A stretch of 64,000 nucleotides of DNA from Ignavibacteria bacterium (lineage in GTDB: Bacteria > Bacteroidota > Ignavibacteria > Tepidaquicellales > Tepidaquicellaceae): NCBI GenBank assembly GCA_028714695.1, contig JAQTLX010000006.1:62001-126000 (forward strand), read 5' to 3'. Under the pieces are notes generated by a model. The model did not search any database, was not told the origin of the DNA, and was given only the letters and a program-made list of their open reading frames with translations. The position numbers and the translations under genes were made by a program. Every line of letters begins with the position of its first letter. Within the stretch, counting starts at the first letter, position 1. Positions 1 through 64,000 of the stretch are shown piece by piece.

Positions 1-1
1 A

Positions 2-1390
2 GCCGTCAACAAGTCCTATCTTAAAGTATCCAAAATCAAAGAAAATCAGGTCATAGGCAAAACTCTTAAAGAATTACTTCCTGCAAGCACGTATAAGAAC
101 GTCAATAAGATATACAAAAATATTATTAGATCGAAGAAACCTGTCAAGGTAGAAGAAGTTTGGAGTGAATTCCCAAAAGACACTATCGTTGTGGAAACTC
201 ATTATCTCCCTATACTGAACGACGATAATATTGTAACTCATATTCTGGGTTCTTCAAGGGATATTACGGATAGAAAAAACAGGGAAAAAGAACTTTTTGA
301 CGTACAAACTACATACAAAGATTTGTTCGATACGGTAACCGAGGCTATATACATTCTTGACGGAAACGGAAATTTTATAGATGTCAACGATGGCGCGTTA
401 AAAATGTACGGTTTCACGAAAAAAGAATTTATAGGAAAAACGCCGGAATTTTTATCCGCTCCCGATATGAATGATCTTAACGAAACCATGAGTGCATTGA
501 AAAGAGCGTTCGACGGAAAGATGCAGATTTTTAAATGGTGGGGCAGAAGGAAGAACAAAGAAATTTTCCCGAAAGAGGTCATTTTGAACAAGGCAATGTA
601 CATGGGAAAAGAAGTAGTTATAGCGACTGCAAGGGACATAACAGACAGAGTATTTAAGGAAGATACGTTGAGAAAATATGCGCTCGAACTTCAATCTCTC
701 AACACTTCGAAAGATAAGTTCTTTTCCATTATTGCACATGATTTGAGAAGTCCATTTAACGGTCTGCTCGGGTTTTCAAAAGTGCTTTTTGAAGAATTCG
801 ACGAACTGACGAAAGATGAATTGAAAGAGTATATCGGCTATGTTTACAGTTCATCGAAGAATGTCTATAAACTTATAGAAAATCTACTGCAGTGGTCAAG
901 GATTCAGGCAGGCAGGCTTGAATTCCAACCGATTAAACTTGATCTCTACGAAGAAGTGTATAAAGTTGTTAACCTTTTCACAAGCATGGCAATTGAGAAA
1001 AAAATTGTTATCGAAAATACAGTTGCGCCGAATACTATCATCTGGGCGGACCAAAACATGACAACGTCAATACTTCAGAATCTTATTTCCAATTCCCTTA
1101 AGTTTACGAATTCAGGAGGAACAATAGTTGTGCAGATGCAAAAGACAAATACAGGATATTATGAAATATCCGTCTTAGATAACGGAATAGGTATTTCTCC
1201 TGAAAACATAAAGAAATTATGCAAAATAGACGAGCATTTTTCAACGGTTGGCACTGCAAACGAAGAAGGTTCGGGACTCGGGCTTGTTTTATGCAAGGAA
1301 ATGGTTGACAAAAATAAAGGATATTTTAATATCGAGAGTAAAAAAGGCGAAGGCACTAAAATAACATTTGCAATTCCGATTCAAAAATAA
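2..1390 (+). CDS. PAS-domain sensor histidine kinase, 5' truncated by window edge
   Basis: The reading frame is open from base 2 of the window, so the gene begins upstream; a GTG at 191 is internal and not the real start. The visible part has the end of one PAS domain (codons upstream of 191), a second complete PAS domain (roughly 300-660), then a HisKA dimerisation domain with the phosphoacceptor His in SIIAHDLRSP (codon 737-739) and a HATPase_c domain with N box (NLISNSLKF), G1 (DNGIGI) and G2 (GSGLGLVL). No membrane segment is visible in the part present. It should autophosphorylate and signal to a response regulator, but no regulator gene lies beside it, so it is an orphan on this side. 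The kinase core closely resembles that of the TPR kinase at 45708-47843. The next gene, selD, starts 8 bp after the stop. Confidence 0.93.
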   Translation, partial: AVNKSYLKVSKIKENQVIGKTLKELLPASTYKNVNKIYKNIIRSKKPVKVEEVWSEFPKDTIVVETHYLPILNDDNIVTHILGSSRDITDRKNREKELFDVQTTYKDLFDTVTEAIYILDGNGNFIDVNDGALKMYGFTKKEFIGKTPEFLSAPDMNDLNETMSALKRAFDGKMQIFKWWGRRKNKEIFPKEVILNKAMYMGKEVVIATARDITDRVFKEDTLRKYALELQSLNTSKDKFFSIIAHDLRSPFNGLLGFSKVLFEEFDELTKDELKEYIGYVYSSSKNVYKLIENLLQWSRIQAGRLEFQPIKLDLYEEVYKVVNLFTSMAIEKKIVIENTVAPNTIIWADQNMTTSILQNLISNSLKFTNSGGTIVVQMQKTNTGYYEISVLDNGIGISPENIKKLCKIDEHFSTVGTANEEGSGLGLVLCKEMVDKNKGYFNIESKKGEGTKITFAIPIQK

Positions 1391-1398
1391 TTTATAAT

Positions 1399-2457
1399 AT
1401 GGCAAGCAAGGAAGTAAAACTCACACAGATGGTTTCATCAGCAGGCTGTGCTGCAAAAATTTTTCCTTTTATTTTATCCGATGCACTGAAAGATATTAAA
1501 TGGTATCAGGATAAAAATGTTATGGTCGGCTTTTCAGGTTCCGATGACGCCGGTGTTTACAAAATAAACGATGATTTGGCGCTCATTCATACTACGGATT
1601 TTTTCACGCCTGTGGTTGATGACCCGTTCACATTCGGACAGATAGCCGCTGCAAATTCACTGAGCGACGTATATGCGATGGGCGGCTCGCCTATTAATGC
1701 GCTTAATATTACCGCATTCCCGCAGAAAGAAGATATTGAAATATTAAGAGAAATACTTGCAGGCGGCGCATCCAAAGCAGAAGAGGCAAAATGCTCGATT
1801 ATAGGCGGACATTCGGTTGATATTCCAAGCATTCTTTACGGTATGGCGGTTACAGGAACAATTCATCCTAAAAATATAAAAGGAAATGATACGGCGAAGC
1901 CGGGAGATATTTTGATTTTAACAAAAGGTCTTGGAACTGGCGTTTTAAATAATTCTGTGAAATACGGGAAACCCGAACCCGTTTATATTTCGGGACTGAT
2001 AAATTCAATGTCGCGTCTTAACAGATGCGCTTCGGAAGCAATGGTTAGACACAATGCTAATGCTTGCACCGATGTCACGGGTTTCGGTTTGACGGGACAT
2101 GCCATGCAGATGGCTAAGGCATCGAAATGTGTTTTCAACTTCGATGTGAAAAGTATGCCTGTTCTGGAAGGCGCTGTCTGGGCTATTAAAGAAAAATTGC
2201 TTACACGCGGAGATAAATCGAACAGGATTTATACACAGGATTATGTTATAAATGAAGGAACGATTAATACGGATTTGGAACATTTAATATATGACCCGCA
2301 AACGTCGGGAGGTTTGCTAATATCAGTTCCCGAAAATAATTCGGATAAATTACTTAATGAATTAAAAGATAACGGTGATATAGTTTCCTGTGTTGTCGGT
2401 TTTGTCAGCGAGGTGAAAAACGATTTGAAGCCGGGAAGTTTAATTTTCAGTTATTAG
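1399..2457 (+). CDS. selD: Selenide, water dikinase (selenophosphate synthetase)
   Basis: SelD makes selenophosphate from selenide and ATP; the product is the selenium donor for selenouridine in tRNA and for selenocysteine. The 352-residue length is normal for the family. The N-terminal active-site loop reads AGCAAK, which puts a Cys at residue 17 and a Lys at residue 20, the two positions known to be essential in the E. coli enzyme; the second Cys of the E. coli loop is Ala here. PurM/AIR-synthase-like features follow: a GSDDAG segment, the metal-binding THTTDFF-like stretch (residues 54-58), the NSLSDVYAMGG motif and the C-terminal DPQTSGGLL motif. The stop overlaps the GTG start of selU by one base, so the two are almost certainly cotranscribed and translationally coupled. 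No selA, selB or tRNA-Sec is visible here. Confidence 0.96.
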   Translation: MASKEVKLTQMVSSAGCAAKIFPFILSDALKDIKWYQDKNVMVGFSGSDDAGVYKINDDLALIHTTDFFTPVVDDPFTFGQIAAANSLSDVYAMGGSPINALNITAFPQKEDIEILREILAGGASKAEEAKCSIIGGHSVDIPSILYGMAVTGTIHPKNIKGNDTAKPGDILILTKGLGTGVLNNSVKYGKPEPVYISGLINSMSRLNRCASEAMVRHNANACTDVTGFGLTGHAMQMAKASKCVFNFDVKSMPVLEGAVWAIKEKLLTRGDKSNRIYTQDYVINEGTINTDLEHLIYDPQTSGGLLISVPENNSDKLLNELKDNGDIVSCVVGFVSEVKNDLKPGSLIFSY

Positions 2458-3632
2458 TGGAATTCGAATCACAAAAAGAACTGTTCGACTATGCCAGAAC
2501 ATTTGATTTGAACAGTATTCCTGTTTTATCTGATATTCTGGAAAAATATAATCTCAAATTCATCTCAATCGATGAACTGGAACCAATACTATTCGGGAAA
2601 AACGTGCTTGTCCTTGACGCCCGCTCAGAAAAAGAGTATTCGGAAACGCATATTCCAAATTCGGTCAATTTTCCTGTTCTTAACAACGAAGAACGCCACA
2701 ATGTAGGGCTGATTTACAAGAAATATTCAAATTCGGCTGCACTTAAAATGGCTATGGATTACGCTGACCCAAAGAGTGAAAATCTTAAGGCATTTCTCGA
2801 TTCCCATGATGCAAAAAGCAAACAAATTATCGTACACTGCTGGAGAGGCGGAGGCAGGAGTAAATATCTCTCAAAAATGGTTATTGATGCAGGGTACGAT
2901 GTTTTAGTTTTAAAAAATGGCATTAAGGCGTATAGAAATAATGCGGTTAAATATTTTTCTTTAAATGAATTTCCTTTTAAGTTAATCGAGTTATCAGGTC
3001 TTACCGGATGCGGAAAAACGGAAATAATTCGCGAACTCGCGAATAATTACCCGGTTCTGGATCTTGAAAAATCGGCAAGGCACTTTTCCTCTTTGTTCGG
3101 TTACATTCCATATAAAATTAGAAATTATGAGCCTGTTTTTAATCAAACGGCTTTTGAGAACAATACTTATTCACAAATTATTTACAATAGGAATATATAT
3201 AGTGATTATTCGTCTTATTTCGTCGAAAGTGAGTCAAAAAAGATAGGAAACTTCAATATTCCCCCATCTATTTATACCGGAATGAATAACGCAGTAAGTA
3301 TTAAGATTATATCAAGTATTGAGAACAGAATTAAGCGTATTGTAAAGGATTATTTCGATGATGATAATAAAGGACTTGAGGAAATGATTAAACTTTTCAG
3401 ACTTAAAGAAAGACTTTTCAGAAAAGAAATGAGCAATAAAAAATACGAATTTGCACTATCCGAATTGGAAAACAACAGGACTCACTCCTTCACCGAAATA
3501 ATGCTGAAAGATTATTACGACGTAAAATATAAAGAGAAACCCAAGGTTCCTCTTTACACAATTTCATCCGATAATATGTCTTCCTGTATAGAAGAAATTA
3601 TATCAATCTACAGAAAAAATTTCCTTAATTAA
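2457..3632 (+). CDS. selU: tRNA 2-selenouridine synthase
   Basis: SelU (MnmH, formerly YbbB) converts 2-thiouridine at the wobble position of certain tRNAs to 2-selenouridine using selenophosphate. The N-terminal half is a rhodanese domain (residues about 35-165) with the catalytic Cys in HCWRGGGRS. The C-terminal half begins with a P-loop, GLTGCGKTE (around residue 183), as in known SelU proteins. At 391 residues it is slightly longer than the E. coli protein. The start is GTG, formed within TAGTG at the selD stop, a one-base overlap that argues for translational coupling. The 3' end overlaps the end of the convergent peptidase gene by four bases. Together with SelD this indicates the selenouridine trait. 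Confidence 0.95.
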   Translation: MEFESQKELFDYARTFDLNSIPVLSDILEKYNLKFISIDELEPILFGKNVLVLDARSEKEYSETHIPNSVNFPVLNNEERHNVGLIYKKYSNSAALKMAMDYADPKSENLKAFLDSHDAKSKQIIVHCWRGGGRSKYLSKMVIDAGYDVLVLKNGIKAYRNNAVKYFSLNEFPFKLIELSGLTGCGKTEIIRELANNYPVLDLEKSARHFSSLFGYIPYKIRNYEPVFNQTAFENNTYSQIIYNRNIYSDYSSYFVESESKKIGNFNIPPSIYTGMNNAVSIKIISSIENRIKRIVKDYFDDDNKGLEEMIKLFRLKERLFRKEMSNKKYEFALSELENNRTHSFTEIMLKDYYDVKYKEKPKVPLYTISSDNMSSCIEEIISIYRKNFLN

Positions 3633-5731
3633 TATGACGGCGAAATTCCCATATTGTAAAACATAAACGACCATTTATCAGTCTGAGCATCGATTATCAT
3701 TTTCGTCGGTCTTCCCGAGCCGTGACCCGCATTAGTCTCAATTCTTATCATGACAGGATTATTCCCTTTATACAGTTCCTGCAGCCTTGCAGCATATTTA
3801 AACGAATGAGACGGCACTACCCTGTCATCATGGTCAGATGTTGTAATTAATGTTGCAGGATAGTTCAATTCCGGATTTATATTATGATAAGGCGAAAACT
3901 TTATTAAATTATCAAATCCTTCTTTATCGTCGCTTGAACCGTAATCCGAAACCCAGGCCCAGCCGATAGTGAATTTATGAAATCTTAGCATATCCATAAC
4001 ACCGACAGCAGGAAATGCAACGCTGAAGAGATAAGGTCTTTGATTAATCACGGCTCCTATCAGCAGTCCTCCGTTCGAACCGCCTTCTATTGCAAGTTTT
4101 TCAGGATTTGTATAACCGTTTTTAATCAGATATTCGGCAGCGGAAATGAAATCATCGAATACATTTTGTTTATTAAGTTTTGTACCTGCTTTATGCCACT
4201 CTTCGCCGTATTCACCGCCACCTCGAAGGTTCGCAACCGCATAGACGCCTCCGTTTTCAAGAAGAATAATATTCGATGTATTAAATGACGGTTTCATGTT
4301 TATATTAAATCCGCCGTATCCGTACAACAAGGTAGGATTGTTCCCGTCGAGTGTAATTCCTTTTTTATGAACAATGAACATCGGAATTTTGGTGCTGTCC
4401 TTGCTTGTATAGAATACCTGTTTCGTTTCGTAATTATTCGGGTCAAATTTAATTTCAGATTTTCTGTAAATTGATAATTTATTGTTCACTATATCAAATT
4501 TCATTATCGTAGCGGGATATAATATTGATGTAAAAGAAAAATATATTTCATCCTCATCTTTATCCGCCCAGAATCCGGTAACAGTACCAAGTGTTGGAAG
4601 CGGATATTCTTCTAAAATATTACCGTTAAGACCGTATGTATAAATCCTGTCAGTAACATCCTTCATATATTGTATCAATATCTTTGAATGCGAGATTGAA
4701 GCGTTTTCAAGCACGTCGAATTTCTCGGGTATGACATCCGTAATTTCATCGTTCTTAATATTAAACTTAACTATTTTGTTTCTCGGCGCGTTTTTATTTG
4801 TCATAATGTATATATAATCACCTTCGTTTCCAATTGTATTGAACTCATAATCAAAGCCTGCGGCTATCGGTCTGTATTGATTCGCCGCCGCCTTCAGGTC
4901 CTTGAAATACAATTCGTTTCCGTCCGTGCCCTTTTTGCTCTTTGTAAGGAACATGAATCTTTCATCGCGCGTAACATATACGCCGAATGACATATCGGGA
5001 TTTTCCTTGTCTTCATAAAAAAGTTTATCGCTGCTTTGTTCAGTACCAATTGTATGGAAATATACTTTAGGACTTTGATTTTTATCCGACATTTCTTTCC
5101 CATCTTCGGGCGCTTCATATCTGTTGTAATAGAATCCGCTGCCGTACCATGAAACCCCTGAAAATTTAATCCATTGAAGATGGTCAATCAGTTTGGTTTT
5201 CGCTGCGATATCCATTACGTAGAATTCAGTCCAGTCGGAACCCGCTTTTGATACTCCGTAAACCATATACTTTCCGTCAAACGAACCGGAAATCATCGAC
5301 AATGCGACCGTGCCGTTATCGGAAAATGTATTGGGGTCAAGAAATACTTCGGGCGTTCCGTCAATCCCCTTTTGATAATAGAGAATGCTTTGATTCTGCA
5401 GCCCGTCATTTTTATAGAAGAAATAATATTTGCCCGCTTTAAAAGGCGCGGTATATTTCGGATAGTTCCATACTTCGTTAAGTCTTTGTCTTATTTTTTC
5501 CCGGTAAGGAATTTTATCAAGAAATGAAAATGTGAGTTGATTTTCCTGAGTTACCCAGTCCTTAAGTTCTGGACTGTTAAGGTCTTCCATCCATCTGTAA
5601 GGGTCTTCAACTTTTACGCCGAAATAATCATCGACTACATCCGTTTTCCTTGCAGAGGGATAATTAAAACTCTGGGAATACACAGTACTTACCGCAAGAA
5701 GCAGTACAAGTGCGAATAATAATTTTTTCAT
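3629..5731 (-). CDS. Prolyl oligopeptidase family serine peptidase (S9A), exported
   Basis: This 700-residue protein has a signal peptide (MKKLLFALVLLLAVSTVYSQ), a seven-bladed beta-propeller region (about 60-440) and a C-terminal alpha/beta-hydrolase domain. The catalytic triad is visible: Ser552 in GGSNGG, Asp at about 635 in SDHDDRV, and His670 in NAGHGSG. Such enzymes cleave short peptides after proline; export suggests a role in peptide use in the periplasm or outside the cell. The gene lies 3 bp downstream of the fused dehydrogenase gene on the same strand, so the two may share a transcript, although no functional link is obvious. Confidence 0.95.
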   Translation of the reverse strand: MKKLLFALVLLLAVSTVYSQSFNYPSARKTDVVDDYFGVKVEDPYRWMEDLNSPELKDWVTQENQLTFSFLDKIPYREKIRQRLNEVWNYPKYTAPFKAGKYYFFYKNDGLQNQSILYYQKGIDGTPEVFLDPNTFSDNGTVALSMISGSFDGKYMVYGVSKAGSDWTEFYVMDIAAKTKLIDHLQWIKFSGVSWYGSGFYYNRYEAPEDGKEMSDKNQSPKVYFHTIGTEQSSDKLFYEDKENPDMSFGVYVTRDERFMFLTKSKKGTDGNELYFKDLKAAANQYRPIAAGFDYEFNTIGNEGDYIYIMTNKNAPRNKIVKFNIKNDEITDVIPEKFDVLENASISHSKILIQYMKDVTDRIYTYGLNGNILEEYPLPTLGTVTGFWADKDEDEIYFSFTSILYPATIMKFDIVNNKLSIYRKSEIKFDPNNYETKQVFYTSKDSTKIPMFIVHKKGITLDGNNPTLLYGYGGFNINMKPSFNTSNIILLENGGVYAVANLRGGGEYGEEWHKAGTKLNKQNVFDDFISAAEYLIKNGYTNPEKLAIEGGSNGGLLIGAVINQRPYLFSVAFPAVGVMDMLRFHKFTIGWAWVSDYGSSDDKEGFDNLIKFSPYHNINPELNYPATLITTSDHDDRVVPSHSFKYAARLQELYKGNNPVMIRIETNAGHGSGRPTKMIIDAQTDKWSFMFYNMGISPSY

Positions 5732-5734
5732 GAT

Positions 5735-8700
5735 TTATTCAAAAGATTTTTGAATAATATTTTTTTGAGTTTCAGCGTAGACTTTATACGAACCCGGCGC
5801 CGGACTTGCACTTTCTTTCCTTGAAACAAACGCCGGTTTCCTGCCGCCTGTATCTTCGGATGTAAGTCTTGTTTTAATGAAACTTAAAGCGCCCATGTTT
5901 TCAGGTTCTTCCTGAACCCATGTAATTTCCTTTGCGTTCGTATAGCCTTTGATGATATTCTTCAGCGATTCCAGCGGGAAAGGATAATACTGTTCAAGTC
6001 GGACGATAGCGACATCTTTCTTATCATTTTCCTTTTTGTATTTTAATAAATCATAATATACTTTTCCGCTTGTGAGAATTACTTTTCTTGTATTCTTTTT
6101 ATCCGCTTCGGTGTCATCAATCACTTCCTCAAATTTATCATTTGTAAAATTAATAATATATGATTTAACGTCTGCATGCCTCAATAAACTTTTCGGTGAC
6201 AGTATAACCATAGGTTTTCTAAGAGAAGACTTTGCCTGCCTTCTGAGCAGATGGAAATACTGCGACGGAGTTGTTGGATTACAAACGTACATGTTATTTT
6301 CAGCACATAATGTCAAAAATCTTTCGAGTCTTGCGCTCGAATGTTCCGATCCCTGCCCTTCGAGTCCGTGGGGCAGCAGCATTACCAGATGATTCGGGAG
6401 TTTCCATTTCGTAAATGAACTGACAATGAAATTATCTATTATCACCTGCGCTGCATTTGCGAAATCGCCGAACTGCGCTTCCCAGAGGTCAAGTGTGACG
6501 GGGTCCGCGGTTGTATAACCGTATTCAAAACCGAGAACTGCCGCCTCTGATAAGAGACTATCGAGAGGTTCAATCTTCGCAGTACTTTCAAGGCTGTTCA
6601 GCGGTATGTATTCTTTTCCGTTTGTAACGTCAGTGAGTGTTTCATGCCTTTGCGAGAAAGTGCCTCTTGAGGCATCCTGACCGCTTAGTCTTACCGGAAA
6701 TCCCTCAAGCAGAAGCGACCCGAAGGCAAGCGTTTCGGCAAGAGACCAGTCGGCTCCGCTGTCATTCAATAGAAACTCTTTTCTTGCATCGATGAATTTT
6801 CTCAGTTTCGGATGAAGGTTGAAATCTTCAGGAAGTTCCGTTATGCTCTTAACGATTTTTTCAATTACATCTTTACCTATCGCAGTTTTTGAATCATTTT
6901 TTAATTTATCAACTTCGTCTTTATGATATGTAAGAGGAATATCGGTAAAAGGTATTTTCTTGCCTCCGTTTTCTTTTTTTACCAACGAGTAATTGCTGTC
7001 CATTTTTTCAATGATGTCTTTCTCCATTGCGGCAATTTCTTCTTCGCGAATTATTTTTTCATCAAGCAGATTTTTTTCGTATATGGTTTTTACGGAACTG
7101 TGCTGACGGATTAGTTTATACAAAACAGGCTGTGTGAATGCAGGCTCGTCAGTTTCGTTATGCCCGAGCCGCCTGTAAGAAAATACGTCTATTACAACAT
7201 CTTTATTATATTTCATTCTGTATTCGTATGCAAGTTTGGTTGCCCACATACAGGAATCAGGGTCATCGCCGTTGACATGGAATATCGGCGCCTGAATCAT
7301 CTTAGCAACGTCCGACGCATAGACCGTTGAACGCGCATCGGCCGGCGAAGTAGTAAAACCAATCTGATTGTTTACAATCACGTGAATCGTTCCGCCCGTG
7401 CTGTATCCGCTCAGTTGGGAGAGATTAAGCGTTTCGGCAACTATCCCCTCTCCTGCGAATGCGGCATCGCCGTGTATCAGTACAGGAATAATTTTCGATT
7501 TCGTATCATCTTTAAGTTTAATTTGCTTCGCTCTCACTATTCCTTCAACAACGGGGTTAACATATTCAAGATGCGAAGGATTTGAGACAACGGAAACATT
7601 TATTTGTTGATTGTCGGATGTTTTATATATACCCGATGCTCCGAGGTGATATTTCACGTCACCCGAGCCTTGAGCGGAATTCAAATCGACAATATCTTCG
7701 AATTCGGAAAAAATAGACTCAAGCGGTTTTCCGATTATGTTCGCAAGAACGTTTAGCCTTCCTCTGTGCGCCATGCCAAGCACCATTTCATCGACTTCAT
7801 CATTAGCAGCATCGTTTAGCAGATAATCGAGTATCGGTATAAGTGTTTCGGAACCTTCCAGTGAAAATCTTTTATGCCCGAGATATTTTTTATCAATAAA
7901 TTTTTCAAACGTTTCAGCCTGTATAAGTTTGTATAGAATATTCTTCTTAAAATCATTGTTCCATGCGGGTTTGTTCCTGACTGATTCCATATTATTCTGA
8001 AGCCATTGTTTTTCTTCGGGGTCCTGAATGTGCCTGTATTCGACGCCGATATTATCACAGTACGTCTGATGAAGCATATCGAGTATACTTCTCAGCGTGG
8101 CAACTTTATATCCGCCAAGCCCGTCGCAGAAAAATTTCCTGTCGAAATCCCAGACCGTGAATCCGTAATGAAGCGGGTCGAGTTCAGGATGATACATGGC
8201 TTTTGGATGAAGCGGGTCAAGGTTCGCGAGCAAGTGTCCTCTTACCCTGAACATATTCATCAGTTGTATAACGCGTGTATATTTTTCGACTTCTTTTAGG
8301 TTAATGGATGAATCGAAATCTTCCGTATTATTATCGGGATTCCATTTAACAGGTTTCACAAGCAGGCCCAAATCCTCGAATATTTCATCATAAAAATTAT
8401 CTTCGCCTGCAAGCAGTTCGTGAATTTTTTTCAGGAAAAGTCCGGATTCAGCGCCCTGTATAATTCTGTGGTCGTATGTACTTGTAATATTCATAACCTT
8501 GCTTAATCCCAGCGATGAAACAACATCTCTGCTCGATGCTTCGAATCCTGAAGGATAACCTATGCTGCCGGTTGCAACGATGCACCCCTGCCCTATCATA
8601 AGCCGCGGGTTTGACGCCGATGTGCCGATTGTGCCGGGGTTCGTTAGCGAGATTGTCGTTTCCATGAAATCACTGACCTCGATTTTATTTCCGCGCGCTT

Positions 8701-9334
8701 TGCTTATGATGTTATTATAGGCTTCGAAGAACTCGCGGAAATTCATTTCGTTGGCTTTCTTGATGTTAGGAACAATAAGCGAACGCGACCCGTCTTTCTT
8801 AACGATGTCGATTGCAAGACCGATGTTAACATCGTGCCTTTTTATTTTCATAGGCTCGCCGGATATAATCGTGAATGCATCATTCATGACAGGAATAGTC
8901 TTTATCGCTTTAACGATAGCCCGCCCGATAATATGTGTAAATGATATTTTTCCCTGCCGTGTTTTTTTGAAATGATTATTTATGAAATATCTGTTTTCCT
9001 CAAGTACTTTCACAGGGACTGTACGCATGGATGTTGCAACGGGAATAGAAAGACTGCTGTCCATATTCTCTATAATTTTCACACCCGCTCCTCTGATAGG
9101 AACCGTATCATCACCTTTATACGGTGAAGGAAACTTTACGTTGTTATTCGATTTAACTTCAGATTTTTTATTATCAACCGCAATATCAAGGGATTTGAAA
9201 AAGTCCTGCCAGTAAGTGCTGACGTTCGCCGGAGATTGCTCATATTCGTTCAGCATATCGAGTACGTACCACGTATTAACCCCGAATTCGGATATTTTCG
9301 CTCTTTGTTCGGGTTTTAATTCATCTATTTTCAA
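5735..9334 (-). CDS. kgd: Fused 2-oxoglutarate dehydrogenase E1 / succinyltransferase E2 (Kgd-like)
   Basis: The 1199-residue protein has three parts. A short N-terminal E1-type helix (FGVNTWYVLDML, residues 18-29) comes first, then an E2 acyltransferase catalytic domain (about 75-330) with the TYDHRIIQGAESG active-site stretch, then a full thiamine-diphosphate E1 domain (about 345-1190) with GDAAFAGEG and NNQIGFTT. This is the order of the actinobacterial Kgd/OdhA proteins, which act in the TCA cycle as 2-oxoglutarate dehydrogenase or decarboxylase. As in those proteins there is no lipoyl domain, so a lipoylated partner (an AceF-like E2) must be encoded elsewhere. The start is TTG at 9334, preceded by an AAAGGAAAA ribosome binding site about 11 bases away; the next Met is residue 27, inside the conserved helix, so TTG is the only sensible start. 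Confidence 0.95.
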   Translation of the reverse strand: MKIDELKPEQRAKISEFGVNTWYVLDMLNEYEQSPANVSTYWQDFFKSLDIAVDNKKSEVKSNNNVKFPSPYKGDDTVPIRGAGVKIIENMDSSLSIPVATSMRTVPVKVLEENRYFINNHFKKTRQGKISFTHIIGRAIVKAIKTIPVMNDAFTIISGEPMKIKRHDVNIGLAIDIVKKDGSRSLIVPNIKKANEMNFREFFEAYNNIISKARGNKIEVSDFMETTISLTNPGTIGTSASNPRLMIGQGCIVATGSIGYPSGFEASSRDVVSSLGLSKVMNITSTYDHRIIQGAESGLFLKKIHELLAGEDNFYDEIFEDLGLLVKPVKWNPDNNTEDFDSSINLKEVEKYTRVIQLMNMFRVRGHLLANLDPLHPKAMYHPELDPLHYGFTVWDFDRKFFCDGLGGYKVATLRSILDMLHQTYCDNIGVEYRHIQDPEEKQWLQNNMESVRNKPAWNNDFKKNILYKLIQAETFEKFIDKKYLGHKRFSLEGSETLIPILDYLLNDAANDEVDEMVLGMAHRGRLNVLANIIGKPLESIFSEFEDIVDLNSAQGSGDVKYHLGASGIYKTSDNQQINVSVVSNPSHLEYVNPVVEGIVRAKQIKLKDDTKSKIIPVLIHGDAAFAGEGIVAETLNLSQLSGYSTGGTIHVIVNNQIGFTTSPADARSTVYASDVAKMIQAPIFHVNGDDPDSCMWATKLAYEYRMKYNKDVVIDVFSYRRLGHNETDEPAFTQPVLYKLIRQHSSVKTIYEKNLLDEKIIREEEIAAMEKDIIEKMDSNYSLVKKENGGKKIPFTDIPLTYHKDEVDKLKNDSKTAIGKDVIEKIVKSITELPEDFNLHPKLRKFIDARKEFLLNDSGADWSLAETLAFGSLLLEGFPVRLSGQDASRGTFSQRHETLTDVTNGKEYIPLNSLESTAKIEPLDSLLSEAAVLGFEYGYTTADPVTLDLWEAQFGDFANAAQVIIDNFIVSSFTKWKLPNHLVMLLPHGLEGQGSEHSSARLERFLTLCAENNMYVCNPTTPSQYFHLLRRQAKSSLRKPMVILSPKSLLRHADVKSYIINFTNDKFEEVIDDTEADKKNTRKVILTSGKVYYDLLKYKKENDKKDVAIVRLEQYYPFPLESLKNIIKGYTNAKEITWVQEEPENMGALSFIKTRLTSEDTGGRKPAFVSRKESASPAPGSYKVYAETQKNIIQKSFE

Positions 9335-9464
9335 TTATTTAATTTTCCTTTTATAATTTGTTAACTTCATTTATATGTAACAATTTTTACAACAAATTAA
9401 TCCTATAAAAATTCTTAAATTTTAGTTATTTTCTTTTATAAACCATTAATTATAATACAACTAT

Positions 9465-10184
9465 ATGACAGAACTGTTTGATAAAATCATTCTACTGGGC
9501 AGACCTGCTTCGGGTAAATCGGAAGTAATAAATTATCTGAAAAATTCGCCTGAAGACGAAAGAAAGAAAAGATTCCATATCGGGAAACTCGTTGAAATAG
9601 ACGATTTCCCAATGCTCTGGACATGGTTCGAAGAAGATGACATACTTGAAAAAGTATTTAAGAAACCGAGACTGCATTCAACATCGGACGGATATTTTCT
9701 TGAAGAATATCTCTGGCATCTGCTTATAGAAAGAATATCGCTCGACTATAAAAAAAGCAAGAGAGACCTTGGAGACAAAATTAGCGGCATAACACATTTG
9801 ATAGAATTTTCAAGAGGCACGGAACACGGCGGATACAAAACGGCATTCAAACATCTTTCAAAAGAACTGCTTGAGAACGCTGCAATCGTTTATGTAAACG
9901 TACCGTTCGAAGAATCATTAAGAAAGAACAGAAAACGTTTCAACCCGGATAAACCGGATTCAATTCTCGAACACGGATTGCCGGATTCGAAACTCGAAAA
10001 GATGTACAAGGAAGTTGACTTCCACGAAGTGATAGCGGGCAGCGAAACGCATATCAATATTAATGGAATTAATGTACCTTATGTTATATTTGAGAACATG
10101 CCGTCAAAGACAGACGACCCTGCACTGCTCGGTCCGGCGCTTGACGAAGTAATTACGAGACTCTGGAATTTATTTAAGAAATAA
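9465..10184 (+). CDS. P-loop NTPase / nucleotide-kinase-like protein of unknown function
   Basis: A 239-residue cytosolic protein that opens with a clear Walker A motif, LLGRPASGKSE (residues 10-20), the position and form seen in adenylate-kinase-like small-molecule kinases. Other recognisable segments are EFSRGTEHGG (about 113-122) and a strand ending in YVNVPFEESLRKNR, which resembles the region after the lid in such kinases. I do not recognise a substrate. The 3' end of the gene is duplicated immediately downstream (see the repeat entry at 10159-10216), and a strong terminator follows. The upstream neighbour is divergent, so it has its own promoter in 9335-9464. Confidence 0.85.
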   Translation: MTELFDKIILLGRPASGKSEVINYLKNSPEDERKKRFHIGKLVEIDDFPMLWTWFEEDDILEKVFKKPRLHSTSDGYFLEEYLWHLLIERISLDYKKSKRDLGDKISGITHLIEFSRGTEHGGYKTAFKHLSKELLENAAIVYVNVPFEESLRKNRKRFNPDKPDSILEHGLPDSKLEKMYKEVDFHEVIAGSETHININGINVPYVIFENMPSKTDDPALLGPALDEVITRLWNLFKK

Positions 10185-10216
10185 TAAAAAGACTGTGGGA
10201 TTTATTTAAGAAATAA
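10159..10216 (+). repeat. 26-bp direct duplication of a gene 3' end
   Basis: The last 26 bases of the P-loop gene (10159-10184, encoding RLWNLFKK and the stop) recur at 10191-10216 with two differences, separated by six bases. It looks like a short tandem duplication that left the gene intact. Confidence 0.85.
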
Positions 10217-10243
10217 TTCTTATTTTTATCATTCATCGTTGTT

Positions 10244-10272
10244 AGAGCGGGTTAAAGCCCGCTCTTTTTTTT
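10244..10272 (+). terminator. Rho-independent terminator after the P-loop gene
   Basis: An 8-bp GC-rich stem (AGAGCGGG at 10244-10251 with CCCGCTCT at 10258-10265), a six-base loop and a run of T to 10273. Confidence 0.9.
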
Positions 10273-10288
10273 TAGCAAAAAGCATTAT

Positions 10289-10356
10289 CACACAGATTCA
10301 CCCGCCACAAAAACTATTGGCAGGCTCCGGATACACAGAGCCACACAGAGAAAAGA
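10289..10356. repeat. Intergenic 'CTCTGTG' repeat fragment
   Basis: On the minus strand this piece reads TTTTCTCTGTGTGGCTCTGTG followed by a ...GTGGCGGGTGAATCTGTGTG stretch. It is built from the same phrases as the large array at 60148-61180. It lies between a terminator and the next gene and is not coding. Confidence 0.7.
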
Positions 10357-10460
10357 ATATTGGAACGGCTGATTACGATTTGTTATTAAAATCTATTATT
10401 GACTTTAGATTCAAAATAAATTATGTTAATTATAAGCAAGTAATTTAAAACGAGGTATTT

Positions 10461-12842
10461 ATGAATATCCGTTTATCAACACTGTCAGTTTTATTGTGCT
10501 GCTTTCTACTCAGCACATCATCTGCTCAGAATAAAAACCTTACCACATTTGTATCAGAGGAGCAGACAGTAAACGGTTTCAGCAATTTTTTTCTCGGTGT
10601 CGATTATTCCGAACCTTATATAGTAACAAATCCACGCGACCAGTTAAACATCATCTGCGCTTTCATCAACGGGTTTTATTACACTCTTGACGGTTTGAAT
10701 TGGCGCAGCATTGAACCACCGAACAGCGGTGATCCTTTTCTCGCATTTGACAGCTTGGGGAATGCATACAATACTCCCTCCCCGCCATGGACTTATACAA
10801 TTATGTCTGTAAGGAAATCCACGGACAAAAGAATTACCTGGTCCGGCAGCAATCTGATAACAAATATGACTGCTGATAAGCCAAGTATCTGCGCAAATCA
10901 ATCAGGCGGTATTTACTCAAATTATCTGTATTCCGGATGGCAATCCAATGGCGCTAATGACGGAACACATTTTTCGAGGTCCATAGATCAAGGCGCTACA
11001 TGGTCGCCTGAATTAAATTTAAATCCAGGCAGCAACTTTTTTCCTTACCTTGCTGTCGGGCCTGCCCCATTAGTTTCCGGCGGTATTTTATATTATGGAA
11101 CTAATAAAGGCACCTATGGTCCTATAGATACTATATATCAGGTTACTATTAAAAAATCTTCCGATGCTGGAATTACATTCTCAAATGAAATTATAGTATC
11201 GGATGTGCAAATTCCATTAAATTTAAAAGGCGGCGGAATTAAAACAAACCCATGTATACAAATGGCCGCAGACAACAGTTATGGATTGTACAGGGGAAAC
11301 GTTTATATTGTTTATACGGGTAAAGGTTCCGGTACCGATAAAGCGGATATTTTCTTTACCAAATCGACAAATTACGGTAATAACTGGTCTGCTCCGATGA
11401 GATTAAATGACGACAATACATTGAACGACCAGTGGATGCCTGCTATCTCAGTTGGCAATAACGGAAAAATATATATAGTATGGTATGATTCACGAAATGA
11501 CCCTCAAAACAATCTGACTTTATTGTACGGGACAGTATCTTCAAACGGTGGTACTTCGTTTTCTCCCGATTTTCCGGTATCCACGATAGAATATAATCCG
11601 TTAGAAGGTACACTTTATGGATTCATGGGAGAATACCTCGGTGTTTCGGCAACAGGAAATTCCGCAATTGCAGCATGGTATGATTCAAGAAATCATAATT
11701 ATGGCAGTTATGTCGGATACCTTCCTGATTTCGCAATGACGGTAACTCCTCAATTGTTCCTCGGAAGCAACGACAGTGCAACGGCAATGGTAAAGGTACC
11801 CGCAATTAAAGGACCATACACAGGCAATGTAAAATTTTCCTGTTCGTTGGATTCAATACCTTCGCAGGGAAATATCTCATATAATTATCTTACAAAAGAT
11901 TCAATTGCAGTCATTCCTGATTCGTTATTACTGAAAATTAAACTTACGAACGTAACTTCAGCTGGTAAATACAGATTACGAATCACAGGAAGAAACATGG
12001 CATCAGGCGTGCCGGTTCACAGCAGGATTATTTATTTAATGATTAATACATCAATGCTTAATATCGGAACAAACAGAAACGGCAGAGCAGGTTTCAGAGT
12101 TAACGATACATTGTATAACACACAACAAAGGCTTGTAATACCTAACGGCACAAATGTAACTGTACAGGCGATGAGCCCTGTTACTGTTTCTTCGAATACG
12201 AGATATATTTTCACAAGTTGGTCCGATTACGGAGATACGGCTCACAATTTCGTAATAAATAGTGAAAAATATCTTACCGCTTATTACAAAACGCAATTTA
12301 AATTATTTATAAATTCGTCTGTCGGTAATACATTCGGCGGAAATATTTTTTATGACTCATCGCAAACATTTACTTTCGGAGTTAATTCAAAAAGGTTTAC
12401 GTATAACGGTCTGTTATACAGTTTTGCCGGCTGGAGCGGGGTTGGAGCGAATTCATACACAAGTCAGGATAGCACAGGGAATGATACAACTATTACGCTT
12501 CCTATGTATAACTCTATCGTTGAAGTTGCAAGGTGGGTGCATACGACGGGTATTTCTCAAATCTCTGCTGAAATTCCCGGTGATTATAAACTTTACAATG
12601 CATACCCGAATCCGTTCAATCCGTCGGTTAATATTAAATTTGCATTACCGCAAAATGCACATGTAATATTGAAGATATATGACATCCTCGGAAAAGAAGT
12701 TGCAATATTACTGAATGAAAAGATGAATGCGGGATTATATACGTTTCAATGGAATGCAAACGGATTACCAAGCGGAATATATTTTTACAGAATAGGGACT
12801 GATAAATTCACAGATACAAAGCGTATCCTGTTGATTAAATAA
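10461..12842 (+). CDS. Secreted sialidase-like (BNR repeat) protein with T9SS sorting domain
   Basis: The 793-residue protein has a signal peptide (first 22 residues, ...STSSAQ) and an N-terminal six-bladed propeller-like half (about 30-420). That half contains Asp-box/BNR-type repeats such as SRSIDQGATWS, KSSDAGITFS, KSTNYGNNWS and VSSNGGTSFS. An Ig-like/InlB-type middle (about 430-690) follows, and the last 85 residues are a type A T9SS sorting domain (YPNPFNPSVNIKF ... GIYFYRI ... KRILLIK). It should be exported across the outer membrane and anchored or released at the surface. The fold is that of sialidases, but catalytic residues cannot be assigned, so glycan hydrolysis is not shown. A GAGG ribosome binding site precedes the ATG. 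Confidence 0.9.
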   Translation: MNIRLSTLSVLLCCFLLSTSSAQNKNLTTFVSEEQTVNGFSNFFLGVDYSEPYIVTNPRDQLNIICAFINGFYYTLDGLNWRSIEPPNSGDPFLAFDSLGNAYNTPSPPWTYTIMSVRKSTDKRITWSGSNLITNMTADKPSICANQSGGIYSNYLYSGWQSNGANDGTHFSRSIDQGATWSPELNLNPGSNFFPYLAVGPAPLVSGGILYYGTNKGTYGPIDTIYQVTIKKSSDAGITFSNEIIVSDVQIPLNLKGGGIKTNPCIQMAADNSYGLYRGNVYIVYTGKGSGTDKADIFFTKSTNYGNNWSAPMRLNDDNTLNDQWMPAISVGNNGKIYIVWYDSRNDPQNNLTLLYGTVSSNGGTSFSPDFPVSTIEYNPLEGTLYGFMGEYLGVSATGNSAIAAWYDSRNHNYGSYVGYLPDFAMTVTPQLFLGSNDSATAMVKVPAIKGPYTGNVKFSCSLDSIPSQGNISYNYLTKDSIAVIPDSLLLKIKLTNVTSAGKYRLRITGRNMASGVPVHSRIIYLMINTSMLNIGTNRNGRAGFRVNDTLYNTQQRLVIPNGTNVTVQAMSPVTVSSNTRYIFTSWSDYGDTAHNFVINSEKYLTAYYKTQFKLFINSSVGNTFGGNIFYDSSQTFTFGVNSKRFTYNGLLYSFAGWSGVGANSYTSQDSTGNDTTITLPMYNSIVEVARWVHTTGISQISAEIPGDYKLYNAYPNPFNPSVNIKFALPQNAHVILKIYDILGKEVAILLNEKMNAGLYTFQWNANGLPSGIYFYRIGTDKFTDTKRILLIK

Positions 12843-13202
12843 TTACATTTTTGATTTTTCGGAATTATCTTTAGCAACGTGTTTAATAATCTTTGTGAGG
12901 AGTTGTACAGGTACGGGTTTTCCGGTCGGTATCCGGATTGCGGATTTTGAGAGTTCATATTGTTTTAATTCTTCTTTAAAGGCTTGAAGATATTTCGGGC
13001 GGACGAATACGGAGTAATGATTTTTGAAAGCGGCAAACCATGCAACAATTCCATAATATTTGAATGCAGGCATGCCGTAACTTATTAATTCTTCGGCATC
13101 GGGTACTGCTTTTCTGATTAGTTGACGTATTTTCGTTAGTTTTGGCTGTACGTCTTTAGATTGCATAGCGATGTATTCGTCTATGGTTTTTGGTTTATTC
13201 AT
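12843..13202 (-). CDS. DUF1801 (YdhG-like) family protein
   Basis: A 119-residue cytosolic protein starting with the family hallmark TIDEYIAMQSKDVQPKL and continuing with ...ISYGMPAFKY and ...RPKYLQAF, matching the small DUF1801/iron-chaperone-like family of frataxin-related fold. The biochemical role is not established. Its 3' end abuts the end of the convergent sialidase-like gene. It sits upstream of two SRPBCC genes on the same strand, separated from them by a hairpin-rich spacer. Confidence 0.88.
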   Translation of the reverse strand: MNKPKTIDEYIAMQSKDVQPKLTKIRQLIRKAVPDAEELISYGMPAFKYYGIVAWFAAFKNHYSVFVRPKYLQAFKEELKQYELSKSAIRIPTGKPVPVQLLTKIIKHVAKDNSEKSKM

Positions 13203-13265
13203 TTAGTTTTTTTGCATAATACATTTTATTTTTTAGAAAATAAATCCGATTTTGGGAAGCAACGG

Positions 13266-13545
13266 ATATGCCGCCCCAGCGGGATTAGAATATTTAGAAT
13301 ATTCATTTTCCTACAATACTGCCGTGCCTACGGTACTCATCTATTCGTAAAACTCTTATACTAAAATAATGCCGCCCGCCCAGGCGGGCTCAAGAAATTA
13401 TATTACTATTAGGCTACCAAGATTTCGCACCTACGGTGCTGATATAATCATATAATTCTTTTTCTAAAATAATGCCGTGCCTACGGCACTCAAAGAGTAT
13501 AATGTCAAATGTACTACCAAGGTATCGCCCCTATGGGGCTAATAA
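13266..13545. repeat. Array of short covarying hairpins at ~50-bp spacing
   Basis: Five hairpins sit at 13324-13336, 13374-13389, 13427-13439, 13477-13489 and 13527-13539, with a weaker one at 13271-13282. The stems differ in sequence (GTGCC, GCCCGCC, GCACC, GTGCC, GCCCC), but each keeps its complement, mostly around a TAC or TAT loop. Flanks alternate between two types, ...CTAAAATAATGCC... and ...CTACCAAGNTNTCG.... This fills the 360-bp gap between the DUF1801 and SRPBCC genes; no coding potential was seen. Confidence 0.8.
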
Positions 13546-13562
13546 GATACAAATAGACGTGC

Positions 13563-13991
13563 TTATTTATTCTCTTCTGTATATTTCTTGAAGTTGTCTA
13601 AAATTGACTGCCAGCCGGTTCTCTGCTGCTCATGCGAAAACACATTTTCGGCTTCGAACGTTTCGACTACATTTGTTTCATCGCCGTTTTGCGAGAAAAT
13701 GACTTTCACTTTCCTGCCATCGCCTATTTCGTATTCAATCAGTTCGTTGGTTTTCATTGTTGTATATGTGCCTTCGAAATCGAAACCGGCACTTCCGTCT
13801 TTTGCTTCCATTCTGCTTTTAAATTTACCGCCCGGTCTTAAATCATTTTCTGCCCACGGTGTCTGCCAGTCGGCGCTTGCAAAATTCCATTTTGTAATAT
13901 GTTCCGGCGAAGTCCAGTATTCCCAGACTTTTTCAACGGGGGCTTTTATGTTTGTTTGCACTATTATTGTTGTTACATCTTTATTTTCCAT
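13563..13991 (-). CDS. AHSA1-type SRPBCC domain protein
   Basis: The 142-residue protein is a single START/Bet v1-like domain. It begins with the TNIKAPVEKVWEYWTSPEHITKWNFAS signature (given here in outline), contains LRPGGKFKSRM in the middle, and ends with the amphipathic helix GWQSILDNFKKY. Proteins of this family bind small hydrophobic ligands; no specific ligand can be named. The gene lies 22 bp downstream of a second SRPBCC gene on the same strand, suggesting a small operon of related proteins. Confidence 0.92.
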   Translation of the reverse strand: MENKDVTTIIVQTNIKAPVEKVWEYWTSPEHITKWNFASADWQTPWAENDLRPGGKFKSRMEAKDGSAGFDFEGTYTTMKTNELIEYEIGDGRKVKVIFSQNGDETNVVETFEAENVFSHEQQRTGWQSILDNFKKYTEENK

Positions 13992-14013
13992 GTGAGTAAT
14001 TTTTATTTATGTA

Positions 14014-14448
14014 TTATTGCTTCTCAAGAAAATTCTTCAAACTTTTTCCTAATATGGAATCCCAGCCTTCCGTGAAACTTTCTCTGCTTAAATCCGGATT
14101 ATCCTGTGCGAATGAATCTATTCCTATATGCGTTAGTTTAAGGCGCGTATTGTTATCTTCGGGAAACAATTCCCAGGTTACAAATGAATCTCCGGGCATT
14201 CCTTTGAATGTCCATTCATAAACAATTCTTTTAAACGGCAGAACTTCTGTTACTTTCCATACATGGAGATAGTCAATGTTTTTTTCGCGTATATTGAATT
14301 GAGTCTCAAAACCTACGACAGGTTCAAATGATTCCAGTTCTTTGAAATACCAGTATTTCATTGTCCTGTAGTCTGTGATTGCATCCCAGACTTTATCCAG
14401 TGGCGAGTTGTAAATATGCTCAATGATGACGGGTTCGTTGTTTTTCAT
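14014..14448 (-). CDS. AHSA1-type SRPBCC domain protein, second copy
   Basis: A 144-residue START-like domain protein with IEHIYNSPLDKVWDAITDYRTMKYWYF at the N-terminus (motif outline), a central ...WKVTEVLPFKRIVYEW strand pair and a C-terminal helix EGWDSILGKSLKNFLEK. It is related to its downstream neighbour but clearly diverged, so this is not a recent duplication. Ligand unknown. Confidence 0.92.
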   Translation of the reverse strand: MKNNEPVIIEHIYNSPLDKVWDAITDYRTMKYWYFKELESFEPVVGFETQFNIREKNIDYLHVWKVTEVLPFKRIVYEWTFKGMPGDSFVTWELFPEDNNTRLKLTHIGIDSFAQDNPDLSRESFTEGWDSILGKSLKNFLEKQ

Positions 14449-14533
14449 ATTGTGTTTGAGTTTAATGTTGTTACGTATGAAAACAAAAAACGGGGTTTTA
14501 TAGTTTAGATTAGATGCGGATGATGTTTAAATT

Positions 14534-14646
14534 CCTTCCCAAACCGAAGTTTGGGAAGGAGTAAAAAATAAACATTTCTACATCCCGATAAATCGGGATT
14601 TATAAAATGCACAGGAGTACGCCGAGGCGTACCATTAACGTAGAAA
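14534..14646. repeat. Palindromic intergenic element: hairpin plus three-way junction
   Basis: An 11-bp perfect stem with CGAA tetraloop (14534-14544 with 14549-14559) is followed by an element with an outer stem TTTCTAC (14575-14581) / GTAGAAA (14640-14646). The outer stem encloses two 7-bp hairpins, ATCCCGA/TCGGGAT (14582-14599) and GTACGCC/GGCGTAC (14617-14632). There is no T-run, so it is not an ordinary terminator. Confidence 0.8.
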
Positions 14647-14669
14647 CGAGAGTAGTATTCTTAAACTTA

Positions 14670-15371
14670 TTATTTTCCGTCCATTGCTGCTTTAAGAGAT
14701 TCCAGGTCCCTTGCAATCTGTATTCCGGGTAATTTTACAACGGCGCCTATTTGCGCTATAAAACTTCCCTGCACATCACCCGTTTTGTAAGTTGTAAAAC
14801 CGATGCGGTACAAACCCATAACGAGTGACTTGCTTGAGTTATTGACATCGCTGGTTATGCGCATGCATGAATTATATTTTTTCCCTGACGGCTGCGCGGG
14901 CAGTTCGTTCGAATCATCATTCTGAGCGTACATTTTCCAGGATGTAGTTTTTGCATTTGCCACAAAGTTTGAATCGTTCGTAATCAGGTCGGCTCTTTCG
15001 AAAGAAATCCATGTATCGAAATACTTCTTTCTTTCATTGAAATAATCCGAATAGTCGGACGTTTTAAAATCCTCTTTCCCCGGACTTAACTGCGGCGGAA
15101 TCGGGGAGACCATTCTGATACCTATTTCAGGTGCCGCTACGGGAATCCACAGATAAAGATAATAATATTTTTTTCCGCCTCGTTCTTCATCCGGAACCGA
15201 ACCTTCCTTTATGTAGCCGAAATAACTTATAACATCGAGATAAGGAATGCGTATTTCCTGACCGAATACAGTCTTTTTCCCGAGGTCCGCGTCAAAGGCG
15301 GGAAGTTTCTGCGCGTTAATTCCTTTGATGAAGAAAAGTGAAACAATAAAAAAGAAAATTAATTTTTTCAT
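14670..15371 (-). CDS. LipL32-like secreted surface protein
   Basis: The 233-residue protein resembles Leptospira LipL32 along most of its length. Shared blocks are VISYFGYIKEG (48-58), YYLYLWIPV (70-78), IRMVSP (85-90), YFDTWISFER (117-126), KYNSCMRI (165-172) and GLYRIGFTTYKTGDVQGSF (186-204). Residues matching the calcium ligands reported for LipL32 are present by eye: Asp119-Thr120, Asp152-Asp153 and Tyr166. LipL32 is a lipoprotein, but this protein has an ordinary signal peptide ending ...GINAQ with no lipobox Cys, so it is probably soluble in the periplasm or secreted. Its function is not known. It stands alone between an intergenic repeat element and a small gene on the same strand. 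Confidence 0.85.
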   Translation of the reverse strand: MKKLIFFFIVSLFFIKGINAQKLPAFDADLGKKTVFGQEIRIPYLDVISYFGYIKEGSVPDEERGGKKYYYLYLWIPVAAPEIGIRMVSPIPPQLSPGKEDFKTSDYSDYFNERKKYFDTWISFERADLITNDSNFVANAKTTSWKMYAQNDDSNELPAQPSGKKYNSCMRITSDVNNSSKSLVMGLYRIGFTTYKTGDVQGSFIAQIGAVVKLPGIQIARDLESLKAAMDGK

Positions 15372-15466
15372 AAAATTTATTTAAATGATTCCCCCTACTC
15401 GTAAGGCTTTTCGGAAACGCCCCGTTTTTAATGTGGTTTCCGGTCTCCACTTGTGATATAATATAT

Positions 15467-15949
15467 TTAATTATTTATTGATTGATTTGAATTCTTTGCT
15501 GCGATTACTTTAAACAATGCCGTACATTTCCTTCCCGCGTCATCATTGCCTAATCCAATGAACCATGTGCCGCGGCTGCTTGCACGGTACAGAAAGCCAA
15601 GCATTTCCACTCCGGATTCTTCAATTAAATTACTCATATCGGAATCTTTCCATTCTCGAACTTCGGAAATATCCGTCCATTGCGCCGCGCCCACTCCCTG
15701 TTCATCTTTATCAGTGAATACACCCCAGAACAAAAACCTTTTGGTAATACAAATCTCAGTATAGTTTGTTTTGATTTTTCCAAAGAAACCTTTTTTGAGA
15801 TTCGCGGTTTCAAAACAATTTAGAATTTCATTTTCAATATTGCCGAGTTTATGCTCTTCGGCATATTTGGTGATGATTTTTATGAACGCAGGTTTCATTT
15901 CGTCATATCTGCGTTCTACAGTTGAACGTGTATATTCGCTTTTTTTCAT
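15467..15949 (-). CDS. Hypothetical protein, 160 aa
   Basis: Not recognised. The protein is cytosolic (no signal peptide or membrane segment). It has a helical N-terminal third (residues 1-50, rich in Lys/Glu) followed by strands (TEICITKRFLFWGVF, AAQWTDISEV, TWFIGLG) in a pattern that could be a pleckstrin-homology-like domain of bacterial type. That fold assignment is an inference from strand spacing only. It is on the same strand as the LipL32-like gene, 95 bp upstream of it. Confidence 0.7.
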   Translation of the reverse strand: MKKSEYTRSTVERRYDEMKPAFIKIITKYAEEHKLGNIENEILNCFETANLKKGFFGKIKTNYTEICITKRFLFWGVFTDKDEQGVGAAQWTDISEVREWKDSDMSNLIEESGVEMLGFLYRASSRGTWFIGLGNDDAGRKCTALFKVIAAKNSNQSINN

Positions 15950-16147
15950 ACTATATAAATTTGAGTATTGATTATGCTGCCGAATCGGAAAATAATAAAT
16001 GGGATTGCCTAAACTAAATTTAAATAAATTAAGGAAAAAACAGAGATTTTACAATTCAGGAATGGAAAATTCTCACCTGCCGCTTTAATAAATGCAGCGT
16101 CCGGAGATAAATTGCTATTACTTATCAAACAATAACAAATTTACATA

Positions 16148-16180
16148 TAAAAAAGCCTGCTGATAAACACGCAGGCTTAA
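16148..16180 (-). terminator. Terminator of the YCF48-repeat gene
   Basis: On the minus strand, stem AGCCTGC (16171-16177 complement) pairs with GCAGGCT (16154-16160 complement), followed by a T-run; it lies 22 bp past the stop codon at 16202. Confidence 0.85.
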
Positions 16181-16201
16181 AAATTCTTATTTAATTAAAA
16201 T

Positions 16202-18277
16202 TTATTTTATAAGAACCATTTTCTTTGTCTGAATGAAATCGCCTGACTTAATTCTGTAAAAATATACTCCGCTTGAGAAAGATGATGCATTCCATTGTGT
16301 TTCGTAAACACCGGGCTGCAGTTTATTATCCAATAGTACGGCTAATTCCCTTCCTGTAATGTCGTACACGGAAATTTTCACAGAAGTATATTTAGGTATT
16401 TCAAATTTTATTGTTGTTACCGGGTTAAACGGATTAGGAAAGTTCTGTTCAAGTGAATAATTTGAAGGTAATACAGAAACAACGCCGTTTTCGAAAGTTA
16501 ATCCGTCGTTAGTTGTTGCTATAATCGTACCTGCCGAGCCGACTGCCCATGCATATCCGGTTGATCTGCCGTAAACGCAGTACATTGGAGTATGTTCGGT
16601 ACTCATACCGGCGACATTATAACCTCTCACCTTGCACTCCAAAGAATGATTTACAACGTACCATGCTTTATTGTAACTCATACAACTGATAGATCTGACA
16701 TTTGGAGGCGGACTATCGGTAGTATCTCCGGCATATATATCAACCCAATTTTCCCCGCCGTTGGTTGTTTTCGAAACAGAAGTCACGCCGGCGGAAAATC
16801 CTGTCATTGAATTAGCGAAGCAAATTGATCTGCAGGTTCCTGTCGATTTCTGCACCCATGTTTCACCGCCGTCAGTAGTTTTATATTTCCCTCCGTTGAC
16901 ACCGAGCCAGCCGGTATTCTCATCCATGAAGAACACACTATTACCCGATTTAGTATCTATTCCGTATTTTCTAATCCAGTTGTTTCCTCCGTTAGTAGTT
17001 TTAAGTATAAGACCTGTATCGCCTGTAATCCATCCTGTGTTTGAATTCAGAAAATAAACCGACCTCAGTGCCGATGTAACTCCGCTTTGCTGGGTAGTCC
17101 AGGCAGCGCCGCTGTTTACGGTTTTAATAATTATTCCGCTGTCGCCGACAACCATAGCCGTGACGGAACTTATTGCAAAAACGGACTGATAATTGTATGT
17201 AGACTGAGTATTCTGTGCTGTCCAGTTTCTCCCGCTGTTTGTCGACCTGAAGATGGCGCCGTTGTCGCCAACAGTCCATCCTGAATAGTTATTCGCGAAA
17301 TGTACTGATCTCAGAGATATGTTAGGAATCCTTTTTTCATAAGTCCAGTTCGAACCTCCGTTGATGGTTCTAATAACTGCCCCGCTGTCGCCGACGGTAT
17401 ATCCCGTATTTACACCCGGAAAAACAACCCACCTCAGGTTTCTTGTATCGGAGTTTACCTGCTCTATCCATTCCTCGCCGCCGTTTGTGGATTTAAGAAT
17501 CGCGCCGCCGTTGCCTACAACATATCCGGTATTAAGGTTCGGAAAATAGACTGAATTAAGATCTGTCGTTGTGTAATACTGCAATGTCCAGTCGGTACCT
17601 CCGTTTGTAGTGTAGAGCACTGCTCCGTTATTGCCCGTAATCCATCCCGTGGTTGAATTCCTGAAATAAACAGAGTTAAGATTATCGGAGGAACCTGTAT
17701 ATTGGGATTCCCAGTTGGCGCCGCCGTCAGTGGATTTATAAACAACTCCCGTATCTGCTGCAATCCATCCTGTATTGCCATTGATGAAGAAAATATCATT
17801 GACAGCAAGACCGGTAATTTGAGATTTTGACCATGTATTGCACCCGTCAGTGGTTTTGCATATAACACCGTTTGAGGCTAATGTCCAGCCGGTATTTTGA
17901 TTAAGGAAATAAAACTTTCTGGAGGTACTGTCCAGAATTGACAGTGATGACCAGTTAAGTCCTCCATTGGTACTTTTCAGCATAGCAGATTTGTTACTTG
18001 CAGCAGGCATATATCTTAATGTATAGCCTGTTTTCGCATTAAAAAACTTTATTGAATAGCCGTGATAATTAGGAAGGCCGTTAATTGTAATCCAGTTTCT
18101 TCCGCCGTCCGTAGTTTTAAAAATCGAATATTTAAAACCGGATACCCAGCCGGTCTGAGAATTAATAAACGACGCGCAATAAAGATTTTTATTTGTTGGA
18201 TATGGATTCTGCCAGAACCATTGGGAATAACAATTAGCAGAGACAAACAATGCGAGAAGGAGAATTATCTTTTTCAT
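16202..18277 (-). CDS. Secreted YCF48-like beta-propeller repeat protein with T9SS sorting domain
   Basis: The 691-residue protein has a signal peptide (MKKIILLLALFVSANCYS). About a dozen repeats of roughly 42 residues follow, each of the form TGWxxGxxGxIxKTTNGGxNW. This is the YCF48/HCF136 photosystem-assembly-like propeller repeat, which is common in secreted proteins of this bacterial group. The final 80 residues form a T9SS type A sorting domain (FPNPFNPVTTIKFEIP ... GVYFYRI ... KKMVLIK). In these bacteria such proteins have no link to photosynthesis; a role in adhesion or extracellular binding is only a guess. A terminator follows closely. Confidence 0.92.
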   Translation of the reverse strand: MKKIILLLALFVSANCYSQWFWQNPYPTNKNLYCASFINSQTGWVSGFKYSIFKTTDGGRNWITINGLPNYHGYSIKFFNAKTGYTLRYMPAASNKSAMLKSTNGGLNWSSLSILDSTSRKFYFLNQNTGWTLASNGVICKTTDGCNTWSKSQITGLAVNDIFFINGNTGWIAADTGVVYKSTDGGANWESQYTGSSDNLNSVYFRNSTTGWITGNNGAVLYTTNGGTDWTLQYYTTTDLNSVYFPNLNTGYVVGNGGAILKSTNGGEEWIEQVNSDTRNLRWVVFPGVNTGYTVGDSGAVIRTINGGSNWTYEKRIPNISLRSVHFANNYSGWTVGDNGAIFRSTNSGRNWTAQNTQSTYNYQSVFAISSVTAMVVGDSGIIIKTVNSGAAWTTQQSGVTSALRSVYFLNSNTGWITGDTGLILKTTNGGNNWIRKYGIDTKSGNSVFFMDENTGWLGVNGGKYKTTDGGETWVQKSTGTCRSICFANSMTGFSAGVTSVSKTTNGGENWVDIYAGDTTDSPPPNVRSISCMSYNKAWYVVNHSLECKVRGYNVAGMSTEHTPMYCVYGRSTGYAWAVGSAGTIIATTNDGLTFENGVVSVLPSNYSLEQNFPNPFNPVTTIKFEIPKYTSVKISVYDITGRELAVLLDNKLQPGVYETQWNASSFSSGVYFYRIKSGDFIQTKKMVLIK

Positions 18278-18477
18278 AGCAAAAATTTGGTTACCCTAAA
18301 CTTAATTAAAAATGAGATACTTAACAGCAAATTAAAATATTAAATAAAAAAAATCAAGCATAAAAAATGTGTTAATGAAAAGGTAATATTCATATTATGC
18401 CGAATAAAACTAAGAACTCTATAAAAATCCTTTTTTCCGTATTCCGGCATTCAAAAATGATTTTGCGTTAAATGCAT

Positions 18478-18510
18478 AAAAAAAGGGGGTTGATTACTCA
18501 ACCCCCTTTT
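18478..18510 (-). terminator. Terminator of the EF-G-like gene
   Basis: On the minus strand a strong stem (TCAACCCCC side at 18498-18506, GGGGGTTGA side at 18485-18493, loop of four) is followed by seven T (18478-18484 complement), 20 bp past the stop. Confidence 0.92.
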
Positions 18511-18529
18511 CAATATCATTATGCAAATA

Positions 18530-20641
18530 TTATTTCTGTTCTTCTGCTTTCTTCTTTTCGTAGTCGGCAATGATTTTTGTTTCTACTTCTTTAGGTACTT
18601 CTTCATAGTGCGAGAATTTTCTCGAATATGTTCCGCGTCCCTGCGTGAAAGAACGGAGTTTCGAAGAATAACCGCTCATTTCCGATAAAGGAATATGGCA
18701 TTTAATAACCTGCTGTCTGCCTTCGGATTCCATTCCGAGAATCTTTCCGCGTCTTGAAGACACATCGCCTGATACAGCGCCCATGAATTCTTCAGGGAAG
18801 TATATTTCGACTTCGTAAATCGGTTCGAGTATTACAGGGCTTGCTTCTTTAAATCCTTTTCTGAATGCCTGCGATGCCGCAAGTTTGAATGAAAGTTCAT
18901 CTGAGTCAACAGTATGATATGAACCGAAATGCAGCGTTACTTTAACGTCGATAACCTTACAGCCAATCATAACACCCGACTGCATGGTTTCGATTACGCC
19001 TTTTTCGACTGCGGGAATAAATCTTCCCGGAACGACACCGCCGACGATGGCATCGACGAATTCGAATCCCTTACCGCGCGGCTGAGGTTCTACTTTGATA
19101 ACAACGTGCCCGAATTGTCCGCGGCCGCCTGTTTGTTTCTTATGTTTATATTCAACGTTGTCAACACTCTTCTTGATAGTTTCTTTATATGGAATCTTAG
19201 GTTCTGAAAGTACTACATCGATTCCGTATTTATTTTTCATTCTGTTGATAATCATGTTAATATGAATTTCACCCTGGCCGTGTATAAGAGTCTGGCTGAT
19301 TTCGGGGTCATAGTTCATAACAAATGTGGGATCTTCTTCGTGGAACGAATGAAGAGCCGTACCGAGTTTATCTTCTTCCCCTTTTCTTGACGGCGCGATA
19401 GCAAGCGTCATGTTTGGAGTCGGGAAATTAATCGGAGTAAGTACAACCGGGAATGATTTCGAACAAAGTGTATTATTTGTATGTGAATCTTTTAATTTTA
19501 CCACACCGGCGAAATCGCCCGTGATAACTTCGGAAATTTCTTTTCTGTCCTTGCCGTTCATTGTATATGTCTGGGCAAGACGTTCCGATTTTCCGGTCGC
19601 TTCATTAATCATATCCATACCCGGACCGATTTTTCCGGAATATACTCTAAAGAATGAAAGTTCACCGATATTCTTTTCCGAAATCGTCTTGAAAATAAAT
19701 AGAACCGGATTTCCGTTTGTATCGGGTTTCACTTCGATAACTTCGTCGCTGTTAGGTCTGTGTCCTTTTTCAGGCGCTTTTTCCGCAGGAGATTCGGCAT
19801 AGTCCGCAATGAAATCCATTAAAGGTTTCACGCCGACGTTTGTGGATGCCGATGTACAGAACACCGGGAATAATCTTCTTTCCTTTAAACCCATCTTAAG
19901 ACCGTTTGTAACTTCTTCCTCCGAAAGCGAACCTTCTTCAAAGAATTTTTCCATCAGAGCGTCATCTTCGGATGCAACCGCTTCGATGAGTTTCTGATGA
20001 TAATCTTCCGCCGCTTCCTTATATTCAGGGGGAATATCTACCAATTCATAATCGCCTTTCCCGTCGGTTACGAACTTAAGCATCTTCATCTTGATGACGT
20101 CGATAACCTCGTTGAATCCTATTCCGTGATTTATCGGAAACTGAACGACAGCGACCTGAGGACCGAAAGTTTCTTTAAGTTGTTCGAGTGTGTTTTCGAA
20201 CACGGCGTTTTCGGCATCGAGTTTATTAATAACAAAAATAATGTTATTATTATATTCTTTTGTGTATTTGAAGCAAGCCTCTGTTCCTACTTCGACTCCC
20301 TTGAATGAATCTACTAACATTAAAGCCGTTTCCGTAACTCTCAATGCGGATTTTACTTCACCAAGAAAATCCATAAAGCCGGGAGTATCGACGATGTTTA
20401 TTTTAATCATCTCACCCTTTGAATTTTTCCAGAAACAGTTTAATAAGGACGAATTAATGGACTGCTGTCTTTCTATCTCATCCTTGTGGTAATCGCTGAC
20501 CGTATTACCTTCCTCAATCTTCCCGAACCTGTTCGTTACCCCGGCGGAATGAAGAAAACCCTCAGATAAGATGGTCTTTCCACTGCTGCCGTGACCTATG
20601 ATTGAGATATTTCTAATTTGTTCCGATTTATAATCCGGCAT
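18530..20641 (-). CDS. EF-G-like translational GTPase (FusA2 type)
   Basis: The 703-residue protein has the five-domain EF-G layout. The GTPase motifs depart from housekeeping EF-G: G1 is GHGSSGKT (residues 16-23) rather than AHIDAGKT, and G3 is DTPGFMDF (85-92), where Phe89 replaces the His thought to be needed for GTP hydrolysis. G4 is NKLD. Domain IV retains the loop HFGSYHTVDSDE, and domain V ends with the family motif GRGTYSRKFSHYEEVP. This places it with the second EF-G class found beside a canonical fusA in many bacteria; its role (translocation, recycling or stress) is open. The ATG has a good AGGAG site nine bases upstream (20651-20655 complement). Confidence 0.9.
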   Translation of the reverse strand: MPDYKSEQIRNISIIGHGSSGKTILSEGFLHSAGVTNRFGKIEEGNTVSDYHKDEIERQQSINSSLLNCFWKNSKGEMIKINIVDTPGFMDFLGEVKSALRVTETALMLVDSFKGVEVGTEACFKYTKEYNNNIIFVINKLDAENAVFENTLEQLKETFGPQVAVVQFPINHGIGFNEVIDVIKMKMLKFVTDGKGDYELVDIPPEYKEAAEDYHQKLIEAVASEDDALMEKFFEEGSLSEEEVTNGLKMGLKERRLFPVFCTSASTNVGVKPLMDFIADYAESPAEKAPEKGHRPNSDEVIEVKPDTNGNPVLFIFKTISEKNIGELSFFRVYSGKIGPGMDMINEATGKSERLAQTYTMNGKDRKEISEVITGDFAGVVKLKDSHTNNTLCSKSFPVVLTPINFPTPNMTLAIAPSRKGEEDKLGTALHSFHEEDPTFVMNYDPEISQTLIHGQGEIHINMIINRMKNKYGIDVVLSEPKIPYKETIKKSVDNVEYKHKKQTGGRGQFGHVVIKVEPQPRGKGFEFVDAIVGGVVPGRFIPAVEKGVIETMQSGVMIGCKVIDVKVTLHFGSYHTVDSDELSFKLAASQAFRKGFKEASPVILEPIYEVEIYFPEEFMGAVSGDVSSRRGKILGMESEGRQQVIKCHIPLSEMSGYSSKLRSFTQGRGTYSRKFSHYEEVPKEVETKIIADYEKKKAEEQK

Positions 20642-20884
20642 AAGATTTATCTCCTGCTTGCTTATTTTTTAAGTTTTTCAAATACAAAATTGTGTAAACC
20701 ACTAAGATAATAATTGCTTCAATGATATTAAAGCCTCTTTTTAATATCGTTTGTTATTGTTAATTTTATGGAATCAGGTTTTATGAATTAATCGGATTTT
20801 TATGTATTTTGACATAAAGCGTTGATTTTTAAAATATTATCAGATTTTTAGCAAAATTTTAAGCAGAATTCAGATTTAAAAACA

Positions 20885-22426
20885 ATGAATAAATTATTTA
20901 AATACATTCTTTTAGCGTCGGTAATATTCTTTTCTCCGCTATATTCCTATTCTCAGATTAATCTGATGGGAAAAAGTATCGACGACTATATACTCGAATG
21001 CATGAACAGATGGCAGATTCCCGGAATGTCCGTTGCAGTTATCGAAGACGGAAAAGTTACTTACATAAAAGGCTTCGGCGTAAAGGAACTTGGAAAGAAT
21101 GATAATGTTGACGAAAACACTTTGTTCGCTGTTGCTTCAAACACAAAAGCGTTCATTGGCACATCGATTGCACTGCTTGAGAATGACGGAAAGATTAAAC
21201 TCGATGATAAAGTACAGCAATATATTCCCGATATAAAACTTAATATAACAGAACTTTCTTCTATGCTCTCGATTAAAGATATACTAACACACAGAACCGG
21301 TATAGGAACATTTCACGGAGATTTCATTACATGGGGCACTAACCTTACAACTCAGCAACTCATAGCCAATCTTAGGAACGTGAAACCTGTTTATGATTTC
21401 AGAAGCGGTTACGGATATTTCAATATGGGCTACGTGGCTGCGGGAGAAGTTATTAAAGCAATCACCGGACAGAAATGGGATGAGTTTGTCGGAACAAATA
21501 TTCTTACGCCGCTTGGAATGAAACGGACAATTACGAGCATAACGCGTCTCGGAGAATTCGATAACATTGCGACTCCGCATTCTTACAATTATGACTACAG
21601 TATGACGCCGATACCGTGGAGAAACGTAGATAACATAGGACCATGCGGAGGGATAATTTCTTCAGCCGCTGACATGGCAAAATGGGTTACGATGCAGATT
21701 AACGAAGGCAAGTTCGAAGGGAAAGAAATAATTCCGAGAAAAGTAATTCTCAGGACACATACTCCTTTCAATCTGATTCCTGCGCCATCCCACGGGACGG
21801 GCAATCTTTCGAACAGGCATTTCAGGACGTACGGTCTGGGCTGGGGTATTGCTGATTACAAAGGCGAATTATTCCTTGAACATTCGGGTGGTTACGACGG
21901 CATGCTTTCGAGAACCGCTTTCATGCCCGACAAGAAATTCGGGCTTGTGATACTTACAAACAACGATCAGAACGATGCAATCACTTCTCTGATGTATCAA
22001 TTATTCGATTATGCAATCGGGAAAGAAACTTTCAACTGGGACAGTCTGGTTTTTGCAAACGAAACAAGCAACGGCGTTCCATACGATAAAATAACTTGGG
22101 ATGAAATTAGTGATAAAACTGACCCGAGCCTTAAATCGTCATTTGAAATGATTTCGCTTGAAGGAGTCTATTCCAACGAACAGGCGGGAATAATGCGGAT
22201 AAGGATTATAGGGAACAGTCCGCAGTTCAGATTATCAACCAGACCCGGAGTAACCGGAATTTTGAGCCACTGGAGAAACGATACTCTTATATGCCGGTTC
22301 AGTGATTTTGTTCTTGGAAGGTGTCTGGCGGTGGTAACTGCAACTAACGGAAAAGTACAAAGCATTAAGATAAAAGCGGCAGATTTTATCGATCCGCTTT
22401 ATTATGAATTCATACGAAAAGATTAA
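20885..22426 (+). CDS. Exported serine hydrolase, beta-lactamase class C / PBP4* family
   Basis: The 513-residue protein has a signal peptide (about 23 residues, ...YSYSQ) and a serine beta-lactamase-like domain. The three active-site motifs are present: S85-N-T-K88 (SxxK), Y178-F-N180 (YxN) and a late EHSGG standing for the KTG/HxG box. The C-terminal 120 residues form a DUF3471-like barrel often found in these hydrolases. Likely substrates are D-amino-acid peptides or esters rather than antibiotics, since most family members are peptidases or esterases. The gene is divergent from the EF-G gene across a 243-bp promoter region. Confidence 0.92.
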   Translation: MNKLFKYILLASVIFFSPLYSYSQINLMGKSIDDYILECMNRWQIPGMSVAVIEDGKVTYIKGFGVKELGKNDNVDENTLFAVASNTKAFIGTSIALLENDGKIKLDDKVQQYIPDIKLNITELSSMLSIKDILTHRTGIGTFHGDFITWGTNLTTQQLIANLRNVKPVYDFRSGYGYFNMGYVAAGEVIKAITGQKWDEFVGTNILTPLGMKRTITSITRLGEFDNIATPHSYNYDYSMTPIPWRNVDNIGPCGGIISSAADMAKWVTMQINEGKFEGKEIIPRKVILRTHTPFNLIPAPSHGTGNLSNRHFRTYGLGWGIADYKGELFLEHSGGYDGMLSRTAFMPDKKFGLVILTNNDQNDAITSLMYQLFDYAIGKETFNWDSLVFANETSNGVPYDKITWDEISDKTDPSLKSSFEMISLEGVYSNEQAGIMRIRIIGNSPQFRLSTRPGVTGILSHWRNDTLICRFSDFVLGRCLAVVTATNGKVQSIKIKAADFIDPLYYEFIRKD

Positions 22427-22473
22427 AAACGTTATACAAATTATTTTTGTTTACTATTAAAAAGATTATAAAA

Positions 22474-23031
22474 ATGCCGGACCAATTGCCAATAACAACT
22501 TACGGGATGGAAATTCTGAAAAAGAAGACTAAACCCGTAAAAGAAATTAATATTGAATTTATTAAACTTGTGGAAAACATGTTCTACACAATGGATAATG
22601 CTGACGGAGTGGGACTTGCTGCGCCGCAGGTGAACGAAAATATTTCGCTTTGTGTAGTAGATGTTTCGTGCCTTGAAGAATACAAAAAAACCAAACCTGT
22701 CACGCTGATAAATCCCGTAATTGTTGATTCGCATGGAGAATCAAACAAGGACGAAGGATGCTTGAGCATACCGGAAGTGCGCGGCTTTGTGACAAGAGCA
22801 GAAAAGATATTCGTGAAGTTCAACGATTTCGATATGAAAGAAGTCACTCAGGAATTCGACGGTTTTTTCGCGAGAGTGATACAGCACGAAATTGACCATC
22901 TGAACGGCGTTCTGTTTGTTGACAAACTTGACGAAGACGAAAGGAAAAAAGTGGGTGCTATGCTGAGAAAAATCAAAAAGAACAAAGTTATAACAAGTTA
23001 TCCTTTATACGCCGACCTCATCAATTCTTAA
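22474..23031 (+). CDS. def: Peptide deformylase, copy 1
   Basis: Peptide deformylase removes the formyl group from the N-terminal Met of new proteins using a bound metal ion. All three family motifs are present: GVGLAAPQ, EGCLSIP (metal-binding Cys) and QHEIDHLNG (HExxH, two metal ligands and the catalytic Glu). The frame is open from 22447, but the ATG at 22474 (protein starting MPDQLPITTYG) matches the start of the paralogue next door, so I chose it; the product is 185 residues. First gene of a def-def-fmt run, 47 bp after the hydrolase stop. Confidence 0.95.
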   Translation: MPDQLPITTYGMEILKKKTKPVKEINIEFIKLVENMFYTMDNADGVGLAAPQVNENISLCVVDVSCLEEYKKTKPVTLINPVIVDSHGESNKDEGCLSIPEVRGFVTRAEKIFVKFNDFDMKEVTQEFDGFFARVIQHEIDHLNGVLFVDKLDEDERKKVGAMLRKIKKNKVITSYPLYADLINS

Positions 23032-23076
23032 TCGATTTGAGTGCAAACTATTTATATATCGCGGAAAGGAATTAAA

Positions 23077-23634
23077 ATGCCCGAACAACTTCCGATTACA
23101 ACATACGGAATGGAAATTCTTAGGAAGAAAACCGAAACTATAAAAGATATCGGCATAAATCTTATCAGACTCATCGAAAATATGTTTTACACAATGATCA
23201 ATGCTGAAGGCAGCGGGCTTGCTGCACCGCAGGTGAACAAAAACATTTCACTCTGCGTAATAGACGTATCTCACATTGACGATTACAAACGCGAAAAACC
23301 TTTAACGTTGATAAATCCTGTAATCCTGGATAAACACGGCGAGAATATCGATAAAGAAGGCTGTCTAAGCATACCTGAACTTAATTTTACGGTCACGCGT
23401 TCAAACGAAATATTAGTAAAATACAATGACTTCAATATGAACGAAATAACCCGTGAGTTCAGCGGTTATTACGCAAGGGTTGTTCAACATGAAACGGATC
23501 ACTTAAACGGTGTTCTCTCAATTGACTATCTTCAAGAAAACGAGAAAAAGGAAATTGCAGTCTTACTCAGAAGAATAAAAAAGAACAAAGTACGCGCTAG
23601 ATATCCGTTATTTTACGAATCAGTCAACTTATAA
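23077..23634 (+). CDS. def: Peptide deformylase, copy 2
   Basis: A second deformylase in tandem, starting MPEQLPITTYG. The ATG at 23077 has a clear GGAAAGGA site seven bases upstream (23062-23069), whereas an in-frame GTG at 23041 lies in the spacer, so 23077 is preferred. Motifs are GSGLAAPQ, EGCLSIP and QHETDHLNG; all metal ligands and the catalytic Glu are kept, so the enzyme should be active. It is roughly two-thirds identical to copy 1 by eye, an old tandem duplication. The stop is only 8 bp before the start of fmt. Confidence 0.95.
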   Translation: MPEQLPITTYGMEILRKKTETIKDIGINLIRLIENMFYTMINAEGSGLAAPQVNKNISLCVIDVSHIDDYKREKPLTLINPVILDKHGENIDKEGCLSIPELNFTVTRSNEILVKYNDFNMNEITREFSGYYARVVQHETDHLNGVLSIDYLQENEKKEIAVLLRRIKKNKVRARYPLFYESVNL

Positions 23635-23642
23635 CGCCGCTT

Positions 23643-24581
23643 ATGTTTAATGACCAATTAAAAATTATATTAATGGGCTCGCCCGATTTCGGTGTTCCTG
23701 CTTTCAATGCAATTATCGAAAAAGGTTTTAATGTCCCTTATGTTGTTACTGTCCCCGATAAACAGAAAGGACGAGGTTTAAAATTACATCAATCCGAAGT
23801 AAAAAATTTCGCTTTAGAAAAGAACATTCCCGTTTTGCAGCCTGAAAGTCTTAAGGACGAAGATTTCATTTCCAAACTTAAAGAAATTCAGCCCGATTTA
23901 TTCATAATAATAGCATTCAGAATTCTTCCTGCAGAAGTATTCAAGATTCCGAAATTCGGTTCGATAAACTTGCATGCATCACTGCTTCCGAAATACAGGG
24001 GCGCCGCTCCTATTAATTGGGCAATAATAAACGGCGAAACTGAATCCGGAATAACAACTTTCTTTCTGAATGAAAAAGTGGATACGGGAAATATAATTCT
24101 TCAAAAGAAAGTTCAGATTGGAATTGATGAAACATTCGGAGAAGTTTATTCAAAAATGTCAGCCGAAGGACCGGGACTTGTATTAAAGACAATAGATTTG
24201 ATAATTAGTGAAAGTTACAATCTGATTCCGCAAGACAATCTGGAATGGACAAAGGCGCCGAAACTGTTTCGCGATAAATGCGTTATTGACTGGCGTAAGC
24301 AGTCGTTTGAAATTCATAATTTCGTAAGAGGACTATCCCCCGTTCCCTGCGCGTTTACCAAACTCAACGGAAAGGTAATCAAAATATTAAGAACGAAACT
24401 TACCGATACAAAATCGAACGGCTTACCCGGTGTATTGAATATTACCGGCAAATCTTTATTCATAAATACCGCCGACAATCTTATTGAAATTTTGGAATTA
24501 CAGCCCGAGGGGAAAAAACCTATGCAGGCTTCTGCTTTTATAAACGGATTAAATAAAGAGAGCGTTCTCGCTTTTGATTAG
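23643..24581 (+). CDS. fmt: Methionyl-tRNA formyltransferase
   Basis: Fmt formylates the initiator Met-tRNA using 10-formyltetrahydrofolate. The 312-residue length is typical. The N-terminal Rossmann-like domain shows the MGSPDFGVPAF start and the catalytic stretch INLHASLLPKYRGAAPINWAI, with the conserved Asn, His and (later) Asp of this transferase family. The C-terminal OB-like domain follows from about residue 205. The pairing with two def genes is the classic arrangement: Fmt adds and Def removes the formyl group. Confidence 0.96.
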   Translation: MFNDQLKIILMGSPDFGVPAFNAIIEKGFNVPYVVTVPDKQKGRGLKLHQSEVKNFALEKNIPVLQPESLKDEDFISKLKEIQPDLFIIIAFRILPAEVFKIPKFGSINLHASLLPKYRGAAPINWAIINGETESGITTFFLNEKVDTGNIILQKKVQIGIDETFGEVYSKMSAEGPGLVLKTIDLIISESYNLIPQDNLEWTKAPKLFRDKCVIDWRKQSFEIHNFVRGLSPVPCAFTKLNGKVIKILRTKLTDTKSNGLPGVLNITGKSLFINTADNLIEILELQPEGKKPMQASAFINGLNKESVLAFD

Positions 24582-24668
24582 TAATCTTTTTATACTTTAG
24601 GATTATCAACTTTTCATTTGACTTTTTTATTATCTTAAAAAACATAAAATTCCTGAAAATATAATTAT

Positions 24669-25526
24669 ATGTCACAGGAAATCTCAAAAGAACTTATCAG
24701 GCAGATTGAAATTGTATCAATGGTCCTCGAAAAAAGAAATAAATTCTCCGAAGACGACCTCACGGATATTTTCAAAGAAAGTCTTCCGAACTTAAGAAGG
24801 GATTTTGCAAAAATCAGAGCGATGGGAATTCCGCTGCATTCATCAAAAAGATGTATCGATATAGAGGTGCAGAAAATTGACATAAGAATTCTCAATAAAC
24901 TGATTAACACATACCTTGCGCTTAACGATACAGAGCCAATCAAGAATCTTAAAGAAATTTCAAACGTATTCGGGGATAAAACTCTTTCAACCTTTGTTAA
25001 AATTGTAAAATCGATAAACGGCAAATCGGTTATAAATTTTGAATACGAGCAGGATGATAATGACCAGCCGATTCGCAGAGTTGTAACTCCAATAGGATTC
25101 TTCAAAACGAACCGTTCTTTCATACTTGCCGGCTGCGAGAACGACGATATAAATAAAATAAAATACTATCTGATAGAAAAAATTCGCAACATACAATTCC
25201 TCTCAAAAAAATCCGCGCATAAAGATATTCCTTCCATGTATGATTTCTTCAGAAGTTCTTGGGGCATATACCCCTTAGGCAAACTGGAGAAGGTAGTATT
25301 GCTTTTCGACAATTCGTGTAGTTTTATTAAGAGCAGAATCTTTATCAACAATCAGGAGTTCGAAGACACGGATGATGGTCTTCTCTTCAAAGCGGACATA
25401 AAGATATCGAATGAATTTATTTCATGGATACTCGGCTGGGGGAAACTCGTTAAGGTGATAAAACCGGAATCACTGAAGAATGACGTATTGAAGAAAGCAA
25501 AAGAAGTTGTTAAGGTTTATTCGTAG
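24669..25526 (+). CDS. WYL-domain regulatory protein
   Basis: The 285-residue protein has an N-terminal region (1-80) shaped like a divergent winged helix (EDDLTDIF, LRRDFAKIRAMGIPL). A WYL domain follows at about 115-190, containing INFEYEQ, VVTPIGFFKTNRSFILAGC and KYYLIEKIRNIQF. A C-terminal WCX-like extension (215-285) ends ...DVLKKAKEVVKVYS. Proteins of this layout (YafY/PafB-like) are transcription regulators that sense ligands, possibly nucleic acids, through WYL. The gene stands alone behind fmt with its own 87-bp upstream gap; the target genes are not evident. Confidence 0.85.
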   Translation: MSQEISKELIRQIEIVSMVLEKRNKFSEDDLTDIFKESLPNLRRDFAKIRAMGIPLHSSKRCIDIEVQKIDIRILNKLINTYLALNDTEPIKNLKEISNVFGDKTLSTFVKIVKSINGKSVINFEYEQDDNDQPIRRVVTPIGFFKTNRSFILAGCENDDINKIKYYLIEKIRNIQFLSKKSAHKDIPSMYDFFRSSWGIYPLGKLEKVVLLFDNSCSFIKSRIFINNQEFEDTDDGLLFKADIKISNEFISWILGWGKLVKVIKPESLKNDVLKKAKEVVKVYS

Positions 25527-25614
25527 GAGTAATTTTCATCCGCTATTATATACTTAGTCTTTTTAGACGCGAATTATCTCTAATAGATACCGATTTCAAG
25601 AACAAGAACTATTT

Positions 25615-25636
25615 ACCGCAGATTAGCACGGATTAT
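25615..25636. repeat. Short fragment of the 'ATCTGTGG/AATCCGTG' repeat family
   Basis: On the minus strand it reads TAATCCGTGCTAATCTGCGGT, the same phrase that recurs near 61000-61120. It lies in the gap upstream of the M1 peptidase gene. Confidence 0.55.
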
Positions 25637-25653
25637 TACATATTTAAATTTAT

Positions 25654-25661
25654 TATATTTG
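25654..25661 (+). promoter_or_regulatory. Possible Bacteroidota-type -7 box (TATATTTG)
   Basis: TATATTTG at 25654-25661 fits the TAnnTTTG -7 consensus and lies 23 bp before the peptidase ATG. A convincing -33 TTTG was not found, so the call is weak. Confidence 0.35.
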
Positions 25662-25684
25662 CATATTACTAATTATCGAATTAT

Positions 25685-27586
25685 ATGTACGGAAAAATAA
25701 TTTCATTCATCCTCGCTATTTGCTTGTTTTCATCGAATGCATTTTCGCAGAATTTTTTCATTCCTTCGGAAATAAAAACTGCCGTATCGAATGGCACAAG
25801 GTCCCTTGACGGAAATCCGGGCAAGGAATACTGGCAAAACAAATCCGAATATTCAATAACCGCCGAGGTTAATTCTTATACGAAAGAACTAAAAGGCAAA
25901 GAAAATATTATTTATCACAACCTCAGCCCAAACGACCTCAAAATAATTGTTATAAGACTGTATCAGGATTTTTCAAAACCGGGTAAATCACGGGACTGGG
26001 AAATTGACGAAAGGAACTTAGGCAAAGGTGTTACGGTATCGAAACTTACAATAAACAATACACAAATCGATTTACAGTCGAAAGACGTTTCACGTCCCGG
26101 TACTAACCTTGTCGTTAATTTGAATAATTTAATTATAAGAGCAGGTGAAAACGCAGCGATAAACTGCGAATGGTCATTCGTCATACCAAATGATTTTCCC
26201 CGTATGGGAGCCTACGATTCCACATCATACATGGTTGCTTACTGGTATCCTCAGATAGCGGTCTTTGATGATTATAACGGCTGGGATATGAATGAGCATA
26301 AAGGTCAGGTGGAATTTTATAATGATATGTCCGATTTCGATGTCAGCATAAAAACTGACAGACCGAATATGTGCGTATGGGCAACAGGTTTGCTCCAAAA
26401 TCCGGAAGAAATTTTTAAAGATGATGTTCTTAAAAAATATAATGACGGCAGAAACGGCGCTGCAATATTTGAAGTCGATTGCTCCCTGCTCAATAAAGAC
26501 AACTCGATTACTAAAAATAGCGGAAACAATATCTGGCGCTTTAAAGCCGCATCGGTCCCCGATTTTGCCTTTGCTTTGAGCGATCATTATATATGGAGAA
26601 TGAAAGAAATAAAAACGGCGGAAGGTTTTCATACTAATCTCAATACGGCATTCAGACCCGGCGCTAACTCATTAAAGTATGACGTGTTCACCATTGCAGA
26701 GAAAACACTGGAATATCTTTCCGCTGAAATGCCCGCAGTCCCCTATCCATATCCTTCAATGACGGTTTTCAACGGCGAAGGCGGGATGGAATTCCCCATG
26801 ATGGTAAACGATGGAGACTCCGAAACGTGGGAATCTTTTGTATATGTTACTTCCCACGAAATTACGCATTCGTATTTTCCATTCTTTATGGGCACAAACG
26901 AAACAAAATACGGATGGATGGATGAAGGCTGGGCGGTTTACCTTCCCGAAAATTTTCAGACAAATATGGAAAGATTTGCACCCGATAACGCAAAGAAAGA
27001 CGACAGCAGAACGGATTCGAGAGCATATATAGTACAAGCATATCTGAAAAACGCGGGCACATTCAACGACATCCCCATGCTGGCGCCGTCAAATCAACTT
27101 CGTTCGCTGTCATACAGGCACAATGCTTATTCAAAACCCGCGCTTGTATACGATATATTAAAAGATATGCTTGGCGAAGAGTTATTCCTGAAAACATTAA
27201 AAGAATATATTTCGAGATGGAACCATAAACATCCGACTCCTTATGATTTCTTTTTCACAGTAAACGATTACACGAATAAAGATTTAAACTGGTTCTGGAC
27301 AAAATGGTTCATGCAATACGGAGTACCCGACCTTGCAATAACGGCGGCTGTAGTAACGGAAGGAAAGATTGAGATTAGGATTAAGAATAAGGGCGGTATG
27401 CCTGTTCCTGTAGTTATTACTTTAATCGGTGAAGACGGAAAGGAAACGGTTTACAATAAGACCGCTGAAGTCTGGAAGGATACGGATGAAACAAGTTTTA
27501 CGTTTGACATAAGCGGCAAAATAAAAAATGTGAGACTTGGTAATAAGTATATTCCTGATGTTTTCCCGGATGATAATTTCCTATAA
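25685..27586 (+). CDS. Exported M1-family zinc aminopeptidase
   Basis: The 633-residue protein has a signal peptide (...SSNAFSQ). An N-terminal beta-rich domain (30-300) precedes a gluzincin catalytic domain with H391-E-I-T-H395 and the third zinc ligand Glu414 in DEGWA, exactly the HEXXH-X18-E spacing of M1 peptidases. The substrate-binding GxMEN loop reads GGMEF (366-370), so the usual Asn is replaced, as in several bacterial M1 relatives. A C-terminal immunoglobulin-like segment follows. It probably trims peptides in the periplasm or outside. The gene is convergent with clpP and shares a bidirectional terminator with it. Confidence 0.92.
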   Translation: MYGKIISFILAICLFSSNAFSQNFFIPSEIKTAVSNGTRSLDGNPGKEYWQNKSEYSITAEVNSYTKELKGKENIIYHNLSPNDLKIIVIRLYQDFSKPGKSRDWEIDERNLGKGVTVSKLTINNTQIDLQSKDVSRPGTNLVVNLNNLIIRAGENAAINCEWSFVIPNDFPRMGAYDSTSYMVAYWYPQIAVFDDYNGWDMNEHKGQVEFYNDMSDFDVSIKTDRPNMCVWATGLLQNPEEIFKDDVLKKYNDGRNGAAIFEVDCSLLNKDNSITKNSGNNIWRFKAASVPDFAFALSDHYIWRMKEIKTAEGFHTNLNTAFRPGANSLKYDVFTIAEKTLEYLSAEMPAVPYPYPSMTVFNGEGGMEFPMMVNDGDSETWESFVYVTSHEITHSYFPFFMGTNETKYGWMDEGWAVYLPENFQTNMERFAPDNAKKDDSRTDSRAYIVQAYLKNAGTFNDIPMLAPSNQLRSLSYRHNAYSKPALVYDILKDMLGEELFLKTLKEYISRWNHKHPTPYDFFFTVNDYTNKDLNWFWTKWFMQYGVPDLAITAAVVTEGKIEIRIKNKGGMPVPVVITLIGEDGKETVYNKTAEVWKDTDETSFTFDISGKIKNVRLGNKYIPDVFPDDNFL

Positions 27587-27607
27587 AAAAATTCCGATTC
27601 TTTTGGG

Positions 27608-27641
27608 CATAAAAAAAGCGGGCTAAGCCCGCTTTATTATT
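27608..27641. terminator. Bidirectional terminator between the M1 peptidase and clpP
   Basis: A near-perfect palindrome, AAAGCGGGCT (27615-27624) with AGCCCGCTTT (27626-27635), flanked by A-rich and T-rich runs so it can serve both strands. Confidence 0.9.
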
Positions 27642-28311
27642 ATTTGGTTTTCATTTCCCGCTTGACCAGAATGTTGTCAATCAATCCGTAATCTTTTGCT
27701 TCGTCAGCAGTCATGTAATTGTCCCTGTCCGCGTCCTTCATAATCTGTTCAACTGATTTTCCTGTGTGCTTAGAAATAATTTTATAAATTGTATCGCGTG
27801 TTCTAAGCATTTCCTTTGTATAAATTTCGATATCTGACGTTTGTCCCTGCGTTCCGCCGAGAGGCTGGTGCATCATAATCTTCGAATGCGGCAATGCAAC
27901 TCTTTTATTCTTCGCGCCTGCTGTCAGAAGTATCTGTCCCATCGATGCAGCCATGCCTATGCACGTTGTAGAAACGTCACATCTGATGTAATTCATTGTA
28001 TCGTAAATTGCCAGTCCCGCAGAAATACTTCCCCCTGGTGAATTGATATAAAGAAGAATATCCTTATCCGGATCTTCGTATTCGAGGAAAAGCAGCTGCG
28101 CTACAATCAGAGAAGAAATCTCGTCATAGATTGCCGAACCGAGGAATATAAGTCTCTCTTTTAATAGTCTTGAATAAATATCGTATGCCCTCTCGCCTCT
28201 GGATGTTTGTTCAACAACCATCGGAACAAGTTGGTTCTTAATGTTTGCAGCCTTGTCGAGACCTGCATTTAATTCGTTTTCTCTCGCTTTAATAATGCTG
28301 TGAAAGTCCAT
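27640..28311 (-). CDS. clpP: ATP-dependent Clp protease proteolytic subunit
   Basis: The 223-residue ClpP forms the tetradecameric barrel that degrades proteins fed by Clp ATPases. Catalytic Ser is in GMAASMGQ and His in MMHQPLGG; the catalytic Asp follows in the conserved [18 protein letters not shown] segment near the C-terminus. The N-terminal axial region ([19 protein letters not shown]) is normal. It lies one base downstream of tig on the same strand, the common tig-clpP order, but no clpX follows here. Confidence 0.97.
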
Positions 28312-28312
28312 A

Positions 28313-29632
28313 TTATTTTTCTTTTTTAGTTTCCTTTTTGCTTTCTTTTTTCTTTTCCTTTGCCTGTTCGGTAACCGATTTCTTTACTTCCTCAACTTCG
28401 GTAATAGTTGCATTTTCTATTATGAAATCAACTACCTTATTGTTTAGAACAGAATTCTTTACGTCATCGTTCTGTTTATAAAATTCGAACAGTTTATCCG
28501 CGGGAAGATTGTACATCTTTGCATTCTTCTCGGCAAATTTCATAATGTCATCGTCATTTACTTCAATTTTTTCCTGGTCGATAAGTTTTTCTTTTATAAG
28601 GAACCACTTGCCCGTAAATAGCGCGTCACCTCTGCTGCTATTTCTGAATTCTTCTTCATTTATTTCATGATTGTGGCCTTTATGCTCTTCTTTATATCCT
28701 TTGAAATAATCGTCGAGTATCGAGTCCACATATTTGTCCGGGACTTTGACTTCATTAAGTTTCACTACTTCGGCAACTGCTTTGTTTCTGATATCCTGTT
28801 CGCCGTGTTCGTTATATGCTTTCGCAATTTCTTCTCTGAGGAAATTTCTTAATTCTTCTTCTGTCTTAATATCGTCTTTACCCGAAAACTTCTTGAATGT
28901 TTCTTCATTCATTTCGGGATAGATAACTTTTTCGACCTTTGTACATTTCACTCTGAGTTTTACAGGATTGCCGTCTTTATCTTTTGAATCCACTTCTCTC
29001 TCTTCGCCTTCTTTAATTTTTTGAAGGGCTTTCTTATATTCCTTTGAAAGGTAATCGCTGTTAAGATAGAATCTGAGATTCTTTTCCTCTTTGCCTTCGA
29101 TGGGATTGCCGGCTTCATCAAGTTCAACAGTATCAATTGTTACCATATATTCGTTATCAAGCGCCTGTCCGTCGATTTCGAAAGTTGCGTTTTTAAATCT
29201 GACGTACTGAAGTTCTTCATCAACTAGCGATTCATCGATTACATATTTTGTTTTTGTAAGTTCTATGCCTTTTACGGTTGAAAGTACGACTTCGGGAATT
29301 ATTTCGAATTCTACTTTTACCGTAAGGGTTTCTTTCGGTTTGTAATCGAGATCGGTTATTGTTCCTGTTCCGACTATCGGAATTTTATTCTCTATCAGAT
29401 AATTTCTGAAAATTTCGTTTGCAATGTCTTCGAGTGCAGAATATTCAATTGCATCGTTGTACATTTTCTTTATCATGCTTAAAGGCGCTTTACCTTTTCT
29501 GAAACCCGGTAACTGCACTTTTTTCCTGTAATCATTAAGCGCTTTTTCAAAATGGGGCGTTAATTCCTCGTAAGTTAATTTTGCAACTAATTCTCTTTTA
29601 CAATTTTCAGATTCTATTATATTTATGTCCAC
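28313..29632 (-). CDS. tig: Trigger factor, ribosome-associated chaperone/PPIase
   Basis: The 439-residue protein has the three trigger-factor domains. The ribosome-binding N-terminal domain carries the tail-loop signature GFRKGKAP (residues 43-50). A central FKBP-like region (about 150-240) and a helical C-terminal chaperone domain follow, ending in a Lys/Glu-rich tail. The start is GTG at 29632, giving [15 protein letters not shown], the normal family N-terminus. Tig binds nascent chains at the ribosome; coupling to clpP is conserved across many bacteria. Confidence 0.95.
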
Positions 29633-29691
29633 TTTTTGAAGATTTTATTTGAAAAAAAGTAAGATATCTATTATGAAAAGCATAAACAATG

Positions 29692-29733
29692 CAGTAAAAA
29701 CAGCAGTTTCCTGCATTTACTGCGGGAAACTGC
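29692..29733 (-). terminator. Terminator of the LEA14-like lipoprotein gene
   Basis: Stem GCAGTTTCC/GGAAACTGC (29703-29711 and 29725-29733) followed on the minus strand by TGTTTTTAC, ten bases past the stop. Confidence 0.65.
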
Positions 29734-29742
29734 ATAAATTCA

Positions 29743-30351
29743 TTAATTCCGTCCTTTAAATTCTTTATCGATTACCGTAAGTTCACCCGGATATGTGAAT
29801 GGTCCGATGAAAGTATCGATTGTAGGCTTTATTTTAAGGCTTAATCTCGCCGGTGAGCCGTTAGCGCCGCCAATACCCAGAACTATGCCGACAAGATTCT
29901 GAAGTCCCTGATTTTTAAAGAACTGCAATATATCAACGTTCATTGTAAGAGGAATTGTCGCAGTTTTCCCTACTCCGGGAATTGTAATCGGGTTCGGAAT
30001 ATCACCCGCGATGGTTTCAACGTCATCTATTAGAAGTCTCCAGTTTAGAGAGCGAATCATATCCGAAGAATTCGGAGAGCCTCCGCTGCCTTCAGGATTT
30101 TTCGCAAGAAGATTAAGAGTAAAACTGGCGGGTAGTTTACCCGAACTGAAAACATTTGTCAATTTTAATATATCAAGCGGGTTTATATTGGAAAAACTCG
30201 AGATTTTTGAAACGTCCACTCCGCTGACACTCATGCCCGAAACACTTCCGAGTTTCCACTGAAGCCTTTCTGCATTAGTTATCGCATCCTTAATTCCTGA
30301 ACAGGACGTAAGTACAAAAGCAAATAATAACAAAAATAGTAATTTTTTCAT
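29743..30351 (-). CDS. LEA14-like (LEA type 2) lipoprotein
   Basis: Translation most likely starts at the ATG at 30351, giving a lipoprotein signal MKKLLFLLLFAFVLTSC with lipobox LTSC; the longer frame from 30384 would only add an unlikely leader. The 202-residue product is beta-rich. The pattern NPEGSGG ... LNWRLLIDDVETIAGDI ... ITIPGVGKTATIPLTMNVD is that of the LEA14/WHy domain, an immunoglobulin-like fold found in stress-related proteins. It is probably tethered to the inner face of the outer membrane. Function unknown. It lies downstream of the NtrC-type regulator on the same strand, 39 bp after its stop. Confidence 0.82.
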   Translation of the reverse strand: MKKLLFLLLFAFVLTSCSGIKDAITNAERLQWKLGSVSGMSVSGVDVSKISSFSNINPLDILKLTNVFSSGKLPASFTLNLLAKNPEGSGGSPNSSDMIRSLNWRLLIDDVETIAGDIPNPITIPGVGKTATIPLTMNVDILQFFKNQGLQNLVGIVLGIGGANGSPARLSLKIKPTIDTFIGPFTYPGELTVIDKEFKGRN

Positions 30352-30390
30352 AGAAGTAGTTTTAATTTTCAAAATATGTAACAAAAAAAA

Positions 30391-31770
30391 TTAACGTTCA
30401 ATTCCTAATTGTTTGAGAATTTTTCTAAACCCCTGCGGAGTTAGTTGAGCAATTTTACAGGCTTCCGATACTTTTCCGTCAAATGTATCAAGAAGTGATT
30501 CGAAATACTGTTTCTTTATCTTATTATCGAAATCGCGGTATGATGACATAAATTCCGCATCTTTGAACTGAATATTTCTATCAAGCCCTGATTTTCTTCT
30601 TCGAATACTCGGAAAATATTCAAGCGTAAGTATTTGATTTTCAGAGTAAGTGAGAGCATGCTTGATTGAATTCGACAGTTCCCTCACATTCCCTTTCCAT
30701 TCATACTCCAGAAATGCATCCAATACGTCTTTGTGGAATGAGTAGTCGTGATTTATGAACTGCGCTGTGTATTTTTTCAGAAAGTAATTCGCAAGCGGCA
30801 CAATATCGTCTCTTCTTTCCCTTAGCGGCGGTATTTTTAGCGTAACACCCGTTATCCTGTAAAAGAAGTCTTCCCTCAGTTTGCCTTTGTTAATCAATTC
30901 TTCGAGATTATCATTCGTTGCCATAATTACCTGAACATCCAGATTTATTTCGCCTTTGCGCGGATCATGTCCGACTCTCGTAATTGTCTTATATTGCATG
31001 AAATGCAGAAGTTTCAGTTGTATCGATTCAGACAGGTTTGAAATCTCGGGAATATATACAATTCCCTGATTTGCGGATTCGAACTTACCGACTTTCATCC
31101 TGTCCGCGCCCGTGAATGCGCCTTTTTCATGTCCGAACAATTCCGATTCAAGCAGTGTTTCGGTCAAAGTTCTGATTGGAACTGATATGAATGCTTTATC
31201 TTTCCTTTTGCTACGCTGGAAAATCTGAGTCGCTATCATATCCTTACCCACGCCCGTCTCGCCGCTAAGAAGCACGTCGAAATTGAGATTCGCGAGTCTT
31301 GATATCTCAAAATTCACTTTCTTCATTTCTTCGCTCGCAAAAACGAAAGAATCGTCCGTCAGCATATTCTGATTCTGAAGACCCGATATATTCAATCTCA
31401 GGCGTTTCTGCTGCAGAGCCTGATTAATTTTTTCTTTCATAAGGTCAACGTGAAAATCTTTTGAAAGAAAATCGTATGCGCCGAGACGCATCGCCTTCAC
31501 CACATATTTTATTTCATCGAATTCAGTGACAATAATTACAGGCAGATAAGGATCAATTTCATTGTGTATCCTTTCAAGCAAATCCAGTCCGTGAATATCG
31601 GGCAATTGAAGGTCAAGGAGCAGCACGGCTACCTGATTCTTCTGCAGAAGTTCAAGACCTGTATTTGCCGTATCAGCCGTAATAATTTCAAATTTGTCAC
31701 GGAGCATTAGTTTTAAATCCTCTGTGAATTCTCTGCTGTCGTCAATGATTAAAACGATATCCTTTTCCAT
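30391..31770 (-). CDS. Sigma-54-dependent response regulator (NtrC family)
   Basis: The protein, 459 residues from the ATG at 31770, has a receiver domain (1-120) with Asp in LLLDLQLPD. An AAA+ domain (about 140-370) follows with Walker A GETGVGKD and the sigma-54-contacting motif GAFTGAD, and then a Fis-like helix-turn-helix (ACKIAQLTPQGFRKIL) at the C-terminus. It should activate sigma-54 promoters when phosphorylated. An in-frame TTG at 31779 would overlap the kinase gene; the ATG one base after the kinase TAG is better. The pair is thus a translationally coupled two-component system. Confidence 0.94.
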   Translation of the reverse strand: MEKDIVLIIDDSREFTEDLKLMLRDKFEIITADTANTGLELLQKNQVAVLLLDLQLPDIHGLDLLERIHNEIDPYLPVIIVTEFDEIKYVVKAMRLGAYDFLSKDFHVDLMKEKINQALQQKRLRLNISGLQNQNMLTDDSFVFASEEMKKVNFEISRLANLNFDVLLSGETGVGKDMIATQIFQRSKRKDKAFISVPIRTLTETLLESELFGHEKGAFTGADRMKVGKFESANQGIVYIPEISNLSESIQLKLLHFMQYKTITRVGHDPRKGEINLDVQVIMATNDNLEELINKGKLREDFFYRITGVTLKIPPLRERRDDIVPLANYFLKKYTAQFINHDYSFHKDVLDAFLEYEWKGNVRELSNSIKHALTYSENQILTLEYFPSIRRRKSGLDRNIQFKDAEFMSSYRDFDNKIKKQYFESLLDTFDGKVSEACKIAQLTPQGFRKILKQLGIER

Positions 31771-31771
31771 T

Positions 31772-34585
31772 CTAAACAACGTTTAATGTTATGATAAATT
31801 TTGTACCGTTTATATATGTTGAATCCAATTGCATTTTGCCGCCGTATTTTTTTACCGTATTGTTTGCATAACTCAGACCAAAACCTCTATGTTCCCCTTT
31901 TGTTGAAATGCCTCTGCCGAACATCTGTTTCTTCAATCTCTCGGGCAGACCGGGACCGTTATCTGCGAACTCAAGCACTATTGTATCATTGTCCCTGCTG
32001 CATTTTATATCTATTTGATTCACTGAATTATTACTCCGGTAACTTTCAAAAGCCTCATAAGAATTTTTTAAAAAAATACTCAACAATTCGGTAAGTTCTG
32101 CGCTGTTGAAGACTATCTTCAAATCTTCGCAATTTGATGTACGGTTAATTTTAACTTCCTGATTTGCGGATTCGAATTTTCCGCATACCACTTTGAATAC
32201 TTCCTCGATATCCGAAGTGAAACTTTCTTCAAGATTCCTTGTAATAATTTTGATGCAGGAAATACTGTTACGCGTCAGTTCGACAATTTCGCCTGATTTA
32301 ACCGTCAAACCCGAAATACCTCTGTTCCTCCTGATGGACTCCTGTAATTCTATTAATCTGTTTTTAAGAACCCGTGAACTGGAAATCAGTTTTTCATTCG
32401 CTTTGAACAATTCATTATAGACAGTGATTCTCGGCATATCTTTTAGTATAACGTTCAACTGCGCGGAAATAAATTCAATCTGCGGGTAAACGGTTATATT
32501 AAATTCGGTAAGCAGCAGTTCGAACCTTGCAACCAGTTTATTCCGGTTCTCGACACTCTGCAAATCATCGGGTGTTTCAAGATAATTGATATTGAGCAGG
32601 AATAAAGAAATCCTGTTAAGACACATAAGAGAACTTTCGCCGTGTTTAAATGCTTTCACTTTGGATATTAGACTGTAGAAAGTATCTCTCCCTGGTTCGA
32701 CATTAAGGTTTATGGCATCGTCTTTGCGTTCCCAGATAATTGCCTGAATAAGATTATTCGGAAGCATTTTTGCGTGGCTTTCGACAAAGACAAGGCTGCC
32801 GTTTTTTCTTTTAAGATATCGTTTTAGAATAATTGTTTTTCCTTCGACTGCTTCCGCAAATTTAAACGGAGTTTTTGCCAGTTCAGGTTCGTACACCAGG
32901 TCTATAATACTCACTCCTGTCAGTTCCTTCTTTGAAAATCCCAGTATCTCGCATGCTTTATTATTGACGTTTATTATTACGCTGTTTGTATCACAAATAA
33001 ATATTGCGTCAACCGCTTCTTCTATTATCATCTGATAATTCTGATGCGATTTCAGAGTTTTTTCGTATAATTTTTTATCCGTTATATCTTCAAGAAGGAA
33101 AAAGCGGCCGAGATATTTTCCGTTTGAATCGTTTAATATGGATGAGAAACGTCTTAGCGTCCTGCCGTTTATTAGTTCGACTTCATCCTCAAAAGAAATT
33201 TGATTCTCCGGTCTGCTGTACCGCATGGAGGCTTCAATAAATTTTTCCTTTTCAATAATAAAACTTGAACACAATTCCCTTACATGCGTGTTAGAGAGTT
33301 TCTGTAACGAAAAACTGGTATAATAATCGGTTATTCCCCAGAGGTCGCAAAACATTTCATTGACGTAAAGAATCTCATCGGAGTATAAATTCACGACATA
33401 GTAACCCAGTTTGGCGCTATGCGCCATAATCCTGAGGAGTGATTCATTCCAGAATGTTTTTTCCTGAAATTCGATTCTTTTGGATATATCACGCAGCACA
33501 CCGCAATAGTATACACCCTGCCCGTCATTAACTTTTGTAAGTATATTTTCCACCCAGATTATACCGCCGTCCGATTTGATGCATCTGAAGTTCTGCTGTA
33601 AATACTCCGGTTCATTCGCTTTCTTCCATTCTTCGAAATTCTTGATGAAGATTTCATAGTCTTCACTGAAAATAATATGCGGCAGAAAATTTTCCTTGCT
33701 GAGTTTTACGGGATCGTATCCGAGCAGATTTGTCACATTTGAGGATATAAAGCCGCCGTCCCTTCCGAGTTCGTATAAAACTATACCCGAAAAATTGTTG
33801 AGTATTGCACCGAGTCTGTATCGTGTGTTTATTAATTCCTGAAATGATTTCTTTGTTTCCGTTATATCTCTCCCTAATATTTGAAATTCCGAAATATTCC
33901 CGTCTTCGTCAAAAACAGCAACGCCTTCAGCATGAAGCCATTTAATGCCATGATTTGTAATTAACCTTATTTCAATATCGTCTCTGTGCGGGGGCTGCTT
34001 AAGTCCTTTAATTTTATCGGACATCAGGCTCAAATCATCAGGATGGATAAAATTCAGAACGTTTTTTTGAAGAAGTTCCGCATTGCTGACTCCCATAAAC
34101 TCACAGCAGGCATCGTTAGCGTATGTAATGATACTGTCTTTATTCGTTCGCGCAATTATATTCGTATGCAGTTTGACCAGACTCTTATAACGCTCTTCCG
34201 TTTCTTCGAGTTCTTTAATTGTCTTTTTCAATCCTGTAATTTCAAATAAACTTACCGATACATACATAACCGGGGTGTCTTCTTCCGCGAGAGGGGTAAC
34301 AAAGGCTTCGTAAAATAAAGTTTCACTGTTATCCATCGCAAATGTAAGTTCTATTTTTACCGGGTTTCCTTTAAATGCCTTTTCGAATGCGGATTTGAAT
34401 TTTTCTACGTTTTTCGGTGTAAGTAAATTGAGGAATGGTTCTCCTTTGCGGATTTCATGACCCGTGTATTTTTTTATATAATTGAATGTAAATTCATTGA
34501 AGAAATGGAAACAAAAGTTTCTATCTATAATTACGTTTATATATGCCGCTTTGCCGGTTAGTTTATAAATGGTATCCTCATTCAT
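31772..34585 (-). CDS. Multi-PAS sensor histidine kinase paired with the NtrC-type regulator
   Basis: The 937-residue protein has no obvious membrane segment, so it is probably cytosolic. About five PAS domains cover residues 1-640, several ending in the PAC-like pattern GRDITE or LEDITDK. The C-terminal HATPase domain is clear: N box FLKNSYEAF, G1 FADNGPGLP and G2 HRGFGLSYA. The dimerisation region between the last PAS and the ATPase (about 645-790) is atypical: it contains a single His, in FKHGESS, and no standard H-box. It may use that His or be a divergent NtrB-like subtype. It is transcribed with the regulator gene, which starts one base after its stop. Confidence 0.9.
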   Translation of the reverse strand: MNEDTIYKLTGKAAYINVIIDRNFCFHFFNEFTFNYIKKYTGHEIRKGEPFLNLLTPKNVEKFKSAFEKAFKGNPVKIELTFAMDNSETLFYEAFVTPLAEEDTPVMYVSVSLFEITGLKKTIKELEETEERYKSLVKLHTNIIARTNKDSIITYANDACCEFMGVSNAELLQKNVLNFIHPDDLSLMSDKIKGLKQPPHRDDIEIRLITNHGIKWLHAEGVAVFDEDGNISEFQILGRDITETKKSFQELINTRYRLGAILNNFSGIVLYELGRDGGFISSNVTNLLGYDPVKLSKENFLPHIIFSEDYEIFIKNFEEWKKANEPEYLQQNFRCIKSDGGIIWVENILTKVNDGQGVYYCGVLRDISKRIEFQEKTFWNESLLRIMAHSAKLGYYVVNLYSDEILYVNEMFCDLWGITDYYTSFSLQKLSNTHVRELCSSFIIEKEKFIEASMRYSRPENQISFEDEVELINGRTLRRFSSILNDSNGKYLGRFFLLEDITDKKLYEKTLKSHQNYQMIIEEAVDAIFICDTNSVIINVNNKACEILGFSKKELTGVSIIDLVYEPELAKTPFKFAEAVEGKTIILKRYLKRKNGSLVFVESHAKMLPNNLIQAIIWERKDDAINLNVEPGRDTFYSLISKVKAFKHGESSLMCLNRISLFLLNINYLETPDDLQSVENRNKLVARFELLLTEFNITVYPQIEFISAQLNVILKDMPRITVYNELFKANEKLISSSRVLKNRLIELQESIRRNRGISGLTVKSGEIVELTRNSISCIKIITRNLEESFTSDIEEVFKVVCGKFESANQEVKINRTSNCEDLKIVFNSAELTELLSIFLKNSYEAFESYRSNNSVNQIDIKCSRDNDTIVLEFADNGPGLPERLKKQMFGRGISTKGEHRGFGLSYANNTVKKYGGKMQLDSTYINGTKFIITLNVV

Positions 34586-34874
34586 ATTAAGAATCTATAC
34601 TTTTCTTATTTATATTTAAATATAAATTTTAATATCGTTATTTTGGAAACATTAGGTTTCATGATTGGGGATGGACAAAAAAATAGGAGAGCTGTTTCCC
34701 CGTCAGCCCTCCTCATCTACCTCATTTATTAGGAGTGAAAGTATAGGTAGGTAAAACTTATGCAACTTTGATAATATAACATTCATTGGTTCATATAAAA
34801 TTCCATAAAAACTAAATATTTTTAAAAAAATTTCAACTCTAATATAAAATTGTTATTTTACACATACATAGATT

Positions 34875-35975
34875 ATGCTAATAAATAAAAAATATTACAG
34901 AACAATATGGAACGACTCAAAAAAGTACCCTTCCGTATATGCAATCGACCAGAATCTCCTTCCATTTAAATTCAAAACATTCAGAATTAAATCATCCGAT
35001 GAAATTTTTTCTGCAATAAAAAATATGAACGTGAGAGGGGCGCCTTTAATCGGCGTTGCTGCAGCATACGGTATTTATTTTGCCTGTGTTGAAGCAAAGT
35101 TGAAATATAAGAGAGTAAAAGAACGATGGAATTATATACAAAAAAAGTATAAATATTTATTATCAGCCCGGCCTACATCAGTAAATCCGAAATGGGCTAT
35201 GGATAAAACACTCGATGCGGTAAAAAATATATGCGATTTTGACGAATTGATTTTTAAAGCACTCGAGACCGCTAAAATGATTGCTGATGAAGATGCGGAA
35301 AATTGCAGAATTATCGGCGAAACAGGATTAGAAATATTAAAGAAAATTTCACTGAAGAAAAAAGGAAAACCTGTAAGTATTCTGACCCATTGCAATGCAG
35401 GATGGCTGGCATGCATCGATTACGGTACGGCGGCTTCTCCCGTGTATGCTGCCGCGTCATTGGGCATTCCTTTGCACGTATGGGTAGAGGAAACCAGACC
35501 AAGGAATCAGGGAGCCAAATTAACGGCTTTCGAATTGGGACAGATGAATATTCCTCATACTATAATTACCGATAACGCAGGTGGATATGTCATGCAGAAA
35601 GGTCTTGTTGATATCGTCTTGACCGGCGCTGACAGAATTACGGCAAGAGGAGATGTCTGCAATAAAATCGGTACATACAAGACGGCATTGTCGGCTTATG
35701 ACAACAAAATTCCTTTCTACGTTTGCGCACCCGTTTCATCAATTGATTTTTCGATTCGGAACGGCTTGAATGAAATAGAGATAGAAGAAAGAAGCAACGA
35801 AGAAATAATTTATGCAGGGGAAGGGAAAAAGAGAACCAGACTTACTTCACCGGGAAGTCCGGTCAGAAATTTTGCTTTCGATATAACACCTGCCCGGCTT
35901 ATAAATGGCATTATTACGGAAAAAGGAATCACGAAACCCGATAAAAACAAAATTTCTAAATTATTTCATATATAA
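34875..35975 (+). CDS. mtnA: S-methyl-5-thioribose-1-phosphate isomerase
   Basis: MtnA isomerises methylthioribose-1-phosphate to methylthioribulose-1-phosphate in methionine salvage. The 366-residue protein belongs to the eIF2B-like family and shows NVRGAPLIGVAAAYG, the catalytic-Cys stretch THCNAGWLA, and the Asp-containing VLTGADRITARGDVCNKIGT. The rest of the methionine salvage pathway is not in this window. It is divergent from the PAS kinase across a 289-bp gap that holds only an imperfect hairpin (about 34685-34712). A bidirectional terminator follows. Confidence 0.95.
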   Translation: MLINKKYYRTIWNDSKKYPSVYAIDQNLLPFKFKTFRIKSSDEIFSAIKNMNVRGAPLIGVAAAYGIYFACVEAKLKYKRVKERWNYIQKKYKYLLSARPTSVNPKWAMDKTLDAVKNICDFDELIFKALETAKMIADEDAENCRIIGETGLEILKKISLKKKGKPVSILTHCNAGWLACIDYGTAASPVYAAASLGIPLHVWVEETRPRNQGAKLTAFELGQMNIPHTIITDNAGGYVMQKGLVDIVLTGADRITARGDVCNKIGTYKTALSAYDNKIPFYVCAPVSSIDFSIRNGLNEIEIEERSNEEIIYAGEGKKRTRLTSPGSPVRNFAFDITPARLINGIITEKGITKPDKNKISKLFHI

Positions 35976-36012
35976 AAAAAGTTACACGTGAATTAACCCG
36001 TGTAACTTTTTT
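35974..36012. terminator. Bidirectional terminator between mtnA and the small secreted protein gene
   Basis: AAAAGTTACACG (35977-35988) pairs with CGTGTAACTTTT (35999-36010); A-run before and T-run after. Confidence 0.9.
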
Positions 36013-36027
36013 CTAAACTTGTTTGCG

Positions 36028-36429
36028 TTACTTATATTTTACGGTCACGTATGCGGAGGCAAGTGTCGCCCCGTAGCAGTCACGCACATATACATGATAA
36101 TACCCGGCATCGTAGAATGTGACTTTTTTATAGAACCATACCCAGTCCGTCCCCATTCCGTCCTGAATTATTGATGTTGAAAAATCCTCTGAATAGTCTC
36201 TTGATACGTTGTAAATGTCATAACTGACGGAAGTACAGCCGACCTCATAAGGTAATCTCACGAGGAAATAAAAATATCCGCCGCCGCTGGGAATGTTAAA
36301 GGTACTGCTTTCTGTGATCGGATATCCCGATTTATCAACACCTTCGCAGAAATAAAGTGTTTGGGCATTTAATGAATTAAATACAGACAAAATGCCAAGA
36401 AATGCAAAAAGAAAGAATAATTTTTTCAT
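36028..36429 (-). CDS. Small secreted protein, unknown
   Basis: Not recognised. The 133-residue product has a strong signal peptide ending ...NSLNAQ, leaving a mature chain of about 110 residues. That chain is rich in aromatic residues and beta strands, with three Cys (FCEG, GCTS, DCYG) and an Ig/fibronectin-like strand rhythm ending AGYYHVYVRDCYG ... AYVTVKYK. This suggests a single extracellular beta-sandwich domain. It has its own upstream gap and a clean terminator shared with mtnA. Confidence 0.75.
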   Translation of the reverse strand: MKKLFFLFAFLGILSVFNSLNAQTLYFCEGVDKSGYPITESSTFNIPSGGGYFYFLVRLPYEVGCTSVSYDIYNVSRDYSEDFSTSIIQDGMGTDWVWFYKKVTFYDAGYYHVYVRDCYGATLASAYVTVKYK

Positions 36430-36587
36430 AGTTACTCCTTTCGATAATTTAATGAATATTCAAAGTTTATTACTATCGGAATATCAAAAAATTTTACGTT
36501 AAATTCAATATTAAGCGGAGTAAAAATAAAAAAAACAGGTATTCCATACGTTTTTTGAAAAACGCTCAGATATTTTCAGAAATGAAT

Positions 36588-36611
36588 AATAATGCCAAAA
36601 ACGGCATTATT
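36588..36611 (-). terminator. Possible terminator of the CxxCxGxG protein gene
   Basis: AATAATGCC/GGCATTATT perfect 9-bp stem with a six-base loop, just past the stop; the downstream tract on the minus strand is only moderately T-rich. Confidence 0.5.
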
Positions 36612-36620
36612 TAATTAATT

Positions 36621-36929
36621 TCACAGTTTTGATTTGTACTCGCGAATCTCAAGTTTACCGGTACCTCCGCAATACGGACATACAACTCTTCCAATTTTAA
36701 CGGAGACCGTACCTGCGCCTTTCTCGCTGCGTCCTGTGGCATTATCATCCCTGCTGAAATTATACATTGCAGTATTCAAATACCCGAGTCCCTGACAGTC
36801 ATGGCACTCAACCTTACTGATAACCAGATATACAGTTTTATTCTTGCCGGTATCTTTGCTGTCATCCTGGGAGAATGCATATATTGATGGCAGAAGTAAA
36901 AAACCCAATATCAAAATTGCAGTTTTCAT
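36621..36929 (-). CDS. Small exported protein with two DnaJ-like CxxCxGxG motifs
   Basis: The 102-residue protein has a signal peptide (...SIYAFSQ) and, in the mature part, the pair CHDCQGLGYL and CPYCGGTGKL separated by about 36 residues. Two CxxCxGxG repeats would make one zinc centre of the DnaJ cysteine-rich type, without J-domain or substrate domain. Function unknown; zinc binding or a redox role outside the cytoplasm is an inference. Confidence 0.78.
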   Translation of the reverse strand: MKTAILILGFLLLPSIYAFSQDDSKDTGKNKTVYLVISKVECHDCQGLGYLNTAMYNFSRDDNATGRSEKGAGTVSVKIGRVVCPYCGGTGKLEIREYKSKL

Positions 36930-37001
36930 AATTACCTCTTTTTAATGTGTTACCTATCTATACGTAATATAATATAAAAAGGTTACATTTGCCAATATTA
37001 T

Positions 37002-37454
37002 TTACAACCCAAATTGCCTCAGGTGATGGTCGAGATGCTTATACATAAGATTCCCCCACTCCTCAGGCGTTAATTTGCCTAAAAATGGGTGTTTTTGGCT
37101 GCTAATTTCGTTTTCCACGTTATCAGAGGCAAAATAATTTACCATTTCCAATAACTGCGATTTTGCAGAATCAAAATCAATATCGGCAGGCATTATATAT
37201 TCTTTTGCCGTTGGAGTGTTTTTTCTGAATTCGTCAGCATTAAGTATTTTATTCTTTAATATCTTTCCCATCGTTAGCATGAAAATATTGGATGTTGGTT
37301 TTATCTTACCAAGCGAGACCTTTAACCCCACTGAGCAATGACCCAGCATCTGAGCGGAATTCATTGTTCCCCAAAGCGGCTTTTTGTCTTTGGTTAATTT
37401 TTTTATTCTTTCCAATATTTCTTGAATATCGTTACTTTGCAGCAGGTTTTTCAT
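37002..37454 (-). CDS. DUF1569 family protein, copy A
   Basis: A 150-residue protein with the family pattern PLWGTMNSAQMLGHCSVGLK near the N-terminus (outline only) and HHLRQFGL at the C-terminus; the conserved His residues suggest a DinB/YfiT-like four-helix metal-binding fold. Enzymatic role unknown. The ATG overlaps the end of cutC by four bases (ATGA), so it is translationally coupled to it. A paralogue lies at 43501-43950. Confidence 0.88.
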   Translation of the reverse strand: MKNLLQSNDIQEILERIKKLTKDKKPLWGTMNSAQMLGHCSVGLKVSLGKIKPTSNIFMLTMGKILKNKILNADEFRKNTPTAKEYIMPADIDFDSAKSQLLEMVNYFASDNVENEISSQKHPFLGKLTPEEWGNLMYKHLDHHLRQFGL

Positions 37455-38089
37455 TTTGTTATTGAATTTATGATTTCAGTAGAAGATGAATGAAATTCGA
37501 AAGCATTTGTTGAGTTATATATATAAGTAATATTTTCTTTTCTTATTCCTCCGCCGGGCATAATAATTATTCTTTTTCCCGCCATCTTTATTAGTTCAGA
37601 AATCCATGCTGCACCTTTAGCGGCATTCTCTTTGCAGCCTGACGTAAGGATTCTATTGAATCCGCAGGAAATTATATCTTCAAGACCTTTCAATTGCTCT
37701 ATTGAATGGTCAAATGCTCTGTGAAATGTTGTCTGCATAGGTTTTGCAAGTTCAACAAGAACTTTGTTTCGCTCTACATCGATACTATGATATTGCGACA
37801 ATATCCCGAACACCACTCCGTTAATCCCTATAGACTTACAGTAAATTATGTCTTCCTTCATTAATTCAAATTCAGAATCGCTATAACAGAAAACTCCGCC
37901 TCCGGGGCGAATTATCACGTTTACGGGAATTTTGATATTATTTTTCGCCTTTGAAATAACGTCGCGCGAAGGAGTAACTCCTCCTGCACTTTTGTCATGG
38001 CATAATTCTATCCTGTCAGCGCCGGCTTTATCCGCCAGTACAGCAGACTCATAATCGAAACACGCTATTTCATATTTAATACCAGGCAA
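37451..38089 (-). CDS. cutC: CutC family protein
   Basis: The 212-residue TIM-barrel protein shows GADRIELCHDKSAGGVTPS and later TFHRAFDHSIEQL and ILTSGCKENA, the CutC signature blocks. CutC was named for copper homeostasis, although that role has been questioned. The start appears to be TTG at 38089, directly after the murI stop; no ATG is available before the conserved KYEIACFDYESA. The gene overlaps the DUF1569 start by four bases, so murI-cutC-DUF1569 forms a tight unit. Confidence 0.92.
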   Translation of the reverse strand: MPGIKYEIACFDYESAVLADKAGADRIELCHDKSAGGVTPSRDVISKAKNNIKIPVNVIIRPGGGVFCYSDSEFELMKEDIIYCKSIGINGVVFGILSQYHSIDVERNKVLVELAKPMQTTFHRAFDHSIEQLKGLEDIISCGFNRILTSGCKENAAKGAAWISELIKMAGKRIIIMPGGGIRKENITYIYNSTNAFEFHSSSTEIINSITK

Positions 38090-38090
38090 T

Positions 38091-38876
38091 TTATATTTTA
38101 CCTTTTAAAATATCGGAGAACATTCCGAGCCTGAATTTGTCCGTTTCAGGTGTACATGAATTGATAAATTCCACGCTGCCGTTTCCATAGGCTGATGCCA
38201 GATTATTTTCTTTCAATATGAAATTCAGTCGGTTCACGGTTCCCTCGTTTCCGTCAATAATCTTAATGCCATTTTTTCCCGCCGATTTATAAATCAAATC
38301 TTTGAAATAGAGAAAATGAGTGCATCCAAGCACGATGGCTTCGTAATCATTAAAATCGTATTCTGCGAACTTACTCTTTATATAGTTCTCCGGCTTTTCG
38401 CCTTTAAAATCAAATTTCTCCGCAAACTTAACGAGTTCGTCCAGTGAGAGTTTATCCGTTTTATTATCCGTATCTATTTCGTTCAATAAATTTTCCAGTT
38501 TTTCTTCTTTCAATGTCAGCGTAGTTGCTGTCACAAGTATTCTTTTACTCCCCGAATTAATAATCGCGGGTTTGACTGCCGGCTCCATGCCTATTATCGG
38601 AAATTCGTATTTCGCCCTGAGTTCTTTTATTGCAAGGCTTGTTGCCGTATTGCAGGCGACAACAAGAACTTTGATTGACTTCTTTGATAAATACTCCACT
38701 GCTTCGCTTATAAATCCGAATACCTGCTCATTTGACTTCGTGCCGTAAGGAACATTCACGGTATCGGCAAAATAAATATAATTCTCCGTTGGAAGTAATA
38801 TCCCGGCATCTCTCAATACGGTCAGTCCGCCTATTCCTGAATCGAAAAACGCAATTTTCTTTTCCTTTGTATCCAT
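38091..38876 (-). CDS. murI: Glutamate racemase
   Basis: MurI makes D-glutamate for peptidoglycan. Both catalytic cysteines are present, in VACNTAT and LGCTHF, as is the N-terminal FFDSGIGGLTV. I start it at the ATG at 38876 (MDTKEKKIAFFDSG, 261 residues); the longer frame from 38909 begins with TTG inside the upstream gene. An AAGGAAGG purine run is present about 16 bases upstream. The stop is immediately followed by the cutC start. Confidence 0.95.
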   Translation of the reverse strand: MDTKEKKIAFFDSGIGGLTVLRDAGILLPTENYIYFADTVNVPYGTKSNEQVFGFISEAVEYLSKKSIKVLVVACNTATSLAIKELRAKYEFPIIGMEPAVKPAIINSGSKRILVTATTLTLKEEKLENLLNEIDTDNKTDKLSLDELVKFAEKFDFKGEKPENYIKSKFAEYDFNDYEAIVLGCTHFLYFKDLIYKSAGKNGIKIIDGNEGTVNRLNFILKENNLASAYGNGSVEFINSCTPETDKFRLGMFSDILKGKI

Positions 38877-38883
38877 ACTAATA

Positions 38884-39306
38884 TTAATTTCCTTCCTTTC
38901 TGAATTCAATCAATTCAATCGGCGCTCCGTTATGTTCGACCATTGCAACTTTTACTCCTTCTGAAGGCGAATTCGGTTCAGTAATTATTTTCAAATTGCG
39001 CTTTTGTATTTCGTATTCTATAGAATCAACCTCAAATGCAAGATGAGGAATATTTTTTATTATTTCCGGAATATCGCTGCCTTCTTCGAATCTCATCCAC
39101 TCTATTCCGAAAGGGCTTTCTTCAAAACCGCCGACAAATATTTTTAATTCCGGTATGTGCCTTTCTCCCGGAAACGTTTCCCTGACAGGGAATCCTGCAT
39201 GATGATATTTCCATCCCCATTCTTTTATAGCGAGTGGCTGTTCCGAATCTTTTCTTTTATTCATCATATTCATATTCATAATAAGGACAGTTTTCAGGAG
39301 CGGCAT
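38884..39306 (-). CDS. VOC/glyoxalase-like protein
   Basis: A protein of up to 140 residues with a vicinal-oxygen-chelate pattern: HHAGFPVRE at the start of the domain, IPHLAFEVDSIEYE in the middle and GVKVAMVEHNGAPIELIEF at the end, giving possible metal ligands His and Glu. The substrate cannot be named. Several in-frame ATGs (39306, 39279, 39273, 39267, 39264) precede the domain; those near 39264-39279 overlap the upstream oxidoreductase gene by only 8-23 bases and are more plausible than 39306. Confidence 0.82.
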   Translation of the reverse strand: MPLLKTVLIMNMNMMNKRKDSEQPLAIKEWGWKYHHAGFPVRETFPGERHIPELKIFVGGFEESPFGIEWMRFEEGSDIPEIIKNIPHLAFEVDSIEYEIQKRNLKIITEPNSPSEGVKVAMVEHNGAPIELIEFRKEGN

Positions 39307-40318
39307 GGCGCTTGCACCCGGTCTTGCAGTGCGCGCAATAATTTATTTCTTCTCCGGTTCCTGCTTTGATAACCCATTTATTATCGACAAGCAAATCTCT
39401 TCCTATGGATACAAAGTCGGACAAGTTATTTTCAATAAGCCATGACGCACGCTTTGGTGTTTGAATTTCATTGACTGTTATCACAGGTACATTCACATTT
39501 TTCTTAACAATGGTTCCGTTATATACAACATTATTATAATCGAATCCTGCAGGTTTGGCATTTATTTCGTCTTTATTACCGCCGTGTGAAACATGCAAAA
39601 TATCAATACCGTTTTTTTCGAGATACTTAGCGGCGTCAATCCCCTCTTCGATTGAAGAATGATTCACACCAAGCCTGTATCCTAATATAAACGGTTCTTC
39701 AACCGCGTTTTTGATACCGGTAATTATTTCCGTCGGATATCTCATTCTTCCGGAAAATGTACCGCCGTATGCATCCGTTCTCTTGTTGATTTTTTCGTTA
39801 GTGAATTGATTAAGAAGAAAACCGTGAGCGCCGTGCAATTCTATGCCGTCGAACATCGCATTCTTTGCTCTTATTGCCGCATCGATAAAATTCTGTTTTA
39901 TTTTTTCCATTTGTTCTATTGTCAATTCACGCGTTCTTGGATTGCCTTCGATTGCCGAAGGTCCGTATGCGAATTCCGATATAATTTCTTTCACAACCAA
40001 ACCCGAATGATGAATCTGTATTAGAACAACTGCACCGTGTTTATGGCAGGCAGAAGTTATTTTTTTCAGCCCTTCCACATGTTCATCGGACCAGATTCCG
40101 AGTTGCGAATCGGCAACTCTTCCGTCTCTCGAGATGCATGTTGCTTCTACAATTATAATACCCGCTTCGTTTCTCGAAATTCTATCGTAATGCTGTACAT
40201 GTTTTTCCGATACAAATCCCTTATCATCCGACCATCCGAAATTTACCATCGGAGGCAGAACAACCCTGTTCTTAATTTTAAACTCTTTTATTTTTATTTC
40301 TGAAAATAATTCCGCCAT
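39257..40318 (-). CDS. NADH:flavin oxidoreductase (Old Yellow Enzyme family)
   Basis: The 353-residue FMN-binding TIM barrel shows IKNRVVLPPM at the N-terminus, the active-site FDGIELHGAHGFLLNQF stretch and TDAYGGTFSGRMRYP, all typical of the Oye/2,4-dienoyl-CoA reductase family. It ends shortly after CAHCKTGCKR...NCP, a Cys cluster that in larger relatives holds a [4Fe-4S] centre leading into a FAD/NAD domain; that domain is absent here. It may therefore receive electrons from a separate protein. It overlaps the VOC gene downstream. Confidence 0.92.
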   Translation of the reverse strand: MAELFSEIKIKEFKIKNRVVLPPMVNFGWSDDKGFVSEKHVQHYDRISRNEAGIIIVEATCISRDGRVADSQLGIWSDEHVEGLKKITSACHKHGAVVLIQIHHSGLVVKEIISEFAYGPSAIEGNPRTRELTIEQMEKIKQNFIDAAIRAKNAMFDGIELHGAHGFLLNQFTNEKINKRTDAYGGTFSGRMRYPTEIITGIKNAVEEPFILGYRLGVNHSSIEEGIDAAKYLEKNGIDILHVSHGGNKDEINAKPAGFDYNNVVYNGTIVKKNVNVPVITVNEIQTPKRASWLIENNLSDFVSIGRDLLVDNKWVIKAGTGEEINYCAHCKTGCKRHAAPENCPYYEYEYDE

Positions 40319-40320
40319 AT

Positions 40321-42963
40321 TTACTTTCGTATAGTTTTTAGTAATTGGCCGCCGATACCGATACTGTATCCGTTAATATAATAATTTATTTTGCCTTCAG
40401 AGTCGGCGGAAAAGACAAAAGGCAGTTCGGCATTTTTGCCGTATCCGGTTTTTGCGCAGATAAAGTTCAGCAATTTATCGCTATCATCTAAAACAAATAT
40501 GCTTTTTGAAGGCAATTCGTTGAATATGCTGCTATTGAATTTTTCGTCTGCACTTCCTTTTTTCAACACAAATATAAATGTTCCACCCCATTCATCAAGT
40601 TCTTTCTTTACGGGTTTTAAATCTGTCATAAGATGTTTCGTAGGTTCTTTATCCGGTTCTATTATTGCAATTACGAAAGGAAGTTTATTTGTTAAATCCG
40701 ACAGGACAACGCTTTTATCGGAGCCTGTCTGCATGACAGTAAAATCATCCGTGATGATATGCATTGTAGGCGCCTGTCTTTCGTTAATATCGCTTACACG
40801 AACAGAAACTTCGGTGGTTGAATTTTCTGTCACTTCGAAAAAATAAATATTATTAAGGACAGAACCATCCTGCTTTCTATTGCCGGTTACAAGCATATAT
40901 TGCCCCGCCGGCACTTCAAGAGGCGAAGGAAAAGCAGATAGAGGTTTTTCTTCTTCGAATTCAAGCGAACGGTAAACGCCTTCTCTGAAAAGTTCAATCG
41001 TGAAATTTATATAATACTTCGGATCAAAACTACCTGCGTTAATAAGTTTTATATATCCTTTTTTTTCATTCACAAGCGGTTTAGGTTCGAATGAAACATC
41101 CTTCCACGTTGTCCCGCTGAGATACTGAGGGACAATAGTCTGAGGGTTCAGGCGGGCAGGAATGCCGAAAGCCCTGCATACCGCCGCAAAGAAAATGTCT
41201 CTGGATTTTGCATCAGCAGAACGCAAATCAAGAACTCCGGCAGGAGTCAGCGGCGCCCTAGAGTGAAGATTTGCAGTCTTATCAATTTTAATATTTTTCT
41301 TGATCCAATTTATTATTTTATCCGGAGAAATACTCGATTCTCCAAGTTCCGATTTCATTTTTTCGTATACAGGTTTTCGCCATGCAGTCATCATTTCATA
41401 TGATATCCTGCCTGACAGGATATAATCTTCCCAGATTTTCTCATTACCATGAAAATTGTTTTTATACTTAAGGGCATTAGTCAGATGGTCGGCAAGTATT
41501 TCATTTCGTGTGTCCCTCAGGTCCTTTTCGCTTATAACCGAAAGAAGTTTCAGTGCATCAATTCTTGATGTTTGTTTAGTGTCTTTGAGAAATGAAGTAA
41601 TTTCTTTCCAGTTTCCGCTGCTTTTTGTTATGAACCGATACGCCGTCACATCATTAATCCCGAGTTCATTAATAAAATTCGCCGACCACGCGGAGTCCTT
41701 GAAAGTACACATATATAAATTCCGTATCGAATCTTCCTGCCTCAGTCTTCTTTCGTTTTCCTTCTGATTTTTTCCGTCTGTATTTATAACCGGCTGTTCA
41801 TCCGGAGGAACAAGATGATATTCCTCGAATTTTCCGTCTGCGAATTTATCGGAAATAATTATTTCAACCGTATCGGAATTTCTTATTCTTGCGACTTTGT
41901 ATCCGTGAAAATTCTCTTTGTTTGCCCAAATCATCAAATCGCCGTATCCGGTTGTGAATGACGCCGGACCTTCCGGATTCGTAAATGATTTTGCGAGCGG
42001 GAAAAATTCGGCATAATTATACAACTGGAACTCAACTTTTGCATCTTTTACAATTTCTTTATTTTCATTTACAACTTTTACAAATATTTTCTTAACCGGA
42101 GTATATTTGCCGGTTCTGTTTATTTCTGCGAATCTTGCCTCGCTTGTAATAACGGATTCCGTGCCTTCATACCAGCCGTACACTCTTGTATTTACAAGCA
42201 TAGTGCGCGTTGACGGAGCGGCAAACCAGCCCATGTCAAGATTCGGAGAAGGCTCGCATGCTCCGAGAAAATGCCAGTCGCCGTCGACCCAGATTTCAAC
42301 CCAAGCATGATTATCGTCAGTATGCGCCCACCTTGGAGTATAGACCTGCCTGGCGGGAATTCCAGCGGTTCTCAAGGCTGCCACGAAGAAGGTCGATTCT
42401 TCGCCGCATCTGCCGTACGAGCAGCGTATTGTGCTTAACGGCGCGCTTGTTCTTTCATCGGAAGGTCTGTATGTAACTTTTTCGTGGCACCAGTGATTTA
42501 TTTCAAGCGCGGCTTCATGCATCGAAAGATTCTTCACACGATTCATTATTTCATCATACATTTCCGTCCTGAAATTATCAAGGTTCTCATTATTTACTCT
42601 CACCGGAAGAACAAAATGAACAAAAACATCTTCCGGTATAATTCTACCCCATGATGTTTCAGTTTTTGCTTTTAACGACATTCTGACGTTTTCAAGAAAG
42701 TATTTTCCGGAATAATCAGCCATATCGCTCAGCGGAAGATATGCAAGAATGAATTTCAAAGCCAGTTCTTCGTCCCTGTTCTTTGTTTCGCTAAGTACTC
42801 CGAATATCACTTCCGAACGGCCGCCTGCAAGTTCTTTCTGTATGCTGAGCCGGCTTTCGATATTCGAAAGCAGTGCTTCGCTTGTAATTATCTGGGCTCT
42901 CGTCGAATTGCAGGAGAGGATAAGCAGAACTGAAATTATAACTAAGGTATATAAATGCTTCAT
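40321..42963 (-). CDS. Exported transglutaminase-like protein
   Basis: The 880-residue protein has a signal that may be lipoprotein type (LLILSCNS). A transglutaminase-like cysteine protease domain lies at about 155-265, with RCGEESTFFVAAL (Cys) and DNHAWVEIWVDG (His). A second, related segment (about 555-610) keeps DIFFAAVCRAFGIPAR but has no Cys at the catalytic position and looks non-catalytic. Beta-rich segments lie between and after, ending in a thioredoxin-like fold region (about 760-880). Proteins of this architecture are common in Bacteroidota and probably act on peptides in the periplasm; the substrate is unknown. The oxidoreductase gene starts three bases after its stop. Confidence 0.88.
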   Translation of the reverse strand: MKHLYTLVIISVLLILSCNSTRAQIITSEALLSNIESRLSIQKELAGGRSEVIFGVLSETKNRDEELALKFILAYLPLSDMADYSGKYFLENVRMSLKAKTETSWGRIIPEDVFVHFVLPVRVNNENLDNFRTEMYDEIMNRVKNLSMHEAALEINHWCHEKVTYRPSDERTSAPLSTIRCSYGRCGEESTFFVAALRTAGIPARQVYTPRWAHTDDNHAWVEIWVDGDWHFLGACEPSPNLDMGWFAAPSTRTMLVNTRVYGWYEGTESVITSEARFAEINRTGKYTPVKKIFVKVVNENKEIVKDAKVEFQLYNYAEFFPLAKSFTNPEGPASFTTGYGDLMIWANKENFHGYKVARIRNSDTVEIIISDKFADGKFEEYHLVPPDEQPVINTDGKNQKENERRLRQEDSIRNLYMCTFKDSAWSANFINELGINDVTAYRFITKSSGNWKEITSFLKDTKQTSRIDALKLLSVISEKDLRDTRNEILADHLTNALKYKNNFHGNEKIWEDYILSGRISYEMMTAWRKPVYEKMKSELGESSISPDKIINWIKKNIKIDKTANLHSRAPLTPAGVLDLRSADAKSRDIFFAAVCRAFGIPARLNPQTIVPQYLSGTTWKDVSFEPKPLVNEKKGYIKLINAGSFDPKYYINFTIELFREGVYRSLEFEEEKPLSAFPSPLEVPAGQYMLVTGNRKQDGSVLNNIYFFEVTENSTTEVSVRVSDINERQAPTMHIITDDFTVMQTGSDKSVVLSDLTNKLPFVIAIIEPDKEPTKHLMTDLKPVKKELDEWGGTFIFVLKKGSADEKFNSSIFNELPSKSIFVLDDSDKLLNFICAKTGYGKNAELPFVFSADSEGKINYYINGYSIGIGGQLLKTIRK

Positions 42964-43066
42964 TGTTATTAATTAAGGAACCAACATTATTATTCACGGA
43001 AAGTAATAACTTATGGTAATTGAATTTTTATTTCAATTCTCTTTTTATTCGGAACCGCTCGAAAGA

Positions 43067-43492
43067 CTATTTGCTTATTTTTATATATGTAAAAATTTCT
43101 ACGTTTCCTTTAATCATCGACCATACGGGACATACCGACTCTTCGGATAGACTTATGGCTTTCCTGACGTCCGGTTCTTCTGTATTGTCTGATGTCAGCG
43201 TATAGGTTATATGTATCTCTTTAAATGCTTTAGGCATTTCATCACGTTTTATTCCCGATGCCGACACGCTCATTCCTTTTATATTTTTTCCCATCTTTCT
43301 GAGAAGAAATATTATGGAAGTTGCGCTGCATCCGGCAAAACTCATAAGCAGCAGTTCAAGCCCCGTATATCCCATTCCATCGCCGAGCGGCGGAAAATAA
43401 TCCATGCTGACATTATGGTTATCTCTTGCATTGCCGATAAATAATAATTTATCGTTCTTTAATTCCAGATTTACTTCGAATTTATCGTTCAT
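43067..43492 (-). CDS. OsmC family peroxiredoxin-like protein
   Basis: The 141-residue protein shows the OsmC/YhfA layout. The first Cys is in MSFAGCSATSI and the second in ESVCPVWSMIKG, the pair that reduces organic hydroperoxides in the family. Cytosolic. It lies 8 bp downstream of the second DUF1569 gene on the same strand, so the two probably share a transcript. Confidence 0.92.
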   Translation of the reverse strand: MNDKFEVNLELKNDKLLFIGNARDNHNVSMDYFPPLGDGMGYTGLELLLMSFAGCSATSIIFLLRKMGKNIKGMSVSASGIKRDEMPKAFKEIHITYTLTSDNTEEPDVRKAISLSEESVCPVWSMIKGNVEIFTYIKISK

Positions 43493-43500
43493 AAAATTTT

Positions 43501-43950
43501 TTATACTCTGAATTGTAATAAATGATGATTTAAATGTTTATATATAAGCGAATCCCATTCCTTCATTGTCAGTTCACCGAAATATGGATGAGATGTTTTC
43601 AAATCCGCTTCGGGATCAACACCGCCGAATCTTTTTATATAAGCGATAAGCAGAGTTCTGTTTTCTTCAAACATTCCGTTATCCGCAACCAGAAACTCTT
43701 TCGTAGTAGCCAGATTTTTATTGAATACATCGGTGTCGAATAATTTACCTCTTACCATTCTTCCTATGATCAAAAATGATTCGTTGTATTCGGGTATTAT
43801 TTCACCGAATGCGAGTTTCAAACTTACGGTGCAATGTGTAAGCATTTGTGATACTGTCATCGATCCCCATTCAGGCTTTGTTTTCGAAGTGAGTTTTCCG
43901 ATTCTATCTATCAATTCCTGATTCTCGGTTCTGTTAAAAAGGCTTTTCAT
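43501..43950 (-). CDS. DUF1569 family protein, copy B
   Basis: A 149-residue paralogue of the protein at 37002-37454, with the matching blocks KPEWGSMTVSQMLTHCTVSLK (outline), a central FNKNLATTKEF and the C-terminal HLNHHLLQFRV. The conserved His residues fit a DinB-like metal site. Role unknown; paired with an OsmC gene. Confidence 0.87.
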   Translation of the reverse strand: MKSLFNRTENQELIDRIGKLTSKTKPEWGSMTVSQMLTHCTVSLKLAFGEIIPEYNESFLIIGRMVRGKLFDTDVFNKNLATTKEFLVADNGMFEENRTLLIAYIKRFGGVDPEADLKTSHPYFGELTMKEWDSLIYKHLNHHLLQFRV

Positions 43951-44072
43951 GTAATTAGTTTTATTTCAGGCGGAATAATTATTTGCGATGTTATTGTTAT
44001 ATGAATTTATTCAATCAATACATAATTTGGTATAGATTAATTTTTCCCCTAATAACATAAAAAAACATAGAG

Positions 44073-45605
44073 TTAATAGAAGTATCTGCCTTGTTCAAGC
44101 AGTTCTTCCTTAGTAAATTTCGGTCTTTTACATATAAATACAGTTAGATTTCTTTCATGCGGCGTGCAATAAATATTGTCGTAATGTACTCCGGTTGAAT
44201 CCACAACTTCGAACGCTTCTTTTAATCCTTCGTACGAATCTTCACCTGATAGACGAAGCACAATATCTCCTTCCAGTCTGCTTTTGCTCCATAGAAAATA
44301 ATTATTGTGCCCGCTTACGATGTTACCGAATCCGTATTTTTTCCCGAGCAGTTCAAGCGCTCCCGCATTTCCATAATTTTCAGTTGCAATAATGGTTCGC
44401 TTTCGTTCTTCCGGAGTTAAAGTCAAAAATACACTGCCTAACATATCAACTTTTTCCTGCCAGCCAATCCTGTCGGCAAGCAGTTGCGATAGCAAAGGTC
44501 TGTTGCCTCTTTCTATTTCCGTATTCAAGCCCAGAACCCCGGTAAGTTTTGCCGATGTTTCATAATCGAGATAAGGCTGTAAAACCGGCACAACAATAAA
44601 CGTATATGCAATAACAAAAAATAACGAAACTGCATAAACCCAATTTTTATTTTTTTTGCTTATAAGATTTTCAACAAATACTGCTCCCGCAGGGATAACA
44701 CACATATAAGCAAACGCGGTTCTGTCAAACCTGCTTGATTTCGTTATCATGAAAAACAGGAATGAGAAAATGAATATGAACCCGAATATTCGGTATTCTT
44801 TCTTTTTAAAAATCAGAAATACAAGACCTGCAACCCAAAGCGGCGCAATAAAAGGATTATAAGAGAGTATCTGCATGATTACGAATTTAACAGGAGGCAG
44901 CGGCACATTCTTTTGTGTAACATTCGTCATATAAAATTCAAACGAAGGATAACCGTTTTGCATTTGCCATATTATGTTCGGCAGAAAAATAAGCGACGAT
45001 ATAACGATGCAATATAGAAAGTATTTCGTAAATAAAAACTTTCTGTATTCAGTGAAAAGCAGCGATAAAATGATGAACAGAATGCACAATCCGGCTGTAT
45101 GCTTGTTCAGCATTAAAAGACCGAACAAAATGCCGGTATGAATCCAGTACTTCGGATTATTTTCCTTTATCATCTTTATCAGATAATAAAAAACGAAGCC
45201 GCACAAAAGCGGTTCGAAAACATTCATCGAATAAAATCCGCCGAAGACAGGGAATATTGGAGCCGCCATTATGCAGACTGAAGCAATTGCTTGTGCGGTT
45301 TTGTTTCCGCCCATCTGTCCGGTGATAATACCCGCTAAAAATACAGTTGCTGACGCTGCAATTGCCGCAAGAAACCTGACTGAGTATAATGAATCACCAA
45401 AAACGGATTTATAAACAGCAAGAATCAGCGGGGCGAAAGGCGGATGGTCAACGTAACCTGCTGCCGGGTTATTCGCGCAGGCGATGTAATAGAGTTCGTC
45501 TATGAAATATCCGTAACCTTTAGTAAATACCGAAATATACAGAAGAATAAAATTTACGAGCGAAATAAGAAGAAGATGTTTGTTATCTGAAATAAATTTT
45601 GCCAT
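44073..45605 (-). CDS. Membrane glycosyltransferase, GT39/ArnT-like
   Basis: The 510-residue protein has about ten hydrophobic segments. The first extracytoplasmic loop holds the acidic motif DELYYIACA followed by YVDHPPFAPL, as in ArnT and related polyprenyl-phosphate-sugar transferases (PMT_2). A soluble C-terminal domain (about 395-510) follows. It would transfer a sugar from a lipid carrier to lipid A, protein or another acceptor; the acceptor cannot be told. Monocistronic by its spacing. Confidence 0.9.
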   Translation of the reverse strand: MAKFISDNKHLLLISLVNFILLYISVFTKGYGYFIDELYYIACANNPAAGYVDHPPFAPLILAVYKSVFGDSLYSVRFLAAIAASATVFLAGIITGQMGGNKTAQAIASVCIMAAPIFPVFGGFYSMNVFEPLLCGFVFYYLIKMIKENNPKYWIHTGILFGLLMLNKHTAGLCILFIILSLLFTEYRKFLFTKYFLYCIVISSLIFLPNIIWQMQNGYPSFEFYMTNVTQKNVPLPPVKFVIMQILSYNPFIAPLWVAGLVFLIFKKKEYRIFGFIFIFSFLFFMITKSSRFDRTAFAYMCVIPAGAVFVENLISKKNKNWVYAVSLFFVIAYTFIVVPVLQPYLDYETSAKLTGVLGLNTEIERGNRPLLSQLLADRIGWQEKVDMLGSVFLTLTPEERKRTIIATENYGNAGALELLGKKYGFGNIVSGHNNYFLWSKSRLEGDIVLRLSGEDSYEGLKEAFEVVDSTGVHYDNIYCTPHERNLTVFICKRPKFTKEELLEQGRYFY

Positions 45606-45707
45606 GACAAAATATAAACTTTATTTAGATACGGAATATTTTGCACAACGTTTCATCTGCGAAATAAAAATATTTTGACGCCGATAAATCTTAATGTGTG
45701 TGAAATT

Positions 45708-47843
45708 TCAGATTGCCTCAGGTAAAGTAAAAATAAACTTGCTGCCTTCCGAAACGGTACTTTCTACCCGTATATTGCATCCGTGTTTTTCGACTATTTC
45801 CCTGCAAAGTACAAGACCCAGACCGGTACCTGCCTCTGACTCTGTACCTGCAGTTGTATAGTGCTTATCAAGCACAAATAGTTTGTTGATGTTTTCAGGT
45901 GCGATGCCGACGCCGTTATCTTCAATTGTGACGACTATATAATCATTTGCTTTTGCGCATTTCACATTTACGTACCCGCCCCTGTTTGTAAATTTAATGC
46001 TGTTTGATAACAGATTTCTGAAAAGCAGTTTAACCATATTCAAATCTACATCAACCCGTGTACTTAAATCAATTTTATTTCTTAGAGCAATTTCTTTCTG
46101 TGACGCCAGTATTTCAAGATTCTCAAAAACCTTTTGCACTTCATCATGCAGATTAACGGCTTTTCTTTCGAGTTTATAGTTGCCCGATTCAAGCCTTGTC
46201 CAGTCAAGCAGATCATTAAGCAGCGTGAACTGTTTTTTCAATGAATCATTAAGCAGTACGCTTGTTTCGATAATCTCTGCACGGCTCATCGTGCCGGCCT
46301 CTTTTGCCAGAATATCGGAGAATCCCAGAAATCCCTGGAACGGACCCCTTAGGTCATGCGCTATAATTGAAAAGAATTTATCTTTAGCGGCGTTGAGTTC
46401 GCGTAGTTCTTTCTCGCTGGATTCAAGTCTTTCTTTTGACCGCATAAGAAGTTCATTAGATTCACGAATCACTTTATCGGCAATCAGCATTTTTTCATTT
46501 TGCTGGTGAATCTCAAAATTTCTTTTCGTCAGAATGGCATTGGTTTTTTTCTTAATTCTGTTTTCGCGGTATAGTAGCAAAGAAAGTGTGGCGACAATGA
46601 CAAACACTATAAGGAAAATATATATAATATTACGCTGCCTGATAACTTCCTTTTCTTTAACAGCCAGTTCTCTGTCATTAATTTCTTTTTCCTTATTCAG
46701 ATTATCGATTTCCATCTGCTGTTTATCGGTTGTATAGCGCGATTCGATTTGCTTTATCTGCGCGCTTACATTTTCATTAAATAAGGAATCGCCTGTTTCT
46801 TTAAACAGTTTGTAATATTCAAATGCCTTTCTGTAATCGCCCATACCCATGTATACTGTGGAAAGGTTTTCATATACACGATTCAGATTATTTAATGCGC
46901 CGATATCTTTTGATATCCGGAGACCTTTTTCGAGATATTCTATTGCTTCCTTATAGTTTTTCTGCTCCAGACTGAGCGTACCAAGATTAATATAGACTGT
47001 CGATATACCGGTTTTGTCGTCAATATCTTTCATAATATCAAAGGCTTTCAGATAATATTCTTTCGAGACGGCATAGTCATGATATTCATTATGTATCAAT
47101 CCAATATTTATCAGACACTTTGACGAAACCAGTTTGTCCCCTATTTCGTCCGCTATTGTAAATGACTGCTTTAAATAAAACTCTGCGGAATCGAATTCCC
47201 GCCTGCCTATATGAAGTGTTCCCAGATTGTTAAGTAATTTTGCCAGTCCCGGCTTATCATTGAGTTCTTTGCAAATTGAATACGCGATATCAAAATAATC
47301 TTCTGCTTTGTCGTAATTATTCTGTTCATTATACAATAATCCGAGATTATTATAACTTGTTGAAATTAATTTCTTGTCGAATGTTTCTTCGGCTAATTTC
47401 AAAGATTTCATGTGGGCATCGATGGCTTTCGCGTATGAACCCTGCGCCGTATAAATCAATCCAAGATTGTTGTAACATCTTGAGATACCTTCTTTATCCT
47501 GCAACTGTTCGAATATTTTTAATGCTTTATAACTATACTCCATCGACTTCGGGAAATCCGAAATAATGTAATATACCCCGCCGATATTTTTAAGTGCTGT
47601 TGCAGTTTGAAGATTATCGCCTAAACTTTCTGCGTATTTGAGAGCGGCTTTATAGTTTGCAAGCGAAGTATCGGGATAATTCATCCTGTAAGCATCTCCT
47701 ATTTCGGTATGAATAATTATTCTGTTTGCAATATTATCAGTGTTTAACAGATTTTTCAGAGAATCTATTCTGAGCCTTTCCTGTGCCGGCAGCATGGCGG
47801 AGATAAAAAGAAGAAAGATTATAGAAACGATTTTAATCTTCAT
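45708..47843 (-). CDS. TPR-repeat sensor histidine kinase
   Basis: The 711-residue protein has a signal peptide (...SAMLPAQ) and about eight tetratricopeptide repeats (about 40-350) in the periplasm. A single membrane helix (about 405-425, IIYIFLIVFVIVATLSLLLY) and a coiled coil come next, then HisKA with FFSIIAHDLRGPF and HATPase with N box NLLSNSIKF, DNGVGIAP and GTGLGLVLC. This layout is common in Bacteroidota. The TPRs probably sense a protein partner. No cognate regulator is adjacent. It is divergent from the DUF1579 gene. Confidence 0.94.
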   Translation of the reverse strand: MKIKIVSIIFLLFISAMLPAQERLRIDSLKNLLNTDNIANRIIIHTEIGDAYRMNYPDTSLANYKAALKYAESLGDNLQTATALKNIGGVYYIISDFPKSMEYSYKALKIFEQLQDKEGISRCYNNLGLIYTAQGSYAKAIDAHMKSLKLAEETFDKKLISTSYNNLGLLYNEQNNYDKAEDYFDIAYSICKELNDKPGLAKLLNNLGTLHIGRREFDSAEFYLKQSFTIADEIGDKLVSSKCLINIGLIHNEYHDYAVSKEYYLKAFDIMKDIDDKTGISTVYINLGTLSLEQKNYKEAIEYLEKGLRISKDIGALNNLNRVYENLSTVYMGMGDYRKAFEYYKLFKETGDSLFNENVSAQIKQIESRYTTDKQQMEIDNLNKEKEINDRELAVKEKEVIRQRNIIYIFLIVFVIVATLSLLLYRENRIKKKTNAILTKRNFEIHQQNEKMLIADKVIRESNELLMRSKERLESSEKELRELNAAKDKFFSIIAHDLRGPFQGFLGFSDILAKEAGTMSRAEIIETSVLLNDSLKKQFTLLNDLLDWTRLESGNYKLERKAVNLHDEVQKVFENLEILASQKEIALRNKIDLSTRVDVDLNMVKLLFRNLLSNSIKFTNRGGYVNVKCAKANDYIVVTIEDNGVGIAPENINKLFVLDKHYTTAGTESEAGTGLGLVLCREIVEKHGCNIRVESTVSEGSKFIFTLPEAI

Positions 47844-48154
47844 GAAAATAATAATCTTTTAGTTTCATACTTGCAGTAAATACCGTATACTTTTTGAAGA
47901 TATTATTAATGCCCGTACCATTTATTATCCTGCAAGGAAAATATTTTAGATTTATCACACGAAACATCATGATTTGCTGCGCGTAATAAATAGTCTAACT
48001 TTTAAAATAAATAATTTTTCATAATTTTGATATATACAAAATTAAATTTTACAAACTAATGATATAACAATGTTTTACTAATTAATTTTTTTGAACCTTT
48101 TTTTACGCTATATTTGTTTTATTTAATACATTTTAAATTTTAAGGAGACTAAAT
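47844..48154. other. AT-rich divergent intergenic region
   Basis: A 311-bp gap between the TPR kinase (minus) and the DUF1579 gene (plus). It is very AT-rich and holds no ORF of note; the plus-strand promoter at 48090-48116 is the only feature I can name. Confidence 0.7.
48090..48116 (+). promoter_or_regulatory. Candidate Bacteroidota-type promoter
   Basis: TTTG at 48090-48093 and TATATTTG at 48109-48116 resemble the -33/-7 elements, although the 15-bp spacing is shorter than usual. The ATG at 48155 follows with a strong TAAGGAG ribosome binding site (48141-48147). Confidence 0.45.
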
Positions 48155-48715
48155 ATGAAAAACCTGCTTTTTACTATTCTGTTTCTGGGATTATTTACAT
48201 TCAAATCTTATTCACAGAATGATGATATGAAAAAATGGATGGATTATATGACACCCGGAAAAGAACAGGAAAAACTTGCCAAAATGAACGGCGACTTTAA
48301 TTTCATTTCAAAATTTTGGATGGACCCCGCGGGAGAACCGCAGGTTTCTAAAGGAACTGCCCAATGCGAAATGATTCTCGGAGGAAGATATTTCCAGATG
48401 AAAGTATCCGGAAAAATGATGGGAATGGATTTCAACGGAATTGGATTAACAGGATTCGATAACGGCAAAAAAGTTTATCTTAATACCTGGGTTGACAATT
48501 TCGGAACAGGTATCATGATGATGGAAGGTATATACGATGAATCATCAAAACAAATTATTTTTAAGGGGAAGAGTTATGATCCTATGTCCGGAAAAGACAT
48601 GGATATGAAGCAAACTTTGAAAATTATAGACGACAATACATACGGAATGGATATGTACAATGTTGTTAACGGTAAAGAGTTTAAAAATATGGAAATCGTC
48701 TATACAAGAAAATAA
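48155..48715 (+). CDS. DUF1579 family exported protein
   Basis: The 186-residue protein has a signal peptide (...FKSYSQ) and a beta-barrel-like DUF1579 domain. The usual blocks are FISKFWMDPAGEP, EMILGGRYFQMKVSGKMMGMDFNG (outline) and GLTGFDNGKKVY. Unusually Met-rich throughout (for example MMGMDF, MMMEG, MSGKDMDMK). Biochemical role unknown. It has a strong ribosome binding site and probably its own promoter. A small NTF2-like gene follows after 34 bp. Confidence 0.88.
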   Translation: MKNLLFTILFLGLFTFKSYSQNDDMKKWMDYMTPGKEQEKLAKMNGDFNFISKFWMDPAGEPQVSKGTAQCEMILGGRYFQMKVSGKMMGMDFNGIGLTGFDNGKKVYLNTWVDNFGTGIMMMEGIYDESSKQIIFKGKSYDPMSGKDMDMKQTLKIIDDNTYGMDMYNVVNGKEFKNMEIVYTRK

Positions 48716-48749
48716 CCGGATTGGTTTTTAATTAAATAAAAGGGATAAA

Positions 48750-49109
48750 TTGGATAGAATAAAATGGATTGAATCAATCGGCAAAGCAATTGATTCACTT
48801 GATGCGGATAAATTCGTTGAATTCCTCTCTGATGACTGTGTATTCAGATTCGGAAATCAGCCTGAAGTCAACGGTAAGATACCGACAAGAGATTATGTAG
48901 CGGGATTTTTCGGAATGATTGGCGGAAGTGCGCATAAAGTTCTGGACTTCTGGGAAAAAGGAAATACCGTCGTTTGGCAGGGTGAAGTTACATATACACG
49001 TCTGGACGGAAAAAAAGTTGACGTCGGTTTTGTCAATATATTTCACTTGAACGGCAGTCTAATTGAAGATTATCTGATATATATCGATAACGCTCCGCTA
49101 TTCGCTTAA
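48750..49109 (+). CDS. NTF2-like (SnoaL-type) protein
   Basis: A 119-residue single-domain protein with the cone-shaped NTF2-like pattern: IESIGKAIDSLDADKFVEFLSDDCVFRFG at the N-terminus (outline) and GNTVVWQGEVTYTRLDGK ... VNIFHLNGSLIEDYLIYID at the C-terminus. Such proteins are often small isomerases or ligand binders; no substrate can be assigned. The start is TTG at 48750, supported by an AAAAGGGA site a few bases upstream; no ATG lies before the conserved helix. A terminator follows. Confidence 0.85.
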   Translation: MDRIKWIESIGKAIDSLDADKFVEFLSDDCVFRFGNQPEVNGKIPTRDYVAGFFGMIGGSAHKVLDFWEKGNTVVWQGEVTYTRLDGKKVDVGFVNIFHLNGSLIEDYLIYIDNAPLFA

Positions 49110-49128
49110 AATAAATGTATATTTATTT

Positions 49129-49163
49129 ACGGTATTCATAATAATAATGGATACCGTTTTTTT
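49129..49163 (+). terminator. Terminator after the NTF2-like gene
   Basis: ACGGTATTCAT (49129-49139) pairs with ATGGATACCGT (49147-49157, one G-U), then seven T. Confidence 0.88.
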
Positions 49164-49387
49164 ACACTCTTTAACTTGTTTTTATACACGCGGTATTGAT
49201 ATAAAAAAAACCAAATATCTATATTGCTTATAATTTGTTTATAATATATAATTAGAAGGGTTATATTTAACCATTAGTTGCGCTTGATATATCTTTTATT
49301 AAGAAATTAGTCATCCGATTACCGGGTGCAGGAACCCAATATATAATCCTGTCCCTTATAAGTTGTTTTCATCGGCATTTAATCATA

Positions 49388-52300
49388 ATGGAAAAAAACA
49401 AAAAGACACCGGGTTTCCCCAGAATTCTTGTTCTTCTGTTCTTTGTCATGACAATGATAATTATTGTAATTGGCTTATCCTATTATAAATATCAAAGAGA
49501 TGAAATCAAAGAAGAAAAATACGATGAACTTTCCGCAATATCTTCTCTCAAACTAAAACAAATTACGGACTGGCGAAATGAGCGTTTATCGGATGTTTTT
49601 GTCATTTCGGAAAACCGGGTTTTCATAAAAGCGCTTGATACATGGTTTCATAACCAGAATAACAAGGATTTATTAAACGATATTAAAAACAGTCTGCTCA
49701 ATTCATCTGTTTATTATCATTACGAAAACATAATGGTGATAGATTCAAATGCGAAAGTAATAATTTCTGTAAACGATTCAGTTGAAATATTAAATAATAT
49801 ATCAATTTCGAATTTTAATGAATCTGTGAATTCGCGAAAACCTGTTTTCAGCAACATTTACCTCTGCAATATATGCGGCAGAATCCATCTGGATATCATA
49901 TCCCCTATTTACAGCGGCAGTAAACTTATCTCGGGAATAGTGTTCCGTATAAACCCCGAAACATTTTTATTTCCATTGCTGCAAACATGGCCCACGCCGA
50001 GTAAATCATCCGAAAGTCTTTTGATAACCCGCGATAGCAATGAGATTGTATATATTAATGAACTGCGGCACAAGAAAAATACAGCGCTTAAATTCCGGTT
50101 TAAAATTGACAGCACGAATTTCATAATGCCTTCTGTAAAAGCCGCTTACGGATATACAGGACTTGTCGAAGGGCTGGATTACAGAGGTGTTCCGGTCCTA
50201 TCCGATATAAGAGTAATTCCTGATTCACCTTGGTGGATAATATCAAAGATCGACCTTGATGAAGTTTATAAGCCCATATTTGAAAAGGCTGTTGTTATAG
50301 GTATCTTCATGAGTCTTATATTTATATTTTTCTGCGCGGGGCTGTTCGTTTTATGGTTCAATCATAAAAAAAGTCTCAAACTGCAAGACTCTCAGGACAA
50401 ACTCGAACGGCAGGCATTGATGAAACACATCGATTATATTCTGAAATACGGTAACGATATAATAATGCTTATTGATTACGAAACCAATATCGCCGAGGTC
50501 AACGAAAAAGCAATCAGCACATACGGCTATTCGAGAGAGGAATTAATCGGAAAGAACATCAGAATGTTTAGAGCGGATGAGGCGATGTCAAACATTGACG
50601 GACTTTTAAAAAAAATCGAATCTGAGAATGCTATTATATACGAAACCATTCACAAACGTAAAGACGGAACAAGGTTTCCTGTCGAGATAAGCGTACGCTT
50701 AATAGAAATTGAAGGGAATAAATATTATCAAAGTGTTATACGCGATATTACCGAAAGAAAAACCGCACAGGATGAATTAAGAACATCGGAAGAAAAGTTT
50801 TCAAAGGCATTTCATTTATCACCTTATGCTTTAATCATAACGGATCCGGTTACGGGAAGAATTATAGAAGTCAATAAGGGATTCGAAAAAACAACCGGAT
50901 ATAAGACAGATGAAGTAATCGGGAAAACTACATTTGACATAAACATCTGGGACAATCCGGAAGACAGAACAATAATCATACATGAACTTCAAAACGGCCG
51001 CAGCGTCTATAATAAAGAGATAAATTTCAGAAAATCGGACGGCGAATCTGCAAATGCGATTTTTTCAGCGGAATTAATTGATATCAAGGGAAATATGATA
51101 ATGCTTTCAAGTTTCAATGATATTACGGAAATCAAAAAAGCCGAACTTAATATCCGTAATCTTGTCAAACGATATCACACGATTCTTGCTAATCAATTCT
51201 ACGGCATTTTGGTTGTTACGGAAGATAATATTATCGAATTTGCTAACGACAAATTCTGCGAATATTTCTCTCTGGATGAATCGCCTTCGGATTTAACAGG
51301 ACTCCTTGGCGATACATTAATTTCTAAAATTTTACCAAAATATAAAGACCCCCAATCCGCATTTTTAATGATTAAAAATGCTCTCGCAAATAACGCACCC
51401 AATCTTGATTCCGAAATCGAATTGAAAAACGGCACTATACTTCTTGTCGATTACAATCCTATTATTGTTAACGGCAAGCGTGACGGCAGAATATGGCTGC
51501 ACCGGGATATTACCGATAGGAAAAAAATGGAGCAGGACCTTAGAAGAAACCGTTACCTTCTCGTTGAAACGGGAAAAATCGCAAAAGTCGGCGGATGGGA
51601 ATTCGATACACAGACGTTAAAAGGAACATGGACAGATCAGGTTGCTCGTATTCATGACCTGGATCCGAATGATGAAACCAACGTTGAAAAAGGCATAAGT
51701 TTTTATATTAACGATTCCCGCAAAAAAATTGAGAAAGCAATTAAGAATGCGATTGAAAAAGGCGAAGGATATGATCTTGAACTTGAGATGATAACTGCGA
51801 AAGGAAATCATAAATGGATAAGGACTATCGGTATACCTCAATTTAAAGACGGTAAGGTCGTCAATATCGGGGGATCATTTCAGGATATTACCGAATTAAA
51901 ACTTGTGGAAGAAGAAATAAGAAAACTAAATGCTGAACTTGAAGAACGGGTTAAACAGCGTACTGAACAGTTGGAAGAATCAAACAAAGAACTCGAAGCA
52001 TTCAGTTATTCAGTCTCACATGATCTTCGTGCTCCGCTGCGGGCGCTTGATGGCTTTGCAAAAATTCTGCTCGATGAATATGCTCCTTCCCTCGACGATG
52101 ACGGCAAACGATATCTGAATATTATTACAGACAGCGCCAAAAGTATGGGGCACCTTATTGATGATTTGCTTGCATTTTCACGTCTGAGCAGGCAGGAAAT
52201 CAATTCATCAAAAATTGATATGCGCAATATGGCTGAACTTGTCTTCAAAGAATTAATCATACATCAGGGTGAAAGAGATATCGAATTTATATTGCGCGAC

Positions 52301-52666
52301 ATTCCTTATGCTTACGGAGATCCGTCGATGATACGTCAAATATGGAGAAACCTTATAGGCAATTCAATAAAATTCACTTCGACTAAAACGAAGGGAATAA
52401 TTGAAATTGGTACTTTAAAAGAAAACAACGAAGTTTTTTATTACGTAAAAGATAACGGCGTCGGATTCGACATGACTTATTCGGAGAAATTATTCGGTGT
52501 ATTTCAGCGCCTTCACCCTTCTTCTGAATTTGAAGGCACCGGCGTGGGGCTTGCTATCGTTCAGCGTATTGTACACCGCCACGGAGGACGCGTAAAAGCC
52601 CTTGGAAAAATAAACGAAGGCGCTCAGTTTTATTTTTCGTTGAATGTTAACAACAAACTTACTTAA
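49388..52666 (+). CDS. Membrane multi-PAS sensor histidine kinase
   Basis: The 1092-residue protein has two membrane helices (about 11-31 and 303-325) flanking a large extracytoplasmic sensor of Cache-like size. About four PAS domains (350-845) follow, several ending in DITERK or DITDRK. A coiled coil then leads to HisKA with the phosphoacceptor His878 in SYSVSHDLRAPLRAL, and to HATPase with NLIGNSIKF, DNGVGFD and GTGVGLAI. The HisKA/ATPase type is that of phytochrome-like kinases that partner Rcp1-type regulators, and just such a regulator starts four bases after the stop. It is probably the head of a three-gene signalling operon. Confidence 0.94.
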   Translation: MEKNKKTPGFPRILVLLFFVMTMIIIVIGLSYYKYQRDEIKEEKYDELSAISSLKLKQITDWRNERLSDVFVISENRVFIKALDTWFHNQNNKDLLNDIKNSLLNSSVYYHYENIMVIDSNAKVIISVNDSVEILNNISISNFNESVNSRKPVFSNIYLCNICGRIHLDIISPIYSGSKLISGIVFRINPETFLFPLLQTWPTPSKSSESLLITRDSNEIVYINELRHKKNTALKFRFKIDSTNFIMPSVKAAYGYTGLVEGLDYRGVPVLSDIRVIPDSPWWIISKIDLDEVYKPIFEKAVVIGIFMSLIFIFFCAGLFVLWFNHKKSLKLQDSQDKLERQALMKHIDYILKYGNDIIMLIDYETNIAEVNEKAISTYGYSREELIGKNIRMFRADEAMSNIDGLLKKIESENAIIYETIHKRKDGTRFPVEISVRLIEIEGNKYYQSVIRDITERKTAQDELRTSEEKFSKAFHLSPYALIITDPVTGRIIEVNKGFEKTTGYKTDEVIGKTTFDINIWDNPEDRTIIIHELQNGRSVYNKEINFRKSDGESANAIFSAELIDIKGNMIMLSSFNDITEIKKAELNIRNLVKRYHTILANQFYGILVVTEDNIIEFANDKFCEYFSLDESPSDLTGLLGDTLISKILPKYKDPQSAFLMIKNALANNAPNLDSEIELKNGTILLVDYNPIIVNGKRDGRIWLHRDITDRKKMEQDLRRNRYLLVETGKIAKVGGWEFDTQTLKGTWTDQVARIHDLDPNDETNVEKGISFYINDSRKKIEKAIKNAIEKGEGYDLELEMITAKGNHKWIRTIGIPQFKDGKVVNIGGSFQDITELKLVEEEIRKLNAELEERVKQRTEQLEESNKELEAFSYSVSHDLRAPLRALDGFAKILLDEYAPSLDDDGKRYLNIITDSAKSMGHLIDDLLAFSRLSRQEINSSKIDMRNMAELVFKELIIHQGERDIEFILRDIPYAYGDPSMIRQIWRNLIGNSIKFTSTKTKGIIEIGTLKENNEVFYYVKDNGVGFDMTYSEKLFGVFQRLHPSSEFEGTGVGLAIVQRIVHRHGGRVKALGKINEGAQFYFSLNVNNKLT

Positions 52667-52670
52667 TAAT

Positions 52671-53111
52671 ATGGAAAACAAAATAGTCGACATTCTTCTC
52701 ATTGAAGACAACCCCAATGACGCGGAACTGACTGTCCGTGCGCTGAAGAAAAACAATATTGCGAATGCGATTCACGTAATACCCGACGGAGCCGAAGCCC
52801 TTGAATTTTTCTTCACCGAAGGTAAATACAAACATAGAGATATTAACAACCCTCCGAAAGTCGTAATACTTGACCTCAAACTCCCAAAAGTGGACGGTAT
52901 AGAAATACTCAAAAAAGTAAAAAGCGACGAAAGGACAAAAGTTATTCCTATAGTCGTTTTAACTTCATCAAAAGAAGAAAGCGATGTTGTAAAAAGTTAC
53001 AGGCTCGGCGCAAACAGTTACATAGTTAAACCCGTAGATTTCCAAAAATTTGCCGATTCCATAAGGGACCTTGGCTTATACTGGTTACTTTTAAACGAAC
53101 CTCCGAAGTAA
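52671..53111 (+). CDS. Single-domain response regulator, Rcp1 type
   Basis: A 146-residue receiver domain without output domain. It has the acidic pocket in LLIEDNPNDAELT, phosphoacceptor Asp in VILDLKLPKVDG, Thr/Ser in VVLTSS and Lys in YIVKPVD, with the longer loop (FFTEGKYKHRDINNPP) typical of Rcp1-like regulators. The ATG at 52671, four bases after the kinase stop, is preferred over an in-frame ATG at 52644 inside the kinase gene. It probably relays phosphate from the upstream kinase, possibly to the hybrid kinase downstream. Confidence 0.94.
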   Translation: MENKIVDILLIEDNPNDAELTVRALKKNNIANAIHVIPDGAEALEFFFTEGKYKHRDINNPPKVVILDLKLPKVDGIEILKKVKSDERTKVIPIVVLTSSKEESDVVKSYRLGANSYIVKPVDFQKFADSIRDLGLYWLLLNEPPK

Positions 53112-53177
53112 ACATTATTCGTAATATTTCTTTTTGACAATTCGGATATTTCATTCGAAATAAAACTGTGCAACAAT

Positions 53178-56100
53178 ATGGATTCAAAAATAAAAATTCT
53201 GATAGTTGAAGACATTCCTGCAGATGCGGAAATATTAAGACACGAAATTACTAAAAGCGGAATTGAATTTGACTATAAACTTCTTGATACCGAAAAAGGA
53301 TTTGTAGATGCACTGAAGTCTTACAGCCCTGATATTATACTTTCCGATTATTCGCTTCCCGGTTTTGACGGCATGCAGGCTTTAAATATAAGAAATGAAA
53401 TATCTCCGTTCACACCTTTTATACTTGCAACAGGTTACACTAATGAAGAAATTGCCGTTGAATGCATGAAAATGGGCGCCGATGACTATATTCTAAAAGA
53501 TAACCTGACAAGGCTCGGGCAGGCAATAAAGTCTGCACTGGTAAAAAAGAATATCATCGAAGCAAGATACAGTGCGGAAGAAAAACTAAAAGAAAGTGAA
53601 ACGAAATTCAGACATATTTTTGAAAACTCCCCTATCGGAAAATCCATAACCGGTGTTGACGGCTCAATAGTGGTCAATAAAGCTCTCAAAGGAATGCTGG
53701 GATACGGCAATGATGATTTCATATATAAAGACTGGAAATCAATAACTTATCCCGATGATATACCGCGTTCACTGGAAGTGATGGAAGATTTATTAAATGA
53801 AAAAATCGACAGCGCACGAATTGAAAAAAGATTCCTTCATAAAGACGGAAGTATTGTCTGGGTGGAGTTGATGTCTGCACTGCAAAGAGATGCTGACGGA
53901 AACCCGAAATATTTTATTTCAAGTGTAAATAATATCACAGAACGGAAGAAATATGAAAAGGCATTAATTGAAAGCGAAACAAGATACAGGAGTTTTATTT
54001 CACAGGTCTCCGAAGGGGTTTATAGATTCGAACTTGATAAACCGATGCCTCTTGATTTACAGGTCGAAGAACAAATTGATTTTCTGTATGACCATGCTTT
54101 CATCGAAGAATGTAATTCTGCATTCATGAATATGTATGGAATTGAAAAAAAGGAGGATATCGTCGGAAAAAGCCAATTGGAATTGCACAAGGGAAGAGAT
54201 AATCCTCTTAACAGGGAAACATTGCGAGAATTCATAAAATCGGGCTACAAAATCGAAAGCAATATTACCGAAGAAACAAATGCCGGCGGTCAGGTAAAAT
54301 TTTTCAGTAATAATGCTCTTGGAATTATTGAGAATGATTTTCTAGTCAGGATATGGGGAACGCAAACCGATATAACAAATCAGGTCAGCGCCGAAAAAGC
54401 ATTAAAAAAATCTGAACTTGAATACAGGAATCTGTTCGAAAGCGCTAATGACGCGATAATAATATTTGAACCCGTATCTGAGATTATTCTTGAAGTGAAT
54501 AAAAAAGCATGCGATATTTACGGATATACCAAGGAAGAATTCACTAAAATCAGCCTGAAACAAATGTCCGTCAATGTCGAACGCGGAGAAAAGTATATTT
54601 TGGAAACGATTAAGGATGGCAGCAAGAAAGACTATGATACGCGGCATTATACGAAACAAGGAAAGGTACTTAATATATTAAGCAATGCATCCGTAATTGA
54701 ATATCACGGGCAGACTGCCATACTTTCAATAAACAGGGACATCACGGAGAAAAAGAAGGCTGAAGAAAGACTTCAGCAGAGCGAAGAGCGTTTTCAACTC
54801 GCCTCTCTTGCAACTAATGACGTCATTTACGACTGGGATCTGTTAAAAAATACAGGCTGGTTCAGCGAATCATTTAAAAGATTATTCGGTTACGATAATT
54901 CTATGGTATTGTTCGATGACTGGGAAAAAATGATTCACCCTGACGATGTAGTAAAAGCAATGGCTTATACTGATTCCATCATAAAAGGGGGCGGAAACTC
55001 ATGGCGGCTCGAATACCGTCTGAAAAGAAAAAACAAAACTTATGCCTACGTTATGGATTCAGGTTATATCGTTCGAAATGAAAACGGAGAACCCGTCAGG
55101 TTCATCGGCTCACTTATGGATTTTTCTGAACGCAAAATATCTGAGGAAGCGCTGAGGTACAGCGAGTCAAGATTCAGGAAGATATTTGAAGAAAGTCCCT
55201 TCGCAATTGCTCTTGTCAATATTGACTTTGGTTTTGAAAAAGTCAATCCCGAATTCTGCAAAATGATGGGATACAGCGAAGAAGACCTCAAGACTCTGAC
55301 ATTCAAAGAAATAACACATCCCGAATATCTTGAGCACGATTTATTCAATATAAGCCTGCTCTTAAAAGATGAAATTCCTATTTATCTCACGGAAAAGAAA
55401 TATCTCACAAAGGAAAATAAAATACGCTGGGGCGAAGTCCGCGTTTCGGTTATCAGGAATAATACGGGGAATTTTCAGTATTTTCTTGTGATGATTGAAG
55501 ATATTACCGACAAAAAACGAGCGGAAGAATCTGTGAGGGAAAGCGAAGAACATTTCAGGAATATTGTAAAAGGCGCCGAGGCAGCATACTTCAGAATTAA
55601 TACATCGGGTATTTATGAAGAAGTAAATGATTCATGGCTGCGAATTCACAAATACGAATCCCGCCGCGATATAATCGGGAAACACTTCAGCATAAATGTG
55701 GAGAAAATATATTCCGAAAGGGCGGAAGAAATTGTCAAAGAATTACTTAAAGGCAAACCCATTGAAACAGGCGAATTCAGCAGACTTTGCAAAGACGGCT
55801 CAATTGGTTATGAAACATTTTCGCTAAACCCGGTGATTAAAAACGGAAAGATAGCCGCGATTGAAGGTTTTCTTATTGATATTACCGAACAAAAAAATGC
55901 ACTTGAAGAATTAAATGAAAGCAGAGAAAGATACAGGATTCTTATTGAGAACATGAAAGAAGGAGTCGTGTACGTTGACAACAATGACGTAATTCAGTTT
56001 ATGAATAAATCAGGGAGCAATATTTACGGTTACGAACCGGAGGAGGTAATAGGAAAAGTCGGATACGCTGTTATGATTCATCCCGGCGACATAAATATTA

Positions 56101-58175
56101 TTCTCGAAAAGAATAAAAGCAGAATCGAGGGAAAATCGGATTCATACGAAATAAGAGGACTTAAGAAAAATAGAGAAATCGTTTGGCTGAGAATCAGCGG
56201 CTCTCCGGTTAAAAATAAAAGCGGTCAGGTTGTAGGTTCTGTAGGCATATTAACCGATATCACGGAACGTAAACTTACGGAAGAAGCGCTGAAAAAAAGC
56301 GAAGAACAATACCGGGAACTTGTCACTCAAATGACAGACGGAGTATACCAGAGTACACCCGAAGGAAAGTTTATCAGCATTAATAATGCAATGGTAAAAA
56401 TGTTCGGGTATGATTCTCAGGAAGATATGATGAAAATTGATATTCAACATGATTTATATTATAATATTGACGACAGATATCAGCCTTATCCCACAGACGG
56501 AGAAGAACATTTATTGAATCTGCGCCTGAAGAAAAAAGACGGAACGCCGATTTGGGTTGAAGAAAGCGGCTGGTATATTAAAGATATTGACGGCAATATA
56601 ATCCGGCACGAAGGAATTCTCAGGGATATAACTCAAAGAAAACTCGCGGAGGATACAATCAAAACACTTTCAAGCGCTCTCGAACAAAGTTCAACTTCCA
56701 TTATTATTACCGATTTGGACGGCTATATGGAATACGTAAATCCGAGAGTCGTAAACACGACAGGTTACAGTTATGAAGAATTGATTGGCACACATTCCCG
56801 CACACTGAGTTCAGATGAATTTATATCAGAACATATGGATAGTCTAATGCAAAAATTATACGCAGGTCTCGAATGGAAAGGAGAAGTGCCAAACAAAAGG
56901 AAAAACGGCGAACTCTTCTGGGAATCCGTTTCCATATCCCCCATCCGGAATACTGAAGGTAAGATTACAAATTATATCATTGTGGCGGAAGACATTACGG
57001 AAAAAAAAGAAAAAGAGAAAGAACTCATAAAGGCAAAAGAAAAAGCCGAAGAATCGGAAAAATTAAAATCTCATTTCCTCGCAAATATGAGCCACGAACT
57101 TAGAACGCCAATGGTCGGAATTCTCGGTTTCTCCGAAATACTTATGAACGATATTAAAGATGAATCGCAAAACGACATGATGAGCAAAATTCACAGAAGC
57201 GGACAACGGCTGATGAGCACGCTTAACCTTATACTGGATTTATCCAGAATAGAAGCGGGTAAACTCGATATGGATTCAAAAGAATTTTATATCTCTGAAT
57301 CAATTAAAGAAACAATTGACCTCTTCGAAAAAACCGCCATGCAAAAAAATCTTTTTATAAAATTTGAGAATAATATAAAGGACCTTTTGATTGTTCAGGA
57401 TGAAAGAATAATAAGAGACGTACTGAATAATTTAATTAATAACGCCGTCAAATACACAAATAAAGGCGGCATATATATCACCGCCGACGCTGTCAAAGAG
57501 GCAGACATCAAATACTGCGTCATTTCCGTTAAAGATACGGGAATAGGTATACCGGAGGATAAACTTGGTATTATTTTCGAAGAATTCAGACAGGTCAGCG
57601 AAGGAATAAGCAGGAAATTTGAAGGAACAGGTCTGGGATTAAGCATTACAAAAAAATTCGTGGAAAAAATGAATGGAATTATTACGGTTGAAAGCGTAAA
57701 AGGCAAGGGTTCGGTATTCACGGTTAAAATTCCTGTACTAAACAGTATTGCATCTAAAATTATCAAACCTGAAAAAGTCGTATTAACCGGCGAAACGGAA
57801 AGTACAACGAAGAAATTATCCGTTTTGGTCGTTGATGATGATGAGAGCACAACACTTCTGTGCGATATGTATTTGAAAAATAATTTCATCGTTGAGACAT
57901 CTTCTACAGCCGATGAAGCAATGGAACTCATTTCGAAGAAAAAATACGACCTCATTCTGATGGATATTAATCTCGGTAAAGGCAAGAACGGAATTGAATT
58001 GACCGCTGATATAAAAAAACTAAAAGGGTATGAAAAAATTCCGATTATTGCTCTTACCGCTTATGCTATGAAAGGCGACAGAGAGGAATTCATAAAAGCC
58101 GGATGTGCAGACTATATTTCAAAGCCGTTCCGAAAAGAGGTATTTATTAAGGTTATTAATAGAGCTATCGCCTGA
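53178..58175 (+). CDS. Giant hybrid histidine kinase, REC-PASx9-HisKA-HATPase-REC
   Basis: The 1665-residue protein has no membrane segment. A receiver domain (1-120; Asp in ILSDYSLPG) opens it, and about nine PAS/PAC units (140-1285) follow, each ending in a DITE/DITD-type motif. HisKA comes next with the phosphoacceptor His1306 in NMSHELRTPM, then HATPase (1400-1520; NLINNAVKY, DTGIGIP, GTGLGLSI) and a C-terminal receiver (1545-1665; LVVDDDE, LMDINLG, ALTAYAM, SKPF). This layout allows input from another kinase through the N-terminal receiver and phosphorelay through the C-terminal one. A strong terminator follows. Confidence 0.94.
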   Translation: MDSKIKILIVEDIPADAEILRHEITKSGIEFDYKLLDTEKGFVDALKSYSPDIILSDYSLPGFDGMQALNIRNEISPFTPFILATGYTNEEIAVECMKMGADDYILKDNLTRLGQAIKSALVKKNIIEARYSAEEKLKESETKFRHIFENSPIGKSITGVDGSIVVNKALKGMLGYGNDDFIYKDWKSITYPDDIPRSLEVMEDLLNEKIDSARIEKRFLHKDGSIVWVELMSALQRDADGNPKYFISSVNNITERKKYEKALIESETRYRSFISQVSEGVYRFELDKPMPLDLQVEEQIDFLYDHAFIEECNSAFMNMYGIEKKEDIVGKSQLELHKGRDNPLNRETLREFIKSGYKIESNITEETNAGGQVKFFSNNALGIIENDFLVRIWGTQTDITNQVSAEKALKKSELEYRNLFESANDAIIIFEPVSEIILEVNKKACDIYGYTKEEFTKISLKQMSVNVERGEKYILETIKDGSKKDYDTRHYTKQGKVLNILSNASVIEYHGQTAILSINRDITEKKKAEERLQQSEERFQLASLATNDVIYDWDLLKNTGWFSESFKRLFGYDNSMVLFDDWEKMIHPDDVVKAMAYTDSIIKGGGNSWRLEYRLKRKNKTYAYVMDSGYIVRNENGEPVRFIGSLMDFSERKISEEALRYSESRFRKIFEESPFAIALVNIDFGFEKVNPEFCKMMGYSEEDLKTLTFKEITHPEYLEHDLFNISLLLKDEIPIYLTEKKYLTKENKIRWGEVRVSVIRNNTGNFQYFLVMIEDITDKKRAEESVRESEEHFRNIVKGAEAAYFRINTSGIYEEVNDSWLRIHKYESRRDIIGKHFSINVEKIYSERAEEIVKELLKGKPIETGEFSRLCKDGSIGYETFSLNPVIKNGKIAAIEGFLIDITEQKNALEELNESRERYRILIENMKEGVVYVDNNDVIQFMNKSGSNIYGYEPEEVIGKVGYAVMIHPGDINIILEKNKSRIEGKSDSYEIRGLKKNREIVWLRISGSPVKNKSGQVVGSVGILTDITERKLTEEALKKSEEQYRELVTQMTDGVYQSTPEGKFISINNAMVKMFGYDSQEDMMKIDIQHDLYYNIDDRYQPYPTDGEEHLLNLRLKKKDGTPIWVEESGWYIKDIDGNIIRHEGILRDITQRKLAEDTIKTLSSALEQSSTSIIITDLDGYMEYVNPRVVNTTGYSYEELIGTHSRTLSSDEFISEHMDSLMQKLYAGLEWKGEVPNKRKNGELFWESVSISPIRNTEGKITNYIIVAEDITEKKEKEKELIKAKEKAEESEKLKSHFLANMSHELRTPMVGILGFSEILMNDIKDESQNDMMSKIHRSGQRLMSTLNLILDLSRIEAGKLDMDSKEFYISESIKETIDLFEKTAMQKNLFIKFENNIKDLLIVQDERIIRDVLNNLINNAVKYTNKGGIYITADAVKEADIKYCVISVKDTGIGIPEDKLGIIFEEFRQVSEGISRKFEGTGLGLSITKKFVEKMNGIITVESVKGKGSVFTVKIPVLNSIASKIIKPEKVVLTGETESTTKKLSVLVVDDDESTTLLCDMYLKNNFIVETSSTADEAMELISKKKYDLILMDINLGKGKNGIELTADIKKLKGYEKIPIIALTAYAMKGDREEFIKAGCADYISKPFRKEVFIKVINRAIA

Positions 58176-58206
58176 AATAAATTATTAAATCAAATCCCGA
58201 AATCGA

Positions 58207-58231
58207 AGAGCCGCTTATCGCGGCTCTTTTT
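58207..58231 (+). terminator. Terminator of the hybrid kinase gene
   Basis: AGAGCCGC (58207-58214) with GCGGCTCT (58220-58227) and a T-run. Confidence 0.92.
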
Positions 58232-58270
58232 CATAAATTCTTTCCGTGAATCCTTAACCGAATGATATTT

Positions 58271-58960
58271 CTATTTCAGCGCGAAAACAACCTTCACTCT
58301 TGCCGTAACTGTAAGCATACCTTTACTGAAATTCTGCGCTTGTTCGTTTTCGTAAGATGTGCCGGGCGAATAAACGTTATTTGTCATATTTGTATAATAC
58401 GGATTGACTGCCTCTTCCGAAATCATTATCGGATCGCCGATTTCCTTACCGTACACACCCGCCATCATTTCGGCTTTCTCTTTTGCGGCAAGCAATGCGT
58501 TTGTTCTTGCCTGCTTCCGTGTCTCTATTTCTAATGAAGAACTCAGCACCGAATTATTTATGAAGACGTTATCGAATGAAACGAAATAACTTACAAGTTT
58601 GCCGTATAGATTGATGTCGTTGACTGTAAACCAGATAGTGTTGACAACCGTGAATTTCTTCACTTTATAATCTCCATAACTGTAATTTTTTGTAATCCTT
58701 ATACCGCTGGTCGACACCTTCTCGCTTTTAACACCAATATCTCTCAGATAAGCAAGAATTTTTTCCGTTGATGCATCGTTATTACTCACAGCAGGCTTCA
58801 ACTCGTCGCTATCATCCTGTATTCTTAATTCCCATTGCATCATATCCGGCTGTACTTCTATCGTTGCATTTCCGGTCACTTCAACAACTTTCGGCTTGTC
58901 CTGCGAAAATGCATTAAAAGCAGCAAATGAAAATAATAGAAAGATTATTAAATTTTTCAT
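58271..58960 (-). CDS. SIMPL domain (DUF541) exported protein
   Basis: The 229-residue protein has a signal peptide (...AFNAFSQ) and one SIMPL/BP26-like domain: VVEVTGNATIEVQPDMM at its start (outline), a central ...VVNTIWFTVNDINLYGKL, and ARTNALLAAKEKAEMMAGVYG near the end. Members form channel-like oligomers in the periplasm or outer membrane of some bacteria; function is poorly defined. The gene is monocistronic. Confidence 0.92.
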   Translation of the reverse strand: MKNLIIFLLFSFAAFNAFSQDKPKVVEVTGNATIEVQPDMMQWELRIQDDSDELKPAVSNNDASTEKILAYLRDIGVKSEKVSTSGIRITKNYSYGDYKVKKFTVVNTIWFTVNDINLYGKLVSYFVSFDNVFINNSVLSSSLEIETRKQARTNALLAAKEKAEMMAGVYGKEIGDPIMISEEAVNPYYTNMTNNVYSPGTSYENEQAQNFSKGMLTVTARVKVVFALK

Positions 58961-59157
58961 GGCAAATGGATTAATTTGAATAAAATATTTTTTTAATATT
59001 ACAAAAACAGCAGTTTACAAAAAGCCTTTTCATTTTGCACAACTATATGCAGTATGCATTTCAACAAATAATAATGAATTTGAAAGATAATTGGAACGTA
59101 ATTAATGGAATACCGGAATGAATAAATACTATAATCCGGAAACGAATTAACGGAATA

Positions 59158-59529
59158 TTATTTCATCAGCCATTCTATAGCCTCATCCCTGTCCTGAAAA
59201 ACACGCACATTAAAGCCAAGGTTATTTGATACTGTCTTCCAGAAATCGACTTTATCATGCTGAATACTCAGCGCGGGTAATATTATTGCCTCTTTTAGGT
59301 TTTTGGATAATCCTGAAGAAAAAAGTTCATTCGCCTTTTCGTAAAGGTCAAACAATGAATGTCCGCCTTCAAGACAAGAACAATCGGAAAGAAACTTCGT
59401 TGCATTCATTTTTTGCGATTCGGCAATTGCGGATTCTATGGCGGCAAATAATTCCTGCTTTTTCATGTAACCGGAAAAGATTGTTTCAATAATTTGTAAA
59501 TCCTCAAGGTATTTTACCTGCCATGCCAT
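59158..59529 (-). CDS. STAS/SpoIIAA-like small protein
   Basis: A 123-residue cytosolic protein with alternating strands and helices in the SpoIIAA-like pattern: an opening strand VKYLEDLQIIETIFSGYM, a helix with AAIESAIAESQKM, a strand TKFLSDCSCLEGG and a final NVRVFQDRDEAIEWLMK, which is the classic end of such domains. It has no kinase partner nearby. Function unknown. Confidence 0.75.
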   Translation of the reverse strand: MAWQVKYLEDLQIIETIFSGYMKKQELFAAIESAIAESQKMNATKFLSDCSCLEGGHSLFDLYEKANELFSSGLSKNLKEAIILPALSIQHDKVDFWKTVSNNLGFNVRVFQDRDEAIEWLMK

Positions 59530-59875
59530 AATCGGAAAATAAATTAATTTTAAAATAAGATAATAATTAAAACACTTTTTACGATTACAAAAATAGGATA
59601 AAATTCTTTTTTTTTCTACATAAAAATACGGAGAACCGATTATTCGTATCCTGCAACTCTCTCCTGTTTATCCCCGGAATCAATCTTTTCAATGAATTCA
59701 TCAATGCTTCCTTTTTATGTCTAAAATATTATCGGGTTATTAAGTCATATTTTTCTATCACACAATAAAACATATTTGTATTTTTACTTTGGAATGGATT
59801 TCGCTGTATTGTGTGCGTTATCGCACTTATCTGTTTTCTTATACCTGCATTAATTTATTAAATAACTTCATTTTA
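59530..59875. other. Intergenic region with a possible gene remnant
   Basis: A 346-bp gap. On the minus strand, bases 59710-59639 read GSIDEFIEKIDSGDKQERV and then AGYE and a stop, but a stop sits just upstream and no start is available, so this may be the tail of a lost gene. Nothing else was seen. Confidence 0.4.
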
Positions 59876-60274
59876 CTATTCCGGAACATCAATACTTACG
59901 ATTTTCCAAGATGTCATTTTCGAATCAACAAACCCGGTAACGAAAGTAGTGGAATATTTCTCATTATCCCTGTTCCATATAAAACTAATTCTTAACACTT
60001 TATCTTCGTCAGCCGATGATAATATTTTGTAATATTTGTCGCCGTCTGCTGTCACCGTCATTAAGATATCTGCATCGCCGGTCGAACCCTTATGCACGCC
60101 GACGACTTTTCCGCTGAAACAATATCCGTAGCCAATGGCGCCGCTCTCCGTGAATCCGCTCTTGAAAATATTTTTCCCCTCCTCCCCCGCATGATATAAA
60201 AAAGTTTTTCTCAGTGCAACTCTGTTCCTCCTGAGTTTGTCCGCCGTGGCGAAGGTCCGCCGTGGCGAGGACAT
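59876..60274 (-). CDS. Hypothetical protein whose N-terminus is repeat-derived
   Basis: The 132-residue frame is chimeric. Codons for about the first 43 residues (60274-60148) are made of the interspersed repeat that fills 60148-61180, whereas the rest (GYGYCFSGKVVGVHKG ... SWKIVSIDVPE) reads like an ordinary beta-rich protein domain. I do not recognise the domain. Either a repeat inserted into and replaced the true 5' end, leaving a truncated gene, or translation starts inside at a codon I cannot identify. Treat the start as unreliable. Confidence 0.5.
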   Translation of the reverse strand: MSSPRRTFATADKLRRNRVALRKTFLYHAGEEGKNIFKSGFTESGAIGYGYCFSGKVVGVHKGSTGDADILMTVTADGDKYYKILSSADEDKVLRISFIWNRDNEKYSTTFVTGFVDSKMTSWKIVSIDVPE

Positions 60275-61180
60275 ATAGTATCTTTATGTTTGTGTAATTC
60301 GTGAAAGTTCTCTTGTCAACCCTCCGCCTCGGCGGATTCTTGAACGGGGACCGTGGCAGAAAGTTTTTGCTCTTATATTTTTCCGTTCTTTCCCGCGGGC
60401 TATAAAAAAGTTCTTCTCACTGTCCGGTGCCTGTCCGCCAGCCGCAGGCTCGCCGTGGCGAGGCGAGGATATATAATATTTTTCTTTAATTAGTGAAATT
60501 CGTGTTAATCCGTGGCTGGCTCTTGCTCTTATATTTTTCCTCTCTTTCCCGCGGGATATAAAAAAGTTTTTCTCTGTGTGACTTTGTGACTGCTCCGTGT
60601 CCCTCTGTGAAATGCTCTTTTTTCTACTAAATTCTAACTTCTAGATTCTAACTTCTGCTCTTAGAATCCGTGGCTAATGTTCTTGCTCTTAATTTTATAA
60701 AAAACTTTGTGCCTTCTTTGTGATACTTTGTGAACCCGCTCTCAGACATATTTTTTCCGTTCTTTCCCGCGTGATATAAAAAATGTTTTTCTCTGTGTGA
60801 CTTTGTGACTGCTCCGTGTCCCTCTGTGAAATGCTCTTTTTTTCTACTAAATTCTAACTTCTAGATTCTAACTTCTGCTCTTAGAATCCGTGGCAGAAAG
60901 TTTTTGCTCTTATTTTTTCCCTCTCTTTCCCGCGGGCAATAAAAAAGTTTTTCTCTGTGTTCTCAGTGTCCTCAGTGGTGAAATGCTCTTAAAATCTGTG
61001 ATAATCTGTGGCGGGCTCTTGCTCTTATATTTTTCCTCTCTTTCCCGCGGGATATAAAAAAACTTTTATTCGTGATAATCCGTTTGAATTCTTTTTTAAT
61101 TCGTGTAATTCGTGAAAATCCGTGGCAGAAAGTTCTTGCTCTTAAATTAGATTTAATTCGCGTTAATTCGCGGCCTAAAT
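60148..61180. repeat. About 1 kb of nested interspersed repeats
   Basis: The core CCCGCGGGATATAAAAAAG occurs six times with variation (near 60186, 60391, 60548, 60766, 60929 and 61043), each preceded by a TTTTTCC pyrimidine tract. A 132/134-bp block is repeated almost exactly at 60543-60674 and 60761-60894. Between the cores are runs of the phrases TCTGTGTGACTTTGTGAC, TAATTCGTGAAAATCCGTGG and AATCTGTGATAATCTGTGG, which have an internal period of about 9-10 bases. No plausible gene lies inside. It separates the chimeric ORF from the next secreted-protein gene. Confidence 0.9.
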
Positions 61181-61247
61181 AAATCAACTACCCGGAACAA
61201 ATCCCCTATTCCGGCGTTTAAAAAGTAATTAAACCTGTACTATAACA

Positions 61248-61709
61248 ATGCTTAAACTAATATTACTCTTTCTATTCTTTCCCCTATCCGCATTCTGCCA
61301 AAACATAATCCCGCACGCAAGCATAACCGAAGAAAGCGATTATCTGACTTCATCCGATTACAGATTATTCAAAGCAACAATCAGCCCGGGCTATAAAGAC
61401 CACGGATACAGAATCGACATCTTAGAACCCGACGGCAAAATCTATTACAGCGCAGAGATAGGCGTGAACCTGATAGTTCACAAAAAGAATTACAAAATGC
61501 CGGACAGCAACAAAGAAGAATGGGATTATGAAACCGAAATCAAATCAAACGACATAATAAACGACGACACTATAAACGTTGCTGACTGCTCTAACACCAG
61601 ACACCTTTCCGTATATATACGCCTAAACAAATCCACCAAATACAAAATCAAAATTTACCACACGGAATATTCCTTATTTGAACATCTTTTAACGTATGAA
61701 GTGAAATGA
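61248..61709 (+). CDS. Small secreted protein, unknown
   Basis: Not recognised. The 153-residue product has a signal peptide (...PLSAFCQ) and a mature beta-rich domain with SDYRLFKATISPGY, IDILEPDGKIYYSAE and KYKIKIYHTEYSL segments. No cysteine pair or catalytic motif was seen apart from a single Cys near residue 115. It is flanked by repeats on the left and a convergent DUF2283 gene on the right. Confidence 0.72.
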   Translation: MLKLILLFLFFPLSAFCQNIIPHASITEESDYLTSSDYRLFKATISPGYKDHGYRIDILEPDGKIYYSAEIGVNLIVHKKNYKMPDSNKEEWDYETEIKSNDIINDDTINVADCSNTRHLSVYIRLNKSTKYKIKIYHTEYSLFEHLLTYEVK

Positions 61710-61811
61710 GGTATATTAAATAATGGAAAATTTTAAATATGCATGATATCGAAATTATCTCAGACAGGTAAAGTTAAATTAAGAAAGGGCTCATTTATAA
61801 TAATTTGCGTA

Positions 61812-62051
61812 TTATTTTACATGATAAGTCATTTTGTCAATAAAGTTAGATGGATATAAATAAGATCTTTTGTATTTAATACCTAACTGTTCAAGTGGAT
61901 TTAGAAGTTCAATCCCGACTATTTCGCCGTCAGCATTCACATCAACAATAATATCGTCATCGATTTCAATTGTTTTCTCAATCTTTGTCTTCTTAACATC
62001 GGTTTTTAAGTAACCTATATTCTTTTCGATATTTAATTTTAAGTTTTTCAT
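61812..62051 (-). CDS. DUF2283 family small protein
   Basis: The 79-residue protein has the DUF2283 pattern: IGYLKTDVKKT, then IEIDDDIIVDVNADGEIVGIELLNP (outline), where the acidic DDIIVDVN strand and the GEIVGIELL strand are the hallmark. DUF2283 genes often follow DUF4258-type genes and are suspected toxin-antitoxin partners; that is family-level knowledge and not shown here. Eleven bases upstream ends the degenerate heptad-repeat reading frame at 62063-62278, which may be the remnant of its former partner. Confidence 0.85.
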   Translation of the reverse strand: MKNLKLNIEKNIGYLKTDVKKTKIEKTIEIDDDIIVDVNADGEIVGIELLNPLEQLGIKYKRSYLYPSNFIDKMTYHVK

Positions 62052-62062
62052 CTTATTGTAAG

Positions 62063-62278
62063 TTAACTAAATTTTGCTAAAACAGAAATGACATCGTTAT
62101 AATGTTTGCTCTGCTGGAATTTTAAAACTACTTCTTTGGCAGTAAATCCGATATATTCTGCTGTACGCTCGAAACTTTCGGCGATACATCCGAAACATTC
62201 GGCGGCAAATCCAAAACTTTCAGTGGCATACCTGAAACATTCAGCGGTACAGTGGAAGTATTCAGGGGAATATCTGAA
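62063..62278 (-). pseudogene. Decayed heptad-repeat protein gene upstream of DUF2283
   Basis: On the minus strand one frame is open for 71 codons without any start codon. It encodes heptads of the form F-x-x-x-A/P-E-x (for example YSPEYF, CTAECF, YATESF, FAAECF), followed by a non-repeat tail TAKEVVLKFQQSKHYNDV ... AKFS and a stop just before the DUF2283 ATG. Further upstream the same heptads continue (GYSPESR, GYSPECF) but in a shifted frame, because one 21-bp unit is only 20 bases long, and stops interrupt. This reads as a broken coding sequence that once extended through the whole repeat array. Confidence 0.6.
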
Positions 62279-62462
62279 TCATCAGACGTTTACCCAAACA
62301 CCGCAGATAATTGAACGGAGTTCACATAGGAATATCCGAAACACTCAGGGGAATATCCGCGACTCTCGGGGGAATATCCGGCATACTGGATGTTTATCTG
62401 AAACTCCCGACGGTTTACTCAAGACCTCCGTCGGTACAGCGGATATGCTCGGATGTGAATGA
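62150..62462. repeat. Fifteen imperfect 21-bp tandem repeats
   Basis: Units follow GAAACNTTCGGCGGNANATCC with drift; thirteen are 21 bases long and two (62276-62295, 62380-62399) are 20. The period gives seven-residue repeats in any frame; the minus-strand frame described in the pseudogene entry is the most protein-like. Confidence 0.88.
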
Positions 62463-62547
62463 AATTTTAAGAAAAGTGGGAAAATGAAAAAAAAACGACG
62501 GGTTCTCAAATTTTTGTCATCGATTTAACAATTTAGGAGGATAATTT

Positions 62548-62592
62548 ATGTGCTATGATTTATTTATATACTTAAGTTTGTTTCTTATATAA
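62548..62592 (+). CDS. Possible 14-residue hydrophobic peptide
   Basis: A perfect TTAGGAGG ribosome binding site (62533-62540) sits seven bases before ATG at 62548, which opens a 14-codon frame MCYDLFIYLSLFLI and a TAA at 62590-62592. The peptide is hydrophobic. It could be a leader peptide, a tiny membrane-active peptide or the start of a lost gene; only the ribosome binding site supports it. Confidence 0.3.
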   Translation: MCYDLFIYLSLFLI

Positions 62593-62652
62593 CTTATCTG
62601 GTTTTATAACTAATCTTGTGTGATTATACAACAATGAAAAATTTCCATTTAT

Positions 62653-63525
62653 TTAAAACAATGCACTACCTATTACAGATTTCTCTTTAATACCATGGGA
62701 ATAATTTAAATTATAATCCAATGCAGGTACATAACATAGAGCAATTTTATTATACTTTTTCCAAAGATTAAACATACTAATAGCTGATGGCTTCGGGCCA
62801 AGAGAAGCACATATAATGTTATAATTTTCATGATAATATTTTTCATCTCTATCATCAATGATTCTAGAAATTGCACAGAAGAGTTCTTTTGAATTATAAG
62901 AATTAACTTCTTTTAAATCGCAAATAAGGTTATATCTTTTTTTAATCTTTTCATTTATTTCTCCATTTCGATAATCATCATTAGGATGATAAAAGATTAT
63001 TGTATCTTTTGGCTCGTATTTATTTTTAATTGCATCAATTCGTTCAAAATCAAAACCTGCAACAGCAATTAATAAATTTGGCTTTTTAACATCAACAATT
63101 CCTGACATTTTAAATACTAATCTTGGTTTTAAAGGATTAAAGCAAAGCAATCCATCATCGTATGTTTGAGGTTTATAATAGATAAAATCAATTTTACTAG
63201 TTTTTTCGCTTAAAAAAAGAAGTATCAACCAAATGCTTTCCCTTGGCATTGTAGAAATATCGAGTAATATATTTTTGTCTCGAAATTCTTCATTAAAAAA
63301 TCGACTTTTTATGTTTTCCCAAATTCCCACTGGATCATTGAAATCTAAATTCATGATTTCATTCTCGGAATTTCCTATTTCTCTTAGATTTTTTAATTTG
63401 CTTTCGACATAAGTATCAAAATATAAAAATATTTTTTTCTCAAGCTGATATTTTTCTTTGCTTTTACGATATCCTAGCAAAGTTCTTTCTTCCCAACTTA
63501 TACACGATATATAATAATTGTACAT
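62653..63525 (-). CDS. Unknown protein with two CARF-like Rossmann halves
   Basis: The 290-residue protein is not recognised by name. It appears to have two alpha/beta halves of about 145 residues. The first starts YYISCISWEERTL and contains D89-I-S-T-M-P-R95 after a hydrophobic strand; the second starts NLLIAVAGFDFERI and contains C239-A-S-L-G-P-K245 after a hydrophobic strand. Both match X-x-[ST]-x3-[RK], and the first matches the full D-x-[ST]-x3-[RK] signature described for CARF ligand-binding domains. This suggests a nucleotide-sensing protein, but it is an inference from motifs alone. It lies 11 bp downstream of the edge gene on the same strand, so the two are likely an operon. The region is markedly AT-rich, hinting at horizontal acquisition. 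Confidence 0.75.
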   Translation of the reverse strand: MYNYYISCISWEERTLLGYRKSKEKYQLEKKIFLYFDTYVESKLKNLREIGNSENEIMNLDFNDPVGIWENIKSRFFNEEFRDKNILLDISTMPRESIWLILLFLSEKTSKIDFIYYKPQTYDDGLLCFNPLKPRLVFKMSGIVDVKKPNLLIAVAGFDFERIDAIKNKYEPKDTIIFYHPNDDYRNGEINEKIKKRYNLICDLKEVNSYNSKELFCAISRIIDDRDEKYYHENYNIICASLGPKPSAISMFNLWKKYNKIALCYVPALDYNLNYSHGIKEKSVIGSALF

Positions 63526-63536
63526 ATTTTTATCAT

Positions 63537-64000
63537 TTAATAATTATCAAAAAGCGGTTTTTGAATTATAATATTATTTGTTTCATTTTCAAGATCTTTT
63601 CTATTGTATGGGATCTTTACATTTTTTAATGCCGCCTCTAAAAGCAACTTTGCTCTTATAGAAACTCTAGCATGTTGGCCAACCGGGTCCAATCCTTTTA
63701 TTGGCCATAGCATTCTATGAGGGGTATAATAAACTTCAAATTTTCCTGCTTGTTTTGCCGAAGATAATCTTTTGAAAAGAATTCCATGGATTCTAGCGAT
63801 ACGAAGCAAATCTAATAATATTTCTTTCTCAGAATTTGATATTTCTTCAATTGCTGATATTGTGAAGGATATTGCTCTAGGTTCGGAGGCTTCTTTATCC
63901 AATAATCTACTTCTAAATAAATCACCTAAATTCACAAATAGTTGTAGTATTTGATTTGCTTTTTCAACTGTGCATCCAAGTACAGATGTTGGCATAATCT
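63537..64000 (-). CDS. C-terminal part of an unknown protein, cut by the window edge
   Basis: The frame is open to the window edge; the ATG at 63995 is probably internal, as no ribosome binding site can be seen. The visible 152 residues are helical with a winged-helix-like portion: ISNSEKEILLDLLRIARIHG, then KFEVYYTPHRMLWP, and IKGLDPVGQHARVSIRAKLLL. Such a segment could be the C-terminal DNA-binding or lid region of a larger ATPase of the ORC/Cdc6-like type, but that is a guess because no P-loop is in the window. It is the upstream partner of the CARF-like gene. Confidence 0.65.
   Translation of the reverse strand, partial: IMPTSVLGCTVEKANQILQLFVNLGDLFRSRLLDKEASEPRAISFTISAIEEISNSEKEILLDLLRIARIHGILFKRLSSAKQAGKFEVYYTPHRMLWPIKGLDPVGQHARVSIRAKLLLEAALKNVKIPYNRKDLENETNNIIIQKPLFDNY

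What the first reader, a model, noticed from the sequence alone, without database searches (positions are those of the whole stretch)
14670..15371. A LipL32 relative outside Leptospira, without a lipobox
Six sequence blocks match LipL32, the major surface lipoprotein of pathogenic Leptospira, and the reported calcium ligands appear to be kept (D119-T120, D152-D153, Y166). Unlike LipL32 there is no lipobox Cys, so it should be soluble. This offers a non-spirochaete member for asking what the fold does when it is not a lipoprotein.
Basis: partly seen in the sequence, partly recalled or inferred. Interest (0 to 1): 0.65.

Follow-up and report, generated by a model that had tools for sequence, protein, structure and literature searches.

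The report
Unlipidated LipL32-family protein in Ignavibacteriota
The gene encodes a secreted, probably calcium-binding relative of LipL32, the main antigen of the bacteria that cause leptospirosis; it is an ordinary member of a large, already known family in environmental bacteria, most of which lack the lipid anchor that LipL32 has.

Summary
The ORF at 14670-15371 on the minus strand (233 aa) is a LipL32-family protein: Pfam PF12103 at 234.7 bits (cut-off 25), PDB LipL32 at E 2e-32, and an AlphaFold model (pLDDT 86.6) whose only significant PDB matches are the LipL32 entries (best: calcium-bound 2wfk, TM 0.73). D119, T120, D152, D153 and Y166 align exactly with the published Ca2+ cluster D132, T133, D164, D165 and Y178, and are conserved in essentially all relatives. 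There is no lipobox; the N-terminus is a Sec/SPI signal peptide (INA|Q).

The implied novelty does not hold. LipL32 orthologs outside Leptospira, including Bacteroidetes, were published in 2014 and one was tested genetically. A genome scan kept 80 relatives, 76 of them in Bacteroidota or Ignavibacteriota. In 71 such proteins with readable N-termini no lipobox was found and nearly all show A|Q. Spirochaete members mostly have a lipobox (8 of 10). This protein is a typical member of an unlipidated branch.

Best reading: a soluble periplasmic Ca2+-binding jelly-roll protein; its partner is unknown. The mildly new point is the lipidation split, which fits reports that LipL32 lies below the cell surface.

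The parts
14670..15371 (-). LipL32-family (PF12103) protein, 233 aa
15312..15371 (-). Sec/SPI signal peptide, residues 1-20 (MKKLIFFFIVSLFFIKGINA), predicted cleavage before Q21
   Evidence: sequence; A|Q junction shared by 68-69 of 71 Bacteroidota/Ignavibacteriota relatives; Q-rule literature PMC5837995. By eye and pattern, no SignalP run.
14715..15257 (-). PF12103 domain, residues 39-219
15012..15017 (-). D119-T120, aligned to LipL32 Ca2+ ligands D132-T133
14913..14918 (-). D152-D153, aligned to LipL32 D164-D165
14874..14876 (-). Y166, aligned to LipL32 Y178
15467..15949 (-). 160-aa protein without Pfam match, same strand just upstream; a relative lies near the gene in the nearest genome (L007), with one gene between them
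   Evidence: a neighbour only, no shown functional link

Best explanation
This is an unlipidated member of the LipL32 family (PF12103) in a free-living Ignavibacteriota bacterium. It is exported by Sec, cut by signal peptidase I before Q21 (the new N-terminal Gln probably becoming pyroglutamate) and stays soluble in the periplasm, because it has neither a lipobox nor a T9SS C-terminal sorting domain. There it folds as the LipL32 jelly roll and holds one Ca2+ through D119, T120, D152, D153 and Y166, which stabilises the fold and shapes a binding face. Shown by computation: family, fold, kept Ca2+ residues, no lipobox, no T9SS tail. Inferred: periplasmic location and Ca2+ binding. Speculative: that its job is Ca2+-dependent binding of an envelope component rather than a eukaryotic matrix.
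For: PF12103 234.7 bits; PDB LipL32 E 2e-32; model pLDDT 86.6, pTM 0.82; 8 Foldseek matches at E <= 0.001, all LipL32, best 2wfk E 9.5e-20, TM 0.73. D119, T120, D152 and D153 identical in 80 of 80 aligned sequences, Y166 in 79 of 80. No lipobox in 71 Bacteroidota/Ignavibacteriota proteins with readable N-termini, 68-69 with A/G/S|Q; Ignavibacterium album has a predicted Q-value of 77% for SPI substrates (PMC5837995). No Por_Secre_tail match, although two neighbours in the same window have one. LipL32 itself is reported as subsurface (PMC3544172). Relatives come from lake, fen, groundwater, pond and sludge MAGs (record titles), which argues against a dedicated animal-matrix adhesin.
Against: No experiment on any unlipidated member was found. 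Deletion of the P. tunicata ortholog reduced binding to ECM and colonisation of algae (PMC4080168), so a surface-attachment role remains possible. Release to the outside by an unknown route cannot be excluded. No conserved operon partner points to a function. Of the pathogen protein's DDDDDGDD acidic stretch this protein keeps only NDDSNE, so Ca2+ affinity may differ.
Confidence: 0.7

Rival explanations
1. It is a surface or secreted adhesin, like the reported role of LipL32 and PtlL32, released across the outer membrane and bound to the cell or biofilm matrix.
For: The ptlL32 knockout loses ECM binding and algal colonisation (PMC4080168); recombinant LipL32 binds collagens and fibronectin (PMC5566480).
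Against: No T9SS tail, no lipobox, habitats without an obvious animal host; a lipL32 mutant of Leptospira is reported equally adherent and LipL32 subsurface (PMC3544172).
Confidence: 0.2
2. It keeps the fold but has a role unrelated to LipL32, for example in envelope stress or storage, with the Ca2+ site purely structural.
For: Only about 36% identity over the structural alignment; below the NCBIfam LipL32 equivalog cut-off (126.6 against 300); different gene neighbourhoods in different genera.
Against: The Ca2+ residues and the YNS, GLYRIGFTTYK and GSF blocks are kept throughout the family, so one conserved biochemical activity is simpler.
Confidence: 0.1

Closest known systems
LipL32 of pathogenic Leptospira (PDB 2WFK, 2ZZ8, 3FRL; NCBIfam NF038394)
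   Same: Fold (TM 0.73), PF12103 domain, five Ca2+-cluster residues at equivalent positions, exported
   Different: No lipobox Cys, shorter acidic loop (NDDSNE instead of DDDDDGDD), lacks the NPPKSFDDLKNID insert, well below the equivalog cut-off
PtlL32 of Pseudoalteromonas tunicata and the orthologs of Gardiner et al. 2014 (PMC4080168)
   Same: Non-Leptospira member of the same family; that list already includes Bacteroidetes (Cellulophaga, Formosa, Ulvibacter)
   Different: That study treats the proteins as lipoproteins; the Bacteroidota and Ignavibacteriota sequences read here have SPI signals. The PtlL32 sequence itself was not available here.
Unlipidated PF12103 proteins of Flavobacterium, Cellulophaga, Tenacibaculum and others (L012-L086)
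   Same: SPI signal, mostly ending A|Q, no lipobox, same NDDS(S/G)E loop
   Different: 42-62% identity; other gene neighbourhoods

Membership tests
PF12103 (Pfam Lipl32) | Profile score over the curated cut-off of 25 bits | tested here: met
   234.7 bits, profile 2-179 of 179; all 48 members of A3 match
PF12103 (Pfam Lipl32) | LipL32 jelly-roll fold | tested here: met
   All 8 Foldseek matches at E <= 0.001 are LipL32
LipL32 proper (NCBIfam NF038394 equivalog) | Score over the equivalog cut-off of 300 bits | tested here: not met
   126.6 bits
LipL32 proper | Lipobox Cys (Cys20 in Leptospira), lipid anchor | tested here: not met
   Only Cys is C169; no upstream start possible
LipL32 proper | Ca2+ cluster D132, T133, D164, D165, Y178 | tested here: met
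   All five identical in sequence alignment; geometry not measured, binding not tested
LipL32 proper | Ca2+ binding and ECM/TLR2 binding | not testable with these tools
   Needs purified protein
T9SS substrate | C-terminal sorting domain (Por_Secre_tail) | tested here: not met
   No match, while 10461-12842 and 16202-18277 do match
Sec/SPI substrate following the Bacteroidetes Q-rule | n-region, hydrophobic core, cleavage exposing Gln | tested here: met
   MKKLIFFFIVSLFFIKGINA|QK by pattern; cleavage itself not shown

The most novel reading that the evidence does not exclude
The unlipidated periplasmic form is the main and perhaps ancestral state of the LipL32 family, and the spirochaete lipid anchor was added later to keep an already periplasmic Ca2+-binding protein at the inner face of the outer membrane; LipL32's matrix binding would then be secondary.
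Probability: 0.25. Interest if true: 0.5.

Novelty: new member of a known kind. Interest (0 to 1): 0.33.

Why it matters
[quoted passage not shown] A large soluble branch in harmless environmental bacteria, several of them culturable, gives a simple system to ask what the conserved Ca2+ site and fold do without a lipid anchor and without an animal host.

Tried and rejected
Single-sequence AlphaFold gave a useless model (pLDDT 41); the 48-row alignment solved this. No relatives were found in viral contigs or plasmids, so no sign of a phage or plasmid vehicle. Recent horizontal transfer into Ignavibacteriota was considered: the distribution is patchy (6 of 44 genomes of the order; 6 of 391 of the class) and the six sequences form one clade (99/98), but an AU test does not reject Bacteroidota as a clade of its own (p 0.465), so transfer is not shown. 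A conserved operon partner was sought and not found: the gldF-gldG-dnaN-(gene)-mnmE order in Flavobacterium is specific to that group. GC content around the gene is unremarkable. No promoter or terminator signal above chance. Gammaproteobacterial members could not be fetched, so their lipobox state is unknown here.

Full report
Observation. The ORF lies at 14670-15371 on the minus strand, ATG start, 233 aa. It matches PF12103 over the whole profile (234.7 bits, cut-off 25) and the three crystallised LipL32 constructs at E 2e-32 to 3e-32. In three separate alignments D119, T120, D152, D153 and Y166 fall on LipL32 D132, T133, D164, D165 and Y178, the residues named in the literature as the calcium cluster (PMC5566480; PMC8951592).

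Structure. With an alignment of 48 family members (A3) AlphaFold2 gives pLDDT 86.6 and pTM 0.82, with pLDDT below 50 only at residues 16-20, the end of the signal peptide. Foldseek against the PDB returns eight matches at E <= 0.001, all LipL32, the best being the calcium-bound form 2wfk (E 9.5e-20, TM 0.73, rmsd 3.6, 36% identity).

No lipid anchor. The N-terminus MKKLIFFFIVSLFFIKGINA|QKLP has the form of a Sec/SPI signal; the only Cys is C169; the reading frame is open only three codons upstream. The exposed Gln fits the Bacteroidetes Q-rule, which by published prediction also holds in Ignavibacterium album (77%; PMC5837995). No T9SS sorting domain is found, although two neighbours carry one. 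The protein is therefore expected to be periplasmic and soluble; this is inference.

Relatives. A genome scan found 95 loci and kept 80: 5 Ignavibacteriota, 71 Bacteroidota, 4 Spirochaetota. D119, T120, D152 and D153 are identical in all 80 aligned sequences and Y166 in 79; one further spirochaete-phylum protein, L095, has FDP instead of FDT. Of 71 Bacteroidota/Ignavibacteriota proteins with complete N-termini none has a lipobox and 68 (69 counting a late start in L062) show A/G/S|Q. Among ten spirochaete-phylum proteins eight have a lipobox and two (L096, L097) do not.

Tree. With 67 rows, Bacteroidota plus Ignavibacteriota form one side of a branch with 98/95 support, and the six Ignavibacteriota proteins one clade with 99/98. 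The eight lipobox rows need 1 change when only labelled groups are counted, and 3 when all rows count, because of L096 and L097. The root is not known, so gain and loss of the lipobox cannot be told apart. Transfer into Ignavibacteriota is not shown (AU p 0.465). Distribution is patchy: 6 of 44 genomes in the order, 6 of 391 in the class, 9 of 150 in the genus of Flavobacterium stagni, 8 of 296 in the spirochaete phylum.

Function. Neighbouring genes differ between genera. In Flavobacterium the gene sits between dnaN, downstream of gldF and gldG, and mnmE; nothing ties it to them. LipL32 has been reported as largely subsurface, with a mutant equally adherent to ECM (PMC3544172), whereas deletion of the P. 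tunicata ortholog reduced ECM binding and algal colonisation (PMC4080168). The lack of any anchor or surface-export signal in the Bacteroidota branch favours a periplasmic role for the fold in these bacteria. I commit to a soluble periplasmic Ca2+-binding protein (0.7 for location and Ca2+ binding together); the ligand is unknown.

Novelty. Non-Leptospira LipL32 orthologs, Bacteroidetes included, were published in 2014 (PMC4080168). The present protein belongs to PF12103 but not to LipL32 proper: it fails the NCBIfam equivalog cut-off (126.6 against 300) and lacks the lipobox. I found no paper in the held library that points out that the Bacteroidota branch is unlipidated, but the library is incomplete. 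It is a new member of a known kind.

Noticed in passing
window 13563-14448: Two tandem AHSA1/SRPBCC-domain proteins (13563-13991 and 14014-14448, minus strand), followed by a DUF1801 protein at 12843-13202.
   Followed up: no
window 15467-15949: 160-aa protein without Pfam or NCBIfam match, same strand and just upstream; a relative lies near the LipL32-like gene in the nearest genome (L007:3803-4282), there with a further gene, a 191-aa protein that looks like a pentapeptide-repeat protein, in between.
   Followed up: partly
window 10461-12842 and 16202-18277: Two large T9SS-tailed proteins (BNR-like; YCF48/PSII_BNR repeats) flank the region.
   Followed up: no
L097 1315-2130 and L101 1378-2094 (same contig, G454:C137): A spirochaete-phylum genome with two adjacent PF12103 genes, the second very divergent (81 bits); neither shows a clear lipobox.
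   Followed up: partly
L079, L083 and genomes G785, G877: Broken or frameshifted copies of the family in Flavobacteriia and Tenacibaculum records and in the genus of Flavobacterium stagni, which may be pseudogenes or assembly errors.
   Followed up: no
L029 1278-8248: In Flavobacterium the family member lies in a conserved order gldF-gldG-dnaN-(gene)-mnmE, with a gene weakly like universal stress proteins on the opposite strand between the family member and mnmE.
   Followed up: yes

Follow-up and report, generated by a model that had tools for sequence, protein, structure and literature searches.

A gene-less block of short repeat words in an Ignavibacteria genome and related arrays at the ends of GxxExxY genes

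The word block and its neighbouring genes

The window, meaning the whole stretch of 64,000 nucleotides that was analysed, contains between two divergent genes a block of repeated 9-10-bp words. The parts of the block and the two neighbouring reading frames are as follows (coordinates, strand, description, source of the assignment).

60148-61180, no strand: whole block, gene-less word arrays (word, core and repeat analyses)
59876-60274, minus: left neighbour ORF (ORF list, homologue alignment)
61248-61709, plus: right neighbour ORF, divergent to the left one (ORF list)
60183-60202, plus: core copy 1, four mismatches (core search)
60389-60408, plus: core copy 2, one mismatch (core search)
60545-60564, plus: core copy 3, exact (core search)
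60763-60782, plus: core copy 4, one mismatch (core search)
60926-60945, plus: core copy 5, two mismatches (core search)
61041-61060, plus: core copy 6, exact (core search)
60489-60515, plus: three-word chain with GTGG end (word consensus)
60572-60609, plus: four-word chain (word consensus)
60705-60732, plus: three-word chain, CTTTGTG (word consensus)
60791-60828, plus: four-word chain, duplicate of 60572-60609 (word consensus, duplication)
60953-60978, plus: three-word chain with GTGG end (word consensus)
60994-61011, plus: two-word chain with GTGG end (word consensus)
61099-61125, plus: three-word chain with GTGG end (word consensus)
61156-61173, plus: two-word chain (ATTCGCG) with GCGG end (word consensus)
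60627-60656, plus: period-7 tract (TTCTAAC/TTCTAGA), S23-type word class (tandem periodicity)
60847-60876, plus: second period-7 tract, inside the duplication (tandem periodicity)
60534-60690, plus: duplication, left copy (self-alignment)
60752-60911, plus: duplication, right copy (self-alignment)
60234-60270, plus: nested GTCCGCCGTGGCGA(A/G)G-type repeat (family D11; GTCCGCCGTGGCGAG-type), two overlapping copies
60443-60463: third copy of the D11 repeat (family D11)

The original prediction of six cores at a spacing of 110-220 bp was borne out; the six copies lie 206, 156, 218, 163 and 115 bp apart and differ from the core by 0-4 mismatches. A search of the whole 64 kb with up to five mismatches gave one further match, with exactly five, on the minus strand. 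The left-hand core (CCCGCGGGATATAAAAA) is explained only through its likeness to a terminal word. The near-exact duplication, previously put at 132/134 bp, is real and measures 157/160 bp; pieces of 64 nt (98%) and 57 nt (100%) within it align without gaps. The block also has a second periodicity that had not been named before, namely the two period-7 tracts.

On the plus strand of the block, GTG occurs 36 times and CAC once (expectation from the rest of the window, 5.6), and 16 of the 35 distances between successive GTGs measure 9, 10 or 11 bp. The words end in GTG or GCG, many follow each other at 9-11-bp steps, and several chains close with one more G (GTGG). The runs of 9-10-bp phrases described earlier could be reduced to a single consensus on a single strand: between 60001 and 61300 there are 31 words on the plus strand and none in the opposite orientation, CACAAAG (5 of 31) being among the three commonest. 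Using the consensus CRCNRAK (C[AG]CN[AG]A[GT]), which was derived later than the initial core and GTG counts, 16 word pairs at 8-11 bp were counted in the block and 3 in 60 kb of the remaining sequence. The reversed word gave no pair in either, and four permuted words gave 0-2 pairs in the block and 1-2 in the rest.

No match at the Rfam gathering score was obtained in 59000-62500, and a known RNA family was rejected as an explanation of the block on this count. A CRISPR array, judged by repeat layout, was likewise rejected, with core spacings of 115-218 bp and intervening DNA that is related, not unique.

The block does not lie wholly outside reading frames: at its left edge, the minus-strand ORF 59876-60274 reaches into it, and the first residues of this ORF are encoded by the array. 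The homologue in the related genome G011 aligns only from residue 42, and that in G009 from residue 17. G011 has the same divergent gene pair with about 105 bp between the starts (read from the sequence) and no array; hence, the array entered or replaced the intergenic region of the pair, with an approximate border. About 1 kb from its counterpart of this gene pair, G011 carries another tandem array (L115, 2690-3240) of ~110-bp units with the words ACGCTGAA and ACACAGAT. Near the word block, the window also holds an ORF (62106-62462) consisting mostly of 21-bp tandem repeats (three TRF rows, 62170-62380); it could represent a further class of repeat or encode a small repetitive protein. A further window ORF of 1665 residues (53178-58175) presumably encodes a many-domain sensor kinase with response-regulator ends.

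Spread of the words within the genome and across bacterial groups

A search of the genome that contains the block gave 121 matches, the block itself counted among them. Twenty of these stretches were read in whole or in part; many share the cores, and they are built from the same words. They also hold tracts of 7-bp words (AGAATCT/AGGAGTT, AAAACTA, CATTTTC and AACTAAG/CACTAAT), and several of the 20 lie at contig ends, where many arrays sit generally. In 19 such islands, 118 word pairs were counted; the reversed word gave 3, and four permuted words gave 0-6. CACGAAT is the commonest island word, followed by CGCAAAG and CACAAAG. Given the 121 matches and those in other groups, presence at this site only, an assembly error or artefact and a single local duplication, which the original prediction had left to a genome-wide count, are rejected.

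The statement that similar phrases occur in unrelated phyla is supported. The exact three-word pattern was found in 85 contig stretches of the species-level genome collection, representing at least nine phyla by title, whereas about 0.06 would be expected by chance (a hand estimate with equal base frequencies). Titles are known for 80 of the 85 stretches, and 23 of these 80 belong to one Anaerolineae MAG. By title, the groups include Chloroflexi, Ignavibacteriales, Bacteroidetes, Planctomycetes, Acidobacteria, Cloacimonadota, Desantisbacteria, Verrucomicrobia and Ratteibacteria. Since nearly all the records are MAGs, mis-binning is possible for some stretches; a record with the pattern that is not marked as a MAG is Flavobacterium sp. 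Leaf82 (L061). A Bacteroides finegoldii plasmid (L267) has the words at gene ends. With up to two mismatches, the pattern was found in 11 of 59 genomes (the genome of the window and its relatives) and the reversed pattern in none; the distribution is therefore patchy even inside the family.

The Anaerolineae MAG contains a repeated ~160-bp element (L029, L040-L042, L058, L078 and L100) with the outer ends GGGCGTATGCA / TGCGCCC. It encloses a hairpin of inverted words, which in several copies reads CACGAATTACACGAATTAACACGAA...TTCGTGTTAATTCGTGG; here, the words seem to have been turned into the middle of a MITE-like element. In addition, a published primer from a promoter region of Bacteroides fragilis (PMC3090145) reads as two such words ending in GTGG.

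GxxExxY and S23 genes and their repeat arms

The idea that the words belong to a gene family started from L025, where a GxxExxY gene is flanked on either side by inverted word arrays. Two families are considered here, GxxExxY (PF13366/TIGR04256) and the S23 four-helix-bundle proteins (PF05635/TIGR02436); both are common small genes for which, to our knowledge, no role has been established. GxxExxY is present in 49 and S23 in 52 of the 59 own-group genomes, and in 3 and 0, respectively, of 14 well-known control genomes. The window contains neither gene. The earlier statement that the block has no gene is thus correct for the window, but elsewhere such arrays bracket one gene family.

Word pairs (C[AG]CN[AG]A[GT] at 8-11 bp) were counted in the 150 bp before the start and the 150 bp after the stop of each gene. 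Exact duplicates (L025/L149 and L183/L239) were taken out before the counts of 70 and 76 GxxExxY and of 51 S23 genes. Among all 77 GxxExxY genes, the words stand upstream of 42, inverted downstream of 48 and on both sides of 35. For the 70 genes not chosen by array, the numbers are 37 upstream, 41 downstream, 30 on both sides and 48 on either side, with 6 upstream and 8 downstream pairs on the wrong strand; 22 of the 70 have no word pair by the strict rule. This count leaves out L031, L060, L097 and L108, which were found through the array scan, L202, beside which an array was known, and L025/L149, the locus behind the idea. A further 40 stretches with GxxExxY and 20 with S23 were hand-chosen from longer lists before their flanks were read, with the exception of L202. 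Where present, the words lie at a median of 16.5 bp before the start and 8 bp behind the stop.

Control gene ends (274, from array loci of other groups and from the window) have words upstream in 3 cases, downstream in 3 and on both sides in none, with 3 and 6 on the wrong strand. Two further controls were taken from the relatives. ParE genes have no words in either expected orientation (0/30; one wrong-strand pair, one period-7 tract), nor do the Y1 transposase genes (0/28; one period-7 tract; full flanks were lacking for 2 of 30). Inverted flanks of their own sequence were found at 17 of 28 Y1 and 0 of 30 ParE genes. Toxin-antitoxin genes as array partners were rejected on the ParE count. 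The reversed-word, permuted-word and control-gene counts rule out chance or composition as the source of the words, and the association of GxxExxY with the words, taken alone, is regarded as highly probable.

A replicate used 24 genomes reached via array loci; to judge by their titles, most belong to other phyla. GxxExxY is present in 19 and S23 in all 24. At 28 GxxExxY loci (2 of 30 lacked full flanks), words stand upstream in 14, downstream in 17, on both sides in 9 and on either side in 22, with 4 and 2 on the wrong strand; these genomes had been selected for TTCGTG arrays, and many of their gene arms use other words. Plasmids gave 8 GxxExxY records, all of which were read; the strict word rule holds for 2 and fails for 6. 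A Sphingomonas parapaucimobilis plasmid (L269) has a GxxExxY gene between fabD and fabG with words visible by eye, and the strict rule failed there. Phage records contain no GxxExxY match among 50,697; viral contigs yielded two GxxExxY loci, both with words on at least one side, and one stretch with the word pattern. Phage-borne spread was rejected on these counts.

The genome of the window has five GxxExxY genes, and the arms of the four that were read consist of CACAAAG, CGCAAAG, CACTAAG and CACTGAT. No cognate gene for CACGAAT, CACAGAG or CACGGAT was found among these four.

The S23 genes have a different word class. The 9-10-bp words were found upstream of 2 of 52 S23 genes, downstream of none and on both sides of none, while period-7 tracts stand upstream of 25, downstream of 28 and on either side of 34 of 51 S23 genes. 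At 76 GxxExxY genes, period-7 tracts were counted upstream in 0 and downstream in 3 cases, and in controls at 2-3%. In the replicate, 27 S23 loci (30 minus one without a location and two with incomplete flanks) gave words at 1, period 7 on either side at 13 and inverted arms at 17. Of nine plasmid S23 loci, taken from 41 records with a match, seven have period-7 ends, including 6 of 7 cyanobacterial ones; L265 failed for period 7 and has a strong other period, and L262 passes and has other periods as well. Some tracts are long and near-perfect (L259). On an Azospirillum plasmid (L275), an S23 gene bounded by inverted heptamers lies inside an apparent 23S rRNA gene, which we take it to be from reading the sequence. 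The S23 protein distantly resembles the retroelement protein Avd, below the cut-off of that model. In two cyanobacterial plasmid genera (the L259, L261, L264 set), S23 stands between cas6 and cas4 with period-7 flanks; in a third genus of this set it stands between cas10 and a cmr3-type gene, where the period-7 test failed.

GxxExxY is predicted to be a PD-(D/E)XK nuclease, about 120-140 residues long and weakly similar to Cas4. In 41 aligned, hand-chosen proteins, D71, E81 and K83, the expected PD-(D/E)XK active-site residues, are invariant (41/41), as are G29, E32, N112 and F113. All 41 match the PDDEXK_3 profile, and 19 of them also match the Cas4 profile weakly, with E values of at most 1 and a best value of 5.6e-4. 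A search of the PDB by sequence gave no relative, the lone match at E 0.51 not being evidence, and an AlphaFold2 model from three sequences had a mean pLDDT of 45, too low to be of use.

The two arms of a GxxExxY gene resemble each other. Word likeness between arms is 0.752, compared with 0.188 after permutation (maximum 0.433 of 5000; 30 loci), and the alignment of one arm to the inverted other exceeds the 95% level of mismatched pairs at 47 of 76 GxxExxY and 32 of 51 S23 loci. Words and proteins also covary (Mantel r 0.48, and 0.33 for pairs below 60% identity; 48 loci, with none of 5000 permutations reaching these values), which may be mere co-inheritance of gene and arms. A full element consists of words, a GxxExxY gene and words in inverse orientation; its outer ends are often CC on one side and GG on the other. 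In gene arms, a C precedes the outermost word in 47 of 88 cases versus 11 of 164 inner words; in the gene-less chains of the 19 islands and the window block, this is so for 72 of 92 versus 3 of 134, although the 92 chains are not independent, since the gene-less chains of one genome copy each other. Because the islands had been picked for their likeness to the block, independently of the end rule, the sharing of this rule is the best evidence that the gene-less arrays of the window are kin of the gene-bearing elements.

At two conserved loci, the gene and its inverted arms occur together as a single unit or are missing; the filled and empty sites were read at a resolution coarser than single bases. 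The first locus lies between two respiratory-chain genes, which we take from their sequences to be nuoE and nuoF. This gap was read in 28 of 29 family genomes and is filled in four (G000, G001, G003 and G004), with gene and inverted arms in gaps of 428-856 bp; in G001, the first arm is read as the end of the upstream gene. The remaining 24 gaps have no such gene and measure 3-60 bp, including that of G002 of the same genus, and G008 has a 39-bp scar of two words. At the second locus, in another genus, 12 of 13 genomes were read, four filled and eight without the gene; in G039, the element starts with CCGCC right after the stop codon and ends with GGCGG. The polymorphism that the original prediction had proposed to look for between strains is thus seen between species (4/28 and 4/12), although the pattern could reflect loss instead of insertion. 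No excision or circle was observed. The four nuo GxxExxY proteins form no single clade in a tree that is not firm, and they may stem either from a single insertion with word turnover or from repeated insertion.

Origin of the block and relation to known systems

The window block is at most a gene-less relative and not a full element, because it has no such ORF and its words are one-stranded. Our preferred interpretation, with a probability of about 0.6 that includes the mechanism, is that the block is a nest of gene-less terminal arms, the debris of tiny one-gene elements of the GxxExxY type, and that heptamers of the S23 type are nested within it. The nuclease would recognise its own word class, probably in a hairpin or single-stranded form, and would move or repair-copy the words, thereby spreading and homogenising arms with and without the gene, in a manner like that proposed for RAYT proteins and REPs; movement of the arrays by the protein is an inference. 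The arrays would grow via slippage and unequal exchange, giving the 110-220-bp and 160-bp order, and heptamers of the S23 type would insert into word islands; together, these processes would produce the order at three scales. Counting against this interpretation are the partial fit between the local words and the arms of the genome's own GxxExxY genes, the 22 of 70 genes without a word pair and the six plasmid records that fail the rule. A broader reading, in which many bacterial groups harbour two parallel transposase-free systems, the Cas4-like GxxExxY with 9-10-bp words and S23 with 7-bp words, each protein spreading and homogenising its own arrays, is put forward tentatively, the odds being somewhat against it.

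The elements might instead act at the level of RNA, like 23S rRNA intervening sequences (IVS): the arms would be transcribed with the host operon, RNase III would cut the stem, the small proteins would bind RNA, and spread would occur by rare recombination or reverse transcription and not by the protein. The S23 gene of L275 in its apparent 23S rRNA gene and the distant likeness of S23 to Avd agree with this, as does the Coxiella IVS, for which the available part of PMC4990558 gives excision from RNA by RNase III in vitro and tandem heptamers, two or three by strain, before the S23 ORF. Where the neighbours agree in direction, the gene follows them at 44 of 45 GxxExxY and 44 of 44 S23 loci; however, small controls lean the same way (Y1 5/6, ParE 8/10), GxxExxY keeps the residues of a DNA nuclease, and gene-less arrays also occur between divergent genes, as in the window. 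We consider an RNA-level origin unlikely, though deserving of serious attention. Ordinary slippage repeats spread by horizontal gene transfer, with the small genes as hitch-hikers inserting in repeats, would fit the strain differences in Coxiella heptamer number (PMC4990558, in the part available) and the long near-perfect tracts of L259. Slippage, however, predicts neither a consensus word, as seen in the 118 pairs in 19 islands with their reversed and permuted controls, nor inversion around one family, a special outer base or family-specific word classes, and such an origin appears improbable.

Arrays serving as operators, at which the small protein controls its own gene, would agree with the position of the upstream words so close to the start, but the inverted arms are equally frequent behind the stop and many arrays have no gene, so that we give this very little credence. 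Divergent REPs moved by Y1 (HUH) transposases seem hardly credible as the source of the arrays: Y1 genes do occur in 48 of the 59 genomes and often have inverted flanks, but none of the 28 tested has the words, and their flanks are other palindromes. The Y1 genes share the layout of gene plus inverted repeats with different sequences, as the REP/RAYT literature, in the parts available, leads one to expect. Several of them (L334, L336, L347, L354 and others) have inverted palindromes such as GACCCCGTAGGGGTCG and form a classic-looking REP/RAYT set.

The preferred reading, debris of GxxExxY-type elements, places the block close to several known systems. REP sequences and REPINs with their RAYT (Y1) transposases (PMC3116915, PMC3686654, PMC3733652), as far as the available text of these papers goes, likewise combine one small enzyme gene, inverted short repeats and many gene-less intergenic copies in the same genome; they differ in having an HUH enzyme instead of a predicted PD-(D/E)XK nuclease, and one palindrome instead of word arrays. 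The GxxExxY system is therefore REP/RAYT-like and not a member, as the tested Y1 partner had words at 0 of 28 genes. The 23S rRNA IVS with S23, called selfish in the available part of PMC4990558, is also a small element with inverted ends and one small gene. It belongs to the heptamer/S23 class, which was found here also between protein genes, on plasmids and in several groups, whereas the main words of the window go with GxxExxY. MITEs share the short, gene-less dispersed copies and the insertion polymorphism, but a DDE transposase partner and a target-site duplication were not identified here, and the ends are arrays of varying word number.

Cyanobacterial STRRs are a related class of short 7-bp repeats. 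The TAACTGA heptamers of Beggiatoaceae, cyanobacteria and Bacteroidetes (PMC4679880) are similarly short, intergenic and patchy across phyla; the text available from that study reports no evident transfer mechanism, suggests translational control and names neither S23 nor four-helix proteins, whereas here seven of nine plasmid S23 loci have period-7 ends. In the literature searched, mostly titles and abstracts, no paper linking dispersed word arrays to GxxExxY was found, and to that extent the tie is new. The only textual tie of either gene family to such arrays was that of the heptamers before the S23 ORF of one IVS (PMC4990558, in the part available); the GxxExxY passage seen in PMC8934634 is not about repeats.

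Each of the two small gene families thus has its own dispersed repeat class, which provides a testable partner for proteins and repeats alike. The link to S23 offers a possible route of spread for heptamers that lack an evident mechanism in the literature (PMC4679880, in its available part). If the two-system reading is true, the cyanobacterial heptamers, the TAACTGA repeats and the 23S rRNA intervening sequences would be faces of the S23 system, and many unexplained phrase repeats of environmental genomes would be faces of the GxxExxY system, each word array being a ladder of equal sites with the word set by its cognate protein. With the two gene families, a puzzling class of scattered repeats gains candidate partner proteins.
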